From a virus, in IMG/VR virus record IMGVR_UViG_3300015360_000012, positions 1 through 38,935 of that record: DNA of 38,935 nucleotides. One strand, 5' to 3'. Each line of letters starts with the position of its first letter. The first letter of the stretch is position 1. Shown in pieces: positions 1 through 38,935 of the stretch. The position numbers and the translations under genes are program-made. Below the pieces are notes generated by a model that saw only the letters and a program-made list of their open reading frames with translations, had not been told where the DNA came from and made no database searches.

Positions 1-123
1 CGCCTTCAATCCGCCCTCGTTGCAACGCCGCATCCAATTCCCGAGGAATTTCAGCCGCGCCTTTTTGCGCCCGTTGGGTCGTTCGAATTCCCACGAATGC
101 GCCTTTTTCAATTCCCCGAAACG
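1..123. repeat. Left copy of 123-bp terminal direct repeat
   Basis: Bases 1-123 are identical to 38813-38935, which marks an assembly overlap of a circular molecule (or a terminally redundant, circularly permuted one). Joining the ends gives 38,812 bp and restores one uninterrupted reading frame across the junction, which supports circularity over a chance repeat. Confidence 0.95.
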
Positions 124-834
124 ATCCACACACGGAACCGCCGCCCGCCACAATTCCATTGCCTGCACGAGCCGGACCCGGCCCGTCCTTGGGTCAACGC
201 TGTTTAACTGCGTGTCGTCCCGGTACAGCGGGAGGTCTTTCAGCCAGACGTTTGCTTGCTCCCTGTCTTTGCATACCTGCGCCGTTTCGGCCGGCTGCGG
301 GGCATCGCCCCCAGCTATTCTTTTGACGTTGTACTTCTGGTGTACTTCTTGAAGTACTTCTTTATCTTGCGCCCTTGTTTGCGCACCTGTTTGCGCACCT
401 GTTTGCGCACCTACTATCGAAAACGTATTGATTTCTGGCGAGTTTAACCGCGTTAGTGACCGCGTTAGTGACCGCGTTAGTGACCGCGTTAGCTGGTATT
501 TCTCAAAATTAAGCAATTTCACCCGCCGTAAACTGTACTTTCCAACCTTCACGGTTGTTGGGTTAATCATGCCAAGCAGCGTCATTTTATTCAGGATTGT
601 TCTTAAATTCTGGTAGGAGATAAGGCACTGCTCTGCAAAATCACGTTCCGAAAATACACATTCCCCGCGGTCTATTTGAATTTCTATTCCAGACTTTTCG
701 TGTAAAAAAGCGCGCGGTTTATAATTAACACCCATCATCAATTCCGTCCAAACCGAACGCCCTGCCAACGTCTTCCAGATTTCCGAATCCCGAACCTTCC
801 GATGCAACGCGACATACCCTCTACTTTGTCTCAT
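1..834 (-). CDS. Phage replisome organizer / replication initiator, N-terminal part (continues at 38812-38612)
   Basis: The frame opens at ATG 834 and runs to base 1 without a stop (278 codons). It continues across the circular junction to the stop at 38612, for 344 residues in all. Residues 1-105 resemble the winged-helix N-terminal domain of phage replisome organizer (DnaD/RepO-like) proteins: a start-proximal LHRKVRDSEIW stretch, an FLHEKSG segment, an R-G-E-C turn, a recognition-helix region and a closing LLNFEKYQ. Residues about 114-162 are built of short tandem repeats (LTRS, GAQT) encoded by iteron-like DNA, as in lambda O, where the origin lies inside the initiator gene. The C-terminal half is basic with an FLGNWMRRC segment and probably contacts helicase or loader. 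The leader is GGGAGGCTCGCTG-ATG. It is third in a tandem set of related genes. The family call is firm; the origin role is inferred. Confidence 0.8.
   Translation of the reverse strand, partial: MRQSRGYVALHRKVRDSEIWKTLAGRSVWTELMMGVNYKPRAFLHEKSGIEIQIDRGECVFSERDFAEQCLISYQNLRTILNKMTLLGMINPTTVKVGKYSLRRVKLLNFEKYQLTRSLTRSLTRSLTRLNSPEINTFSIVGAQTGAQTGAQTRAQDKEVLQEVHQKYNVKRIAGGDAPQPAETAQVCKDREQANVWLKDLPLYRDDTQLNSVDPRTGRVRLVQAMELWRAAVPCVDRFGELKKAHSWEFERPNGRKKARLKFLGNWMRRCNEGGLKA
331..494. repeat. Three iteron-like tandem arrays inside the initiator gene (candidate origin)
   Basis: Three arrays lie within 164 bp. GTACTTCT occurs at 331-338, 342-349 and 354-361. GTTTGCGCACCT occurs as three perfect 12-bp units at 377-412, with a degenerate unit just before. 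ACCGCGTTAGTG occurs at 447-458, 459-470 and 471-482, with a 10/12 copy at 483-494. All lie mid-gene in the putative replication initiator, between the DNA-binding domain and the C-terminal half, the position of the lambda origin within O. The repeats are direct and about one helical turn long, as iterons are. Initiator binding is inferred; a purely protein-level repeat is the alternative. Confidence 0.6.
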
Positions 835-919
835 CAGCGAGCCTCCCGTATCTTTGATTGTTTACTAAAGCGTTTGACTTTTTATCGGCCCTAATCCGTT
901 CTTAAAAAACTCCTCCGCC
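740..919. repeat. 180-bp direct repeat, copy 1
   Basis: Matches 1184-1363 with two differences over 180 bp, at an offset of 444 bp. It spans the 3' end of one gene, its stop, the leader with the ribosome binding site, and the 5' end of the next gene. Confidence 0.95.
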
Positions 920-1278
920 TCCATTTTCTGCGCCGCGTTATATTTCTCAAAATTCAGCATCGTAACAACCGTCAAACGGTTGGCCCCTTTGCCAATAATT
1001 TCCAGCTTTACCATTTCTAATTTCTGCATTTTTTCCAGCATGTTTCGGGCTGATGTATAACTGACCAAACATTCATCCGCAAAAGGCCTAACGCCGATCA
1101 CGCATTGACCCCGTGCTATTTCAATTTGTGTTCCAGAAGTCTGGTGTAGGAAGGAGAACGGCGTGTGTGCGGTTTTGAGCAATAATTCCGTCCAAACCGA
1201 ACGCCCTGCCAACGTCTTCCAGATTTCCGAATCCCGAACCTTCCGATGCAACGCGACATGCCCTCCACTTTGTCTCAT
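865..1278 (-). CDS. Stand-alone winged-helix paralogue of the replication initiator N-terminus
   Basis: 137 residues starting at ATG 1278 with leader GGGAGGCTCGCTG. It has the same layout as the first ~105 residues of the 344-residue initiator. The first ~33 residues are nearly identical (LHRKVRDSEIWKTLAGRSVW), the middle is clearly diverged, and it ends in a closing LNFEKYN. It lacks the repeat region and C-terminal half. Its last 17 residues (AEEFFKNGLGPIKSQTL) equal those of the upstream gene 1309-1638, because a 180-bp DNA repeat covers both junctions. It probably binds DNA, perhaps competing with or regulating the initiator; that role is inference. Confidence 0.8.
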   Translation of the reverse strand: MRQSGGHVALHRKVRDSEIWKTLAGRSVWTELLLKTAHTPFSFLHQTSGTQIEIARGQCVIGVRPFADECLVSYTSARNMLEKMQKLEMVKLEIIGKGANRLTVVTMLNFEKYNAAQKMEAEEFFKNGLGPIKSQTL

Positions 1279-1363
1279 CAGCGAGCCTCCCGTATCTTTG
1301 ATTGTTTACTAAAGCGTTTGACTTTTTATCGGCCCTAATCCGTTCTTAAAAAACTCCTCCGCC
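1184..1363. repeat. 180-bp direct repeat, copy 2
   Basis: Partner of 740-919 with two mismatches. Near-identity at the gene junctions beside diverged gene centres points to recent unequal exchange or gene conversion between tandem paralogues. Confidence 0.95.
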
Positions 1364-1638
1364 GTGTCTATCCCGTACAGCACTTGGATATATAAAACCC
1401 CCCGCACTTCAGCGACCGAAATAAACCCTAACCGTTGCAGTTTTTTCAGCGCATACCGCGCTTCTTCTGGCGTGTCTAACCGCGCCTTTTCCCTGAGGAA
1501 TTCCAGACCGAACGCCGTCTGCATAAACACGCGTTTTGCCCATTCTCGTTTATGGCTATTTTGAAAAAGAGCCCCAAACATACGTGTGCCATCCCCACCG
1601 ATGGATTTATTCGGGTGCGTTTTGATGCTGATTTTCAC
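1309..1638 (-). CDS. Small winged-helix-like protein, first gene of replication operon
   Basis: 109 residues from GTG 1638, chosen because AAGGAGG sits 7 bases upstream (1646-1652). An in-frame ATG at 1701 has no binding site and would put the leader dyad inside the gene. The middle (about residues 45-85) has helix-rich spacing with LDTPEEARYALKKLQRLGF followed by a beta-hairpin-like segment, suggestive of a winged helix. The C-terminal 17 residues are shared with the next gene through the 180-bp repeat. Likely an early regulator or DNA-binding accessory. The function is not recognised beyond this. Confidence 0.65.
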   Translation of the reverse strand: MKISIKTHPNKSIGGDGTRMFGALFQNSHKREWAKRVFMQTAFGLEFLREKARLDTPEEARYALKKLQRLGFISVAEVRGVLYIQVLYGIDTAEEFFKNGLGPIKSQTL

Positions 1639-1665
1639 TCGGTGGCCTCCTTGGGCAAAAAAATA

Positions 1666-1745
1666 CCCGACGGTCTGAAAATGAACCTTGGCGGGTTTCA
1701 TTTACGTAATCGACCGTCGGGAAATCTAACCTCGGTATTATACCG
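1666..1745 (-). promoter_or_regulatory. Promoter-like region with palindromic -10 and leader dyad
   Basis: On the minus strand a perfect TATAAT (1737-1742) lies within the 13-bp near-palindrome CGGTATTATACCG (1733-1745). No good -35 lies 16-18 bp upstream. The leader then holds a 10-bp perfect inverted repeat, CCCGACGGTC (1666-1675) with GACCGTCGGG (1712-1721), ending about 14 bases before the AAGGAGG of gene 1309-1638. A weak -35 with dyads over the -10 and leader suggests operator control or an RNA hairpin. The start site is inferred. Confidence 0.45.
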
Positions 1746-1807
1746 CGATCAAAATCTGTTTGATTACATAAAATAAACCCAACCAAGGCATCTGAATTAA
1801 AGGTTAT

Positions 1808-2893
1808 TTACCCTACGTTTGTAAACGAATCCCTTGTTTTCATTGCATTTGTAAGCAGTATTTCTTTTATGTGCGTCGCAATCGCACGTATAAATAATGG
1901 GGGAACTGAATTTCCAATACGTGCCCATTGATTTTTTAATGTCCCATTAAAAATAAATTTATCAGGAAATGAAGAGCACCGTTTAATGGCCGCGATCGAT
2001 AAAAAGGCGCGGGTATCGGGATGTAACAACGCTCTTTGTGTGCAAATCGTAGGGCACGGCTCTGTCCAGCTTAAACGCCGCCAACTAAAATGCGAATGTC
2101 GCGCCCCGAGATCTGTTAATACGATGGCCATACCGCCCCCCCGTTTAATGAGGGAATAGGCGGCCACGCCTTTTTTGATACTTATGACAGGGCCAACACT
2201 TTCAATTCCTTGGCAAGCGTCGATAAACGTATAAGGGGTAGTAACAGACGGAGAAGGATGGCCTGGTGTTCCCTCAAGGTCATTGCGAATTCCGACAAAA
2301 ATGATGCGTTGCCTGGATTGAGGAACCCCATACCACATGGCATTTAAAATACGCGCTGCAACGCGGTATCCGGAGTTGCGCATCGTTTTAAGAATCTCAG
2401 CGAAAACTAATTTCATTTCGCCCCTAACCATACCGGACACGTTTTCCATCACAATGACTTTGGGTTTAAAGATGTCAATGACGCGCAGATATTCACGAAA
2501 CAATTGATTTCGCGGGTCTTCGATAATGCGGTTACCCGCCACCGAAAACCCTTGGCAAGGCGGCGATCCATCCAAAACATCAAGTTCTCCTGGTTTAAGA
2601 CGCGCTAAAGTCAGGGCCTCCGTAGCCGAAAGTCGCTGGATATCTCCATGATAAAGCGGGATATCCGGGAAATTCGTTCGGAAGGTTTCGGCGGCATGAT
2701 CGTCCCATTCAACCGCGAGACGTTCATCAAAACCCGCCATCGCATAACCCAGAGAAGATCCACCGCATCCAGCGAAAAGCGAAACGACGGTCGGCGCAGT
2801 GTTGGAACGTGGAGCTTGGGCGGTTGTCCAGGCGGCGGCCAGCCCAGTGGCGTACCCTACGGGAGTTTGAACATCTTCTCGCAATGGGGGCAC
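1808..2893 (-). CDS. DNA (cytosine-5-)-methyltransferase
   Basis: 361 residues. The class motifs are in order: I, FAGCGG (about 40-45, S-adenosylmethionine binding); IV, SPPCQGFS with catalytic Cys about 113; VI, MENVSG (about 149-154); VIII, QSRQRIIFVG (about 192-201); and X, IGNSVPP near 326. The target-recognition region between VIII and X is short, about 110 residues, so a short target site is likely. The GTG start at 2893 lies inside the end of the ParB-like gene (37-bp overlap), with GGAGG 4 bases upstream; a later start is possible because the first ~33 residues precede the fold. No restriction enzyme is adjacent, so it is an orphan phage methylase, probably protecting phage DNA or marking replication. 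Confidence 0.93.
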   Translation of the reverse strand: MPPLREDVQTPVGYATGLAAAWTTAQAPRSNTAPTVVSLFAGCGGSSLGYAMAGFDERLAVEWDDHAAETFRTNFPDIPLYHGDIQRLSATEALTLARLKPGELDVLDGSPPCQGFSVAGNRIIEDPRNQLFREYLRVIDIFKPKVIVMENVSGMVRGEMKLVFAEILKTMRNSGYRVAARILNAMWYGVPQSRQRIIFVGIRNDLEGTPGHPSPSVTTPYTFIDACQGIESVGPVISIKKGVAAYSLIKRGGGMAIVLTDLGARHSHFSWRRLSWTEPCPTICTQRALLHPDTRAFLSIAAIKRCSSFPDKFIFNGTLKNQWARIGNSVPPLFIRAIATHIKEILLTNAMKTRDSFTNVG

Positions 2894-3516
2894 GTGACCT
2901 CCGCTCCAGGTTTATAGACAGACTGAAAGCTGTCAGCAATCCCTTCATCTAGAAGTGGAGGCAATTGGTTTGGAATTTCCAATGCCGCTAAGAGTTGCTG
3001 TAGGGCGTCAGGTTCATAGCCGGCGGGCATTGGACCGGCGAGCGACTTCAATAGCTCTGCTAAGGCCAGCTTGTCAGTGTCGTGCATTTCGCCGACGCGG
3101 TCCATGCTAGCTAAAATCCTTTTTTCGGTTTCTTCGTCGACGTCAATAATAGCCGCCGGGACTTGTTGCCCAGAATTAAGCGCGACTTCAATTCGACCAT
3201 GCGCATCAATCACTTTACCTGTGCGTTTATTAAATAACGCTAACATGGAAGGCAACCAACCAAATTCATCCAACGATTTTTCAAGTTCGCGAAGTTGAAC
3301 TTCTGGATGGATTTTCCAATTGAGAGGATGGGGCGACATCGTTTTAGGATCAAGCCAGGCATACCCGATAGGCTTAGTCTTAAACCCCACCATAAACCCG
3401 TCTGACATTTCCTTTTCTGGTCCCACGCACACGGGCGGTTGTTGGGCGTCTTTCATTTTGGCGGGGGTTGGTTTTAAATCTTTCAGATTCATCTCTACAG
3501 TTTCGTGTTTAATCAT
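2857..3516 (-). CDS. ParB/Srx N-terminal-domain protein
   Basis: 219 residues, ATG 3516, with CGGAGGACAA upstream. Residues about 60-130 match the ParB-N/Srx fold: PHPLNWKIHP, a helix, an LALFNKRTG strand, then DAHGR in the place of the DGHHR/GxxR nucleotide-binding signature, and a V/I-rich strand. The C-terminus carries a CPHC half-knuckle. In phages such proteins sit next to DNA methyltransferases, as here, and act as nucleotide-dependent DNA-binding or nicking partners. No ParA is visible, so true partitioning is less likely. Confidence 0.8.
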   Translation of the reverse strand: MIKHETVEMNLKDLKPTPAKMKDAQQPPVCVGPEKEMSDGFMVGFKTKPIGYAWLDPKTMSPHPLNWKIHPEVQLRELEKSLDEFGWLPSMLALFNKRTGKVIDAHGRIEVALNSGQQVPAAIIDVDEETEKRILASMDRVGEMHDTDKLALAELLKSLAGPMPAGYEPDALQQLLAALEIPNQLPPLLDEGIADSFQSVYKPGAEVTCPHCEKMFKLP

Positions 3517-3593
3517 TTGTCCTCCGGTAAACTTTCTGCTATACGCAGGGCCTTATCCCCGTCGCCCGAGGGTGGGCAACGGAGGAAAGCCCC

Positions 3594-4193
3594 TTATTTC
3601 TCGAAACGGATTTCGTCTAAAAAGATAACGAATCCATCCGGGTTGTTATCGCGCGACGCTGACCATGCAAACCCACCCACGATTTTGGAAAGGTTTTTAT
3701 CTGCAAGGTCGATGGTGTACTTTTTCCATTCCTTTGTCAGTTCAACCGGGCCGATGCTTTGCGAATCAGTATCACCGTGTTCGCCCGTGATCCCGCCCAC
3801 TTTGAATTCAGCAATCGACTCTCCGCCCTTCTGGCCCTTGGCCCAGAACGTGAGCCTTTTGTAGCCTGTCAGGTCGTACCCACCCAGTTTATCGCCCCAA
3901 TTATTGGCCGGGTTTTGCCAGAAACAACCGGCCCAATTCGCGCCTTGTTTGGCCGCGCCGCTATACGTCCATTTGATTGATGTTTTTCCATCGGCAGGAT
4001 CTATCGTGTTTCCATCTTCGATACGCAAGTCGCCGTAGTCGCCCATCCATCCCGAGGGGATGAAATGGTTTCCCTGTGCGCCTTTGTCGGAGTAAACGTA
4101 AAACACTTCACCGGATTTCGTTGCTTTTGGCGTCGTGGCGAGTACCGGAGTAACCAACGCTCCGCACAGCAACAGCAGTGTTGTCTTTTTCAT
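3594..4193 (-). CDS. Secreted carbohydrate-binding-module-like protein
   Basis: 199 residues, ATG 4193 with leader GGGAGGCTCGCGAA. A classic signal peptide (KK, then LLLLCGALVTPVLA) occupies residues 1-19. The rest looks like a galactose-binding-type jelly roll: YDLTGYKRLTFWAKG, an EFKVGG strand, the two-strand LTKEWKKYTIDL pattern and a closing IFLDEIRFEK, as in carbohydrate-binding modules of environmental bacteria. It sits in the early, DNA-metabolism operon rather than with tail genes, so it is probably made in the infected cell and exported. Role unknown: surface masking or glycan capture are possibilities. A lipoprotein is unlikely because no Cys follows the signal. Confidence 0.7.
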   Translation of the reverse strand: MKKTTLLLLCGALVTPVLATTPKATKSGEVFYVYSDKGAQGNHFIPSGWMGDYGDLRIEDGNTIDPADGKTSIKWTYSGAAKQGANWAGCFWQNPANNWGDKLGGYDLTGYKRLTFWAKGQKGGESIAEFKVGGITGEHGDTDSQSIGPVELTKEWKKYTIDLADKNLSKIVGGFAWSASRDNNPDGFVIFLDEIRFEK

Positions 4194-4234
4194 TTCGCGA
4201 GCCTCCCGATTTTTTAACGTCTAACGAAAACGTT

Positions 4235-4453
4235 TCACTGTTTCCCAATCGCCTTGCGCCACCGAACATAATCGTCACATGGCGGGGGCTGGCAATATTT
4301 ATGGTGATTGACGATATAGACCTCGGCGACTTTCAAGCGGGTGAGGAGAGCTTTAACTTCGGTTGCGTCTACCGTGCATACCGTGGACAGCATGCCTTCA
4401 CGCTTGGTCGCATTTTCTTTCAACCGCTTCAAATCTTCATCGGTAAAAGTCAT
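4235..4453 (-). CDS. Small phage protein of unknown function
   Basis: 72 residues, ATG 4453, with AGGAAAGG about 10 bases upstream. The N-terminus is helical and charged (DEDLKRLKEN), followed by a VKALLTRLKVAEVYI helix. A CQPPPCDDYVRWRKA tail has two Cys. It lies four bases after gene 4457-4618 and belongs to the same operon. Confidence 0.7.
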   Translation of the reverse strand: MTFTDEDLKRLKENATKREGMLSTVCTVDATEVKALLTRLKVAEVYIVNHHKYCQPPPCDDYVRWRKAIGKQ

Positions 4454-4456
4454 GTG

Positions 4457-4618
4457 TTATACGCCTTTCCTAGGAGACCTAATCTTTTCCAAGGCCGCCT
4501 TTGCCGGTCTTAAATCAGCGGACTCTAAAATCTCCTGTTCAACTGAGCGCAAATCATCGTCGTAGTACCACTGTAACGCATCCACAGCGATTCTCAGTGC
4601 TTCTTCTTTTGGAGTCAT
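4457..4618 (-). CDS. Small acidic helical protein
   Basis: 53 residues, start ATG 4618 overlapping the stop of the alanine-rich gene (ATGA) with GGAGGAGGAACC upstream, one of the best ribosome sites in the window. The sequence begins MTPKEEALRIAVDALQWYYD and is almost all helix. Function not recognised. Confidence 0.7.
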   Translation of the reverse strand: MTPKEEALRIAVDALQWYYDDDLRSVEQEILESADLRPAKAALEKIRSPRKGV

Positions 4619-5346
4619 GGTTCCTCCTCCAATAAACTCACCCCATAGTTCAGGATTTTAAGGTGCATCTGTTTTTTGGCGTCGGCGGCGGCGGCGTTGG
4701 CTTTGGCGTCGGAGTAGGCGACGAGGTGGTAAGCGGCGGCGTAATCGGCGGCGACGGATGCGTCGGCGGCGTTGGCGTAGGCGTATGCGGCTGCGGCGTC
4801 GGCGGCGTAGGCGGCGGCGTAGTCGGCTGATGCGTAGTAGTCGGTGTAGGCTGCTGCTGCGGTTGCTGTGGCGGCGGCTGAGGTGTAGGCTGAGGAGTAG
4901 GCGGCGGCGGTTGCTGTGGCGGCGGCTGAGGTGTAGGCTGAGGAGTAGGCGGCGGCGGCTGCTGTGGCGGCGGCTGAGGTGTAGGCTGCTGCGGTTGCTG
5001 TGGCGTCGGCTGAGGAGTAGGCTGCTGCGTAGGCGGCCCTTCTTGTCGCCACCGTATCATTCGCCAATACAGCCTTTGCAGCCTCAATAGCCTGGCGCGG
5101 CAGTAGATCTTTTGGATTTTCTGCCTCAAAAATATGTATCACCTGCTCAGCTGAAAATATCGCATAGGACAAACACTGCCGTCTGGTCATCACACGCACA
5201 ATAAGCCAATTTGCCAAGCCTATTTTGTCGTTCTCAATCAGGTTTATCAGTCCGTCGACTGGATCTGTAATTCCCTGAGCAAGAAACCATTTTTTGACGT
5301 CACTGCACGCATCATGACGTTCCAACCATTTCCGATTGATAATCAG
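4615..5346 (-). CDS. Alanine-rich repeat protein with putative-immunity-type N-terminus
   Basis: About 243 residues. The N-terminal ~95 residues (WLERHDAC..VKKWF, then WLIVR and LPRQAIEAAKAVL) resemble the phage-borne putative immunity-protein family, which is followed by long AAYAA-type helices. Here ~110 residues of Ala/Tyr/Ser/Thr repeats lie between that and a short C-terminus. I place the start at CTG 5346: it forms a CTGA overlap with the stop of a 14-codon ORF, GGAGG lies 7 bases upstream, and the extension gives the INRKWLERH stretch expected before the conserved core. TTG 5325 is the conventional alternative but has no binding site. The role in phages is unknown. Confidence 0.75.
   Translation of the reverse strand: MIINRKWLERHDACSDVKKWFLAQGITDPVDGLINLIENDKIGLANWLIVRVMTRRQCLSYAIFSAEQVIHIFEAENPKDLLPRQAIEAAKAVLANDTVATRRAAYAAAYSSADATATAAAYTSAAATAAAAAYSSAYTSAAATATAAAYSSAYTSAAATATAAAAYTDYYASADYAAAYAADAAAAYAYANAADASVAADYAAAYHLVAYSDAKANAAAADAKKQMHLKILNYGVSLLEEEP
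4850..5030. repeat. 48-bp tandem repeats inside alanine-rich gene
   Basis: Near-identical 48-bp units begin at 4864, 4912 and 4960, followed by a shortened 36-bp copy at 4996. Each 48-bp unit encodes 16 residues, so copy-number change would keep the frame. The whole stretch is low-complexity GCG/GTA triplets. Confidence 0.85.
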
Positions 5347-5386
5347 GGTTTAGCCTCCAATTCATCCGCATCGTCCAGCCAGCTCA
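5343..5386 (-). CDS. 14-codon ORF, possible leader peptide
   Basis: ATG 5386 overlaps the stop of the preceding frame (ATGA). The peptide MSWLDDADELEAKP ends at a TGA overlapping the proposed CTG start of the alanine-rich gene. Its own binding site is poor, and it contains the GGAGG that would serve the next gene. It may only pass ribosomes to that gene by translational coupling. Weak on its own. Confidence 0.3.
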
Positions 5387-5588
5387 TTCTGATTCCGCCG
5401 GTTCAGAGAAATGCGGCAACGACTCCTGCACGTTCGTTTTTCGCGACTCAGAGAATTTATTCGCGTCCGGGCACGTGCTGAAATGGCTCACGTAAAACGT
5501 TTCCCCGATCACGTGCGCTGGAACCTCCACAGTCGGGGTAAGAATCCTTCTCGCCTGGAATTTGATGCTGCTTTTTTTTGGGGGTCAT
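5383..5588 (-). pseudogene. Small gene with reading frame broken at an eight-A run
   Basis: ATG 5588 overlaps the previous stop (ATGA). Five codons in, there is a run of eight A (minus strand, 5572-5579). The zero frame ends after 43 codons of uncharacteristic sequence at 5457. Dropping one A opens a protein of about 65 residues that reads well (TPTVEVPAHVIGETFYVSHF) and ends in a TGA overlapping the next ATG at 5383. Either the gene is disrupted, the run is miscounted, or slippage restores the frame. Function not recognised. Confidence 0.45.
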
Positions 5589-6064
5589 GCGATACCTTGC
5601 GCCGCGGCATTTCTGTAGCGGTAGGCCTTCATGTAAATGCGTCTGTAGATCCGCGGATCAACTTTAATGGCGGGTTTATTAAGCGTTTCCCCATACTTCT
5701 CCAGCATTTCGCGCACCATTTCGGACAGCGGAGGAGTTTCTTGGTCCTGAATCTGTTTAACCACAGCCGGGATCTTTGCAGCGAAACTTGACAATTCCTT
5801 CTTCCATACGCCGAAAGCTTTTAAGAAAGCCTCGTCGCCGCTCGGGCCGTCCGCGGCATACTGAAATCCCATGGGCGAGACCGCTTCGACTTTGAACCGA
5901 ATAGTCCAGCCGTGTTCGCGCAAACTGGAGAGCATTTGTTTCACGCGCTCCGTTTGTGGGATTTCAGTCAAAATATTTTGCGGCTTGTGCAACGCATGGC
6001 GGCGTTTCTTGCGCCCTTTAGAAGGGGGGCTCGCTCTGATTTTCTGCATCGCGGTATGTTTCAT
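5585..6064 (-). CDS. Basic phage protein of unknown function
   Basis: About 159 residues from ATG 6064, chosen because longer forms would run through the end of the preceding gene. A very basic N-terminus (KGRKKRRHALHKPQ) is followed by a possible compact domain with SSLREHGWTIRFKVEAV strands and a helical C-terminus (MVREMLEKYGE, then RIYRRIYMKAYRYR). It lies in the recombination operon after a coiled-coil protein. No clear Shine-Dalgarno site; coupling to the upstream stop 20 bases away is likely. Confidence 0.7.
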   Translation of the reverse strand: MKHTAMQKIRASPPSKGRKKRRHALHKPQNILTEIPQTERVKQMLSSLREHGWTIRFKVEAVSPMGFQYAADGPSGDEAFLKAFGVWKKELSSFAAKIPAVVKQIQDQETPPLSEMVREMLEKYGETLNKPAIKVDPRIYRRIYMKAYRYRNAAAQGIA

Positions 6065-6083
6065 CGACAACGTGCTTCGGCAC

Positions 6084-6797
6084 TCACGGGACTTTATACC
6101 CACTGGCTGATATCGTCTCTTCCAACTCAAAGAGAATCCCCGGCACAACCATATTGCCTTCCTGTTCCGTGGCCTTTTGGCTTAACCATTTCAGATTAAC
6201 CTCTACGCTGTCCGTCAATTCCGGTTTTGCCATGACTTCATGCAAAAATTCCCGTTTGTTTACACAACGCGCCACCCATTTCTTTTTGTGTTTAATCCCA
6301 TCCACTTTAACCTCCTGCGGTGCCGGTGTATTCGCTTCTCCGGCACTTTCCAGAATCGCATTTGCGAGGATAGAATTTCCTTGTTTTATCAACGTTTCTA
6401 TCGCCACCATCTTTTCATCATCGGCCCGTTTCACATCCGCCGCCAAACGCGCTTGATCTTCCGCCCTAATCCGCGCTTCCTCGACATTCTTCCATTCGCA
6501 CATCGGTTTGGAAACAATCGCGTGACAATCCACGCGCGGTTTAATCAGCCGCGTCATCAGGTCGCGGATGTTCAAGTAGTGCCGGTACGCTTCGGCGCGA
6601 AGTGGATCGAGGTTTGTTTTAATGCTTTTTTCTTCGGTCTTTAACGTCTTGAGGTAGGAAGAACATAGGCTGTACCACGCCATGCTTTTATTCGGCTCGT
6701 TCGCCAACGCCCGCGCCTGTTTAACCGCCGCCGATTCATCGACTTCAAACTCCGCTGATACTTCAATCACATGTTGCAGGGTCATTTCCGTTGCCAT
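6084..6797 (-). CDS. Coiled-coil protein of recombination cluster
   Basis: 237 residues from ATG 6797 (leader GGAGGCTCGAAAA). Long charged helices run from about residue 20 to 145, with EEARIRAEDQARLAADVKRA as the clearest coiled-coil stretch. A small globular C-terminal part follows (KKKWVARCVNKREFLHEV), rich in basic residues. Its place directly after the exonuclease, with a 35-bp overlap, fits accessory proteins found beside RecT/exonuclease pairs in siphophages. Function unproven. Confidence 0.75.
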   Translation of the reverse strand: MATEMTLQHVIEVSAEFEVDESAAVKQARALANEPNKSMAWYSLCSSYLKTLKTEEKSIKTNLDPLRAEAYRHYLNIRDLMTRLIKPRVDCHAIVSKPMCEWKNVEEARIRAEDQARLAADVKRADDEKMVAIETLIKQGNSILANAILESAGEANTPAPQEVKVDGIKHKKKWVARCVNKREFLHEVMAKPELTDSVEVNLKWLSQKATEQEGNMVVPGILFELEETISASGYKVP

Positions 6798-7443
6798 TTT
6801 TCGAGCCTCCATTTTGTTGTTTCCACCTGAAACAGATGATGGCTGAACGCAATACCGCCGCCGCTACCGCATCATCCGTGTACACCTTCGGCATAAAACT
6901 GCCCCAACTCGTTAGCCTCACCGCCACACGCTTTCGATCCACTACCGCCGGGCCGTCCCAACTTTCCCGCATCATCTTATGGCCCATTGTTTGAAGGTCG
7001 CCCCAAAAGGGAACACGCCCGCTTTTAATTTCAACGATGGTTTCCTGATCCTTCCACAATCCGTCCGGGTGATCCGTCAACCCTTCGGCATCAGGAATTG
7101 TCCCGTAAAGAAGCGTTTTGTGAAAGCCCGGAACTTCTCTGCGCGTGATGCGGAAGTTGAACTCCCGTTTAAACCCTTCCCACCCCGCCAGCCAGTTCAT
7201 CATGTCGTCGGGTACTTGGTTCCAGTCGAGATCGTTCTCGTCCAGTTGATGCGTCACTTCATGCACCCACGTTCCCCGTGCCGTATGCTCTGGCTTAAAC
7301 CACGTTGTGTCGATAAATCCCGTTGACTTTAAAAGTCCGGTCAGGCCCGGCAATAGCAGGTCACCCAACCAGTATTCGTGCTTCGCCTTATCGAATCGGA
7401 ATACACCGTAACGCGGGTCAGCCAGTACTGCGTTAGTCCCCAA
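6763..7443 (-). CDS. PD-(D/E)XK exonuclease (RecB/Cas4-like), RecT partner
   Basis: About 226 residues. The nuclease signature is clear: a small N-terminal domain with an F-K-x-H-x-Y-x-L pattern, GTWVHEVTHQLDE (motif I His/Glu region), then YGTIPDAEGL (catalytic Asp) and IVEIKSG (E-x-K), followed by DLQTMGH (QxxxY-like motif). The enzyme would resect double-stranded ends to give 3' tails for RecT. The start is uncertain. TTG 7443 overlaps the recT stop by 11 bases and has AGGAAG upstream; a longer TTG start at 7491 has no site and gives unlike sequence. Confidence 0.85.
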   Translation of the reverse strand: MGTNAVLADPRYGVFRFDKAKHEYWLGDLLLPGLTGLLKSTGFIDTTWFKPEHTARGTWVHEVTHQLDENDLDWNQVPDDMMNWLAGWEGFKREFNFRITRREVPGFHKTLLYGTIPDAEGLTDHPDGLWKDQETIVEIKSGRVPFWGDLQTMGHKMMRESWDGPAVVDRKRVAVRLTSWGSFMPKVYTDDAVAAAVLRSAIICFRWKQQNGGSKNGNGNDPATCD

Positions 7444-8359
7444 AGGGAATATCTTCCTGATTTCGATTTGGGTTCTGTACCCACGTGACAATCTCCGCGA
7501 AAAACTTCCGAGGGATATGCGCCGTCGGAGTCTTTTCGTCTTTGATGCCGTACGTGTCCCGCAGATGGATTTTCAATTCTTCCATGCACTTCGCTTTCGT
7601 CACTTCGTCCACCAACATTTTGCGCTGAATCGCGTCAATCACGGGTTCATCTACCACTGGAGTTTCCGGCGTTGGTTCTTTCGTTTCTTCGGGAGCCGCT
7701 TTGGTTTCACTCAATCGCGTCGGTGCTTCAAACGCCGAAGTCTCCACCGCGTTCATTTTGTAATCCTGCAACTCTTCCACGCCGCCAAGCCCCTTTAATA
7801 CGTCCGAGGCAATGTCACGCGCCGCAAACCAGAACGCCCGCCATGCCATCTGCCGATGCGGGTTGGTTGTCCATGGCCCTTGCTTTCCCCAGAGTCCTGC
7901 GGTTTTCGCATCGTCAATGGTGAAAGTACGTTCCGTTACCTGACCATCGGGCCGCGTGATCCTGCACCACGCCGCGCTTTTGGCTTTCGTTTCGGCGGTG
8001 TCTCTTTCTTCAATTTTGAATCCTCTTCCCAATAATAACCCCTTGCCAATATCGCCGTAGAGTCCCGGCTTTCCATTGATCACCGCAATGTTCTGGACAG
8101 CCTGCATCGGCGGCAATCCTAGTTCCGCGCCGAACTGCATACCGATCAGGCAGTTTCCGGGTTTCCCTTTATAGTCCTTAGGCACAAGGTCGCTGGCGGC
8201 CATCATTTCTGCCAACTTCAATGCTTCGCCAAGGTCTTTTGGAACAAGGGAGAAAAACTTCGGCGCGGCAGGTGAAGGTTTAAACGAAATCACTTCTTTT
8301 TTATCGTCCATATTTTCCCTTTCATCGTTGGGTTCGGGTGCGGCAGTTGCAGTTTGCAT
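7433..8359 (-). CDS. recT: RecT-family single-strand annealing protein
   Basis: 308 residues, ATG 8359, with CAGGAGGCTCGCGACCC upstream. The core (about residues 45-210) has the RecT hallmarks: a helix of AEMMAASDLVPKDYKG type, then the conserved GAELGLPPMQAVQNIAVING and LYGD, and later the MAWRAFWFAARD helix. The C-terminal ~80 residues are linker-like (PEETKEPTPETP) with a small end domain. It anneals complementary strands during recombination-dependent replication and is paired with the exonuclease next to it. First gene of its operon; its leader contains an intrinsic terminator. Confidence 0.92.
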   Translation of the reverse strand: MQTATAAPEPNDERENMDDKKEVISFKPSPAAPKFFSLVPKDLGEALKLAEMMAASDLVPKDYKGKPGNCLIGMQFGAELGLPPMQAVQNIAVINGKPGLYGDIGKGLLLGRGFKIEERDTAETKAKSAAWCRITRPDGQVTERTFTIDDAKTAGLWGKQGPWTTNPHRQMAWRAFWFAARDIASDVLKGLGGVEELQDYKMNAVETSAFEAPTRLSETKAAPEETKEPTPETPVVDEPVIDAIQRKMLVDEVTKAKCMEELKIHLRDTYGIKDEKTPTAHIPRKFFAEIVTWVQNPNRNQEDIPFGD

Positions 8360-8395
8360 GGGTCGCGAGCCTCCTGTTTATTTTGTTGTTCACCT

Positions 8396-8449
8396 AAAAA
8401 AAGCCCGGACAGGGGATCACTTCCAAAGCGGAAGTAGGGTTGTCCGGGC
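8396..8449 (-). terminator. Intrinsic terminator in the recT leader (attenuator candidate)
   Basis: On the minus strand a nine-base stem (8441-8449 with 8403-8411) encloses a second stem (8430-8435 with 8419-8424) and is followed directly by seven T (8402-8396). It sits between the promoter at 8492-8520 and the recT start at 8359, so it can terminate that promoter's transcript before the first gene. Confidence 0.8.
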
Positions 8450-8491
8450 GGCAAAGTATTTGCCCCTTTAGTGTCAATCCCCATGTCTGGC

Positions 8492-8520
8492 AGTATATCT
8501 AAAAAGATGCCTATATGCAA
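8492..8520 (-). promoter_or_regulatory. Sigma70-like promoter for recT operon
   Basis: Minus strand TTGCAT (8515-8520), 17-bp spacer, TATACT (8492-8497). This is a near-consensus pair just downstream of the late-operon terminator, and it would start a leader of roughly 125 bases. Confidence 0.65.
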
Positions 8521-8521
8521 C

Positions 8522-8561
8522 AAAAAAGGCCCGGCGTAATGTAGTGAGCATTACGTCGGGC
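8522..8561 (-). terminator. Intrinsic terminator of the late operon
   Basis: A 13-bp stem (8549-8561 with 8529-8541, one G-U pair) with a seven-base loop, followed on the minus strand by a run of six T (8527-8522). It lies 58 bases after the last lysis gene and would end the ~20-kb structural transcript. Confidence 0.85.
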
Positions 8562-8618
8562 TGGTGAAACAACTAGAGTCGGAAGGCTCAATTTCTGACT
8601 CATGAAAAGTCTAGCACA

Positions 8619-9098
8619 TTACGCGGGTTTTCTGGGCTCCGCTGTTTCACCCTTTAATTCAGCTTTAACCTCTTCCGGTTCTTTGTTGACGGTATCCCGG
8701 CTGGCAACCATTGATCCACCCGTCATCATAATGGCCGGAGCTAACCACTCCGCGCTTTCCCCGCCCGCCTGCGCGTTAATGAATATTCCATTAGCCATCG
8801 TAAGTAATCCCATGATGATTTCTGAGGACGTTCGATACGGTTTCATGCCTTCCGACTGAGCCTTTGCCAAAGACCGCACGTTGGTATAGACCACGCTCAA
8901 AATCGCGTTCGCCCAGATGGCAACCTTCGCGTATTCCGGTGGGATCATCCCTTTTGCCGACGCCAGCGCGGTTAACCCGTTCGCCAGTAACGTCGCCCAA
9001 AATGTCGGTTCCTTCCATTTGCTTTTAATACTGAGGAGACTTCCCGCCACTTTTCGCCCCGCCCATACGACTTTTACCTTGTTCCAGAATTTTTTCAT
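8619..9098 (-). CDS. Putative holin-like membrane protein
   Basis: 159 residues from ATG 9098. After a basic N-terminus there are hydrophobic segments near residues 32-48 (FWATLLANGLTALASA), 57-73 (KVAIWANAILSVVY), 92-108 (IIMGLLTMANGIF) and 117-132 (WLAPAIMMTGGSMVA). The C-terminus is charged. Its position directly after the M15 peptidase, at the end of the late operon, fits a lysis role, possibly the pore former. The call rests on topology and context only, and a superinfection-exclusion protein is possible. Confidence 0.55.
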   Translation of the reverse strand: MKKFWNKVKVVWAGRKVAGSLLSIKSKWKEPTFWATLLANGLTALASAKGMIPPEYAKVAIWANAILSVVYTNVRSLAKAQSEGMKPYRTSSEIIMGLLTMANGIFINAQAGGESAEWLAPAIMMTGGSMVASRDTVNKEPEEVKAELKGETAEPRKPA

Positions 9099-9107
9099 TT
9101 GAGCCCC

Positions 9108-9566
9108 CTATGCGTGTGATTGTCCACCGGCCCACGCGACCTGTGGTTTTGAAGCGTCAATATCCGCGTGTACATGCTTGTCGTAAACCCCGATTCGAAT
9201 AAAACCAACCTGTCGAAAGGCTTTCACCAGTTTGTTCTGATATTCTTTTGTTCGCGTGCGCACATCGACCGCTAGCCCGCGCTCGTGCGCCGAATTGTTA
9301 ACACCACCCGCGCTTTTGTTTTTCTTAGGGTCTCGCCAACCGCTTGTAATTACGATCGGTTTGCCAAGGATTATGCGCGCGGCTTCCAGTTTCTGCACCA
9401 GCCGCTCGTCTAATCGTTCGACTTCTATATCCTTAAACCATTTCCACTTTTCCGGCATTGTTTTCCCACCCCACAAGCCCTTGATCCGCGCCATCGTCTT
9501 TTCGCCCGTCGCCTTGAATCTGAAAGTTACGCGGAAGCGTAACCACCTCTCCATAAACGGGCTCAT
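9108..9566 (-). CDS. Endolysin: M15-family D,D-/L,D-carboxypeptidase-like peptidase
   Basis: 152 residues. It carries the zinc-peptidase signature of the M15 family: ITSGWRDP, then SAHERGLAVD (His94, Asp101) and HVHADID (His133). It would cleave peptide cross-links of peptidoglycan at lysis. It has no signal peptide, so export needs a holin. ATG 9566 overlaps the upstream stop (ATGA); an internal ATG at 9554 is an equally possible start. The lack of a cell-wall-binding domain is usual for phages of diderm hosts. Confidence 0.9.
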   Translation of the reverse strand: MSPFMERWLRFRVTFRFKATGEKTMARIKGLWGGKTMPEKWKWFKDIEVERLDERLVQKLEAARIILGKPIVITSGWRDPKKNKSAGGVNNSAHERGLAVDVRTRTKEYQNKLVKAFRQVGFIRIGVYDKHVHADIDASKPQVAWAGGQSHA

Positions 9567-10189
9567 TCTCCGCTTGCTTCCCGCTCAATTTCTTTAAGCT
9601 TTTTTTTGACTGCTTTTCCACGAGGCCCCCGTTTATCCTTTTCGATCTGCGCCCGCATTTTTACAGGGTCGAGGCGTTCACGTTCAAACCACCCGCGCAC
9701 CTCTTCCCTATTCGTCACTACGTATTGGCCAAACCACCCCGCCGCGCCCAACGCGGCCAGAATGATCGGGAGCCAAAACGTCTTGTACCACTCACGTTTC
9801 TCGCCCTTGTTTTTCTCGTGGACGTGTTCAGTTCCTTCTGCGATTCCCTTTTGGATTTTGAATCCAGAAAGTTCATCCTTGATTTCCGCGACCTGTGAAG
9901 ATATTTGACGCAGTAGATTCCCATGCGCCCTTAACTCGTTCCAATGGGCTTTGCCTTCCCTTTCGAGAATGACTGTGCGCGTGTCCAGCGATTCCCCTGC
10001 CACACCGCGCAAATGGTCGTCCACTTCCTCCACGTGATCGGCTAACTTTCCCACCTGCGTTTCCAAGCCAGCCAGAAACGTCTGGTTGGTGCGCTGAGTC
10101 GTGATAATGTTCATCACTTCCTCTTGCATTTTCAACCATCGACGATCTTCTTCTCTGCGTGGTTCGTCATCCGAGCGTCGGTTCTCCAT
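9563..10189 (-). CDS. Coiled-coil protein with one membrane segment, lysis cassette
   Basis: 208 residues. Residues 1-120 are charged helices with a likely coiled coil, one membrane segment lies near 140-158 (FWLPIILAALGAAGWFGQYVV), and a strongly basic tail follows. This architecture and position, next to the endolysin, recall XhlA/haemolysin-type or holin-accessory membrane proteins, or a one-component spanin-like linker. No lipobox is seen. Ribosome site weak. Confidence 0.6.
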   Translation of the reverse strand: MENRRSDDEPRREEDRRWLKMQEEVMNIITTQRTNQTFLAGLETQVGKLADHVEEVDDHLRGVAGESLDTRTVILEREGKAHWNELRAHGNLLRQISSQVAEIKDELSGFKIQKGIAEGTEHVHEKNKGEKREWYKTFWLPIILAALGAAGWFGQYVVTNREEVRGWFERERLDPVKMRAQIEKDKRGPRGKAVKKKLKEIEREASGE

Positions 10190-10216
10190 CGGTCGCGAGG
10201 TTCACGAAGAACCTGA

Positions 10217-10537
10217 TTAGCGACTGATCGATTGATACCGAACGTTGATGTTCGAAGAACCAGCCGGGGCCAGCCCATACAAGGTTCCATTGAAATCATC
10301 GAGACGATAAGTCGTCGAAGATAACACGATCATCCCTGCGTTCACCGTGGCCGACGACGTGGTTGGGCTGACATACAACAACCCCGTCGAATCGTTGAAA
10401 AGAACCAGATGTTTCCTACCTGAATTTCCAGAAACAATGGTGGTCACCGTGCTAGACGAAACGCTAACAACGGATGCCATTGCCACCGCTCCGAGTCCTA
10501 ACAGTCCGACGAGTACGGCAAGTGCTTTCAGTTTCAT
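10217..10537 (-). CDS. Small exported beta-rich protein
   Basis: 106 residues from ATG 10537 with AAGGAG nine bases upstream. Residues 1-20 form a signal peptide (KLKALAVLVGLLGLGAVAMA). The mature part is a Ser/Thr-rich beta pattern (VSVSSSTVTTIVSG, HLVLFNDSTGLLYV, YGLAPAGSSNINVRY) like the small jelly-roll proteins often found at the distal tail of phage gene clusters. Such proteins are usually not exported, so the signal-like N-terminus is odd. Could also be a lysis-associated envelope protein. Confidence 0.65.
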   Translation of the reverse strand: MKLKALAVLVGLLGLGAVAMASVVSVSSSTVTTIVSGNSGRKHLVLFNDSTGLLYVSPTTSSATVNAGMIVLSSTTYRLDDFNGTLYGLAPAGSSNINVRYQSISR

Positions 10538-10743
10538 TTTTTTTCTCCTTGTGTGATTTCTGATTTTGCTGTGTATTCTTGCGCGACTACCATTTGGAGC
10601 GCGGCTAAAGATCCCATCGTGTGCAAAATCTGGTTCTTGACGCATTCCAATTGCATCGTGAGATTTTTCCGTTGCTGAATCAAAAATTCATTCTTTTGTA
10701 TTAGCTCTTCGAGTTTTGTTACGACATTTAAGTTATCCATCAT
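10534..10743 (-). CDS. Short coiled-coil protein
   Basis: 69 residues from ATG 10743, where GGGAGGTGAATTT gives a near-perfect ribosome site. The sequence is helical with heptads (VVTKLEELIQKNEFLIQQRKN). It is placed directly after the fibre gene and overlaps the next gene by ATGA, so a fibre chaperone is conceivable but unproven. Confidence 0.65.
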   Translation of the reverse strand: MMDNLNVVTKLEELIQKNEFLIQQRKNLTMQLECVKNQILHTMGSLAALQMVVAQEYTAKSEITQGEKK

Positions 10744-10800
10744 AAATTCACCTCCCATTTTTTCGTGATCGTTTCAGGCTCATCATTTTCTTTTTTTCTT

Positions 10801-12195
10801 TTAACGCACTCTCCTTGCACAAAGACGCGCACCAGTCGTTCGTGGTGTGCCAGCAGAAAAGCCTGCACGTCTCTTTAAGTAGTATGTAGTTGTTCCTGAA
10901 AGCGAAATTCTGAATTGAGGAATAACTGGATTGACTGACATTGTGGATGAAGTGGAACCAAATAGATTGATTGACCAAGTTTGTCCCTGAACTAATCCAG
11001 TCGAACTGTTACCCGATGTCGCGGAGATTCCAATTTCGTACCTATTCCATGTAGCACCGTTATTTTCCCACCCTACAAATGCGCTAACGTCCCAATCACC
11101 CGCCGTTAAGGAGATTGAAATAAGGTCATCAAATGTCACGTCTGCAGCAGAGTTGACGTTAGCAGAGCTTAAAGATTCGATGTATTCTCCGACTGTGCCG
11201 GCAGCAACACTATCGTTTGTCGTAGTTCCTGTTACCCCCGCAGTGCTAGGGCTAAACGCAATATTTCCAGTTAACGTTCCACCGGTGACTCGTAATGCCT
11301 GTTCATATCTAACAGCCTCTCCATTAGCACTAGCGGCAGCAAGTCCCGTGACTTTGTTCGTACCCATGGCAATGTTTCCAGACATCGTCCCGCCAGCCAA
11401 CGCCAGATAAAGTCCTATTAATTGTTCATACCGCAATGCGTCGCCGTTGGCCGTTGCCGCTCCAAGTCCCGTGACTTTGTTCGTACCCATGGCAATATTG
11501 CCCGTTATCGCCCCGCCTGAAAGCGGCAAGAACCCTGCCGCCAACGGCGTGTAAGCCAACGCCGCCCGCGCCGTCGTGCTGATTTGCGAAGGCACGACGT
11601 ACAGAAAAACAGAGTCCACATACACCGCGCCCGTAAAATCCGACGGGTTAATTTCAATCGTCGCCGTCAATTCCGTTGGCACAGCGGCCACGGGTAACAA
11701 CGCAGTTAATAATTGGAAGGATGAATTGCCTGTGTGATAGGTGCTGTAAGCCGCCGTAGTTCCGTCGTAGACTTTGCACCGGGCTTTATTGGCAGTCGAT
11801 GCCCGCAACTTAACGCCCAACACAACCGTCTCGGAAGCAAACGCCGTCGGATTCAAGATCGACTGGTGAATATCCCAGATGGAATTCGCCGATCCCGCCC
11901 CGGTGATATTGATTTTCATCGAATACGTGCCGGAGTCGAGAATACTTGCTTCACGTGAAACATCGACGGTCGCGCCCAATGTCCCGGTCTTCAAAACCGT
12001 CCAGTTATCCGCAACCGTTGCCGCGTGCGCGGGGTTGGTAAAGCTAGTCGCGGCAGTCCAAAGTTCCAAACCACCATTCTTGATGAACTGGCCGTTAACA
12101 AGCGCGGTCAAATAATCGTAGTTGTCCATCCATTTTGAAGCATCCGGTAGATTTCCAACGCCATTGGCAAGCCTAATCGGTACGCCCACGCTCAT
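10801..12195 (-). CDS. Tail fibre / receptor-binding protein
   Basis: 464 residues. The N-terminal ~210 residues are beta-rich. Then come phage-fibre repeats, GNIAMGTNKVTGL..A..NGDALRYEQ, in two clear copies plus a shortened one (GGTLTGNIAFS). A C-terminal knob begins near residue 330 (VGEYIESLSS, then LTAGDWDVSA), typical of adhesin tips. At DNA level the two copies share a block near 11341-11377 and 11461-11497. It would trimerise and recognise the host surface. Confidence 0.85.
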   Translation of the reverse strand: MSVGVPIRLANGVGNLPDASKWMDNYDYLTALVNGQFIKNGGLELWTAATSFTNPAHAATVADNWTVLKTGTLGATVDVSREASILDSGTYSMKINITGAGSANSIWDIHQSILNPTAFASETVVLGVKLRASTANKARCKVYDGTTAAYSTYHTGNSSFQLLTALLPVAAVPTELTATIEINPSDFTGAVYVDSVFLYVVPSQISTTARAALAYTPLAAGFLPLSGGAITGNIAMGTNKVTGLGAATANGDALRYEQLIGLYLALAGGTMSGNIAMGTNKVTGLAAASANGEAVRYEQALRVTGGTLTGNIAFSPSTAGVTGTTTNDSVAAGTVGEYIESLSSANVNSAADVTFDDLISISLTAGDWDVSAFVGWENNGATWNRYEIGISATSGNSSTGLVQGQTWSINLFGSTSSTMSVNPVIPQFRISLSGTTTYYLKRRAGFSAGTPRTTGARLCARRVR

Positions 12196-15100
12196 AAAAT
12201 GATCTCCTCAAAGTCGAATTCGGTTGTGCATTGTTCGGTGTCAATCCGCATGCCGATCACTTTGCACAACGTATCGTTAATGACCTGTTCCGGTGAACCG
12301 TACAGGTTGATGTCCGTCTGGCCTAAGTACACATTCGTATCACCCAAAAACCATAGTTTCGACGGGTAGTTATCGCGGAATGACACTTGAACCGTATCCG
12401 ACAAATCCAGTTGCGGCAAAAACTTAGATTGCACTTTAAACGTCCGACGCGGCTTTTTGTAGTAGCTGAAAAAGGCCCCGGCCACGCCAGAGGCCACGTC
12501 GGCATCCGCTGAAATAAGCAGATTGCCGCCTTCCACCTGTAACCGTTGACGGCTGAAACGTGCCGTAGGGTCTTGATAATGCTTCGCGTCATCCGACACA
12601 TCCGTTTGAAAACTTCCGTATATAGCGCGCACTGTAGAATACACCCGCCCGAATCCGTTGTTGACCGACTGAACCATCATCAGGAAATTCGCCTGATCCA
12701 GCGTCAAGACCGGCGTGATAGACACGAATTTACTGCGGAAAAAAAACGTTTCATCCGGTTTAAAACCCCACTCGTAATTGGCAAATTTCGCCAGTTCCTG
12801 AATCGCCTGATACACCGTTTTGCCGGTGAAGTTTGCCAGCGTGATTCGTGTGCTGGACGTGATAGATCCCGAAGAGATTTCATTTACGATAGGATCGTTA
12901 TTAGAAGTCGTCGCGCTAATTAAGTCTACGCGCAGTTGAATGTACCGGCGCAGAGTGGACGCGATTTGTAGGTTCGCTGGAACCGAAACCCAAGCGTCCC
13001 ACGTGCTACCGTTCGCGCTCGTGCGCGTGTAGTAATGGGTTGACCCGCCCGCCCCTAAATCCTGCACGTAGGTGATCGGGCTCCATGCATCTGGCGTTGC
13101 GCCTTCGTCAATGGTTGCCGTGACCCATGTCGAGGTAATAGAGTCGGTAGGAATAAAGATGGCTTGTCCGGCCCCGAAATCCCAGTTTTGAAACAAAGAA
13201 GAATCCACGCGCAGACCAAAATAGTTACCGGTCGTATATGTCGTGTCGATCACATCAATTTTTTGGAGGTTATCCCAAAACACGACAATGCGCCCGTTAG
13301 GGTAACGATCCACGCGGATAGGGTGAACTGCGGTATCACGCGTGATGCCCGCGCTTCCAATTTCTGTTTCTACGCCAATGGTTGCTGAGTCGTTGCGAAT
13401 CAGCTTTAGTTGCGCGTCGGTTCCATTTAATACCACTTTGACGGAGTACCCGTTATAGAAATTGTTGACGCCGATGGTTCCGACCGACTGAAACATAAAG
13501 TGCATGTAGAAATTGGTCACTTCCGTGGAGGCAGAGACTTCCTTATAGGACATGTCCCATCGACCCGATCCTTTAAAGCTGGCCCTGTACGCCCACCCTT
13601 TGGACGCGGGACTCGTGGGGTTATAAAAGAGCTTGGAACTGGTCGTACTCCACGTACTCACCAGCCCCCCGCCGACCGTTATGGACGTAATGACGGGATC
13701 TTGATTTCCGCTCATGCTGGTCGTCCACGCCACCCGCCACTGCACGTAACGACGCAGGGTTGATCCGATAGTGGTTCCGCTCACGGCTACCCACGCGTCC
13801 CATGTGGAATTGTTCGGACTCCCCCGCGTATGAAAGGCGAACGTGACGCCGCTCGGTGTATTGACAGACGCAAATGGGTTCCACGCAACGGGAATAGTCA
13901 CAAGGTCTAGGGTCGGGCTGTCCCACTGGCAATCAACGGAAGTTGACGGGAAATAAAGCGTGCCCAGCCCAAGATTCAGTGGATTGCCGGTTCCGTCAGA
14001 CGTGTAATACACCGTAAAATAGTTGCTCACAGTGTAGGTCGTGTCGGTGTAATCGATAATTGCTACGCCGTCGAAATACACAATCATGCGGCCAGTCGGA
14101 TACCGGACGACTTTGATAGTGAACGTGTTGCGCGTGTCGATGACATAAGAGGCAAGAACAGTTTGGTTGGTGGTTATCGTAGCGGTCGTTCCGAATTTCA
14201 CCAGCTTAACAGGCCCAAGATTACTGGATGAAATCTGTAAGCCGTACCCGCTTTGAGGAACATGCACGCTTCCGGAGTAAGGGCTGCCAGGTGTCCAAGA
14301 CGCCACTCCTCCAACAAAGAATCCGTAGGTATGGCCAAATGCGCTGTTTCCACTGTGCGTCCACTCCCAAATACCGGACTCATTTGTTTGGGTACGGTAG
14401 AGTGATCCCTGTGTGGCATTGGCTCCGCTAGATTCAAACTTGACCTGGCTGCCGCTGTCGCTCCACACCCCTGTAGACGGGAATGAAATCCAGTCGGCAT
14501 GCGCCTGAGTCCAGCCGGATAGCGAAGAGTGGTACGTGGTAGCCGCGCGACAATCCGGGTCAGCGAAATCGGTCTTTAGCGTGTTTCCGGTTACCACAAT
14601 ATTGCTAAGCGTGCCCGCGTTCCATTCGGCGGCTGTATCGTCTACGCGTGACGTTCCCTGTGTATCGCCGTAATGCGTCCATCCGTCGATTCCGGTGTGC
14701 CATGTCGTAGCTGCACGCGCCAGCGCGGAGTCGCTAAAATCCACTTTTAAAGAATCCACCAGTGTCGTGGTGTCAATGGCTGTTTTGGTTCCGGCATTAA
14801 ACAGCGTCTGCGTAGAAAACAGATGCGTGTTTGTAATGCGGCTTGGAAAAATGACTGGATCGACGGTTCGGGTCAAAGAGGTCACGCCCACTTCATCCAG
14901 CAAATACCCCACCAGATCCTCGAATTTCTGTGTGACTTTCCAATAGCGATACGAAATGCGGATTACTTTTCCGTTCGCAGGCGCGTTGATGAACGTAATT
15001 TTTGCGCCCAGCGCGGTGCTGTTTGTCTGTGAAACGGTGTAGTCTGTGCCGGGCCGCACACTCACCCCGCCAGACGACACCAGCGTAATCAGTCCGACGC

Positions 15101-15668
15101 CCGTATTCACGGTTGTAAAGTCGACGGTTGCACCGTTTCCAGTCCCGGCATTTTCTTCCGTGACGAGCGTCGATACACGCTCCGCGTCCGAATTGATCAA
15201 CAATTGTTCCAATCCGTTCACGGTAATCTGCATGGTTCCGCCGCGCACGTCCGTGTTGTATTCGGTTGCCAGTCCCGTAAAAATCGTCACCAGTTCATTC
15301 GTCTGGTCGCGGTAATCTACGCCTACCCGGATTTGAAATTTCATCCAGTAGGATTCGTAGCCCAATGGGGCCGTCGCGTCCGGTCGGAAAAATCCATACA
15401 GGTTATCTGCTTTCCATTCGTTCACTGCGTTTTTAACAACCAGCGTAACGTTGGCTACTTTAAACTCACTCAAATTTTCTGTATCCAATTGCCAATTGAC
15501 CGATGAAATCGTAACGGAAGAAGTAATCGGCAACAGCGTCCATGTCGCTTCCCAGATGTAGGTTTTGGTGGATTCCTGCCAATAACGTTTCTTGTAATAG
15601 ACTTCGCGTTTAATCGCCACATCCGGTCGTGTTAACGCATTAATGAATGGCGCGGTAACAGTTTTCAT
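12192..15668 (-). CDS. Baseplate hub / tail-tip protein with inserted lectin-like modules
   Basis: 1158 residues. The N-terminal ~300 and C-terminal ~190 residues look like the two halves of a hub fold (SVNWQLDTENLSEF; YEWGFKPDETFFFRSKF; RRTFKVQSKFLPQLDLSDTV). Between them are two related modules of about 265 residues. Each contains an R-YP-GR-V-FD/W-D core, a TTYT..NYF strand and an STWDAWV/STLRRY closing part, like concanavalin-A/laminin-G folds. Repeat cores fall near residues 546 and 813. It follows the distal tail gene with a four-base overlap, as Tal proteins do. The inserted modules probably bind host glycans. Confidence 0.75.
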   Translation of the reverse strand: MKTVTAPFINALTRPDVAIKREVYYKKRYWQESTKTYIWEATWTLLPITSSVTISSVNWQLDTENLSEFKVANVTLVVKNAVNEWKADNLYGFFRPDATAPLGYESYWMKFQIRVGVDYRDQTNELVTIFTGLATEYNTDVRGGTMQITVNGLEQLLINSDAERVSTLVTEENAGTGNGATVDFTTVNTGVGLITLVSSGGVSVRPGTDYTVSQTNSTALGAKITFINAPANGKVIRISYRYWKVTQKFEDLVGYLLDEVGVTSLTRTVDPVIFPSRITNTHLFSTQTLFNAGTKTAIDTTTLVDSLKVDFSDSALARAATTWHTGIDGWTHYGDTQGTSRVDDTAAEWNAGTLSNIVVTGNTLKTDFADPDCRAATTYHSSLSGWTQAHADWISFPSTGVWSDSGSQVKFESSGANATQGSLYRTQTNESGIWEWTHSGNSAFGHTYGFFVGGVASWTPGSPYSGSVHVPQSGYGLQISSSNLGPVKLVKFGTTATITTNQTVLASYVIDTRNTFTIKVVRYPTGRMIVYFDGVAIIDYTDTTYTVSNYFTVYYTSDGTGNPLNLGLGTLYFPSTSVDCQWDSPTLDLVTIPVAWNPFASVNTPSGVTFAFHTRGSPNNSTWDAWVAVSGTTIGSTLRRYVQWRVAWTTSMSGNQDPVITSITVGGGLVSTWSTTSSKLFYNPTSPASKGWAYRASFKGSGRWDMSYKEVSASTEVTNFYMHFMFQSVGTIGVNNFYNGYSVKVVLNGTDAQLKLIRNDSATIGVETEIGSAGITRDTAVHPIRVDRYPNGRIVVFWDNLQKIDVIDTTYTTGNYFGLRVDSSLFQNWDFGAGQAIFIPTDSITSTWVTATIDEGATPDAWSPITYVQDLGAGGSTHYYTRTSANGSTWDAWVSVPANLQIASTLRRYIQLRVDLISATTSNNDPIVNEISSGSITSSTRITLANFTGKTVYQAIQELAKFANYEWGFKPDETFFFRSKFVSITPVLTLDQANFLMMVQSVNNGFGRVYSTVRAIYGSFQTDVSDDAKHYQDPTARFSRQRLQVEGGNLLISADADVASGVAGAFFSYYKKPRRTFKVQSKFLPQLDLSDTVQVSFRDNYPSKLWFLGDTNVYLGQTDINLYGSPEQVINDTLCKVIGMRIDTEQCTTEFDFEEIIL

Positions 15669-16435
15669 ACTTCCTTCAATTCAAATTCAAGATCAACGCC
15701 GACGCCTTTATACGGGCTGTGATATTTGTATTTCCATGTGTTTGTCCAATGCACAAACCAGATTTCGTCCGGCCTGTTTTCGCTTTCGGGATACCATAGA
15801 AATGGGATGCCGGTTTCCTTAATAGCCAACAAGCTGGCGGCTAATGCGGTGGCAATCATGTTAAGGCGGATTCGAGCTTCGTATTTCTGGGTGCGGTTGG
15901 CGGCCCAATAGATCAGAACTTGGTGTAAAGAACCGTCGCCCAACGTGATCTGCTTCGCGCGCTGGCGAAACGTCACATCGTAAGCGTCCAAGTCTTTTCC
16001 GAGGTCGAGTTGCAGTTTGCAAAGGATTAGTTCGCCGATTTTCTTTTCCAGGCCAGCCGGTTCCGTAAGCGTCATTTCCAAACGGATTTTGCGGGTGGTG
16101 CGTGAAGTGATGGTGGCGATATAGTTGGTTCCGGTAATCGCGGTAAATGCCTGCCAGAGAATAAACGCGGAAGTCGCTTCGTCGTAGTAATAGAGATTAA
16201 ACGCGCTCAGGTTGTGGTTGATGAGCATGAGCGTATCGATGATTCGGTATGCCTCAATCGTGCCTTCGTAAAAATGAATGTCGATAGTCGCGGTCGTTCC
16301 GGTCGCGCTGATACTCGACCACTGACTGACCTTATCGCGGTCGTAAATGTTTCCGATAGAAGAACCGCCGTGCGAGACGGTGTAAAGGCTTTCGGCGTTT
16401 ACGTAATTTTTGGTGTAGATGCGCGGTTCAGCCAT
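15665..16435 (-). CDS. Distal tail protein (Dit-like)
   Basis: 256 residues between the tape measure and the hub, where siphophages carry the distal tail protein. The N-terminal half has a jelly-roll-like strand series (ATIDIHFYEGTIEAYRII, TLMLINHNLSAFNLYY, RKIRLEMTL). The C-terminal half has a beta sheet ending in VGVDLEFELKEV. The start overlaps the tape-measure stop (TAATG). The call rests on position and length. Confidence 0.65.
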   Translation of the reverse strand: MAEPRIYTKNYVNAESLYTVSHGGSSIGNIYDRDKVSQWSSISATGTTATIDIHFYEGTIEAYRIIDTLMLINHNLSAFNLYYYDEATSAFILWQAFTAITGTNYIATITSRTTRKIRLEMTLTEPAGLEKKIGELILCKLQLDLGKDLDAYDVTFRQRAKQITLGDGSLHQVLIYWAANRTQKYEARIRLNMIATALAASLLAIKETGIPFLWYPESENRPDEIWFVHWTNTWKYKYHSPYKGVGVDLEFELKEV

Positions 16436-18411
16436 TACACAGCCACCTGCGAATTGCGGTTGGCGACGTTGGCGGAGGTCACGGCAAAACGAATCGACTC
16501 CACGGTTTCACTGCGCAGTTCATCACCCAACGCCTGCAAAATCTTGCGCCGGTCTGCGACTTCCAATGTGTCCACACCCACGTTAATAATGATTTGGGGG
16601 ATGTTAACGTTCACCATTACACCGCCGCCACCCCCGCCGCCTCCCCCACCGCTGGATGGGATTGTTCCTGTATTGCTAAAACTTGAACCTGCCTCAGAAA
16701 AACCAGTGTCTAATGCGCCACTTTCGAATATGCCACCGGTTCGGATTGATCCGATAGCCGAATTACTAAACGTATCTTCAAGCCGTGAACCGCCAGGCAA
16801 CGGCGTGACAAGACGGGTATTCACCTTATTCTCAGCGGCAGCTTGTTGCGCACGGTCAATGGCTTTCGACTGCGCGGCGAATTGCGCCACATAAAGCGCG
16901 GTCTGAGCAACGGCAAGGGCTACACCAAACGGCCCAAATGACGCCGAGGCGGCCCATACGCGGGCAATGGCAATTGCCTGTTCAAGAGCCAATATCGTTT
17001 TGGCGCGAGCGGCTTGCGCCTTGGACGACTTATCGCCCATTTCATTAAGGGTGTTGAACGTTTGCAGGGCAACTTCAGCGGTTTTAAACGCGCCGTCGCG
17101 CTTATCCTTCATTTCAACGTCGAGTAACTCCTTGTGGCGGTTGATACCCCAGACGTTGAGTTTGTCTAGTAATTCCTTTTCTTTCGCCTTGTCGTTGACG
17201 GATTGGATGATTTTTTCGCGCTCAATCTTTAACTCTAAATCGAGCTGACCCTGTTTTTGCTTAAGATTGGATTTACCGAGAGCCAACATCTTCTTCGTCA
17301 TCTCGTTTTCAAGTTCTAAAATAACTTTTTGTTCAACTTCTTTGGCTTTTTTAGCGTCCTCAATGGCTTTTGCCGCTGCTTTTGCTTCTTCCAGCAGTAC
17401 CTGTGCGTTTTTGCTCGCAACCAAAGCAACGGTTTTATCGGATGTTGCTTTAACCGCAGACACTTTCCTGTTTTCAATTTCTTTGTACGCCTCCACAGAC
17501 CCTTCCAAAATGGCTTTCGTGGAGGCCATGTATTCGGAATGACGCTGGCCCATCTCATCGAAGTTTCCGCTAACCGCATTGCGAACCTGTTCCAGCGCAT
17601 ATTGAACCGATGTCACAACCACGGCGGCGTTAGCGGCCACAGCCAGAGCTAGTTTTTCAAACCAATCAAAACCTGTTTTAAGCCAATCCACCATTACCGT
17701 CAAAGACGGGATAAGCGCGGCCCCAACTTTATCCGCCAGTTCACCCGCCGCGTTTTTCAATTGCGCAGAGCTTTTGGCAAATCCTTCTTCCTGCTGAGCC
17801 ACGGTCGCCATCGAACTACCCAACGCCGTCAATACTTCTTGAGCAGTTTTGGCATTGCCGACGAATTGGCCGTACTCGTCACGGGCCTGTTTAACGGCGC
17901 GTTCATTACCGGCAAGAAGGTTGCTGAGGAGTTCTGTTGTCTGAGAGAGAGATTGTCCTGAGGTGATAGACAGGCCCATTGCCACCTGTGAAGCGGTCTG
18001 AGCTTGGCTTAAATCGCCTGTGATTCTGGCGAGTTTACCGACTGCTTCATACGCTTCGTTGTCTGAAAACCGGGTGGTTTGCTGGATGGCCGCGCCCCAC
18101 GCAAGCACCTTTGATTCGTTGGCTTTCCAACTGACGCCGGAAGCCTCCAACGCAAAACCAACCCGCTTTAATGCCTCAGCTTCTTCGGACGCACCTTTAA
18201 CCGCACTGGCAAAGAAGGTAACAATGCCGCCCGCCGTGGCAAAAGGCAAGAAAGCCGAAAAGAGTTTTCCGGTTTCCCCTCCCAACGACGAAAACATCCC
18301 ACCCGTTTTTTTACCGGCTTCGCCCGCTTCTTTGAGTTTGGCTCCCAGGACTTCAAGCTGCCCGGTGTCGGTGTTGACGCGAACGTTTACCGATAGGTTC
18401 TTTTCAGCCAC
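16435..18411 (-). CDS. Tape measure protein
   Basis: 658 residues, GTG 18411, with GGAGGGCGCGC upstream. An N-terminal beta/linker is followed by hydrophobic helices (AFLPFATAGGIVTFFASAVKGA), long Ala/Lys/Glu-rich helices and a membrane-like stretch near 470-510. The C-terminal part has a ten-glycine run (near 600) encoded by GC-rich triplets. It sets tail length: about 658 residues times 0.15 nm predicts a tail near 100 nm. No peptidoglycan-hydrolase domain was recognised. Confidence 0.85.
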   Translation of the reverse strand: MAEKNLSVNVRVNTDTGQLEVLGAKLKEAGEAGKKTGGMFSSLGGETGKLFSAFLPFATAGGIVTFFASAVKGASEEAEALKRVGFALEASGVSWKANESKVLAWGAAIQQTTRFSDNEAYEAVGKLARITGDLSQAQTASQVAMGLSITSGQSLSQTTELLSNLLAGNERAVKQARDEYGQFVGNAKTAQEVLTALGSSMATVAQQEEGFAKSSAQLKNAAGELADKVGAALIPSLTVMVDWLKTGFDWFEKLALAVAANAAVVVTSVQYALEQVRNAVSGNFDEMGQRHSEYMASTKAILEGSVEAYKEIENRKVSAVKATSDKTVALVASKNAQVLLEEAKAAAKAIEDAKKAKEVEQKVILELENEMTKKMLALGKSNLKQKQGQLDLELKIEREKIIQSVNDKAKEKELLDKLNVWGINRHKELLDVEMKDKRDGAFKTAEVALQTFNTLNEMGDKSSKAQAARAKTILALEQAIAIARVWAASASFGPFGVALAVAQTALYVAQFAAQSKAIDRAQQAAAENKVNTRLVTPLPGGSRLEDTFSNSAIGSIRTGGIFESGALDTGFSEAGSSFSNTGTIPSSGGGGGGGGGGVMVNVNIPQIIINVGVDTLEVADRRKILQALGDELRSETVESIRFAVTSANVANRNSQVAV

Positions 18412-18661
18412 GCGCGCCCTCCATCACGTATTCATTTGATTCGAAAGCCACATTGAGGTCAATGGAATTGGCAATGGTTCTAAACAATCGCGGTTTCTGT
18501 TTTGTAGGGATTGTTCGATCCTGTTTGATTTGCCGCCAGACCGCAAATAAAACAAACGTCATTACGGCGCGCTGATCCCCTTGACGGATTTGTGCGTCTA
18601 AATCGCGACGCGCTTCTATACTTTCGTCAATCCGTAGGACCTCTTTAAAGAGGTCTGTCAT
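18404..18661 (-). CDS. Small protein in tail-assembly-chaperone position
   Basis: 85 helical residues between the tail tube and the tape measure, overlapping the latter by eight bases. This is where the G/GT chaperone pair normally lies. No second overlapping frame suited to a frameshifted GT extension is visible, so only a single short chaperone is likely. Sequence similarity to known chaperones is not obvious. Confidence 0.6.
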   Translation of the reverse strand: MTDLFKEVLRIDESIEARRDLDAQIRQGDQRAVMTFVLFAVWRQIKQDRTIPTKQKPRLFRTIANSIDLNVAFESNEYVMEGARG

Positions 18662-18664
18662 GGC

Positions 18665-19618
18665 TTAGTACGTCGTTTCCGTGTTGGTAATATCAACCTG
18701 AATTGCCTTGGTTGCGGTCGAGTCGTACACCCCAACGAATTCCGCTTTGGCTGCGAGCAATCCATCTGATTCCCCAAACGGAAACGCCTTGTAGTGGATT
18801 TTGTACAGGTTGATATCGACGGTGTGGTAGTAGGTGGAGGCAATCAGACCGCCCACCGCTAACACGCGCAACGTACTCGACGTATTGGCAAGGAACTTGT
18901 CGCGCTCCGTCTCGTCCTGAAAAAAGACAGTGAAGTTCCCGTCGATCATCAGTTTACCCTTGACTAGAATGTCAGCTACGTCTTGCGATAGGTTCAGTGT
19001 TCGGTGAACGGACGCGCTGTTATCGATGTTTAAGGTCAACTCTTTTACGTCGGTGTTGGAAGTACCTGCAATCTTCACGTCCACATGATTGAATCCCAGA
19101 TACTTGTTAACGGGAAACGCGGGAGTGCCGATTAATCCTGTGGCTTCCGACTTAAACAGCACTTCGGCTTCGAGCGTTGCAATCTGATCGGTTGGACAAT
19201 TGATCGTTAATTTCTTGACGGTCGTCAGGTTGTATTTTTTGATTGATAAGCCACGATCCATAAAGAACGTGTACCCCACGCGCTGGATACCACTTCCTTT
19301 GAGAATCGTGTGTTTATAGGCACTTGTCGCGGCTTGCTGAGCCGATGTCAGCCCACCCAGTAGCGAATAGAACATTTCCCCGCACGCCTGTGCATCCAAC
19401 GGCATTTTGATTTTGCCAGTGCCGCCTTTGGTTCCGGCGTTTGGCGGGAATTCTTCCGGTACGCCGCGCAGAGCCTCGTCCTGCAATAGCGCAAGGGAGT
19501 AATCCATCTGCGAATCTTTCGAGATGGGATACCACCGAGTGGCGGTTGTTTCCGCCGTCCCGCGCGTCCCTTCTTTTTTGAGTCCGAACTGGGTTTGTTC
19601 AACAGATGAAAGTGGCAT
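18665..19618 (-). CDS. Major tail (tube) protein
   Basis: 317 residues, ATG 19618, with AGGAGG upstream. Features of the tube family are an N-terminal QFGLKKEGTRGTAETTATRWYPI, alternating strands, and the VKKLTINCPTDQIATLEAEVLFKSEA stretch with a later VKELTLNIDNSA pair. It sits upstream of the chaperone and tape measure. It polymerises into the tail tube. It is longer than minimal tube proteins, perhaps with an added C-terminal domain. Confidence 0.82.
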   Translation of the reverse strand: MPLSSVEQTQFGLKKEGTRGTAETTATRWYPISKDSQMDYSLALLQDEALRGVPEEFPPNAGTKGGTGKIKMPLDAQACGEMFYSLLGGLTSAQQAATSAYKHTILKGSGIQRVGYTFFMDRGLSIKKYNLTTVKKLTINCPTDQIATLEAEVLFKSEATGLIGTPAFPVNKYLGFNHVDVKIAGTSNTDVKELTLNIDNSASVHRTLNLSQDVADILVKGKLMIDGNFTVFFQDETERDKFLANTSSTLRVLAVGGLIASTYYHTVDINLYKIHYKAFPFGESDGLLAAKAEFVGVYDSTATKAIQVDITNTETTY

Positions 19619-19620
19619 GG

Positions 19621-19827
19621 TTATTTAACCTCCTGAGATTGACTCGTGAAGAAAGGATGATCCTTCAAGAGTATGTAGTGATCGTTATGGGTGACGGGCT
19701 GGCCGGTCTTGAAATATCCGACGCCGAGGATTTCACACTCCCGGACGCACACAAGATTCCCGCGCCCGCGCTCTTCTCCGTCATCGGCCTGCATTTCTTT
19801 GTTCTTAATCCTATTGTCAGGCATCAT
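19621..19827 (-). CDS. Small protein between tail terminator and tube
   Basis: 68 residues starting in an ATGA overlap with the tail terminator stop. The polar N-terminus is followed by VRECEILGVGYFKTGQPV and a His-containing strand. Short proteins of this kind occur beside tube genes in phages. Function not recognised. Confidence 0.6.
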   Translation of the reverse strand: MMPDNRIKNKEMQADDGEERGRGNLVCVRECEILGVGYFKTGQPVTHNDHYILLKDHPFFTSQSQEVK

Positions 19828-20297
19828 GGGATGATTCCCTCCGTGGTGTATTTGAACGTCACTTCAATAAAACAAAGCGCGTGCGCTTCGATGTCGCCGG
19901 GGTCTGTACGGATGCGCCCGATGTTGGTGTAGTAGGCGCGGTTTCCCTGCTTGGGATCGGTCATAAGAGCCTTGGTCACGTCTGCTATCAACGTGTCCAG
20001 AATCCCCTGCGCTCCACTAACGCCCGTCGTGCTTTTGATCCCGCCGATAATCAACACAACCAACTCCGCGTTAAACTGATTGCTTGTAATCTTTTCGCGC
20101 GTTTCGTCCGTTGAAGACAAAAACAAAAACGGGAAATCCGCATCGGTTAAATCCGCAACGTCCCTCTGCCCGCGTTGAACCAATACCACCGTGTTAATGT
20201 AGTCGTTGCCTACGGTGATTTGTTTCAGTGGCCCGGACGCATGGACCATCCAATCCAGAATTTCCTGACGTTTACTTGCCAAGGCCACTCTCCGCAA
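19824..20297 (-). CDS. Tail terminator / tail completion protein
   Basis: 157 residues. An N-terminal helix (ILDWMV) is followed by strands, VNV-type edges (NTVVLVQRG), a sandwich-like LVVLIIGG and the closing LCFIEVTFKYTTE strand. This is the pattern of gpU/Gp22-type terminators, one gene before the tube. It overlaps the gp10-like gene by 26 bases, so a slightly later start is possible. Confidence 0.65.
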   Translation of the reverse strand: MRRVALASKRQEILDWMVHASGPLKQITVGNDYINTVVLVQRGQRDVADLTDADFPFLFLSSTDETREKITSNQFNAELVVLIIGGIKSTTGVSGAQGILDTLIADVTKALMTDPKQGNRAYYTNIGRIRTDPGDIEAHALCFIEVTFKYTTEGIIP

Positions 20298-20685
20298 ATT
20301 CGCTTAAGATCCGGTCGATTTCTTCCGTGAACTTCCCGTATTCCTCTTCCACGGCGGGCCGCAAAAATGGGCGCGGACGAATAAACCCTTTGCGATCCCC
20401 GAATTCATGCACGGCGGCATATGAAACGTTCGTTCCCACGTCCAGAGAAAAGCCTTTATCCACATTACGCACGGCATAATTGATCGAACTCCGCAACCGC
20501 CCGGTCACGACGTTAAGGCCCGGACGGCCAGATAGAAACCGTTTGCGGGATGTCCCTACGCTGTTTTCCCCAAACCAGACCAACTCAGTTCGAATCGCAA
20601 AACGGAGCTTTTCTTTTTGGGCGATAGCCATGTTCCCGGCTTTACCCAATTGATTTAACCCTTCAATTTTGATCCTGAGGCTCAT
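20272..20685 (-). CDS. HK97 gp10-like head-tail/tail component
   Basis: 137 residues from ATG 20685, which overlaps the upstream stop (ATGA); an upstream in-frame extension would lie wholly inside the connector gene. Family features are the N-terminal IKIEGLNQLGKAG helix region, the central TGRLRSSINYAV, then VSYAAVHEFGDRKGFIRPRPFLRPA, the hallmark of gp10-like proteins. It joins the connector to the tail. Confidence 0.88.
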   Translation of the reverse strand: MSLRIKIEGLNQLGKAGNMAIAQKEKLRFAIRTELVWFGENSVGTSRKRFLSGRPGLNVVTGRLRSSINYAVRNVDKGFSLDVGTNVSYAAVHEFGDRKGFIRPRPFLRPAVEEEYGKFTEEIDRILSEFAESGLGK

Positions 20686-21296
20686 ATCGAGATCCGACGA
20701 TAACGGTCGAGAATCTGTTTCACGTCCGGCAGGAGTGGATCGTTTGTGTAGTTCACGGTACGGTCGCCCTGCGACTCGGAACTGACGCCGTACCGCCTTT
20801 GGCTGTAATCCTGAAAGTATTTCCACGCGACGAGTTTTCGGCACGCAAACTGCAAATCGTAGGGAACATTTGAATTATGGTTGTACCCGGCGCGATAAAT
20901 GGCCCGCACGTTGCCGGAACCACGCGAAAACACGCTTTCGTTGTTCCATAACGTAAGAATCCCTGAAACGCTGTCTATCTGAACGTTCGCCGTCACATCA
21001 ATGGCGTAATCCGACGTCCACGCGCGCGTAAAGTCCTGATAAAGGGAAGTGATCGAAACAACCGGCCACTGGCGAAGGTATAGGCTATCGCCACCGTCAC
21101 CGTCGTAATATTCGGTCAATTCGGCCGCATTGATGAATGTACGGTCACAGTAGTTGTTGATCCACACCGAGGAGCCATTGATCAAATCAGCAATGATGGC
21201 GTCCTCGGACGTAGTGGCCGACGCAACCTTGAGAAACACTTTCGCGTCAGTCAAGGTGATAAGCGCAATCGTGGTGTCAACAGTACCGTTTGGCAT
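20682..21296 (-). CDS. Head-tail connector (gp6-like adaptor)
   Basis: 204 residues, ATG 21296. The N-terminal TLTDAKVFLKVAS and the DAIIADLINGSSVWINNYCDRTF helices are typical of gp6-type adaptors. Strands with a YDGDGGDSLYLRQWPVVSITSLY pattern follow, then RAGY and a C-terminal helix. It binds beneath the portal after packaging. Position after capsid genes agrees. Confidence 0.85.
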   Translation of the reverse strand: MPNGTVDTTIALITLTDAKVFLKVASATTSEDAIIADLINGSSVWINNYCDRTFINAAELTEYYDGDGGDSLYLRQWPVVSITSLYQDFTRAWTSDYAIDVTANVQIDSVSGILTLWNNESVFSRGSGNVRAIYRAGYNHNSNVPYDLQFACRKLVAWKYFQDYSQRRYGVSSESQGDRTVNYTNDPLLPDVKQILDRYRRISI

Positions 21297-21300
21297 TGGG

Positions 21301-21414
21301 TCAGCCCTTTTGTTTGGCGATTCGTCCGGGTTTCACGAAAGGTTCACGACCGGCAAGGCCGCGTACCTTTTTATCCGTGACCACTTTTCCACCGTAGCGT
21401 TTACTGGTGGACAT
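21301..21414 (-). CDS. Very small basic protein in head cluster
   Basis: 37 residues from ATG 21414 (MSTSKRYGGKVV, ending VKPGRIAKQKG). A longer form from ATG 21468 has AGGAGG upstream but overlaps the preceding gene by 47 bases, and its extra residues mirror that gene's lysine-rich tail in another frame. Function not recognised. Confidence 0.5.
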   Translation of the reverse strand: MSTSKRYGGKVVTDKKVRGLAGREPFVKPGRIAKQKG

Positions 21415-21421
21415 GGTTCGT

Positions 21422-21718
21422 TTACTTAGCTTTGGATTTTTTGCGCTTAACTTTTGTTTTTTTGCCATGTTCATCCTCCTCTTCAACTTCTTCTAGTTCC
21501 TCCGGTGGGAGAGGCAATTCGCCTGCAACTTGCTTCGCCGCCTGATCTTCATTCCGCATCGGCTCAGGGTCTTCACGATGGTCCTGCGTCATTCGTGGTC
21601 GACGTACGCCGTCGGGGCCTTCCGGCCATCCGGTATCGTCCTTGCGTGGTTCGCCGCCGTGATCCATTGGTGATGTGGATTGTTCGTTTATCGCTTCCCG
21701 GATTTTTTTCGTGTCCAT
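21422..21718 (-). CDS. Disordered charged protein in head cluster
   Basis: 98 residues, ATG 21718, with AGGAGACGAATCACC upstream. It is almost wholly polar: a DHGGEP...KDDTGW N-terminal half, an acidic ELEEVEEEDEHG stretch, and a basic KKTKVKRKKSKAK end. The segregation of charge suggests a nucleic-acid or capsid-interior contact. Function unknown. Confidence 0.65.
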   Translation of the reverse strand: MDTKKIREAINEQSTSPMDHGGEPRKDDTGWPEGPDGVRRPRMTQDHREDPEPMRNEDQAAKQVAGELPLPPEELEEVEEEDEHGKKTKVKRKKSKAK

Positions 21719-21969
21719 GGTGATTCGTCTCCTTTGGTTAGTTCGTCCTCTACTGCGACGGCTCCAACGGGTTCGCGGGATTCCGTTTCAACCGATTCGC
21801 TTCCGCCTATCACATGCCAATCTTTGGGGTAGTCCCGCTGTAATTTCGCCACCATTGCGTCAGGTAAATCCACTACCGCCCCTGCCCCCACATCCAAAAT
21901 GCGGATGGGATTCGTTTTGGTTGTCGTTCTGTACCTCGACTGCGTGATTCCCAAAAACTTCACTTTCAT
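21688..21969 (-). CDS. Small head-cluster protein
   Basis: 93 residues from ATG 21969, set by AAAGGAG upstream; in-frame codons before it lie in the gap to the capsid gene. A short beta domain (VKFLGITQSRYRT, GAGAVVDLPDAMVAKLQRDYP) of a type often encoded after phage capsid genes is followed by a polar tail. It overlaps the next gene by 31 bases. Function unknown. Confidence 0.65.
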   Translation of the reverse strand: MKVKFLGITQSRYRTTTKTNPIRILDVGAGAVVDLPDAMVAKLQRDYPKDWHVIGGSESVETESREPVGAVAVEDELTKGDESPWTRKKSGKR

Positions 21970-22066
21970 TTTTGGCTCCTTTCCTCGTCGCGACTTGTTA
22001 CTGTCAAAAGAAGCCGGGATGGGACGCGGGCCTCGCGAACCAACGGAGCCCACCCCGGTGATCTAT

Positions 22067-23389
22067 TTATTCTCCTAACGTCGTGCTAATGTTTTGTCCG
22101 AGCATGAGCGTCTTGTTGGCGCTGAGCGCATACACAGGAGCAAACGTCACGCGTTCGCGCACTTTCAAGGCGTCCTGATCGAATTCCGCGTATTTTTCAA
22201 CGAGAAGTTGCACGTTCGCCTCACGGCGCACGCCGGTCACAAACCCTTTACGGTTCACTAAATACGCTACGGTCTTTGTGCTGGCGGAAGCATAAACCCC
22301 AGAGGCGTTCAGGTCTTCGCGCACCCATTCGCTCACGATCACAGGGGAACCGTCCAATTTGGCCAATTCGCCAGAAAGGATGGTCGCGCTTGTGCCGTAT
22401 TTGTCTACGGTTGTGAGTTCAGGGATGTTCACCATCTGCATGAATCCAGCCATACCGACGATCCACACCACATCCGACGGCTTAATGCCGTATCGGCCCA
22501 TCAATGCGCGCCCGCCACGAATCGTGGTCAGGGATAGCGAACCGAGGTCTGCGGTGAGGGTATTGTCATGCGCCAGTGCGCGTAAGCCCGTCCACAGTTT
22601 CCGGCGCGAGGTCGCGGAGGTCGTGTCAGAGTCTTCGTGCGTACTAGAAACAATGTCGCCGTTCAGGATTGCATCTTCGCGGCCTTCGGCCAGCGATTTC
22701 ACAATCTCGGATCGGAGCCACGGAAGCATGGGAATGATGGCGTCCTCTTCCAAGTCCTTGGAGATGATCACGTACGCCGCATGACCGACCGCGGTGAGGG
22801 TGATGTTTCCGGACAGGTCGTTGCCGTCAGACACAGGGATGTTTGTCTGGCCGGTGTCGGCTGTCTGTTCAGGGTGTTTGAACGTGTTGAGACGTCCAAC
22901 CTGAATAGGCAATTTGTACGGATTCGTGGGCATCGTGATTTGATCAAAGAGCGACCAAACCTTGGTTTCCAAGCGAACCAGTTCGTACATGTTCGATGAG
23001 AAGTCCGTCGGAACCCATTCAGACGCCCCGCCGCTGGTCGCGGTATCGAGTGCCTTTTTGAATTCGCCCATGCGCGATTTAAAGCCCGTCCACGATTTGA
23101 GCTGTGTCGGGTGTCTTTTCAGCATGTTCGACAGAATGAAAATGTCGTCGGCCTTTTGCTGCAATTCCGCCGGCAAAGCCTCTTCAACGGATTTCGCCGT
23201 GAGGTTAATGCCCGTCTCGAATTGGATCTTACGCTCCGGCGGATTGAATCCCGGATGGGATTTCAAAACATCGGCCAAGATCTGCTTCGTTGTATTCTCG
23301 TGTTCCGCCGCACCCTTCGCGGCCAATTCCTTCAGTTCTTTTACCTGCTGACAAAGGGCCTGAACTTCTTCCTGCGTTGCATTAGCCAT
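22067..23389 (-). CDS. Major capsid protein, HK97 fold
   Basis: 440 residues. An N-terminal helical scaffold-like delta domain (EVQALCQQVKELKELAAKGAAEHE) extends to about residue 110. The HK97 core follows, with an N-arm/E-loop region (ASEWVPTDFSSNMYELVRLE), spine helix, and P-domain strands (VVWIVGMAGFMQMVNI; YLVNRKGFVTGVRRE). The protease gene just upstream would remove the N-terminal domain. No separate scaffold gene is seen. Confidence 0.92.
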   Translation of the reverse strand: MANATQEEVQALCQQVKELKELAAKGAAEHENTTKQILADVLKSHPGFNPPERKIQFETGINLTAKSVEEALPAELQQKADDIFILSNMLKRHPTQLKSWTGFKSRMGEFKKALDTATSGGASEWVPTDFSSNMYELVRLETKVWSLFDQITMPTNPYKLPIQVGRLNTFKHPEQTADTGQTNIPVSDGNDLSGNITLTAVGHAAYVIISKDLEEDAIIPMLPWLRSEIVKSLAEGREDAILNGDIVSSTHEDSDTTSATSRRKLWTGLRALAHDNTLTADLGSLSLTTIRGGRALMGRYGIKPSDVVWIVGMAGFMQMVNIPELTTVDKYGTSATILSGELAKLDGSPVIVSEWVREDLNASGVYASASTKTVAYLVNRKGFVTGVRREANVQLLVEKYAEFDQDALKVRERVTFAPVYALSANKTLMLGQNISTTLGE

Positions 23390-23466
23390 TTCTATCCTCG
23401 TGTTTCGGAAGCAGCGGGGCTCGTTAGTTCCCTGTCACTGCGCGAGGATCTTCCCGAAATTGGTGT

Positions 23467-24315
23467 TCAATACTTCGAAATTTCCCGCACGATCTGCTTG
23501 ACGCGTGCGCGTGTGACTTCATCTGAATACTGCGCCATAATCAAATCCGCCATGCTTTTTACGGACTCCGTGAGCGATACAATCAGCCCAGAATCAACGC
23601 CAGGATCGTCCTGTTCGGTAATGATTTCGTTGAATAACCCATGCGCCGTTTTGAGAAGCGATAGCTGGTTACCCGGCAACCGATTCCGTTTGGCATCTTT
23701 CGCCAACGCCACAATGGATTTCAGGCTTTCTTCGAAGTTCGGCTCGGTCTCGGTGGCGGGTTTCAGTTCTGGCATGACGAGGAATTTCATTTCGTCGCCA
23801 ACCTGAATCTCGGTGACCGAGGCGGGAAGCATCTTTTTGGCGATCTCCCCAATGTCTCGTCCAATGATTGCGCCCGGATTGGCAGGGATGCCAACTGCTG
23901 AATACTCCAACAGTTCCGCTTCCTGATAGGTGATGCCCTTGCGCTCAGCATCAATCGGCTCCATGATCCACTTCCGAGGGGCAAAGCCCACCGAAAAAGC
24001 AGACAGGAAACCGCCTTTAAACAGCTTGAACATCATCTCGCCGTCTGTGGTATCGGCAAATTGGGTTGTCGCGAGCAATCCCTTGTCGTCCTCTTCAATG
24101 TGAATCGCCTTCCCGATAGGAGGCCGGTTGTAATCGTGAAACGCCATCACGACGGGGTTGCGTTTGAAGTTATCCATCCGCCATGCGCCTTTGGCGAACC
24201 GTTCATCCGTTCGATCCCATTCATACGTCGAGACATACGCCGTGACCGTCTTTTTCTCTTCGTCGATCCCCTTGGCAAAGGCGACTTTGAGGCCGTTTTT
24301 ATCAGTGCTTCTCAT
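23467..24315 (-). CDS. Prohead protease, HK97 (U35) family
   Basis: 282 residues, ATG 24315, with GAGGAGGAACAGTT upstream. The serine-protease domain has RNPVVMAFHDYNRPPIG (catalytic His60) and GGFLSAFSVGFAPRKW (catalytic Ser108), then EYSAVGIPANPGA. The last ~100 residues are helical and may serve as extra scaffold. It matures the capsid by cleaving the delta domain. Confidence 0.92.
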   Translation of the reverse strand: MRSTDKNGLKVAFAKGIDEEKKTVTAYVSTYEWDRTDERFAKGAWRMDNFKRNPVVMAFHDYNRPPIGKAIHIEEDDKGLLATTQFADTTDGEMMFKLFKGGFLSAFSVGFAPRKWIMEPIDAERKGITYQEAELLEYSAVGIPANPGAIIGRDIGEIAKKMLPASVTEIQVGDEMKFLVMPELKPATETEPNFEESLKSIVALAKDAKRNRLPGNQLSLLKTAHGLFNEIITEQDDPGVDSGLIVSLTESVKSMADLIMAQYSDEVTRARVKQIVREISKY

Positions 24316-24333
24316 AACTGTTCCTCCTCATTT

Positions 24334-24618
24334 TTAATGTGCCTCTGCCATTTGTTGGCTCTGCCAGTGCGAATAATGGCGGTCGCAGAGGTAAACTTCG
24401 CGTTCGTTAACTAACACGTGATGCAATCCGTACCGCTGTGGACAGGCCGCGCAATGCAATAGCTTCTGTTTGTCGAGATAAGCCATCGTTGAGTGCATTG
24501 CCACCTTCGGCACAATCTCTTCCACATGCTTTTGGATAACTGACTTCATCCGTTCTGGTTGGTTTTGGCTTAACCAAACGAATGCCTTGTCCGCGAGCCA
24601 AGCCTTAAATCGGTTCAT
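24334..24618 (-). CDS. Small zinc-finger-like protein between portal and protease
   Basis: 94 residues. ATG 24618 overlaps the portal stop (ATGA). A helical N-terminus (RFKAWLADKAFVWL, HVEEIVPKV) precedes a likely zinc site, CAACPQRYG with CDRHYSHW. The role is unknown; its site in the head cluster suggests a virion or assembly factor. Confidence 0.65.
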   Translation of the reverse strand: MNRFKAWLADKAFVWLSQNQPERMKSVIQKHVEEIVPKVAMHSTMAYLDKQKLLHCAACPQRYGLHHVLVNEREVYLCDRHYSHWQSQQMAEAH

Positions 24619-26744
24619 CGCTCATCCGCCAATCGCCGCACGGAGCGGATCGTACAGCGGCAATTGCAAATTTCCTCAGGCCCGCCCTGCGGATCTCCCG
24701 GCGCATCCATGTGTGCGCCCGTGTCCAGAATGAATTCTTCGCCCACGGGAACCATCTCTCCATCCATTTTTAAATGCGCTTCTCGGCTGAACTTCGTTTT
24801 TGGTGCCGCCAGCCACCTCTTGCCTTCGGCCCCTGCCTGTTCCATGCCTTCCAATGCCCCGGCATTAGACGCCGACAGCGTTTCAGTTCTCGCAATCAGT
24901 TCCGCCCTGTTTTCGTTGGCAAGCTGGTAAACGTCGTCAATCTTCGCGGCAATTTCCTTTATTGAATCGCCCTGCGATATCCCGAATTCCAACGCGTCCT
25001 GTATCACCTTTACGGTTTCCGCGTCCAACTGTTCCATCGTGTACGCCGTTACCTGCCGCACCACCGTCAATTCCTTTTCGTGAAGCCACGCCAAAACGCG
25101 GGGGTCTTGCAGATTGAATTTGAATCCGGGGTTGATCTGCTTTCCACTATCGACGGCAAAATCGACGTAGGTTCCGCTAATGTAATCGTGAACCGTTGAC
25201 TGCATCCGCTTCCGTTCCCGTGTCTCGTCAAAGAAAATACTTACGTCAATCTTTGGTTTATTCCCTGCGGCTTTCGGCACCCCATACCTCTGCATGAGCG
25301 CAGGAGCATGTTCTTCAAACGCCGCCTTAACTCGCCGCTGCTGGCCCTTAAAAAACATTTTGAGCGCGACGATGAACCGATCCTCAATAGGCGTCAGCTT
25401 TGCGTCGTAGGCTTTCCAGTGCGTCTCGTTGACCGGCTTAATGGCTGTGGTAGGCGGAAGGGCTTTACCCTTCTTGGATTTGGCGGGTGTTGATGCGGGT
25501 GCTTCGACTCCGGGGGCACCGAATCCGCCGCCGCCGGTCTGCGGTTGGGACTCGTCGCCACCTTCAACGGGGTCGAAGGGTAGGTCAAATTTGTCGATCA
25601 AGGCATTGAGCGGTACGCCCATCCTCCAATATTTGGTGGCGGTTTCAGACCGTTGTGCTTCATCGGCGCGAAGGGATTCAATCTGAGAAACGTCGGACTC
25701 GATATAAAGGTTGCTTTCGAGCATAATTTGACGCGCTCGCATGGTGATTTTGTCCTGAATCGAGCGCACGCGTGGGAGCATAGTGTGTTTCCAGAAGATC
25801 TCTTTTTGCTCTTTAACGTTGGCGTAGTTAGCGTATTCCATGATGCCGACCATGGCCGGCGGTACGCCAAACGCGCCCAACACTTCCTCGCGCATCATTT
25901 TGCGAAGGTTAGTGAATTCCATATCCGAGTGGTTCCAGCCCATCTCTTTCAGCTTCAATCCGCCTTCGAGGATGGCCGTCTTGCCACGATTGCCAGAGCC
26001 TTTATGCATGGCGGCCCATCCAGCCAGTACGCGCTTCTTTACGTCCTCACCCAGAACGTTGTCCACTTCAAACACCGCATCAGGCCGCGCCGCATTTTTA
26101 AAGAAGTATTTGTTCCACGCCGCCGCGTAAATGTCCGTAATAACGGAGTTCTTGACCGCTTCCAATGATCCTTGCCCGTAGAAGAAGCTCGTCGGGTTCA
26201 TGAATTGGAGGTGGATCACTTCATTGAATTCATATCGGATGGTCTGCCCGTTGATCGTGTAAAGGTAATGGTCTATCGGCGCGGTCTTGCTGGAAACGGG
26301 TTTCATGTTTACGGCGGGTATAGGCCAGATTTCAATTGGTATTCCGTTTCTTTTATCGCCGAATTCCATCCCCATGTAGGCGTTTCCGGTCAATTCGAGG
26401 CTCATAGACGTCAATTCGCGGAGCTGATATCCAGAAATATAGGGGTTTGGGTTTTCCAGAAGAGCAATAAACTCATCGTCCTGCAACTGTTCATACTGGT
26501 CGTCTGCGCTCTTTTCGTACGCCTTGAAATTGAGCTGCGCGTAATTGCTGGCAATCGACCATACCGCCGCATAGACCCATACATGCGCGCTGTAGGCCGA
26601 CGTCAGCCCGTCCATATCTTCTGGCTGTGGGATGCCGTCGAGGTATTGCACTTCGTTCTGGATAGGCTGAGCGCGGAATTCTTTTTTCTCCGCTATGGGA
26701 TGGTTCACGTAACCGGCTGGCAAAAGGATTTCGGTATTACTCAT
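24615..26744 (-). CDS. Portal protein fused to MuF-like minor head domain
   Basis: 709 residues. The first ~390 are a portal of the HK97/lambda-like class (WVYAAVWSIASNYAQLNFKAY, GNAYMGMEF, NEVIHLQFMNP, MREEVLGAFGVPPAMVG). After a Gly/Pro/Lys-rich linker (near 395-430), the rest ends in the MuF/SPP1-gp7 signature, REAHLKMDGEMVPVGEEF, then DAPGDPQGGPEEICNCRC. Separate genes are usual, so this looks like a fusion of portal and minor head protein. The start overlaps the terminase stop by eight bases. Confidence 0.9.
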   Translation of the reverse strand: MSNTEILLPAGYVNHPIAEKKEFRAQPIQNEVQYLDGIPQPEDMDGLTSAYSAHVWVYAAVWSIASNYAQLNFKAYEKSADDQYEQLQDDEFIALLENPNPYISGYQLRELTSMSLELTGNAYMGMEFGDKRNGIPIEIWPIPAVNMKPVSSKTAPIDHYLYTINGQTIRYEFNEVIHLQFMNPTSFFYGQGSLEAVKNSVITDIYAAAWNKYFFKNAARPDAVFEVDNVLGEDVKKRVLAGWAAMHKGSGNRGKTAILEGGLKLKEMGWNHSDMEFTNLRKMMREEVLGAFGVPPAMVGIMEYANYANVKEQKEIFWKHTMLPRVRSIQDKITMRARQIMLESNLYIESDVSQIESLRADEAQRSETATKYWRMGVPLNALIDKFDLPFDPVEGGDESQPQTGGGGFGAPGVEAPASTPAKSKKGKALPPTTAIKPVNETHWKAYDAKLTPIEDRFIVALKMFFKGQQRRVKAAFEEHAPALMQRYGVPKAAGNKPKIDVSIFFDETRERKRMQSTVHDYISGTYVDFAVDSGKQINPGFKFNLQDPRVLAWLHEKELTVVRQVTAYTMEQLDAETVKVIQDALEFGISQGDSIKEIAAKIDDVYQLANENRAELIARTETLSASNAGALEGMEQAGAEGKRWLAAPKTKFSREAHLKMDGEMVPVGEEFILDTGAHMDAPGDPQGGPEEICNCRCTIRSVRRLADER

Positions 26745-28257
26745 CGTTTGACTCCCCCGCGAGTACGTAGATTCCAGCCGCGCCGCTACCCGTCTTTCCC
26801 GCGATCCGCATAAGTGCGATCACGAAACTGTCAATCAAGTCGTCATGCTCGACGTTCGGAAAGGCCGCACAGTCATCAATAAACTCCGCCGTGAGTGGGT
26901 CATCCTCTGGTAGCTCTACCAGCCCCGCCTCAACGAGCGGGGAAATCACACTCACCCGCGACACTTTGTCTTTAACAGAAAGAAAAGCAACGACTGGCAA
27001 ATTGGTGGTGCGCTGGAAATCCTGAATAACGGCTTGACCGTTGGAGGTCTTTTCGATTTCGAGCGTGTCGGCGGGCGCGTTTTCGTATTCCATCTGCACG
27101 CGCTGTTTCATTTCGGGGTATTCCAATTTCTTTTTCACGAATTTGGTGACGCGGTATTTATTGCCGACCTTGGCGATTCGCGTACCGCCGGTGTAATCGT
27201 TCTCTTGCCCGGTTTCCGCCGCCGTGTCCCATCCCCAGACGCTTCCGTTTTCGACGGGTTTTGCATCCGCCGGCAGTGATTCCATGTCGGCTTTTTTGTA
27301 GAACTTCCACCACTCGTATTTCAGGTAGCCGCCTTCTTTGCTGATTGGCTCCTGCTGATACTGCGCCTTGTACCCGCGCGTGCCTGAACGGGTTTTCTGT
27401 TCGTCGACTGCCTTCTGCGTGTCGCGAAACGGGTTTAGTAGCTCCCCCTCCCGACGTTCGTAGGTTTTTCCCGAACGTGGGAAGCTATAGATCGTTCGCG
27501 CTTCACACTCCATCGGCAGTTTTAAATGAGTCCAGCCGCCTTCTTTAAGCGCGGTGGCTGTCAGGTCGCCCACGTTTAACCGCTGTTCCACGATCACAAT
27601 TGCACCGGTGCGCTTATCGTCGAGGCGGGTGGCGAGAGTCAGTTTGTAAAACTCCAATGCCGCTTCGCGTTTAACCTTGGATTCGGCGTCTTCTGGGTTG
27701 ATCAAATCGTCGATCACGATAATGTCGCCGCCCTTGCCAGTAATCGAGCCTCCGACCGAGGTAGACGTCATCACGCCACGCTGTTCGTTTTCGTAGGAGT
27801 CCTGCCGGTTTTGATCGTCCTGCAAATGAACCATGTCGCCCCACCGCTTGCCGTACCATGGAGATTCGATGATGCGGCGACGGTCGCGAGAGTGTTGAAG
27901 CGACAAGGAAGCGGAATAGCTGGCGAAGATCCAACGGAGCCACGGTTTGAACGTCCAAGACCACACCGGCCAATCAATCGAGACGAGGTTCGACTTCAAT
28001 GACCGGGGTGGAAGATTAATTATAAGCCGCGTGATTTGTCCAAGCGTCACCGCCTCTAAATGCTCGACGATGTAATCAATGTGCCAGTTTGGCACGAATT
28101 CCCGGTTGGGTTGCAGAATCGGCCAACTGTCCACCACAAATTTGTCGAGAGGATCGGGGCTACGAGAAAGGTTTTTACGTAAACGCTGAAGGAAACTACC
28201 ATCGGCGTTTTCTATGGATAGGAGTGGGGCAATTACCGCCGCTGGATGAATGTTCAC
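26737..28257 (-). CDS. terL: Terminase large subunit
   Basis: 506 residues. The ATPase has an atypical P-loop PPRSLKS (83-89, Leu where Gly is usual) and Walker B DIIVIDDL (near 178-185). The RNase-H-like nuclease has WGWDTA (Asp344), IEKTSNGQA (Glu402) and HDDLIDSF (Asp472/473). This is the group of terminases found in headful-packaging phages, which would agree with a circularly permuted genome. It cuts and pumps DNA into proheads. Confidence 0.93.
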   Translation of the reverse strand: MNIHPAAVIAPLLSIENADGSFLQRLRKNLSRSPDPLDKFVVDSWPILQPNREFVPNWHIDYIVEHLEAVTLGQITRLIINLPPRSLKSNLVSIDWPVWSWTFKPWLRWIFASYSASLSLQHSRDRRRIIESPWYGKRWGDMVHLQDDQNRQDSYENEQRGVMTSTSVGGSITGKGGDIIVIDDLINPEDAESKVKREAALEFYKLTLATRLDDKRTGAIVIVEQRLNVGDLTATALKEGGWTHLKLPMECEARTIYSFPRSGKTYERREGELLNPFRDTQKAVDEQKTRSGTRGYKAQYQQEPISKEGGYLKYEWWKFYKKADMESLPADAKPVENGSVWGWDTAAETGQENDYTGGTRIAKVGNKYRVTKFVKKKLEYPEMKQRVQMEYENAPADTLEIEKTSNGQAVIQDFQRTTNLPVVAFLSVKDKVSRVSVISPLVEAGLVELPEDDPLTAEFIDDCAAFPNVEHDDLIDSFVIALMRIAGKTGSGAAGIYVLAGESNDE

Positions 28258-28700
28258 GCGATCACCTGCAGTGCTTGTCGCGAGGGTCCAAGGCTTTCTA
28301 TTGCGTTGTCAAATTCCGGCATGAGCCTGTCAATTTGTTCCTGTGAGAGCGCGCGCCGGAGTATGGAGGTCACCAGCCCTACGAGCCTTCCAAGTTGTTC
28401 GCTTTGTACTTCGTGTTTAAACCGCTCCATGTACTTTTCTGGTGCGCGTGATCTCAACAGGAAAATGAGCATCGTGGGATTGCCGGAAAGAGCCATCTGG
28501 ATGGCGCGATCTTCCAAGCGTTCGGTGACGTTCCCGTTCGCCGCGTTGAAAGCCTCGGCGTACGTGGGATCGTTCTTTAACCATTCACGATGAGTTGACG
28601 GGTCGACCCCGACCGCTTCGGCGGCACGCAGGACAGTCCCGCATTTTGTAAATGCGTTTAGGAGGGGTTGCTTTTTACGTTCCTTGTAAGCGCGAGCCAC
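28254..28700 (-). CDS. terS: Terminase small subunit
   Basis: 148 residues just before terL (ATGA overlap). It carries a helix-turn-helix typical of small terminases (KCGTVLRAAEAVGVDPSTHREWLKNDP) and AFNAANGNVTERLEDRAIQMAL, then oligomerising helices. The start is GTG 28700 with no Shine-Dalgarno site; a promoter just upstream would leave a leader of about 18 bases. It recognises the packaging site. Confidence 0.85.
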   Translation of the reverse strand: MARAYKERKKQPLLNAFTKCGTVLRAAEAVGVDPSTHREWLKNDPTYAEAFNAANGNVTERLEDRAIQMALSGNPTMLIFLLRSRAPEKYMERFKHEVQSEQLGRLVGLVTSILRRALSQEQIDRLMPEFDNAIESLGPSRQALQVIA

Positions 28701-28724
28701 GATACAAGGATAGTGGACAGATAT

Positions 28725-28757
28725 CTATTAAGTCACGTCACCAGATCGGACAATTCA
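28725..28757 (-). promoter_or_regulatory. Late promoter with 18-bp shared motif (copy B)
   Basis: Plus-strand ACCAGATCGGACAATTCA at 28740-28757 also occurs at 34181 and, with one change, at 30854. On the minus strand it contains TTGTCC (28748-28753), which with a 17-bp spacer precedes TAATAG (28725-28730), 25 bases before terS. The motif also overlaps the stop of the small helix-turn-helix gene. Probable promoter of the late operon. Confidence 0.6.
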
Positions 28758-28967
28758 TGCGGCTTTTCGCAGGATTCGCGGATAGACCCAACGTACCGTT
28801 ACCGTGTTTTGGCAGACGTCGCGGATCTCCGGGTGACGGGCTTTCAGTTTATAGATAGCACTTTCCGTAACGGATGGCTCTAGGAGAACGGCAATTTCCT
28901 TCGCGGATTTTCCAGCCTTCAAATAGATTTTTACTTTCCGAATCGTCTCTTCCGTACCGTCGTACAT
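28755..28967 (-). CDS. Small helix-turn-helix protein
   Basis: 70 residues. The helix-turn-helix is AKEIAVLLEPSVTESAIYKLKARHPEI, preceded by a charged helix (EETIRKVKIYLKAGKS). It sits immediately before the late promoter motif, and its stop lies inside the motif, so it is a candidate late regulator or an alternative small-terminase-like DNA binder. The ribosome site (GTGGA) is weak. Confidence 0.65.
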   Translation of the reverse strand: MYDGTEETIRKVKIYLKAGKSAKEIAVLLEPSVTESAIYKLKARHPEIRDVCQNTVTVRWVYPRILRKAA

Positions 28968-29009
28968 TCCACGCGAAGTATGTCTCAGTCGATCCCCCCC
29001 GGAGCCGGT

Positions 29010-29240
29010 TTAAACGACGTCAAAATTTACGTTGCCTGATATAGTGCGGATCTGCAACAGCCAACGGCGCATCTGGTGAACGGAGTTGAGCGCGTGCCCC
29101 AATTCCGCCAGCGTTTCCGACAGCTTTTGTTCGAGTTCGGCAATTCTATCCGTCATTGGGTCTTTTGGCAAATGACTAGGTATAAAGGGAATAATCGTGG
29201 AAGGGTTTTCCAAAGGCGTGCCGTCTTTGTCGGTGACCAT
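29010..29240 (-). CDS. Small coiled-coil protein
   Basis: 76 residues from ATG 29240, chosen for AAGGA at the right spacing; longer in-frame sequence runs into the recombinase promoter region. A Pro-rich linker precedes a coiled coil (RIAELEQKLSETLAELGHAL). First minus-strand gene after the recombinase divergence. Function unknown. Confidence 0.6.
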   Translation of the reverse strand: MVTDKDGTPLENPSTIIPFIPSHLPKDPMTDRIAELEQKLSETLAELGHALNSVHQMRRWLLQIRTISGNVNFDVV

Positions 29241-29277
29241 GCGCTTCCTTTTCAATTCGGGATGCGCGAGGCTTAAA

Positions 29278-29400
29278 TAAGTATACCCCCTGGATCGCTT
29301 AAAAGAAATTGCTATCCTTTTAGATAGCGCAGGATAACAACCATATGGGTCGCAACACCAGAATGGTATTTGTCTCTGTAGCACAAACAGGCGTGGTGAA
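29278..29400. promoter_or_regulatory. Divergent regulatory region with dyads upstream of recombinase
   Basis: It contains GCTATC-N6-GATAGC (29311-29328), an overlapping ATCCT...AGGAT pair, and TTTGT-N9-ACAAA (29370-29388). Minus-strand TATACT at 29280-29285 could serve the gene at 29010-29240. Small serine recombinases bind dyads next to their own genes, so this could be a res-like or operator site. Assignment tentative. Confidence 0.35.
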
Positions 29401-29421
29401 CCTACTCGCGGAGGTCAACCG

Positions 29422-30090
29422 ATGGAGATTAAACGTGTGGGGATTTATTGCCGGGTCTCGACCAAAGATCAAAATGCAGAGACGCAGTTGCACGACCTGC
29501 GGGGCTACAGTGGACGCAGTGGGTGGGAAATTGTCACTGAACAAGTTGATCGTGGATGGTCGCGTACGACGGATAAAAGGCCGGGACTCGACACGATATT
29601 GCAGATGGCTCGTCAAAGAGAGTTCGACACCCTGCTTGTTTGGAAACAAGATCGACTCGCCACAAGCCTGCCCCATCTTGTTTCTCTCGTAAATGAACTG
29701 AGCGGCATTGGCGTTTTCTTGGTCAGTTACAAAGACGGCATCAACACTTCCATCGACACCCCCTACACCCGCTTCTATTTCAAACTCATGGCCTCTTTCT
29801 CTGATCTCGAACGGGAGATGATCCTCGAGCGCACGGCGGCCGGCCGCCAACGCCTATTCGACATTTTCAAAGAGACGGGTCAGGTCAAAACAAAGACCGG
29901 AGCTTGGTTTGGACGCCCTAGACTTTCGGTCGATGATGTAATTGCTGAATACGCTGGACGTTATGCCGCCGGTCTGGTCGGGTTGGATGAAGTCGCCACT
30001 GCCGCCGGCTGTAGCAAGCCTACCGCCTGCCGTAGACTTAAGGCGTTTCATATCTCCCCCCCAAAAGAAGGATTGTTACTCGTCGGGTAG
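29422..30090 (+). CDS. Serine recombinase, resolvase/invertase type
   Basis: 222 residues, ATG 29422, with CGGAGGTCAACCG upstream. The catalytic domain begins VGIYCRVSTKDQN (nucleophile Ser13), continues through DTLLVWKQDRLATSL (the conserved DRL..S arginine motif) to the long E-helix region (ASFSDLEREMILERTAAGR). A C-terminal helix-turn-helix follows (VGLDEVATAAGCSKPTACRRL). It is the only recombinase and one of two plus-strand genes. It may resolve dimers, invert DNA or insert the phage. It is too short for a large serine integrase. Confidence 0.9.
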   Translation: MEIKRVGIYCRVSTKDQNAETQLHDLRGYSGRSGWEIVTEQVDRGWSRTTDKRPGLDTILQMARQREFDTLLVWKQDRLATSLPHLVSLVNELSGIGVFLVSYKDGINTSIDTPYTRFYFKLMASFSDLEREMILERTAAGRQRLFDIFKETGQVKTKTGAWFGRPRLSVDDVIAEYAGRYAAGLVGLDEVATAAGCSKPTACRRLKAFHISPPKEGLLLVG

Positions 30091-30164
30091 AAAGTGGATT
30101 TTTAGCATTTCAAATCTTCTAATTTTTGAAATCGCATACTGCGCTCTTATAAAGGAAGGAAACT

Positions 30165-30395
30165 ATGGATTGGTCCCGGATCGCAATGGACGGCATCTTT
30201 TTTGGAATGTTGCTTTGCATCTGGGTGGAGCTTTACAGAATCCGGCGCGCGCTCAAAAGAAACGAAGAATCAGTAGGGATCGATGCGCGGATGGAGCGGG
30301 TGCGAGTCCGTGACTATCGCCCTGTAGCTTCTAGGACTTCACCCACCAGAACAATAAAATTAGAGTCATCAGAAAAACCGCCAGAGCCAGCTTGA
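30165..30395 (+). CDS. Single-pass membrane protein
   Basis: 76 residues, ATG 30165, with AAAGGAAGGAAACT upstream. A hydrophobic segment at residues 8-24 (MDGIFFGMLLCIWVELY) is followed by a basic polar tail. It lies 75 bases after the recombinase on the same strand. The 3' end overlaps the convergent tiny gene at 30331-30420. Confidence 0.6.
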   Translation: MDWSRIAMDGIFFGMLLCIWVELYRIRRALKRNEESVGIDARMERVRVRDYRPVASRTSPTRTIKLESSEKPPEPA

Positions 30396-30420
30396 CGTTT
30401 TGTGGCGTAACCCCTTCCAC
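30331..30420 (-). CDS. 29-residue hydrophobic peptide
   Basis: GTG 30420 shares its first G with the stop of the preceding tiny gene (TAGTG). VKLALAVFLMTLILLFWWV forms a single membrane helix. No ribosome site of its own, so coupling is needed. It overlaps the 3' end of the plus-strand membrane gene by 65 bases. Confidence 0.4.
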   Translation of the reverse strand: MEGVTPQNVKLALAVFLMTLILLFWWVKS

Positions 30421-30497
30421 TATCGCCGAATCATCATCACCACGACAAGAATGAACGTCACTACCACCAGCACAAACTGAATATTCCCCATGGTCAT
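30420..30497 (-). CDS. 25-residue membrane peptide
   Basis: ATG 30497 has an excellent site, AAGGAGGATTAGAAA. The peptide is almost one membrane helix (IQFVLVVVTFILVVVMMI) with a basic RR end. It lies 24 bases after the gene at 30521. Tiny phage membrane peptides act in exclusion, lysis timing or toxin roles; none can be assigned. Confidence 0.55.
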   Translation of the reverse strand: MTMGNIQFVLVVVTFILVVVMMIRR

Positions 30498-30520
30498 TTT
30501 CTAATCCTCCTTTTCGATTT

Positions 30521-30772
30521 TTACTTTGGATCGTCCATACCCACTTCTTTTTTAAGTGCAATAAGGTTAGAGGTACGAATCGAATCGGTAGCTGTCCGAC
30601 TATCGCTATCGTCGCAACTGACGAATAGGTCAAATAGATGTCGCAAAACACGCCTATGCGTTCTACAAGCCATTATCAATCGTCTCATCTCCCATTGTCC
30701 GAATCGGCCGCATTCCAAGTTCTCTGCAATTTTGTCCAGTTCATCATCGGTGATAGGCTCCAGTTCTTCCAC
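30521..30772 (-). CDS. Small acidic/helical protein
   Basis: 83 residues from GTG 30772, chosen for GAGGGG seven bases upstream. An upstream in-frame start (GTG 30853) would lie against the 18-bp motif and has no site. The sequence EELEPITDDELDKIAEN, then QWEMRRLIMACRTHRR, is helical. Function unknown. Confidence 0.6.
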   Translation of the reverse strand: MEELEPITDDELDKIAENLECGRFGQWEMRRLIMACRTHRRVLRHLFDLFVSCDDSDSRTATDSIRTSNLIALKKEVGMDDPK

Positions 30773-30853
30773 TCGGTTACCCCTCGCACTTTTGTCTACG
30801 CCGCGAGGTCGCGTGAGCGACATTTTAGTCATGTACATTTGAATAATGATCAC

Positions 30854-30871
30854 ACCTGATCGGACAATTCA
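30854..30871 (-). promoter_or_regulatory. 18-bp shared motif, copy C
   Basis: ACCTGATCGGACAATTCA differs from copies A and B only at the fourth base. It lies about 80 bases before gene 30521-30772, similar to the ~90-base spacing of copy A to its gene. Minus-strand TTGTCC is conserved; the -10 is poor. Confidence 0.55.
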
Positions 30872-30918
30872 CTTTCTTCGAACGGAATAAGGGACCACTC
30901 ACCGCTGAATGAATACCT

Positions 30919-31449
30919 TCATAGAGTCCTATAACTCCACTTGGAAATATCATTGTTTCTTCGCACCTGATTCTTTTTTCTGTTTCCTCCATCACGTGCT
31001 GGCAGTCTTCTGGGGCGAGGTAACTCCGCGCCGGGGTAAGGCGTGATCGAGACTTCAATTCTCGAATCACCTTTCTCAGGTTCTCCAAGGTCGGAGGTAC
31101 AGCCTCGCACCCATTGTTGTGAATCGTCACCAAGGATGCCCGCTTTAACCAGAGCATCAAGAATAAACTTTGCACCACTAAATACGTTGTCAGGGTCGCG
31201 GCGACGGTCACGCTCCACATATCGAATATGAATCGAAACAGCGCAGTCAAACCGATGCACACGGGCAACCAGAATACTGGTGCAAATGGATCGAATCGCA
31301 CTTGCGCGAATAATAGATCCCCGATATACGCGGTTGCCGTATTTACTGCGCCACGGATTCCGGTCAGCTTGAATAATTTCATTAAGACTCGGCAACCTTC
31401 CCGGAATTGAAAACGTTACGGCACAAGCAAGATCACAACTTTTTCCCAT
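30919..31449 (-). CDS. RusA-family Holliday junction resolvase
   Basis: 176 residues from ATG 31449 (GGAG nine bases upstream). RusA features are the N-terminal FSIPGRLPSLNEI strand-turn, a basic region, then RRRDPDNVFSGAKFILDALVKAGILGDD with the conserved Asp residues, and a closing RIEVSITP strand. The ~38 residues after SITP are basic and low in order, so an overlapping frame there may be used as well. It would resolve recombination junctions before packaging, matching RecT and the exonuclease. Confidence 0.85.
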   Translation of the reverse strand: MGKSCDLACAVTFSIPGRLPSLNEIIQADRNPWRSKYGNRVYRGSIIRASAIRSICTSILVARVHRFDCAVSIHIRYVERDRRRDPDNVFSGAKFILDALVKAGILGDDSQQWVRGCTSDLGEPEKGDSRIEVSITPYPGAELPRPRRLPARDGGNRKKNQVRRNNDISKWSYRTL

Positions 31450-31628
31450 ATGTCCATGCTCCGCGCCAATGCTGTGTTCATCAGGTTTTGAATGATCATG
31501 CGCCGCGCCGTTGCCGTTGGCTTTTGGTAGTCCAGCTCGTATCGTTCGATCTCGTTCATCAACCATACACGCGCCGCCTCTCTGTCATGGCAATTCAGCA
31601 CTTCGTTCAATTGTTGTTCGTAGGTCAT
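31416..31628 (-). CDS. Small helical protein
   Basis: 70 residues from ATG 31628 (MTYEQQLNEVLNCHDREAAR). The longer in-frame ORF starts inside the neighbouring gene. It is helical throughout, with an IIQNLMNTALARS segment. It overlaps the RusA start by 34 bases. Function unknown. Confidence 0.6.
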   Translation of the reverse strand: MTYEQQLNEVLNCHDREAARVWLMNEIERYELDYQKPTATARRMIIQNLMNTALARSMDIWEKVVILLVP

Positions 31629-31872
31629 TTTTCTTTTTCTTTTTCCAAAAGCGGTAAGTAATTTGATCCGGGAATGTCGTCTTCTTCCGCAACCGCCATC
31701 CATGGGATCGATTTGCCAATAATTCCCGCGCCACCCCTGATTCACCATTTATACGCTGCGACATTTCGAACCGCGTAAACGAAACATCTTTTTCAGCCCA
31801 CGTTTTATCCCGTTGCGCTTCTCCGTAGATAACCGTCTTTGCCTTTTCCAACTTGTATTCAATCTTCCGCAC
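31585..31872 (-). CDS. Basic protein of unknown function
   Basis: 95 residues, GTG 31872, overlapping the end of the upstream gene. A KAKTVIYGEAQRDKTWAEKDV stretch looks folded, and the end has a KKKKK run. The first ~65 residues look coding, while the last 15 overlap the next gene in another frame. Function unknown. Confidence 0.55.
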   Translation of the reverse strand: MRKIEYKLEKAKTVIYGEAQRDKTWAEKDVSFTRFEMSQRINGESGVARELLANRSHGWRLRKKTTFPDQITYRFWKKKKKNDLRTTIERSAELP

Positions 31873-33115
31873 GGATCACGCCTTGCTGTCTAAGCAACCA
31901 GTACGGGGCAAGGAAGTCCAGTGGCGGGTGTCGCGGAAACGTGTCTCCGCTTCCTTCAAATCCATCACACATGTACGGGTGACGCGACGGCCAGAAATCC
32001 TGTGAAGGCAACGCCCAATAAGGCAACGGCTGTGTGGCGCGAATACGTTTATTGACCGTTTTAAATTCCACCTCGCGCTCGTTCCAGAATTGCAAACGCC
32101 TACTATTGACGCGCTCCGTGCATCCAAGCTTTCCGCCACTCGGATACTCATGCAGCCGCAACACCACTTCGCGCATATCGGAAGGCGATATCTTCCAGTG
32201 ACGATTCACCAGCGCGGCAATCCAAGGGTCGCGCCACTTGCGCGATAGCTTCCATATTCGTTGTAACCCCCCCACGCACCGCTCCATCAATTCGTTATCT
32301 TCCCCATACGCGCAATCCGCAAGGATGGTCAGATGAATTGCGCTCCGATGCATCTCATGGCTTTTGGTGTAATCCAGAAATTTGAACGCCGCGAATCGAA
32401 GTAGGTTGCCGTGCTTTTTATACAGCTTATAGAACTCGTCACGGTATTTTCGATTTCCGGTCATCACGCTAGCCGCTTTAAATATCGCCATGCAAAGGGA
32501 ACCACGCTGCGGGTCGGTGAATAGTCCGTTGATCAGCTTTCCGTATTTTGTCGAACTCCCATCTTGATTCACCAGCGTGTATTTGTTCGTCATCAATTCA
32601 TCGGCAAGGCTTTCCATAAGTCCAATGGTTTGAACGGCGGCCATCGGCGGGCCGTATTTCCCGGCGAAATACAGTCCCAATAAATGCCCGCCCGCTGAAT
32701 CCGGGCTGGCGTCATCTGCAAACGTTTCTTGATCCTGAGCATCAATGCCCCGAATCAGCTTCCCATTCCGTTGTTGGTACATGAGCCCTTTGGTCACGTC
32801 GCAAGCGTCAACCGAATGAAATGGATCTTGCGTCACCGCGAACCGCACCGCGTACGTCGCCGCCATGATCCCTTGATGCAACGCCTGATCCCCGATATCT
32901 TTAGGCTCCCACGCTTGCGCCCGGTTGTATTGCAGAAGTCCAGGCCCTGCCAGAAAATCCCGGTTAATGATCAACCCAAACTCCTTGGCCTTTTCATGCA
33001 GAAAGATATTCGGATTGGGTGGTAAAAACATTCGCGTGAATTCCGGGAATGGATCACACGTTTTATTGATGAAATCGGCCAGACCAAACCCGATATTAGT
33101 CAAGAATCCGAGCAT
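31859..33115 (-). CDS. Putative alpha/alpha-toroid enzyme-like protein
   Basis: 418 residues, ATG 33115, with AAGGGGGAAAGCA upstream. After ~75 residues, paired helices alternate with loops as in six-hairpin glycosidase-type toroids: ALHQGIMAATYAVRFAVTQD, then DDASPDSAGGHLLGLYFAG, a YTLVNQDGSSTKYGKL segment, FKAASVMTGNRKYRDEFYKL and a closing DFLAPYWLLRQQGVI. This arrangement recalls bacterial toroid proteins with glycan-active relatives. No signal peptide and no certain catalytic pair are visible. It lies among small accessory genes, far from the tail genes. The fold call is moderate; enzyme activity is inference. Confidence 0.6.
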   Translation of the reverse strand: MLGFLTNIGFGLADFINKTCDPFPEFTRMFLPPNPNIFLHEKAKEFGLIINRDFLAGPGLLQYNRAQAWEPKDIGDQALHQGIMAATYAVRFAVTQDPFHSVDACDVTKGLMYQQRNGKLIRGIDAQDQETFADDASPDSAGGHLLGLYFAGKYGPPMAAVQTIGLMESLADELMTNKYTLVNQDGSSTKYGKLINGLFTDPQRGSLCMAIFKAASVMTGNRKYRDEFYKLYKKHGNLLRFAAFKFLDYTKSHEMHRSAIHLTILADCAYGEDNELMERCVGGLQRIWKLSRKWRDPWIAALVNRHWKISPSDMREVVLRLHEYPSGGKLGCTERVNSRRLQFWNEREVEFKTVNKRIRATQPLPYWALPSQDFWPSRHPYMCDGFEGSGDTFPRHPPLDFLAPYWLLRQQGVIRAED

Positions 33116-33245
33116 TGCTTTCCCCCTTGTCGCCGCACCACGGCATCTTTCGACATTCGCATCCCGTTTCCCAACACCCTTCCTCAGCGTGCATACTCAG
33201 CGCGTGTTCACACTCCCGACAAAACGCCCGACGTTCATTTGTCAA
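33096..33245 (-). CDS. Small Cys-rich zinc-ribbon-like protein
   Basis: 49 residues starting at TTG 33245 in a TTGA overlap with the upstream stop. The core CRECEHALSMHAEEGCWETGC is followed by a third Cys pair, the spacing of compact phage zinc ribbons. It overlaps the toroid-like gene by 20 bases. Confidence 0.6.
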   Translation of the reverse strand: MTNERRAFCRECEHALSMHAEEGCWETGCECRKMPWCGDKGESNARILD

Positions 33246-33622
33246 CGTAGTCCCTGTGTGATCCCCCGAATAATGGCTCCAATTTCGGCTCGAACAAGCC
33301 GTAGTGCTATTTCGTTCGATGTGCCGTCCGGGTACACCAGCCGCATTTCCCGCAATCGCTGAAACACTTCAATCACTGAACCCAGATGCACCCCGGACAG
33401 ACTGGAAAGCGTTTCGTAATCCACCACCGGCCATATCTTTTTAGATGCCGCTTGAAGGTCTTCCCCCGGCTTTAATTCGCGGTCATTGCGACAACGCGCC
33501 CCGTAAATCGTCCATGCCGAAAGCACTTTTTTGGCGTCATCGTCGCTTAACATCACGGCCAATAAATGCTGGTTTCGGTCTTCCTGCGGGCCGCTGGCTT
33601 TTAGTAATTCAAGGATTGTCAC
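33242..33622 (-). CDS. Winged-helix-like phage protein
   Basis: 126 residues from GTG 33622, which overlaps the upstream stop (GTGA). The C-terminal half WPVVDYETLSSLSGVHLGSV with VFQRLREMRLVYPDGT has helix-turn-helix-wing spacing typical of replication or regulatory phage proteins. The N-terminal half is helical. Exact role unknown. Confidence 0.65.
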   Translation of the reverse strand: MTILELLKASGPQEDRNQHLLAVMLSDDDAKKVLSAWTIYGARCRNDRELKPGEDLQAASKKIWPVVDYETLSSLSGVHLGSVIEVFQRLREMRLVYPDGTSNEIALRLVRAEIGAIIRGITQGLR

Positions 33623-33837
33623 GGCGTATCGATTTCTTCTACCCGGCCCGGTTGATCCGCCAGCGCAATCCCAAGACATTCGCAGGAGGTAGCTTGGCAA
33701 TAGGCGAAGTGCCCGGCCCGGCGTATCGCATCCCCGTTTTTCGGTGTGTATTTATCGTTTAGACAATCGCGTTTTCTGTATTCCCCAACCACGAATACAG
33801 GCGTGATCGCCCACTGGTGGCGATGCCCGAAAGGCAT
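33619..33837 (-). CDS. Small protein with CxC motif
   Basis: 72 residues, ATG 33837, with AAAAGGAAAAAC upstream. QWAITPVFVVGEYRK strands precede CQATSCECLG. Translationally coupled to the next gene by GTGA. Function unknown. Confidence 0.6.
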   Translation of the reverse strand: MPFGHRHQWAITPVFVVGEYRKRDCLNDKYTPKNGDAIRRAGHFAYCQATSCECLGIALADQPGRVEEIDTP

Positions 33838-33849
33838 GTTTTTCCTTTT

Positions 33850-34089
33850 CTACTGCGGGATTTGAGGGATTTCGTCTAAGGAAGGGCTTGGCGGAAGTTT
33901 GCTTGTCGGAGCGTGGCCACCCATAGATTCAAACGAATAACCGAATAACCGACAGCGCATAAAATCCGCTTCGTTCAACCCGGTTGCAGACGTTAATTTT
34001 CTCAGATCCAGTTGTTCTCTTTCGGAGATCCGAAGAAACTTTCCGACTACGCGTTTGATGCCTTGTGGTCTGCCAATTCTTTTTGTCAC
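33850..34089 (-). CDS. Small regulator-like protein
   Basis: 79 residues, GTG 34089, with leader GGAGGCTCGAAGA. FLRISEREQLDLRKLTSATG, then NEADFMRCRLFGY, is compatible with a ribbon-helix-helix type DNA-binding domain, and the tail is Pro/Ser-rich. Copy A of the 18-bp motif lies about 90 bases upstream. The regulator role is inferred. Confidence 0.55.
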   Translation of the reverse strand: MTKRIGRPQGIKRVVGKFLRISEREQLDLRKLTSATGLNEADFMRCRLFGYSFESMGGHAPTSKLPPSPSLDEIPQIPQ

Positions 34090-34180
34090 TCTTCGAGCCT
34101 CCAGCTTAAGTTCACCTTGAAACGTTTCCCCACTTCACTGCATCATGAGGATAACATTCCCGGATATCTTTATAGATAGT

Positions 34181-34198
34181 ACCAGATCGGACAATTCA
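34181..34198 (-). promoter_or_regulatory. 18-bp shared motif, copy A
   Basis: ACCAGATCGGACAATTCA is identical to the copy at 28740-28757. As there, its last three bases are the stop codon of the preceding gene. Minus-strand TTGTCC is followed by TATAAAGATAT at a shorter spacing (14 bp to TATAAA) than the usual 17. Confidence 0.6.
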
Positions 34199-34321
34199 AC
34201 GGCCCTGCTGACAACGTGCCGCGCACGGTTCACACAAGGCGGCTCGTCCTTTGCCGCCGCGCTGACACTCCGGGCAATACAGGGATTTTGGTTCAGAGTT
34301 CTTCAAGCGGGGTAAGAACAA
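34196..34321 (-). CDS. Small zinc-ribbon-like protein
   Basis: About 41 residues. The start is probably TTG 34321 with GGGGGAG five bases upstream; TTG 34306 is an alternative. Two Cys pairs (CPECQRGGKG and CEPCAARC) form a likely zinc site. It overlaps the end of the preceding gene by 29 bases. Confidence 0.5.
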   Translation of the reverse strand: MFLPRLKNSEPKSLYCPECQRGGKGRAALCEPCAARCQQGR

Positions 34322-34907
34322 ATCGACTCCCCCAACCAAAAAGTTCACGGTTGAGGTTTTTCGCTTCTTCCCACTGGAATTCGGTTCCATCGGAGGAGAG
34401 GTAAAAATCATTGGGCATCCTTTCCTTGGCTCTGATAAGGACGATCATGACTGCGAGATCGTACGGCTTAAAATCCGTCTCGCAAAACTGGAAGTATCTT
34501 CCGTTTTCCAGTTGATCCCAAGCCCGCGCCAGAAACACCCGATCAATGAAGAATCGGCCCATCGGGATACGACCCGCGCAGTTGCCACCGCACCCACGCG
34601 ACGCGAGAATTGGCCCTTGTTCAGAGGCATGTGTTCCTATTACGACTGCGCGGCCCTTCACAACCCCTTTTGATTCTGGGCCGGGCCATGGATAACCTAG
34701 ATCCTGATACCGGTGCCCGCAATCGGACAGTCCATTAAAAGCGACACACTCGTTCGTTGCGATTAAATCTCCTTCGCCGGTTGGCCCTGCCAACGGTATG
34801 CCTATTTCAGCCATGGCTTCCGCCGCTACTGTAACGTCTTTCGCGAACTTTGCAAACTCATCCGGAGGCAGTTCCGCTGACCGCCGCCAATAATGCGTGT
34901 ATGGCAT
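34293..34907 (-). CDS. Conserved phage protein of the THYW type
   Basis: 204 residues from ATG 34907; longer in-frame sequence belongs to a region where the overlapping Cys-rich gene is the convincing one. It has the marks of a phage family of unknown function: MPYTHYW at the N-terminus, VAFNGL mid-way, FQFCETDFKPYDLAVM and YLSSDGTEFQW near the end. An expanded middle contains CGGNCAG. Function unknown. Confidence 0.7.
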   Translation of the reverse strand: MPYTHYWRRSAELPPDEFAKFAKDVTVAAEAMAEIGIPLAGPTGEGDLIATNECVAFNGLSDCGHRYQDLGYPWPGPESKGVVKGRAVVIGTHASEQGPILASRGCGGNCAGRIPMGRFFIDRVFLARAWDQLENGRYFQFCETDFKPYDLAVMIVLIRAKERMPNDFYLSSDGTEFQWEEAKNLNRELFGWGSRFVLTPLEEL

Positions 34908-34924
34908 TTGCTTTCTCTTTCCCC

Positions 34925-35212
34925 CTACCCATATTTCCCGAATCTTTTGTTGTGATCTTCCGCCCACTTCAAACACTTTCGCGTTTCGTAATTTTTCAGG
35001 CATTCCACACATTCGCCCTGACCTTCCCATAACGTTGAAAAGGGCGGCTCGTCGCAATACATTCTGGACGAAACAGAAATTAAGTCCTGACACTTCCAAT
35101 AGAGCCTGCGGTGTGTTTGGCAATATGCTCTTTCGCATTCTTTCCCGTCGCATTGTTCGTGATGCCAATTTTCGAACGTACGCCGCGACCGGTTCACTAA
35201 TCCGGTAGTCAT
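34925..35212 (-). CDS. Cys-rich protein
   Basis: 95 residues, ATG 35212, with leader CAGGAGGGCTCGAAG. Eight Cys, several in pairs (CDGKECERAYC, GECVECLKNYETRKC), suggest two zinc sites. No signal peptide, so intracellular. Function unknown. It ends 18 bases before the THYW-type gene. Confidence 0.65.
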   Translation of the reverse strand: MTTGLVNRSRRTFENWHHEQCDGKECERAYCQTHRRLYWKCQDLISVSSRMYCDEPPFSTLWEGQGECVECLKNYETRKCLKWAEDHNKRFGKYG

Positions 35213-35317
35213 CTTCGAGCCCTCCTGTTTTAAGGCGGTGGGTCACCGCCCGCCACAACCTGATTATCGCTTTTCCAATATGTCGTTTTTGTTACTTTCA
35301 GTTGGTTGCATACACCA

Positions 35318-35947
35318 CTAGCGGCTCTCTCTTGCTTGCAATCTGACTTGCCCGGTCCCAGGGTTCGGAATCAGGGCCGGTACTGGAACGATGGCTGGAA
35401 CAATGGGAGCAATGGGAGCAATGGGCCCGACGGGTGCAAATGGATCTACGGGAACCGCTGGCTCAGTACAGCCTAAAATAATGTCGCACGAATTCCCATT
35501 CGGGCAGCACGCACCGAAACAATTAAACGTCCCGACGCTTGGGCAGCAATGCCCGCCGGAGATGTTAGTCGCGCAGTATTCAGCTGCGCTATTGCAACAC
35601 GCACTTTGGCACGCGACATCGGTAGGCCCCGTGCAAAATCCAGGTCCCGGCGTTGGTGTCGGCGTTGGTGTCGGCGTTGGTGTCGGCGTTGGTGTCGGCG
35701 TTGGTGTCGTGTTAGGAATACAATCGCACCCATTGTCACAGGTGCCCGCTCCTCCATTACATGACTGGCCCGTGTTAGGGGTTGTACAGGTCACTGCGCA
35801 CACTGTCGCTATGCAGAACCCGCTATACCGCACTCCGCATTCATTCGCTAACTCACCGATAGGACAATCCGATAAGAATGTACATGCTGCTGCGACGGCG
35901 AACGCGGGAGCCAAAAGCAACACCATTAATGCCCGTAATGTTCTCAT
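35318..35947 (-). CDS. Exported Cys-rich protein with Thr-Pro linker
   Basis: 209 residues, ATG 35947, with GAGGGTAAATAAC upstream. A signal peptide (LRALMVLLLAPAFAVAAA) is followed by a Cys-rich domain of about 60 residues (10 Cys), a (TP)n linker of ten or so repeats near 80-100, a second Cys-rich domain (about 100-163, 11 Cys with CC pairs) and a Pro/Val/Ile-rich tail. This two-knot layout resembles extracellular proteins of environmental bacteria and is very unusual in phages. The opposite strand has a long open frame that is only a Gly/Val-rich shadow of the linker. Confidence 0.75.
   Translation of the reverse strand: MRTLRALMVLLLAPAFAVAAACTFLSDCPIGELANECGVRYSGFCIATVCAVTCTTPNTGQSCNGGAGTCDNGCDCIPNTTPTPTPTPTPTPTPTPTPTPGPGFCTGPTDVACQSACCNSAAEYCATNISGGHCCPSVGTFNCFGACCPNGNSCDIILGCTEPAVPVDPFAPVGPIAPIAPIVPAIVPVPALIPNPGTGQVRLQARESR
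35649..35708. repeat. Five perfect 12-bp repeats encoding the TP linker
   Basis: GGCGTTGGTGTC repeats five times from 35649. Each unit adds Thr-Pro-Thr-Pro, so the linker length could vary by slippage without frame loss. Confidence 0.9.
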
Positions 35948-35948
35948 G

Positions 35949-36179
35949 TTATTTACCCTCGTTAAGTTTGTCGGCTGCGGCTGCGGCGGCGAAGGCGACG
36001 GCCCGGGCGTAGGCGGCCTTGGCGGCGTCTACGGCATGGAAGTAGGCGGCCTTGGCGGCGACTTCGGCCTTGGCGGCGACTATGGCCTGGTCGTAGGCCT
36101 CGTAGGCGGCTGAGAAGGCTGAGGCGGCCTTGGCGGTGTTGGTTAATTCTGACCCCGGGATAACTGGTGATGTTTCCAT
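35949..36179 (-). CDS. Small alanine-rich helical protein
   Basis: 76 residues, ATG 36179, with GGAGGGAAATAGCC upstream. Ala makes up over a third, in helical repeats (AYEAYDQAIVAAKAEVAAKAAY). Similar in style to the repeat part of the protein at 4615-5346, but without its N-terminal domain. Lies one base before the exported Cys-rich gene. Confidence 0.65.
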   Translation of the reverse strand: METSPVIPGSELTNTAKAASAFSAAYEAYDQAIVAAKAEVAAKAAYFHAVDAAKAAYARAVAFAAAAAADKLNEGK

Positions 36180-36181
36180 GG

Positions 36182-36397
36182 CTATTTCCCTCCTACGGCG
36201 TGCTTTATACTCGTGACTAGCTGCTCACAATACGCATAAAACCACTCGCAAAAGCGTTGCACCAGGATACCCGTCTCACCTATTAAAACCAGCAGGATGA
36301 TTACGACGACTATTTCTAGTGCCACTCCCAGGAGCATCTTAAATCCAAATATCAACCCAAGGGCGATTAGGATGACCATACCTAGGAGTTTTTCCAT
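36182..36397 (-). CDS. Two-pass membrane protein
   Basis: 71 residues, ATG 36397, with GGAGGAAATAATC upstream. Two hydrophobic segments, LLGMVILIALGLIFGFKMLL and ALEIVVVIILLVLIGETGIL, are followed by an amphipathic helix with two Cys. Possible holin-like or envelope protein of the accessory block. Not assigned. Confidence 0.65.
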   Translation of the reverse strand: MEKLLGMVILIALGLIFGFKMLLGVALEIVVVIILLVLIGETGILVQRFCEWFYAYCEQLVTSIKHAVGGK

Positions 36398-36399
36398 GA

Positions 36400-36627
36400 T
36401 TATTTCCTCCCATAAATATGAAAATCTAAATCAAAATCCCGAGTGTTCGGGTACGAATTATCGCCGTCAACGTCGAAAATCACCCCATAACCGCCGACAT
36501 GATCCACGAGAGCGCGTGTGGCCCTATCGAGCTGTTCCTCGGTGATTTCATTCCAATCAACGTAATTTTCAACCCATTCGTGTACGAGACGTCGCGCGTC
36601 ATCAAACGTCGTGAATTCGTTTCTCAT
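36400..36627 (-). CDS. Small acidic protein
   Basis: 75 residues, ATG 36627, with AAGGAGATAAATAATT upstream. Helical FDDARRLVHEWVENYVDW, then a strand pair and a DVDGDNSYPNTRDFDLDF tail. Function unknown. Tightly packed between two membrane or exported genes. Confidence 0.65.
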   Translation of the reverse strand: MRNEFTTFDDARRLVHEWVENYVDWNEITEEQLDRATRALVDHVGGYGVIFDVDGDNSYPNTRDFDLDFHIYGRK

Positions 36628-36629
36628 AA

Positions 36630-36965
36630 TTATTTATCTCCTTTTGCGCCTTGATGAATAAACACGCGAAGTCCCACACCGACTTTGTAGCCAGACGTAT
36701 ATTTCAGGTTGTTATTGATTCCTTCCGTTTCGCCGAAAGCATGGAGCGTGATGGCGTTTGAAACCGGGCGTCGATAGTCCGCGCTGATTCCTACCGTTCC
36801 GCCGTTTGTATCGCCGCTCCGCTCAATCCCCGCGACTTGTCCTTTCCATAAATCAACGCCGATGGACGGAATACGGTCTGGGTTTTCGCTCACGTCCCGC
36901 GCCACTGCCGGCATTGTCAGACACACGACCGAGAAGATTCCGAAGAGCGTTATTCCAATTTTCAT
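36630..36965 (-). CDS. Exported beta-rich, porin-like small protein
   Basis: 111 residues, ATG 36965, with GAGGAGTATACAAA upstream. Signal peptide near 1-22 (ITLFGIFSVVCLTMPAVA). The mature part has alternating strands (GGTVGISADYRRP, ITLHAFGETEGI, GYKVGVGLRVFIHQG) like part of an outer-membrane barrel. It is too short for a full barrel, so perhaps an oligomer or a soluble sheet. Its presence favours a diderm host. Confidence 0.6.
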   Translation of the reverse strand: MKIGITLFGIFSVVCLTMPAVARDVSENPDRIPSIGVDLWKGQVAGIERSGDTNGGTVGISADYRRPVSNAITLHAFGETEGINNNLKYTSGYKVGVGLRVFIHQGAKGDK

Positions 36966-37046
36966 TTTGTATACTCCTCGACTTTTTTAAGTTCGATCCG
37001 CTGTTGGCGTTTTCTCCGCCTTGCGAATCTGCCCCGCAGGGTCTTT

Positions 37047-37247
37047 TTATTCTGCTGCGTTCTCGTCTGCGAAATGCGCCATTGCGTCTTTGGCTTGTGT
37101 GGGGGTTAGGTGATGCGCCTGCTGGATAGCGGCTATGATTTGTCCTATCGGATGGTGGTCTAACATCGGACACTTCACGTATTTCTGGATGGTGACTTCT
37201 ACAGCCGCCCTGCGTTTATCTTCGTGCCATTGCTCCAAGTCACACAT
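37047..37247 (-). CDS. Small protein of unknown function
   Basis: 66 residues, ATG 37247, with leader GGGAGGCTCGAC. KYVKCPMLDHHPIGQIIAAI, then LTPTQAKDAMAHFAD, is helical. No domain recognised. Confidence 0.65.
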   Translation of the reverse strand: MCDLEQWHEDKRRAAVEVTIQKYVKCPMLDHHPIGQIIAAIQQAHHLTPTQAKDAMAHFADENAAE

Positions 37248-37299
37248 GTCGAGCCTCCCTTTCTAATCCGCTCCGGGCACTACCCCGGCGCGGTTGCTT

Positions 37300-37416
37300 C
37301 TACGCGTTTACGAAATCGGTGAGGGTCAGAAACACTTCGCCACAATCGTGGCACGCCACTATTGGACTCCCAAAATCTTGCCGAATCACCCGCACATCAT
37401 GATCGCGCGTATGCAT
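37300..37416 (-). CDS. Very small CHDC-containing protein
   Basis: 38 residues from ATG 37416 with AGGGGGATTAAA upstream; the in-frame upstream part lies within the preceding gene. HTRDHDVRV, then VACHDCGEVF, suggests half a zinc site completed by His. Function unknown. Confidence 0.5.
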   Translation of the reverse strand: MHTRDHDVRVIRQDFGSPIVACHDCGEVFLTLTDFVNA

Positions 37417-37417
37417 T

Positions 37418-37672
37418 TTAATCCCCCTGCCGCGCCGGGCGCGGTTTGGCTTTGCCGTAGTGGCGGCATGCGCTGATATCCATAGACGGCGTGTCGTTTG
37501 GCATTTCAATACCCGCTGCCGCTAACGACGCCTTCATCCAATGCACCATAAAATCGCCCGTGTAGCGCACCGGGAACATCATCATTTGCCAGCGTGCCAT
37601 CGGAATCACACCCCAGACCAATTCGCCCTTGGCGTTGGTTCCTTTAACGACCGGCTGGATTCGTTCGATCAC
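37418..37672 (-). CDS. Small protein of unknown function
   Basis: 84 residues, GTG 37672 overlapping the upstream stop (GTGA) with AAAGGTGAATTC upstream. GELVWGVIPMARWQMMMFPVR, then FMVHWMKASLAAAGI. Function unknown. Confidence 0.65.
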   Translation of the reverse strand: MIERIQPVVKGTNAKGELVWGVIPMARWQMMMFPVRYTGDFMVHWMKASLAAAGIEMPNDTPSMDISACRHYGKAKPRPARQGD

Positions 37673-37836
37673 GAATTCACCTTTTCTGAGAGGTCATCCA
37701 TTTTACGTAGGAGGGTTTCAATACGCATGCGCTGTTTGGTTGTTTCGACCATCGGGGTAACACCGTCATTCGTCATTTTTTCGAAGGTGACCAGCGCGGC
37801 GTTTAACTCGGTCCAAACTTGCTTTTTCGTTTCCAT
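37669..37836 (-). CDS. Small helical protein, first gene of accessory operon
   Basis: 55 residues, ATG 37836, with AGGAGGCTTTAAA upstream (METKKQVWTELNAALVTFEK). Wholly helical, ending in a GTGA overlap with the next gene. A promoter lies about 70 bases upstream. Confidence 0.65.
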   Translation of the reverse strand: METKKQVWTELNAALVTFEKMTNDGVTPMVETTKQRMRIETLLRKMDDLSEKVNS

Positions 37837-37904
37837 TTTAAAGCCTCCTGTCGCGAGAGTCAGTGGCGTTCGTTCTTTCCGTCCTACCTTAAGGCATCAA
37901 AATA

Positions 37905-37933
37905 TGTATATCTCAAAAGTCATCTCATGTAAA
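37905..37933 (-). promoter_or_regulatory. Sigma70-like promoter of accessory operon
   Basis: Minus strand TTTACA (37928-37933), 17-bp spacer, TATACA (37905-37910), in an AT-rich gap (37837-37985) with a CCTTAAGG palindrome downstream. It would drive genes from 37836 leftward. Confidence 0.6.
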
Positions 37934-37985
37934 TGGTTATTTTTAGGGTCTAAAATGACTCTATTTTACGACTCGTTTAGGACGA

Positions 37986-38237
37986 CTACCTTGGGAGAAC
38001 GTTACTGATTCCGCTTCCCGGGGGAAGCGGATTGCCCGGTGGGGGGTGGGACTGGGGGTAAGCGTAGGCGGTAGGCTCAGGGGGATACTTTTTGGGTTTA
38101 GCTTCTGGGTTGAATTTTGGGTATCCGCAAATCAGGCATTCCCGGCTGGTGAAATCCCGGTAGCCGTGCCCCGGAATGCCGTGACCGCAGTGGCACTCCG
38201 GTTTCGGCGGATCTTCTATTTGAGCCGTGGGTTTGAT
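37986..38237 (-). CDS. Zinc-ribbon protein in frame after a stop codon, no usual start
   Basis: 83 codons follow directly, in the same frame, after the TAA of the gene at 38238-38615. CHCGHGIPGHGYRDF, then ECLICGYPKF, is a convincing zinc ribbon, and a Pro-rich tail follows. There is no ATG, GTG or TTG before the ribbon. Options are read-through of TAA, an ATC/ATA start, or a broken fusion gene. A perfect hairpin (38011-38030) lies in its 3' part without a T run. Confidence 0.45.
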   Translation of the reverse strand: MKPTAQIEDPPKPECHCGHGIPGHGYRDFTSRECLICGYPKFNPEAKPKKYPPEPTAYAYPQSHPPPGNPLPPGSGISNVLPR

Positions 38238-38615
38238 TTAAGCATCCGGACCCCGATAATTAGGGGGAATGCTCACCGCGCCTGTTTTGGGCGAACCTAC
38301 CCCTGAATCCGTTCGCCTGGGCGCATCCTGCGCGTTGTTGTTGGCCGCTGAACCGCTGGTGGGTTTCAATATCGCGTGTTCCCCGGTCTTCGGTAGGCCT
38401 AGACCGGCCCGCGCTAGAATGACGGCTTCGGTCAGGCGTTTATGCGCGGCCATCATGTCGATTCCCGGATGAATCTGAAATTCGAACGACGATATCGACC
38501 GCAACGTGGATCGCATCTTACGGATTTCCGCAATCAGTTTGTAGGCGTCTTCGTGTAGTCCTTCCCCGCTTTTTGGATTGCGCTTCTCCATCTCCGCCAA
38601 TTCGTCGTCCGTCAT
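38238..38615 (-). CDS. Helical protein after the initiator
   Basis: 125 residues, ATG 38615 overlapping the initiator stop (ATGA). Helices (DDELAEMEKRN, EDAYKLIAEIRKMRSTLRSI; MMAAHKRLTEAVILARAG) fill residues 1-75. The rest is a polar, Pro-rich tail that runs into an in-frame TAA and then a zinc-ribbon frame. Possibly a helicase-loader-position accessory; no Walker motif, so not a loader ATPase. Confidence 0.65.
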   Translation of the reverse strand: MTDDELAEMEKRNPKSGEGLHEDAYKLIAEIRKMRSTLRSISSFEFQIHPGIDMMAAHKRLTEAVILARAGLGLPKTGEHAILKPTSGSAANNNAQDAPRRTDSGVGSPKTGAVSIPPNYRGPDA

Positions 38616-38935
38616 AATGCCCTGCCTTTTTTGGTTCCGGCTGGTAACTGTGCTTTAACGGTACCGATCATTTGCAAAATCTCCGCATGATCTTCTGGAC
38701 TGTGCTCTTTTTCAACGTATTTTACGCTCGCCACAACAGGCACTAATCCGCCAAACGATTCAGACGATTCAGACTTCCGCCGCGGTATCGGCATGAATCG
38801 TTCCTGCGTCGCCGCCTTCAATCCGCCCTCGTTGCAACGCCGCATCCAATTCCCGAGGAATTTCAGCCGCGCCTTTTTGCGCCCGTTGGGTCGTTCGAAT
38901 TCCCACGAATGCGCCTTTTTCAATTCCCCGAAACG
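38612..38935 (-). CDS. Replisome organizer / replication initiator, C-terminal part (start at 834)
   Basis: This is the 3' part of the gene starting at 834. Bases 38813-38935 duplicate 1-123, so only 38612-38812 is new (66 codons and stop). It includes ERFMPIPRRKSESSESF and a helical EHSPEDHAEILQMIGTVKAQL near the C-terminus. A TTG here (38923) can look like a start, but the frame is open across the circular junction. Confidence 0.8.
   Translation of the reverse strand, partial: RFGELKKAHSWEFERPNGRKKARLKFLGNWMRRCNEGGLKAATQERFMPIPRRKSESSESFGGLVPVVASVKYVEKEHSPEDHAEILQMIGTVKAQLPAGTKKGRAL
38813..38935. repeat. Right copy of 123-bp terminal direct repeat
   Basis: Identical to 1-123; see the left copy. 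No other sequence is duplicated at the ends. Confidence 0.95.

Follow-up and report, generated by a model that had tools for sequence, protein, structure and literature searches.

We analysed a stretch of viral DNA of 38,935 nucleotides (the window) whose two ends have an identical 123-bp direct repeat in common (1-123 and 38813-38935), so that it appears to represent a full circular genome of 38,812 bp. The gene under study, ORF1, starts with an ATG at 834 on the minus strand, crosses the circular junction and encodes 344 amino acids in total, and ORF2 and ORF3 lie beside it. Directly upstream of this block a gene for a C5 cytosine methyltransferase overlaps one for a ParB-like partition protein (1808-3516). 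Around the circle, about 8 kb separate the initiator from the gene for a RusA-like Holliday junction resolvase (30919-31566). GGC-rich nested repeats of 9, 12, 36 and 48 bp occupy 4729-5029, in a gene that matches PHROG 38757 and, weakly, a family of tail fibres. In its structural genes the window comes closest to a phage known from a 13-kb fragment (L030), which has no replication module. No close relatives of ORF1, ORF2 or ORF3 were found in the viral and genome contigs searched, and phages that have the window's RecT in common carry no detectable relative of the ORF1 initiator. The features of ORF1 are as follows, WH standing for winged helix.

1-834, minus strand: ORF1, the initiator gene, codons 1-278, continuing into 38612-38812; matches to PHROG 2514 and PHROG 345
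38612-38935, minus strand: rest of ORF1, codons 238-344; 38813-38935 duplicates 1-123 (terminal direct repeat)
490-834, minus strand: WH DNA-binding domain of ORF1, residues 1-114, predicted from homology and AlphaFold2 (pLDDT 92-98 over residues 11-110)
577-615, minus strand: recognition helix in the model, residues 74-86, with the Gln75 codon at 610-612; among the WH columns, mutual information with iteron type peaks at 75
447-492, minus strand: array C, CTAACGCGGTCA x 3.8, 12 bp, 100%, encoding LTRS; predicted ORF1 sites by the Gln75-TAAC rule
367-412, minus strand: array B, GGTGCGCAAACA x 3.8, 12 bp, 94%, encoding GAQT; a second unit, unrelated to that of C
331-362, minus strand: array A, three copies of AGAAGTAC spaced 12 and 11 bp apart; probably belongs to the unwinding element
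329-368: least stable 40-mer of the putative origin region by thermodynamic stability, 68% AT, 98.0th percentile of the locus, overlapping array A
294-315, minus strand: possible hairpin CTGGGGGCGATGCCCCGCAG after the arrays, weak (z -1.6 to -1.8)

The three short direct-repeat arrays that a sequence-only reading of this DNA had placed in the initiator gene are all present, on the minus strand, and the LTRS and GAQT runs that it had assigned to the repeats are indeed encoded by arrays C and B, respectively. Together the arrays lie within codons 115-168 of the 344-codon gene, starting where the WH domain ends, with the third AGAAGTAC copy of array A in a different reading frame. The arrays are real and far above chance: an 8-mer that occurs three times at 9-14 bp spacing is found at four places in the 38.8-kb genome, three of which are arrays A, B and C, where dinucleotide shuffles lead one to expect 0.0 such places (0.017 for 7-mers). 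When synonymous codons were permuted with the protein held fixed, arrays B and C were never matched (0 of 2000 permutations each), and array A was matched 147 times in 2000 (7%). The sequence-only reading had counted three different iteron units, of which the part concerning B and C stands. As variants of one unit they match at best at 6 of 12 positions, a value reached by 81% of shuffles, and we rejected that relationship. We also rejected array A as a third iteron family, as its unit is without the AAC core, synonymous shuffles match it at the rate just given, and it sits at the position of an unwinding element. Two iteron families (C and B) with a third repeat at an AT-rich unwinding-element position are a better reading of the region than three families.

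ORF1 matches PHROG 2514, a DnaD-like helicase loader family, over residues 4-142 (E 2.8e-17) and the O-like PHROG 345 (E 4.5e-5), and its WH domain finds HK022, HK620 and others by tblastn (E about 2e-3). We modelled this domain with AlphaFold2 using an alignment of 53 sequences. Its structural matches in BFVD include replisome organizers of phages and, at TMt 0.88, an O protein; weak Foldseek matches to solved structures are to winged-helix regulators (GntR- and MarR-type) and plasmid initiators, including 4PT7 and 5KBJ. Judged by homology and predicted fold, ORF1 is a lambda-O/DnaD-like initiator with an N-terminal WH domain. Scans of ORF1 gave no Pfam match to RepA_N up to E 1 and, within residues 1-278, none to a C-terminal DnaD/DnaB_2 domain, the last 107 residues being scanned against PHROGs only. 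No helicase loader (P) or helicase gene was recognised when the tested ORFs, among them the downstream neighbours, were scanned against PHROGs and Pfam.

Repeats at the equivalent place are general among homologues of ORF1. Among the window and its distant homologues, 61 non-redundant sequences in total, significant phased DNA repeats directly follow the WH-coding part in 59, with a period of 11 bp in 40 of those 59, and a second set gave a phased array after the WH domain in 38 of 43 non-redundant sequences, 30 of them with the 11-bp period. Over both sets 70 of 97 arrays repeat at exactly 11 bp, and the repeat unit varies from phage to phage. These homologues strongly back the idea that the region is a candidate origin laid out like O/ori. 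The units are single-turn repeats of 11-12 bp, not longer semi-palindromic iterons as in lambda. Four lambdoid O genes (L007, L008, L056 and L057) have 11-bp arrays at about +8 after the WH-coding part, a second array at about +75 that is clear in three of the four, and, beyond the AT tract, a hairpin with a 10-bp stem.

The letters of the iterons follow a single residue of the recognition helix. In the first set of sequences Gln75 was accompanied by TAAC in 10 of 12 cases, against 1 of 48 otherwise. Before the new loci were fetched, we recorded the prediction that Gln or Met at this position goes with TAAC, and Lys, Arg, Ser or Thr with GCAA. The second set alone (43 new representatives) paired Gln or Met with TAAC in 23 of 25 sequences against 2 of 18 (p 8e-8), and both sets together in 34 of 36 against 2 of 33 (p 6e-15). 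The Lys part of the prediction also held in the second set, where GCAA was present at least twice in seven of eight; for Arg and Ser the predicted GCAA failed there, Arg going with GAC instead and Ser75 with mixed iteron types. Over both sets, GGC occurs with Lys75 in 11 of 14 cases against 0 of 55, and GAC with Arg75 in 7 of 8 against 4 of 61. Aligning the units on their CAAAC core suggests a refined rule for the letters before that core (AA with Gln, GA with Arg, GG with Lys), a rule drawn from the second set itself.

Column 75 is by far the best predictor of iteron type in the WH domain (z 18.7, next column 6.2). When the helix is left out of the tree building, the tree shows 19 changes of residue 75 (Gln/Met or not) and 18 of TAAC. 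Six independent pairs on supported branches of this poorly resolved tree agree in almost every pairing (median p 0.031); Lys and Arg provide too few pairs for such a test. This covariation is the strongest evidence that the WH domain would read the repeats of its own gene. In the window, ORF1 has Gln75 and TAAC occurs four times in array C and not at all in array B. The Gln75 rule is extrapolated to the window, whose WH domain sits on a long branch well away from the sequences on which the rule is based, and we estimate that TAAC would fall in one of two 12-bp units by accident in about 5-10% of cases, which is not rare. We found no account of a residue-75 rule in the literature searched, where coverage is thin for subscription journals.

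Homologues also have an AT-rich least stable 40-mer after the array, at a median percentile of 0.999 of the locus and mostly 75-93% AT, and the unstable stretch often carries 9-bp purine-rich repeats. The AT tract of the window is weaker than in most of them (68% AT, 98th percentile). Since the least stable stretch of the window (329-368) is array A, this array is likely part of the unwinding element and is better read as such than as a third iteron family. GC skew, which had been proposed as a check on the origin, gave no origin signal: the detrended extremes fall at 12.8 and 30.3 kb, almost all genes of the window lie on one strand, and the result is uninformative either way.

We read the arrays as probably the replication origin of the phage, lying inside the gene of its own initiator (probability roughly 0.8), on the strength of what comparison with homologues establishes for array position, phasing, constraint at the DNA level and covariation between helix and iterons. 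That ORF1 binds the arrays, that the DNA opens and that the arrays are the origin in use is what we infer from there. The most likely mechanism, by analogy with lambda O and SPP1 gp38 (PMC7466680, PMC6316719), would have ORF1 bind the 12-bp repeats of array C by the recognition helix of its N-terminal WH domain, where Gln75 would read the adenines of TAAC. ORF1 lined up on array C would put the duplex under strain, and the neighbouring stretch of lowest stability, at array A, would open. Host or phage replication proteins would then be recruited to the opened stretch for helicase loading, a step that host proteins may serve because the scanned ORFs revealed no helicase loader. Array B would provide further sites, built on another unit.

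The presence of a second unit has to be considered together with the genes next to ORF1, where the following features lie.

740-919: 180-bp direct repeat, copy 1, covering the end of ORF2, the intergenic stretch and the start of ORF1
865-1278, minus strand: ORF2, a WH-only paralogue of ORF1, with predicted recognition helix VSYTSARN and Thr at position 75
1184-1363: 180-bp direct repeat, copy 2, covering the end of ORF3, the intergenic stretch and the start of ORF2; 99% identical to copy 1 and 444 bp apart from it
1309-1701, minus strand: ORF3, whose last residues, AEEFFKNGLGPIKSQTL, are common with ORF2; weak WH resemblance

ORF2 is 56% identical to ORF1 over the WH domain, which is uninterrupted, and differs from it in the recognition helix. 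Its WH domain is fused to the tail of ORF3, as the joint of a duplication would give, and we therefore take the 180-bp repeat and the fusion as a probable sign of a 444-bp tandem duplication. The 99% identity turns abruptly to strong divergence at codon 33, which suggests that gene conversion, or else recombination with a diverged relative, took place after the duplication. A structure model of ORF3 (pLDDT 42) was of no use. Two unrelated iteron units were found in the window alone among 104 representatives; eight others have two arrays, in which the same or a similar unit is repeated. A convincing adjacent WH paralogue was likewise found in the window alone, with none in the other loci (194 examined within about 1.5 kb).

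These features could be attributed to history alone, with ORF2 as a passive by-product of the tandem duplication and array B either read by ORF1 or decaying. The exact 444-bp register between the copies fits this account, as does the make-up of ORF2 from a WH domain and the ORF3 tail; an intact ORF2 whose WH domain is uninterrupted at such identity, and an array B that is nearly perfect, do not, and we hold the account as a tentative one, short of even odds. An origin with two proteins and two kinds of site is rather unlikely in our judgement, and would elaborate the origin reading instead of competing with it. After the duplication, ORF1 (Gln75) would read array C and ORF2 (Thr75) array B, with ORF2 as a co-initiator or a rate-setting competitor, and initiation would depend on both or be tuned by both. 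That the window alone combines two unrelated units with an adjacent WH paralogue favours this proposal, as does the difference between the two recognition helices. The CGCAAAC-type array of B is otherwise seen only in L061, and because L061 has Ser75, the residue closest to the Thr75 of ORF2, it suggests that ORF2 may read array B. Against it, there is one case of each, ORF2 is without the Arg-Thr of the rule's class and could bind nothing or array C, and ORF1 alone may read both arrays.

Replication slippage would account for the repeats in another way, as a low-complexity linker between the WH domain and the C-terminal domain in which the repetition of the DNA has no function. The clean GAQT and LTRS runs come from in-frame repetition in arrays B and C, and perfect identity alone could reflect recent slippage, since a perfect 12-bp array of 5.2 tandem copies also lies at 35648-35709. 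There it encodes a Thr-Pro linker in an unrelated protein with a signal-peptide-like start, and it provides a control for repeats made by slippage. The arrays at the equivalent place in homologues, however, run through all three reading frames and give no protein repeats. Because their 11-bp period falls out of frame, it is the DNA and not the protein that is conserved, the opposite of the homologues with protein repeats and without DNA repeats that the sequence-only reading had named as grounds for dropping the origin. Slippage also cannot explain why the letters of the repeats track a residue of the recognition helix, and it is very improbable as the whole explanation. Least probable is that the arrays are operator sites for transcription regulation by the WH proteins, a reading to which the resemblance of the fold to GntR- and MarR-type regulators lends itself and against which stand the place of the arrays deep inside the gene, the unstable stretch after them and the conservation of both across O homologues.

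The origin reading places the window close to known systems. Lambda O has an N-terminal WH domain, and its gene has iterons in the middle followed by an AT-rich unwinding tract (PMC7466680); the window, too, has iterons within the gene of an initiator with an N-terminal WH domain, past the stretch that encodes this domain. Measured from that stretch, the two arrays of HK022-type relatives lie at about +8 and +75, close to the +0 and +80 of the window. Lambda differs in having a single iteron type, with units that are longer and semi-palindromic; in the window there are two unrelated units of 12 bp, an AT tract that is weaker, a WH-only paralogue next to the initiator and no recognised P-like helicase-loader or helicase gene, and the window's putative origin would be a variant of the lambda O/ori kind. 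In SPP1, direct repeats and an AT-rich unwinding element lie inside the initiator gene (gp38 or G38P, oriL; PMC6316719), a placing that the putative origin repeats of the window share. SPP1 also uses another origin, oriR, and encodes a helicase loader and a helicase, neither of which was recognised in the window's scanned ORFs. The N-terminal WH domain of RepA_N initiators of plasmids and PLE satellites covaries with the origin iterons (PMC8263062, PMC7145576). Unlike the situation in the window, PLE iterons are non-coding and the covariation is one of whole domains, not of one residue, and ORF1 is without a RepA_N Pfam match. Phage DnaD-like loaders of PHROG 2514 (Listeria vB_LmoS_188, Enterococcus EH-TP1) have a homologous WH domain and 11-bp arrays followed by purine- or AT-rich repeats, and some carry a DnaB_2 C-terminal domain, which was not detected in ORF1.

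The analysis places the likely origin of an uncultured phage within about 200 bp. The residue-75 rule, which has been partly checked on a second set of homologues, may serve to find the origins of related phages and to predict part of a binding sequence from one residue. Since the predicted binding sites of the initiator lie in the gene that encodes it, gene and origin would move as one, in keeping with the exchange of phage replication units as modules. The putative two-unit origin with its WH paralogue could provide a way to test how a replicon changes its origin specificity—the reader is duplicated, one copy changes, and both kinds of site are kept.
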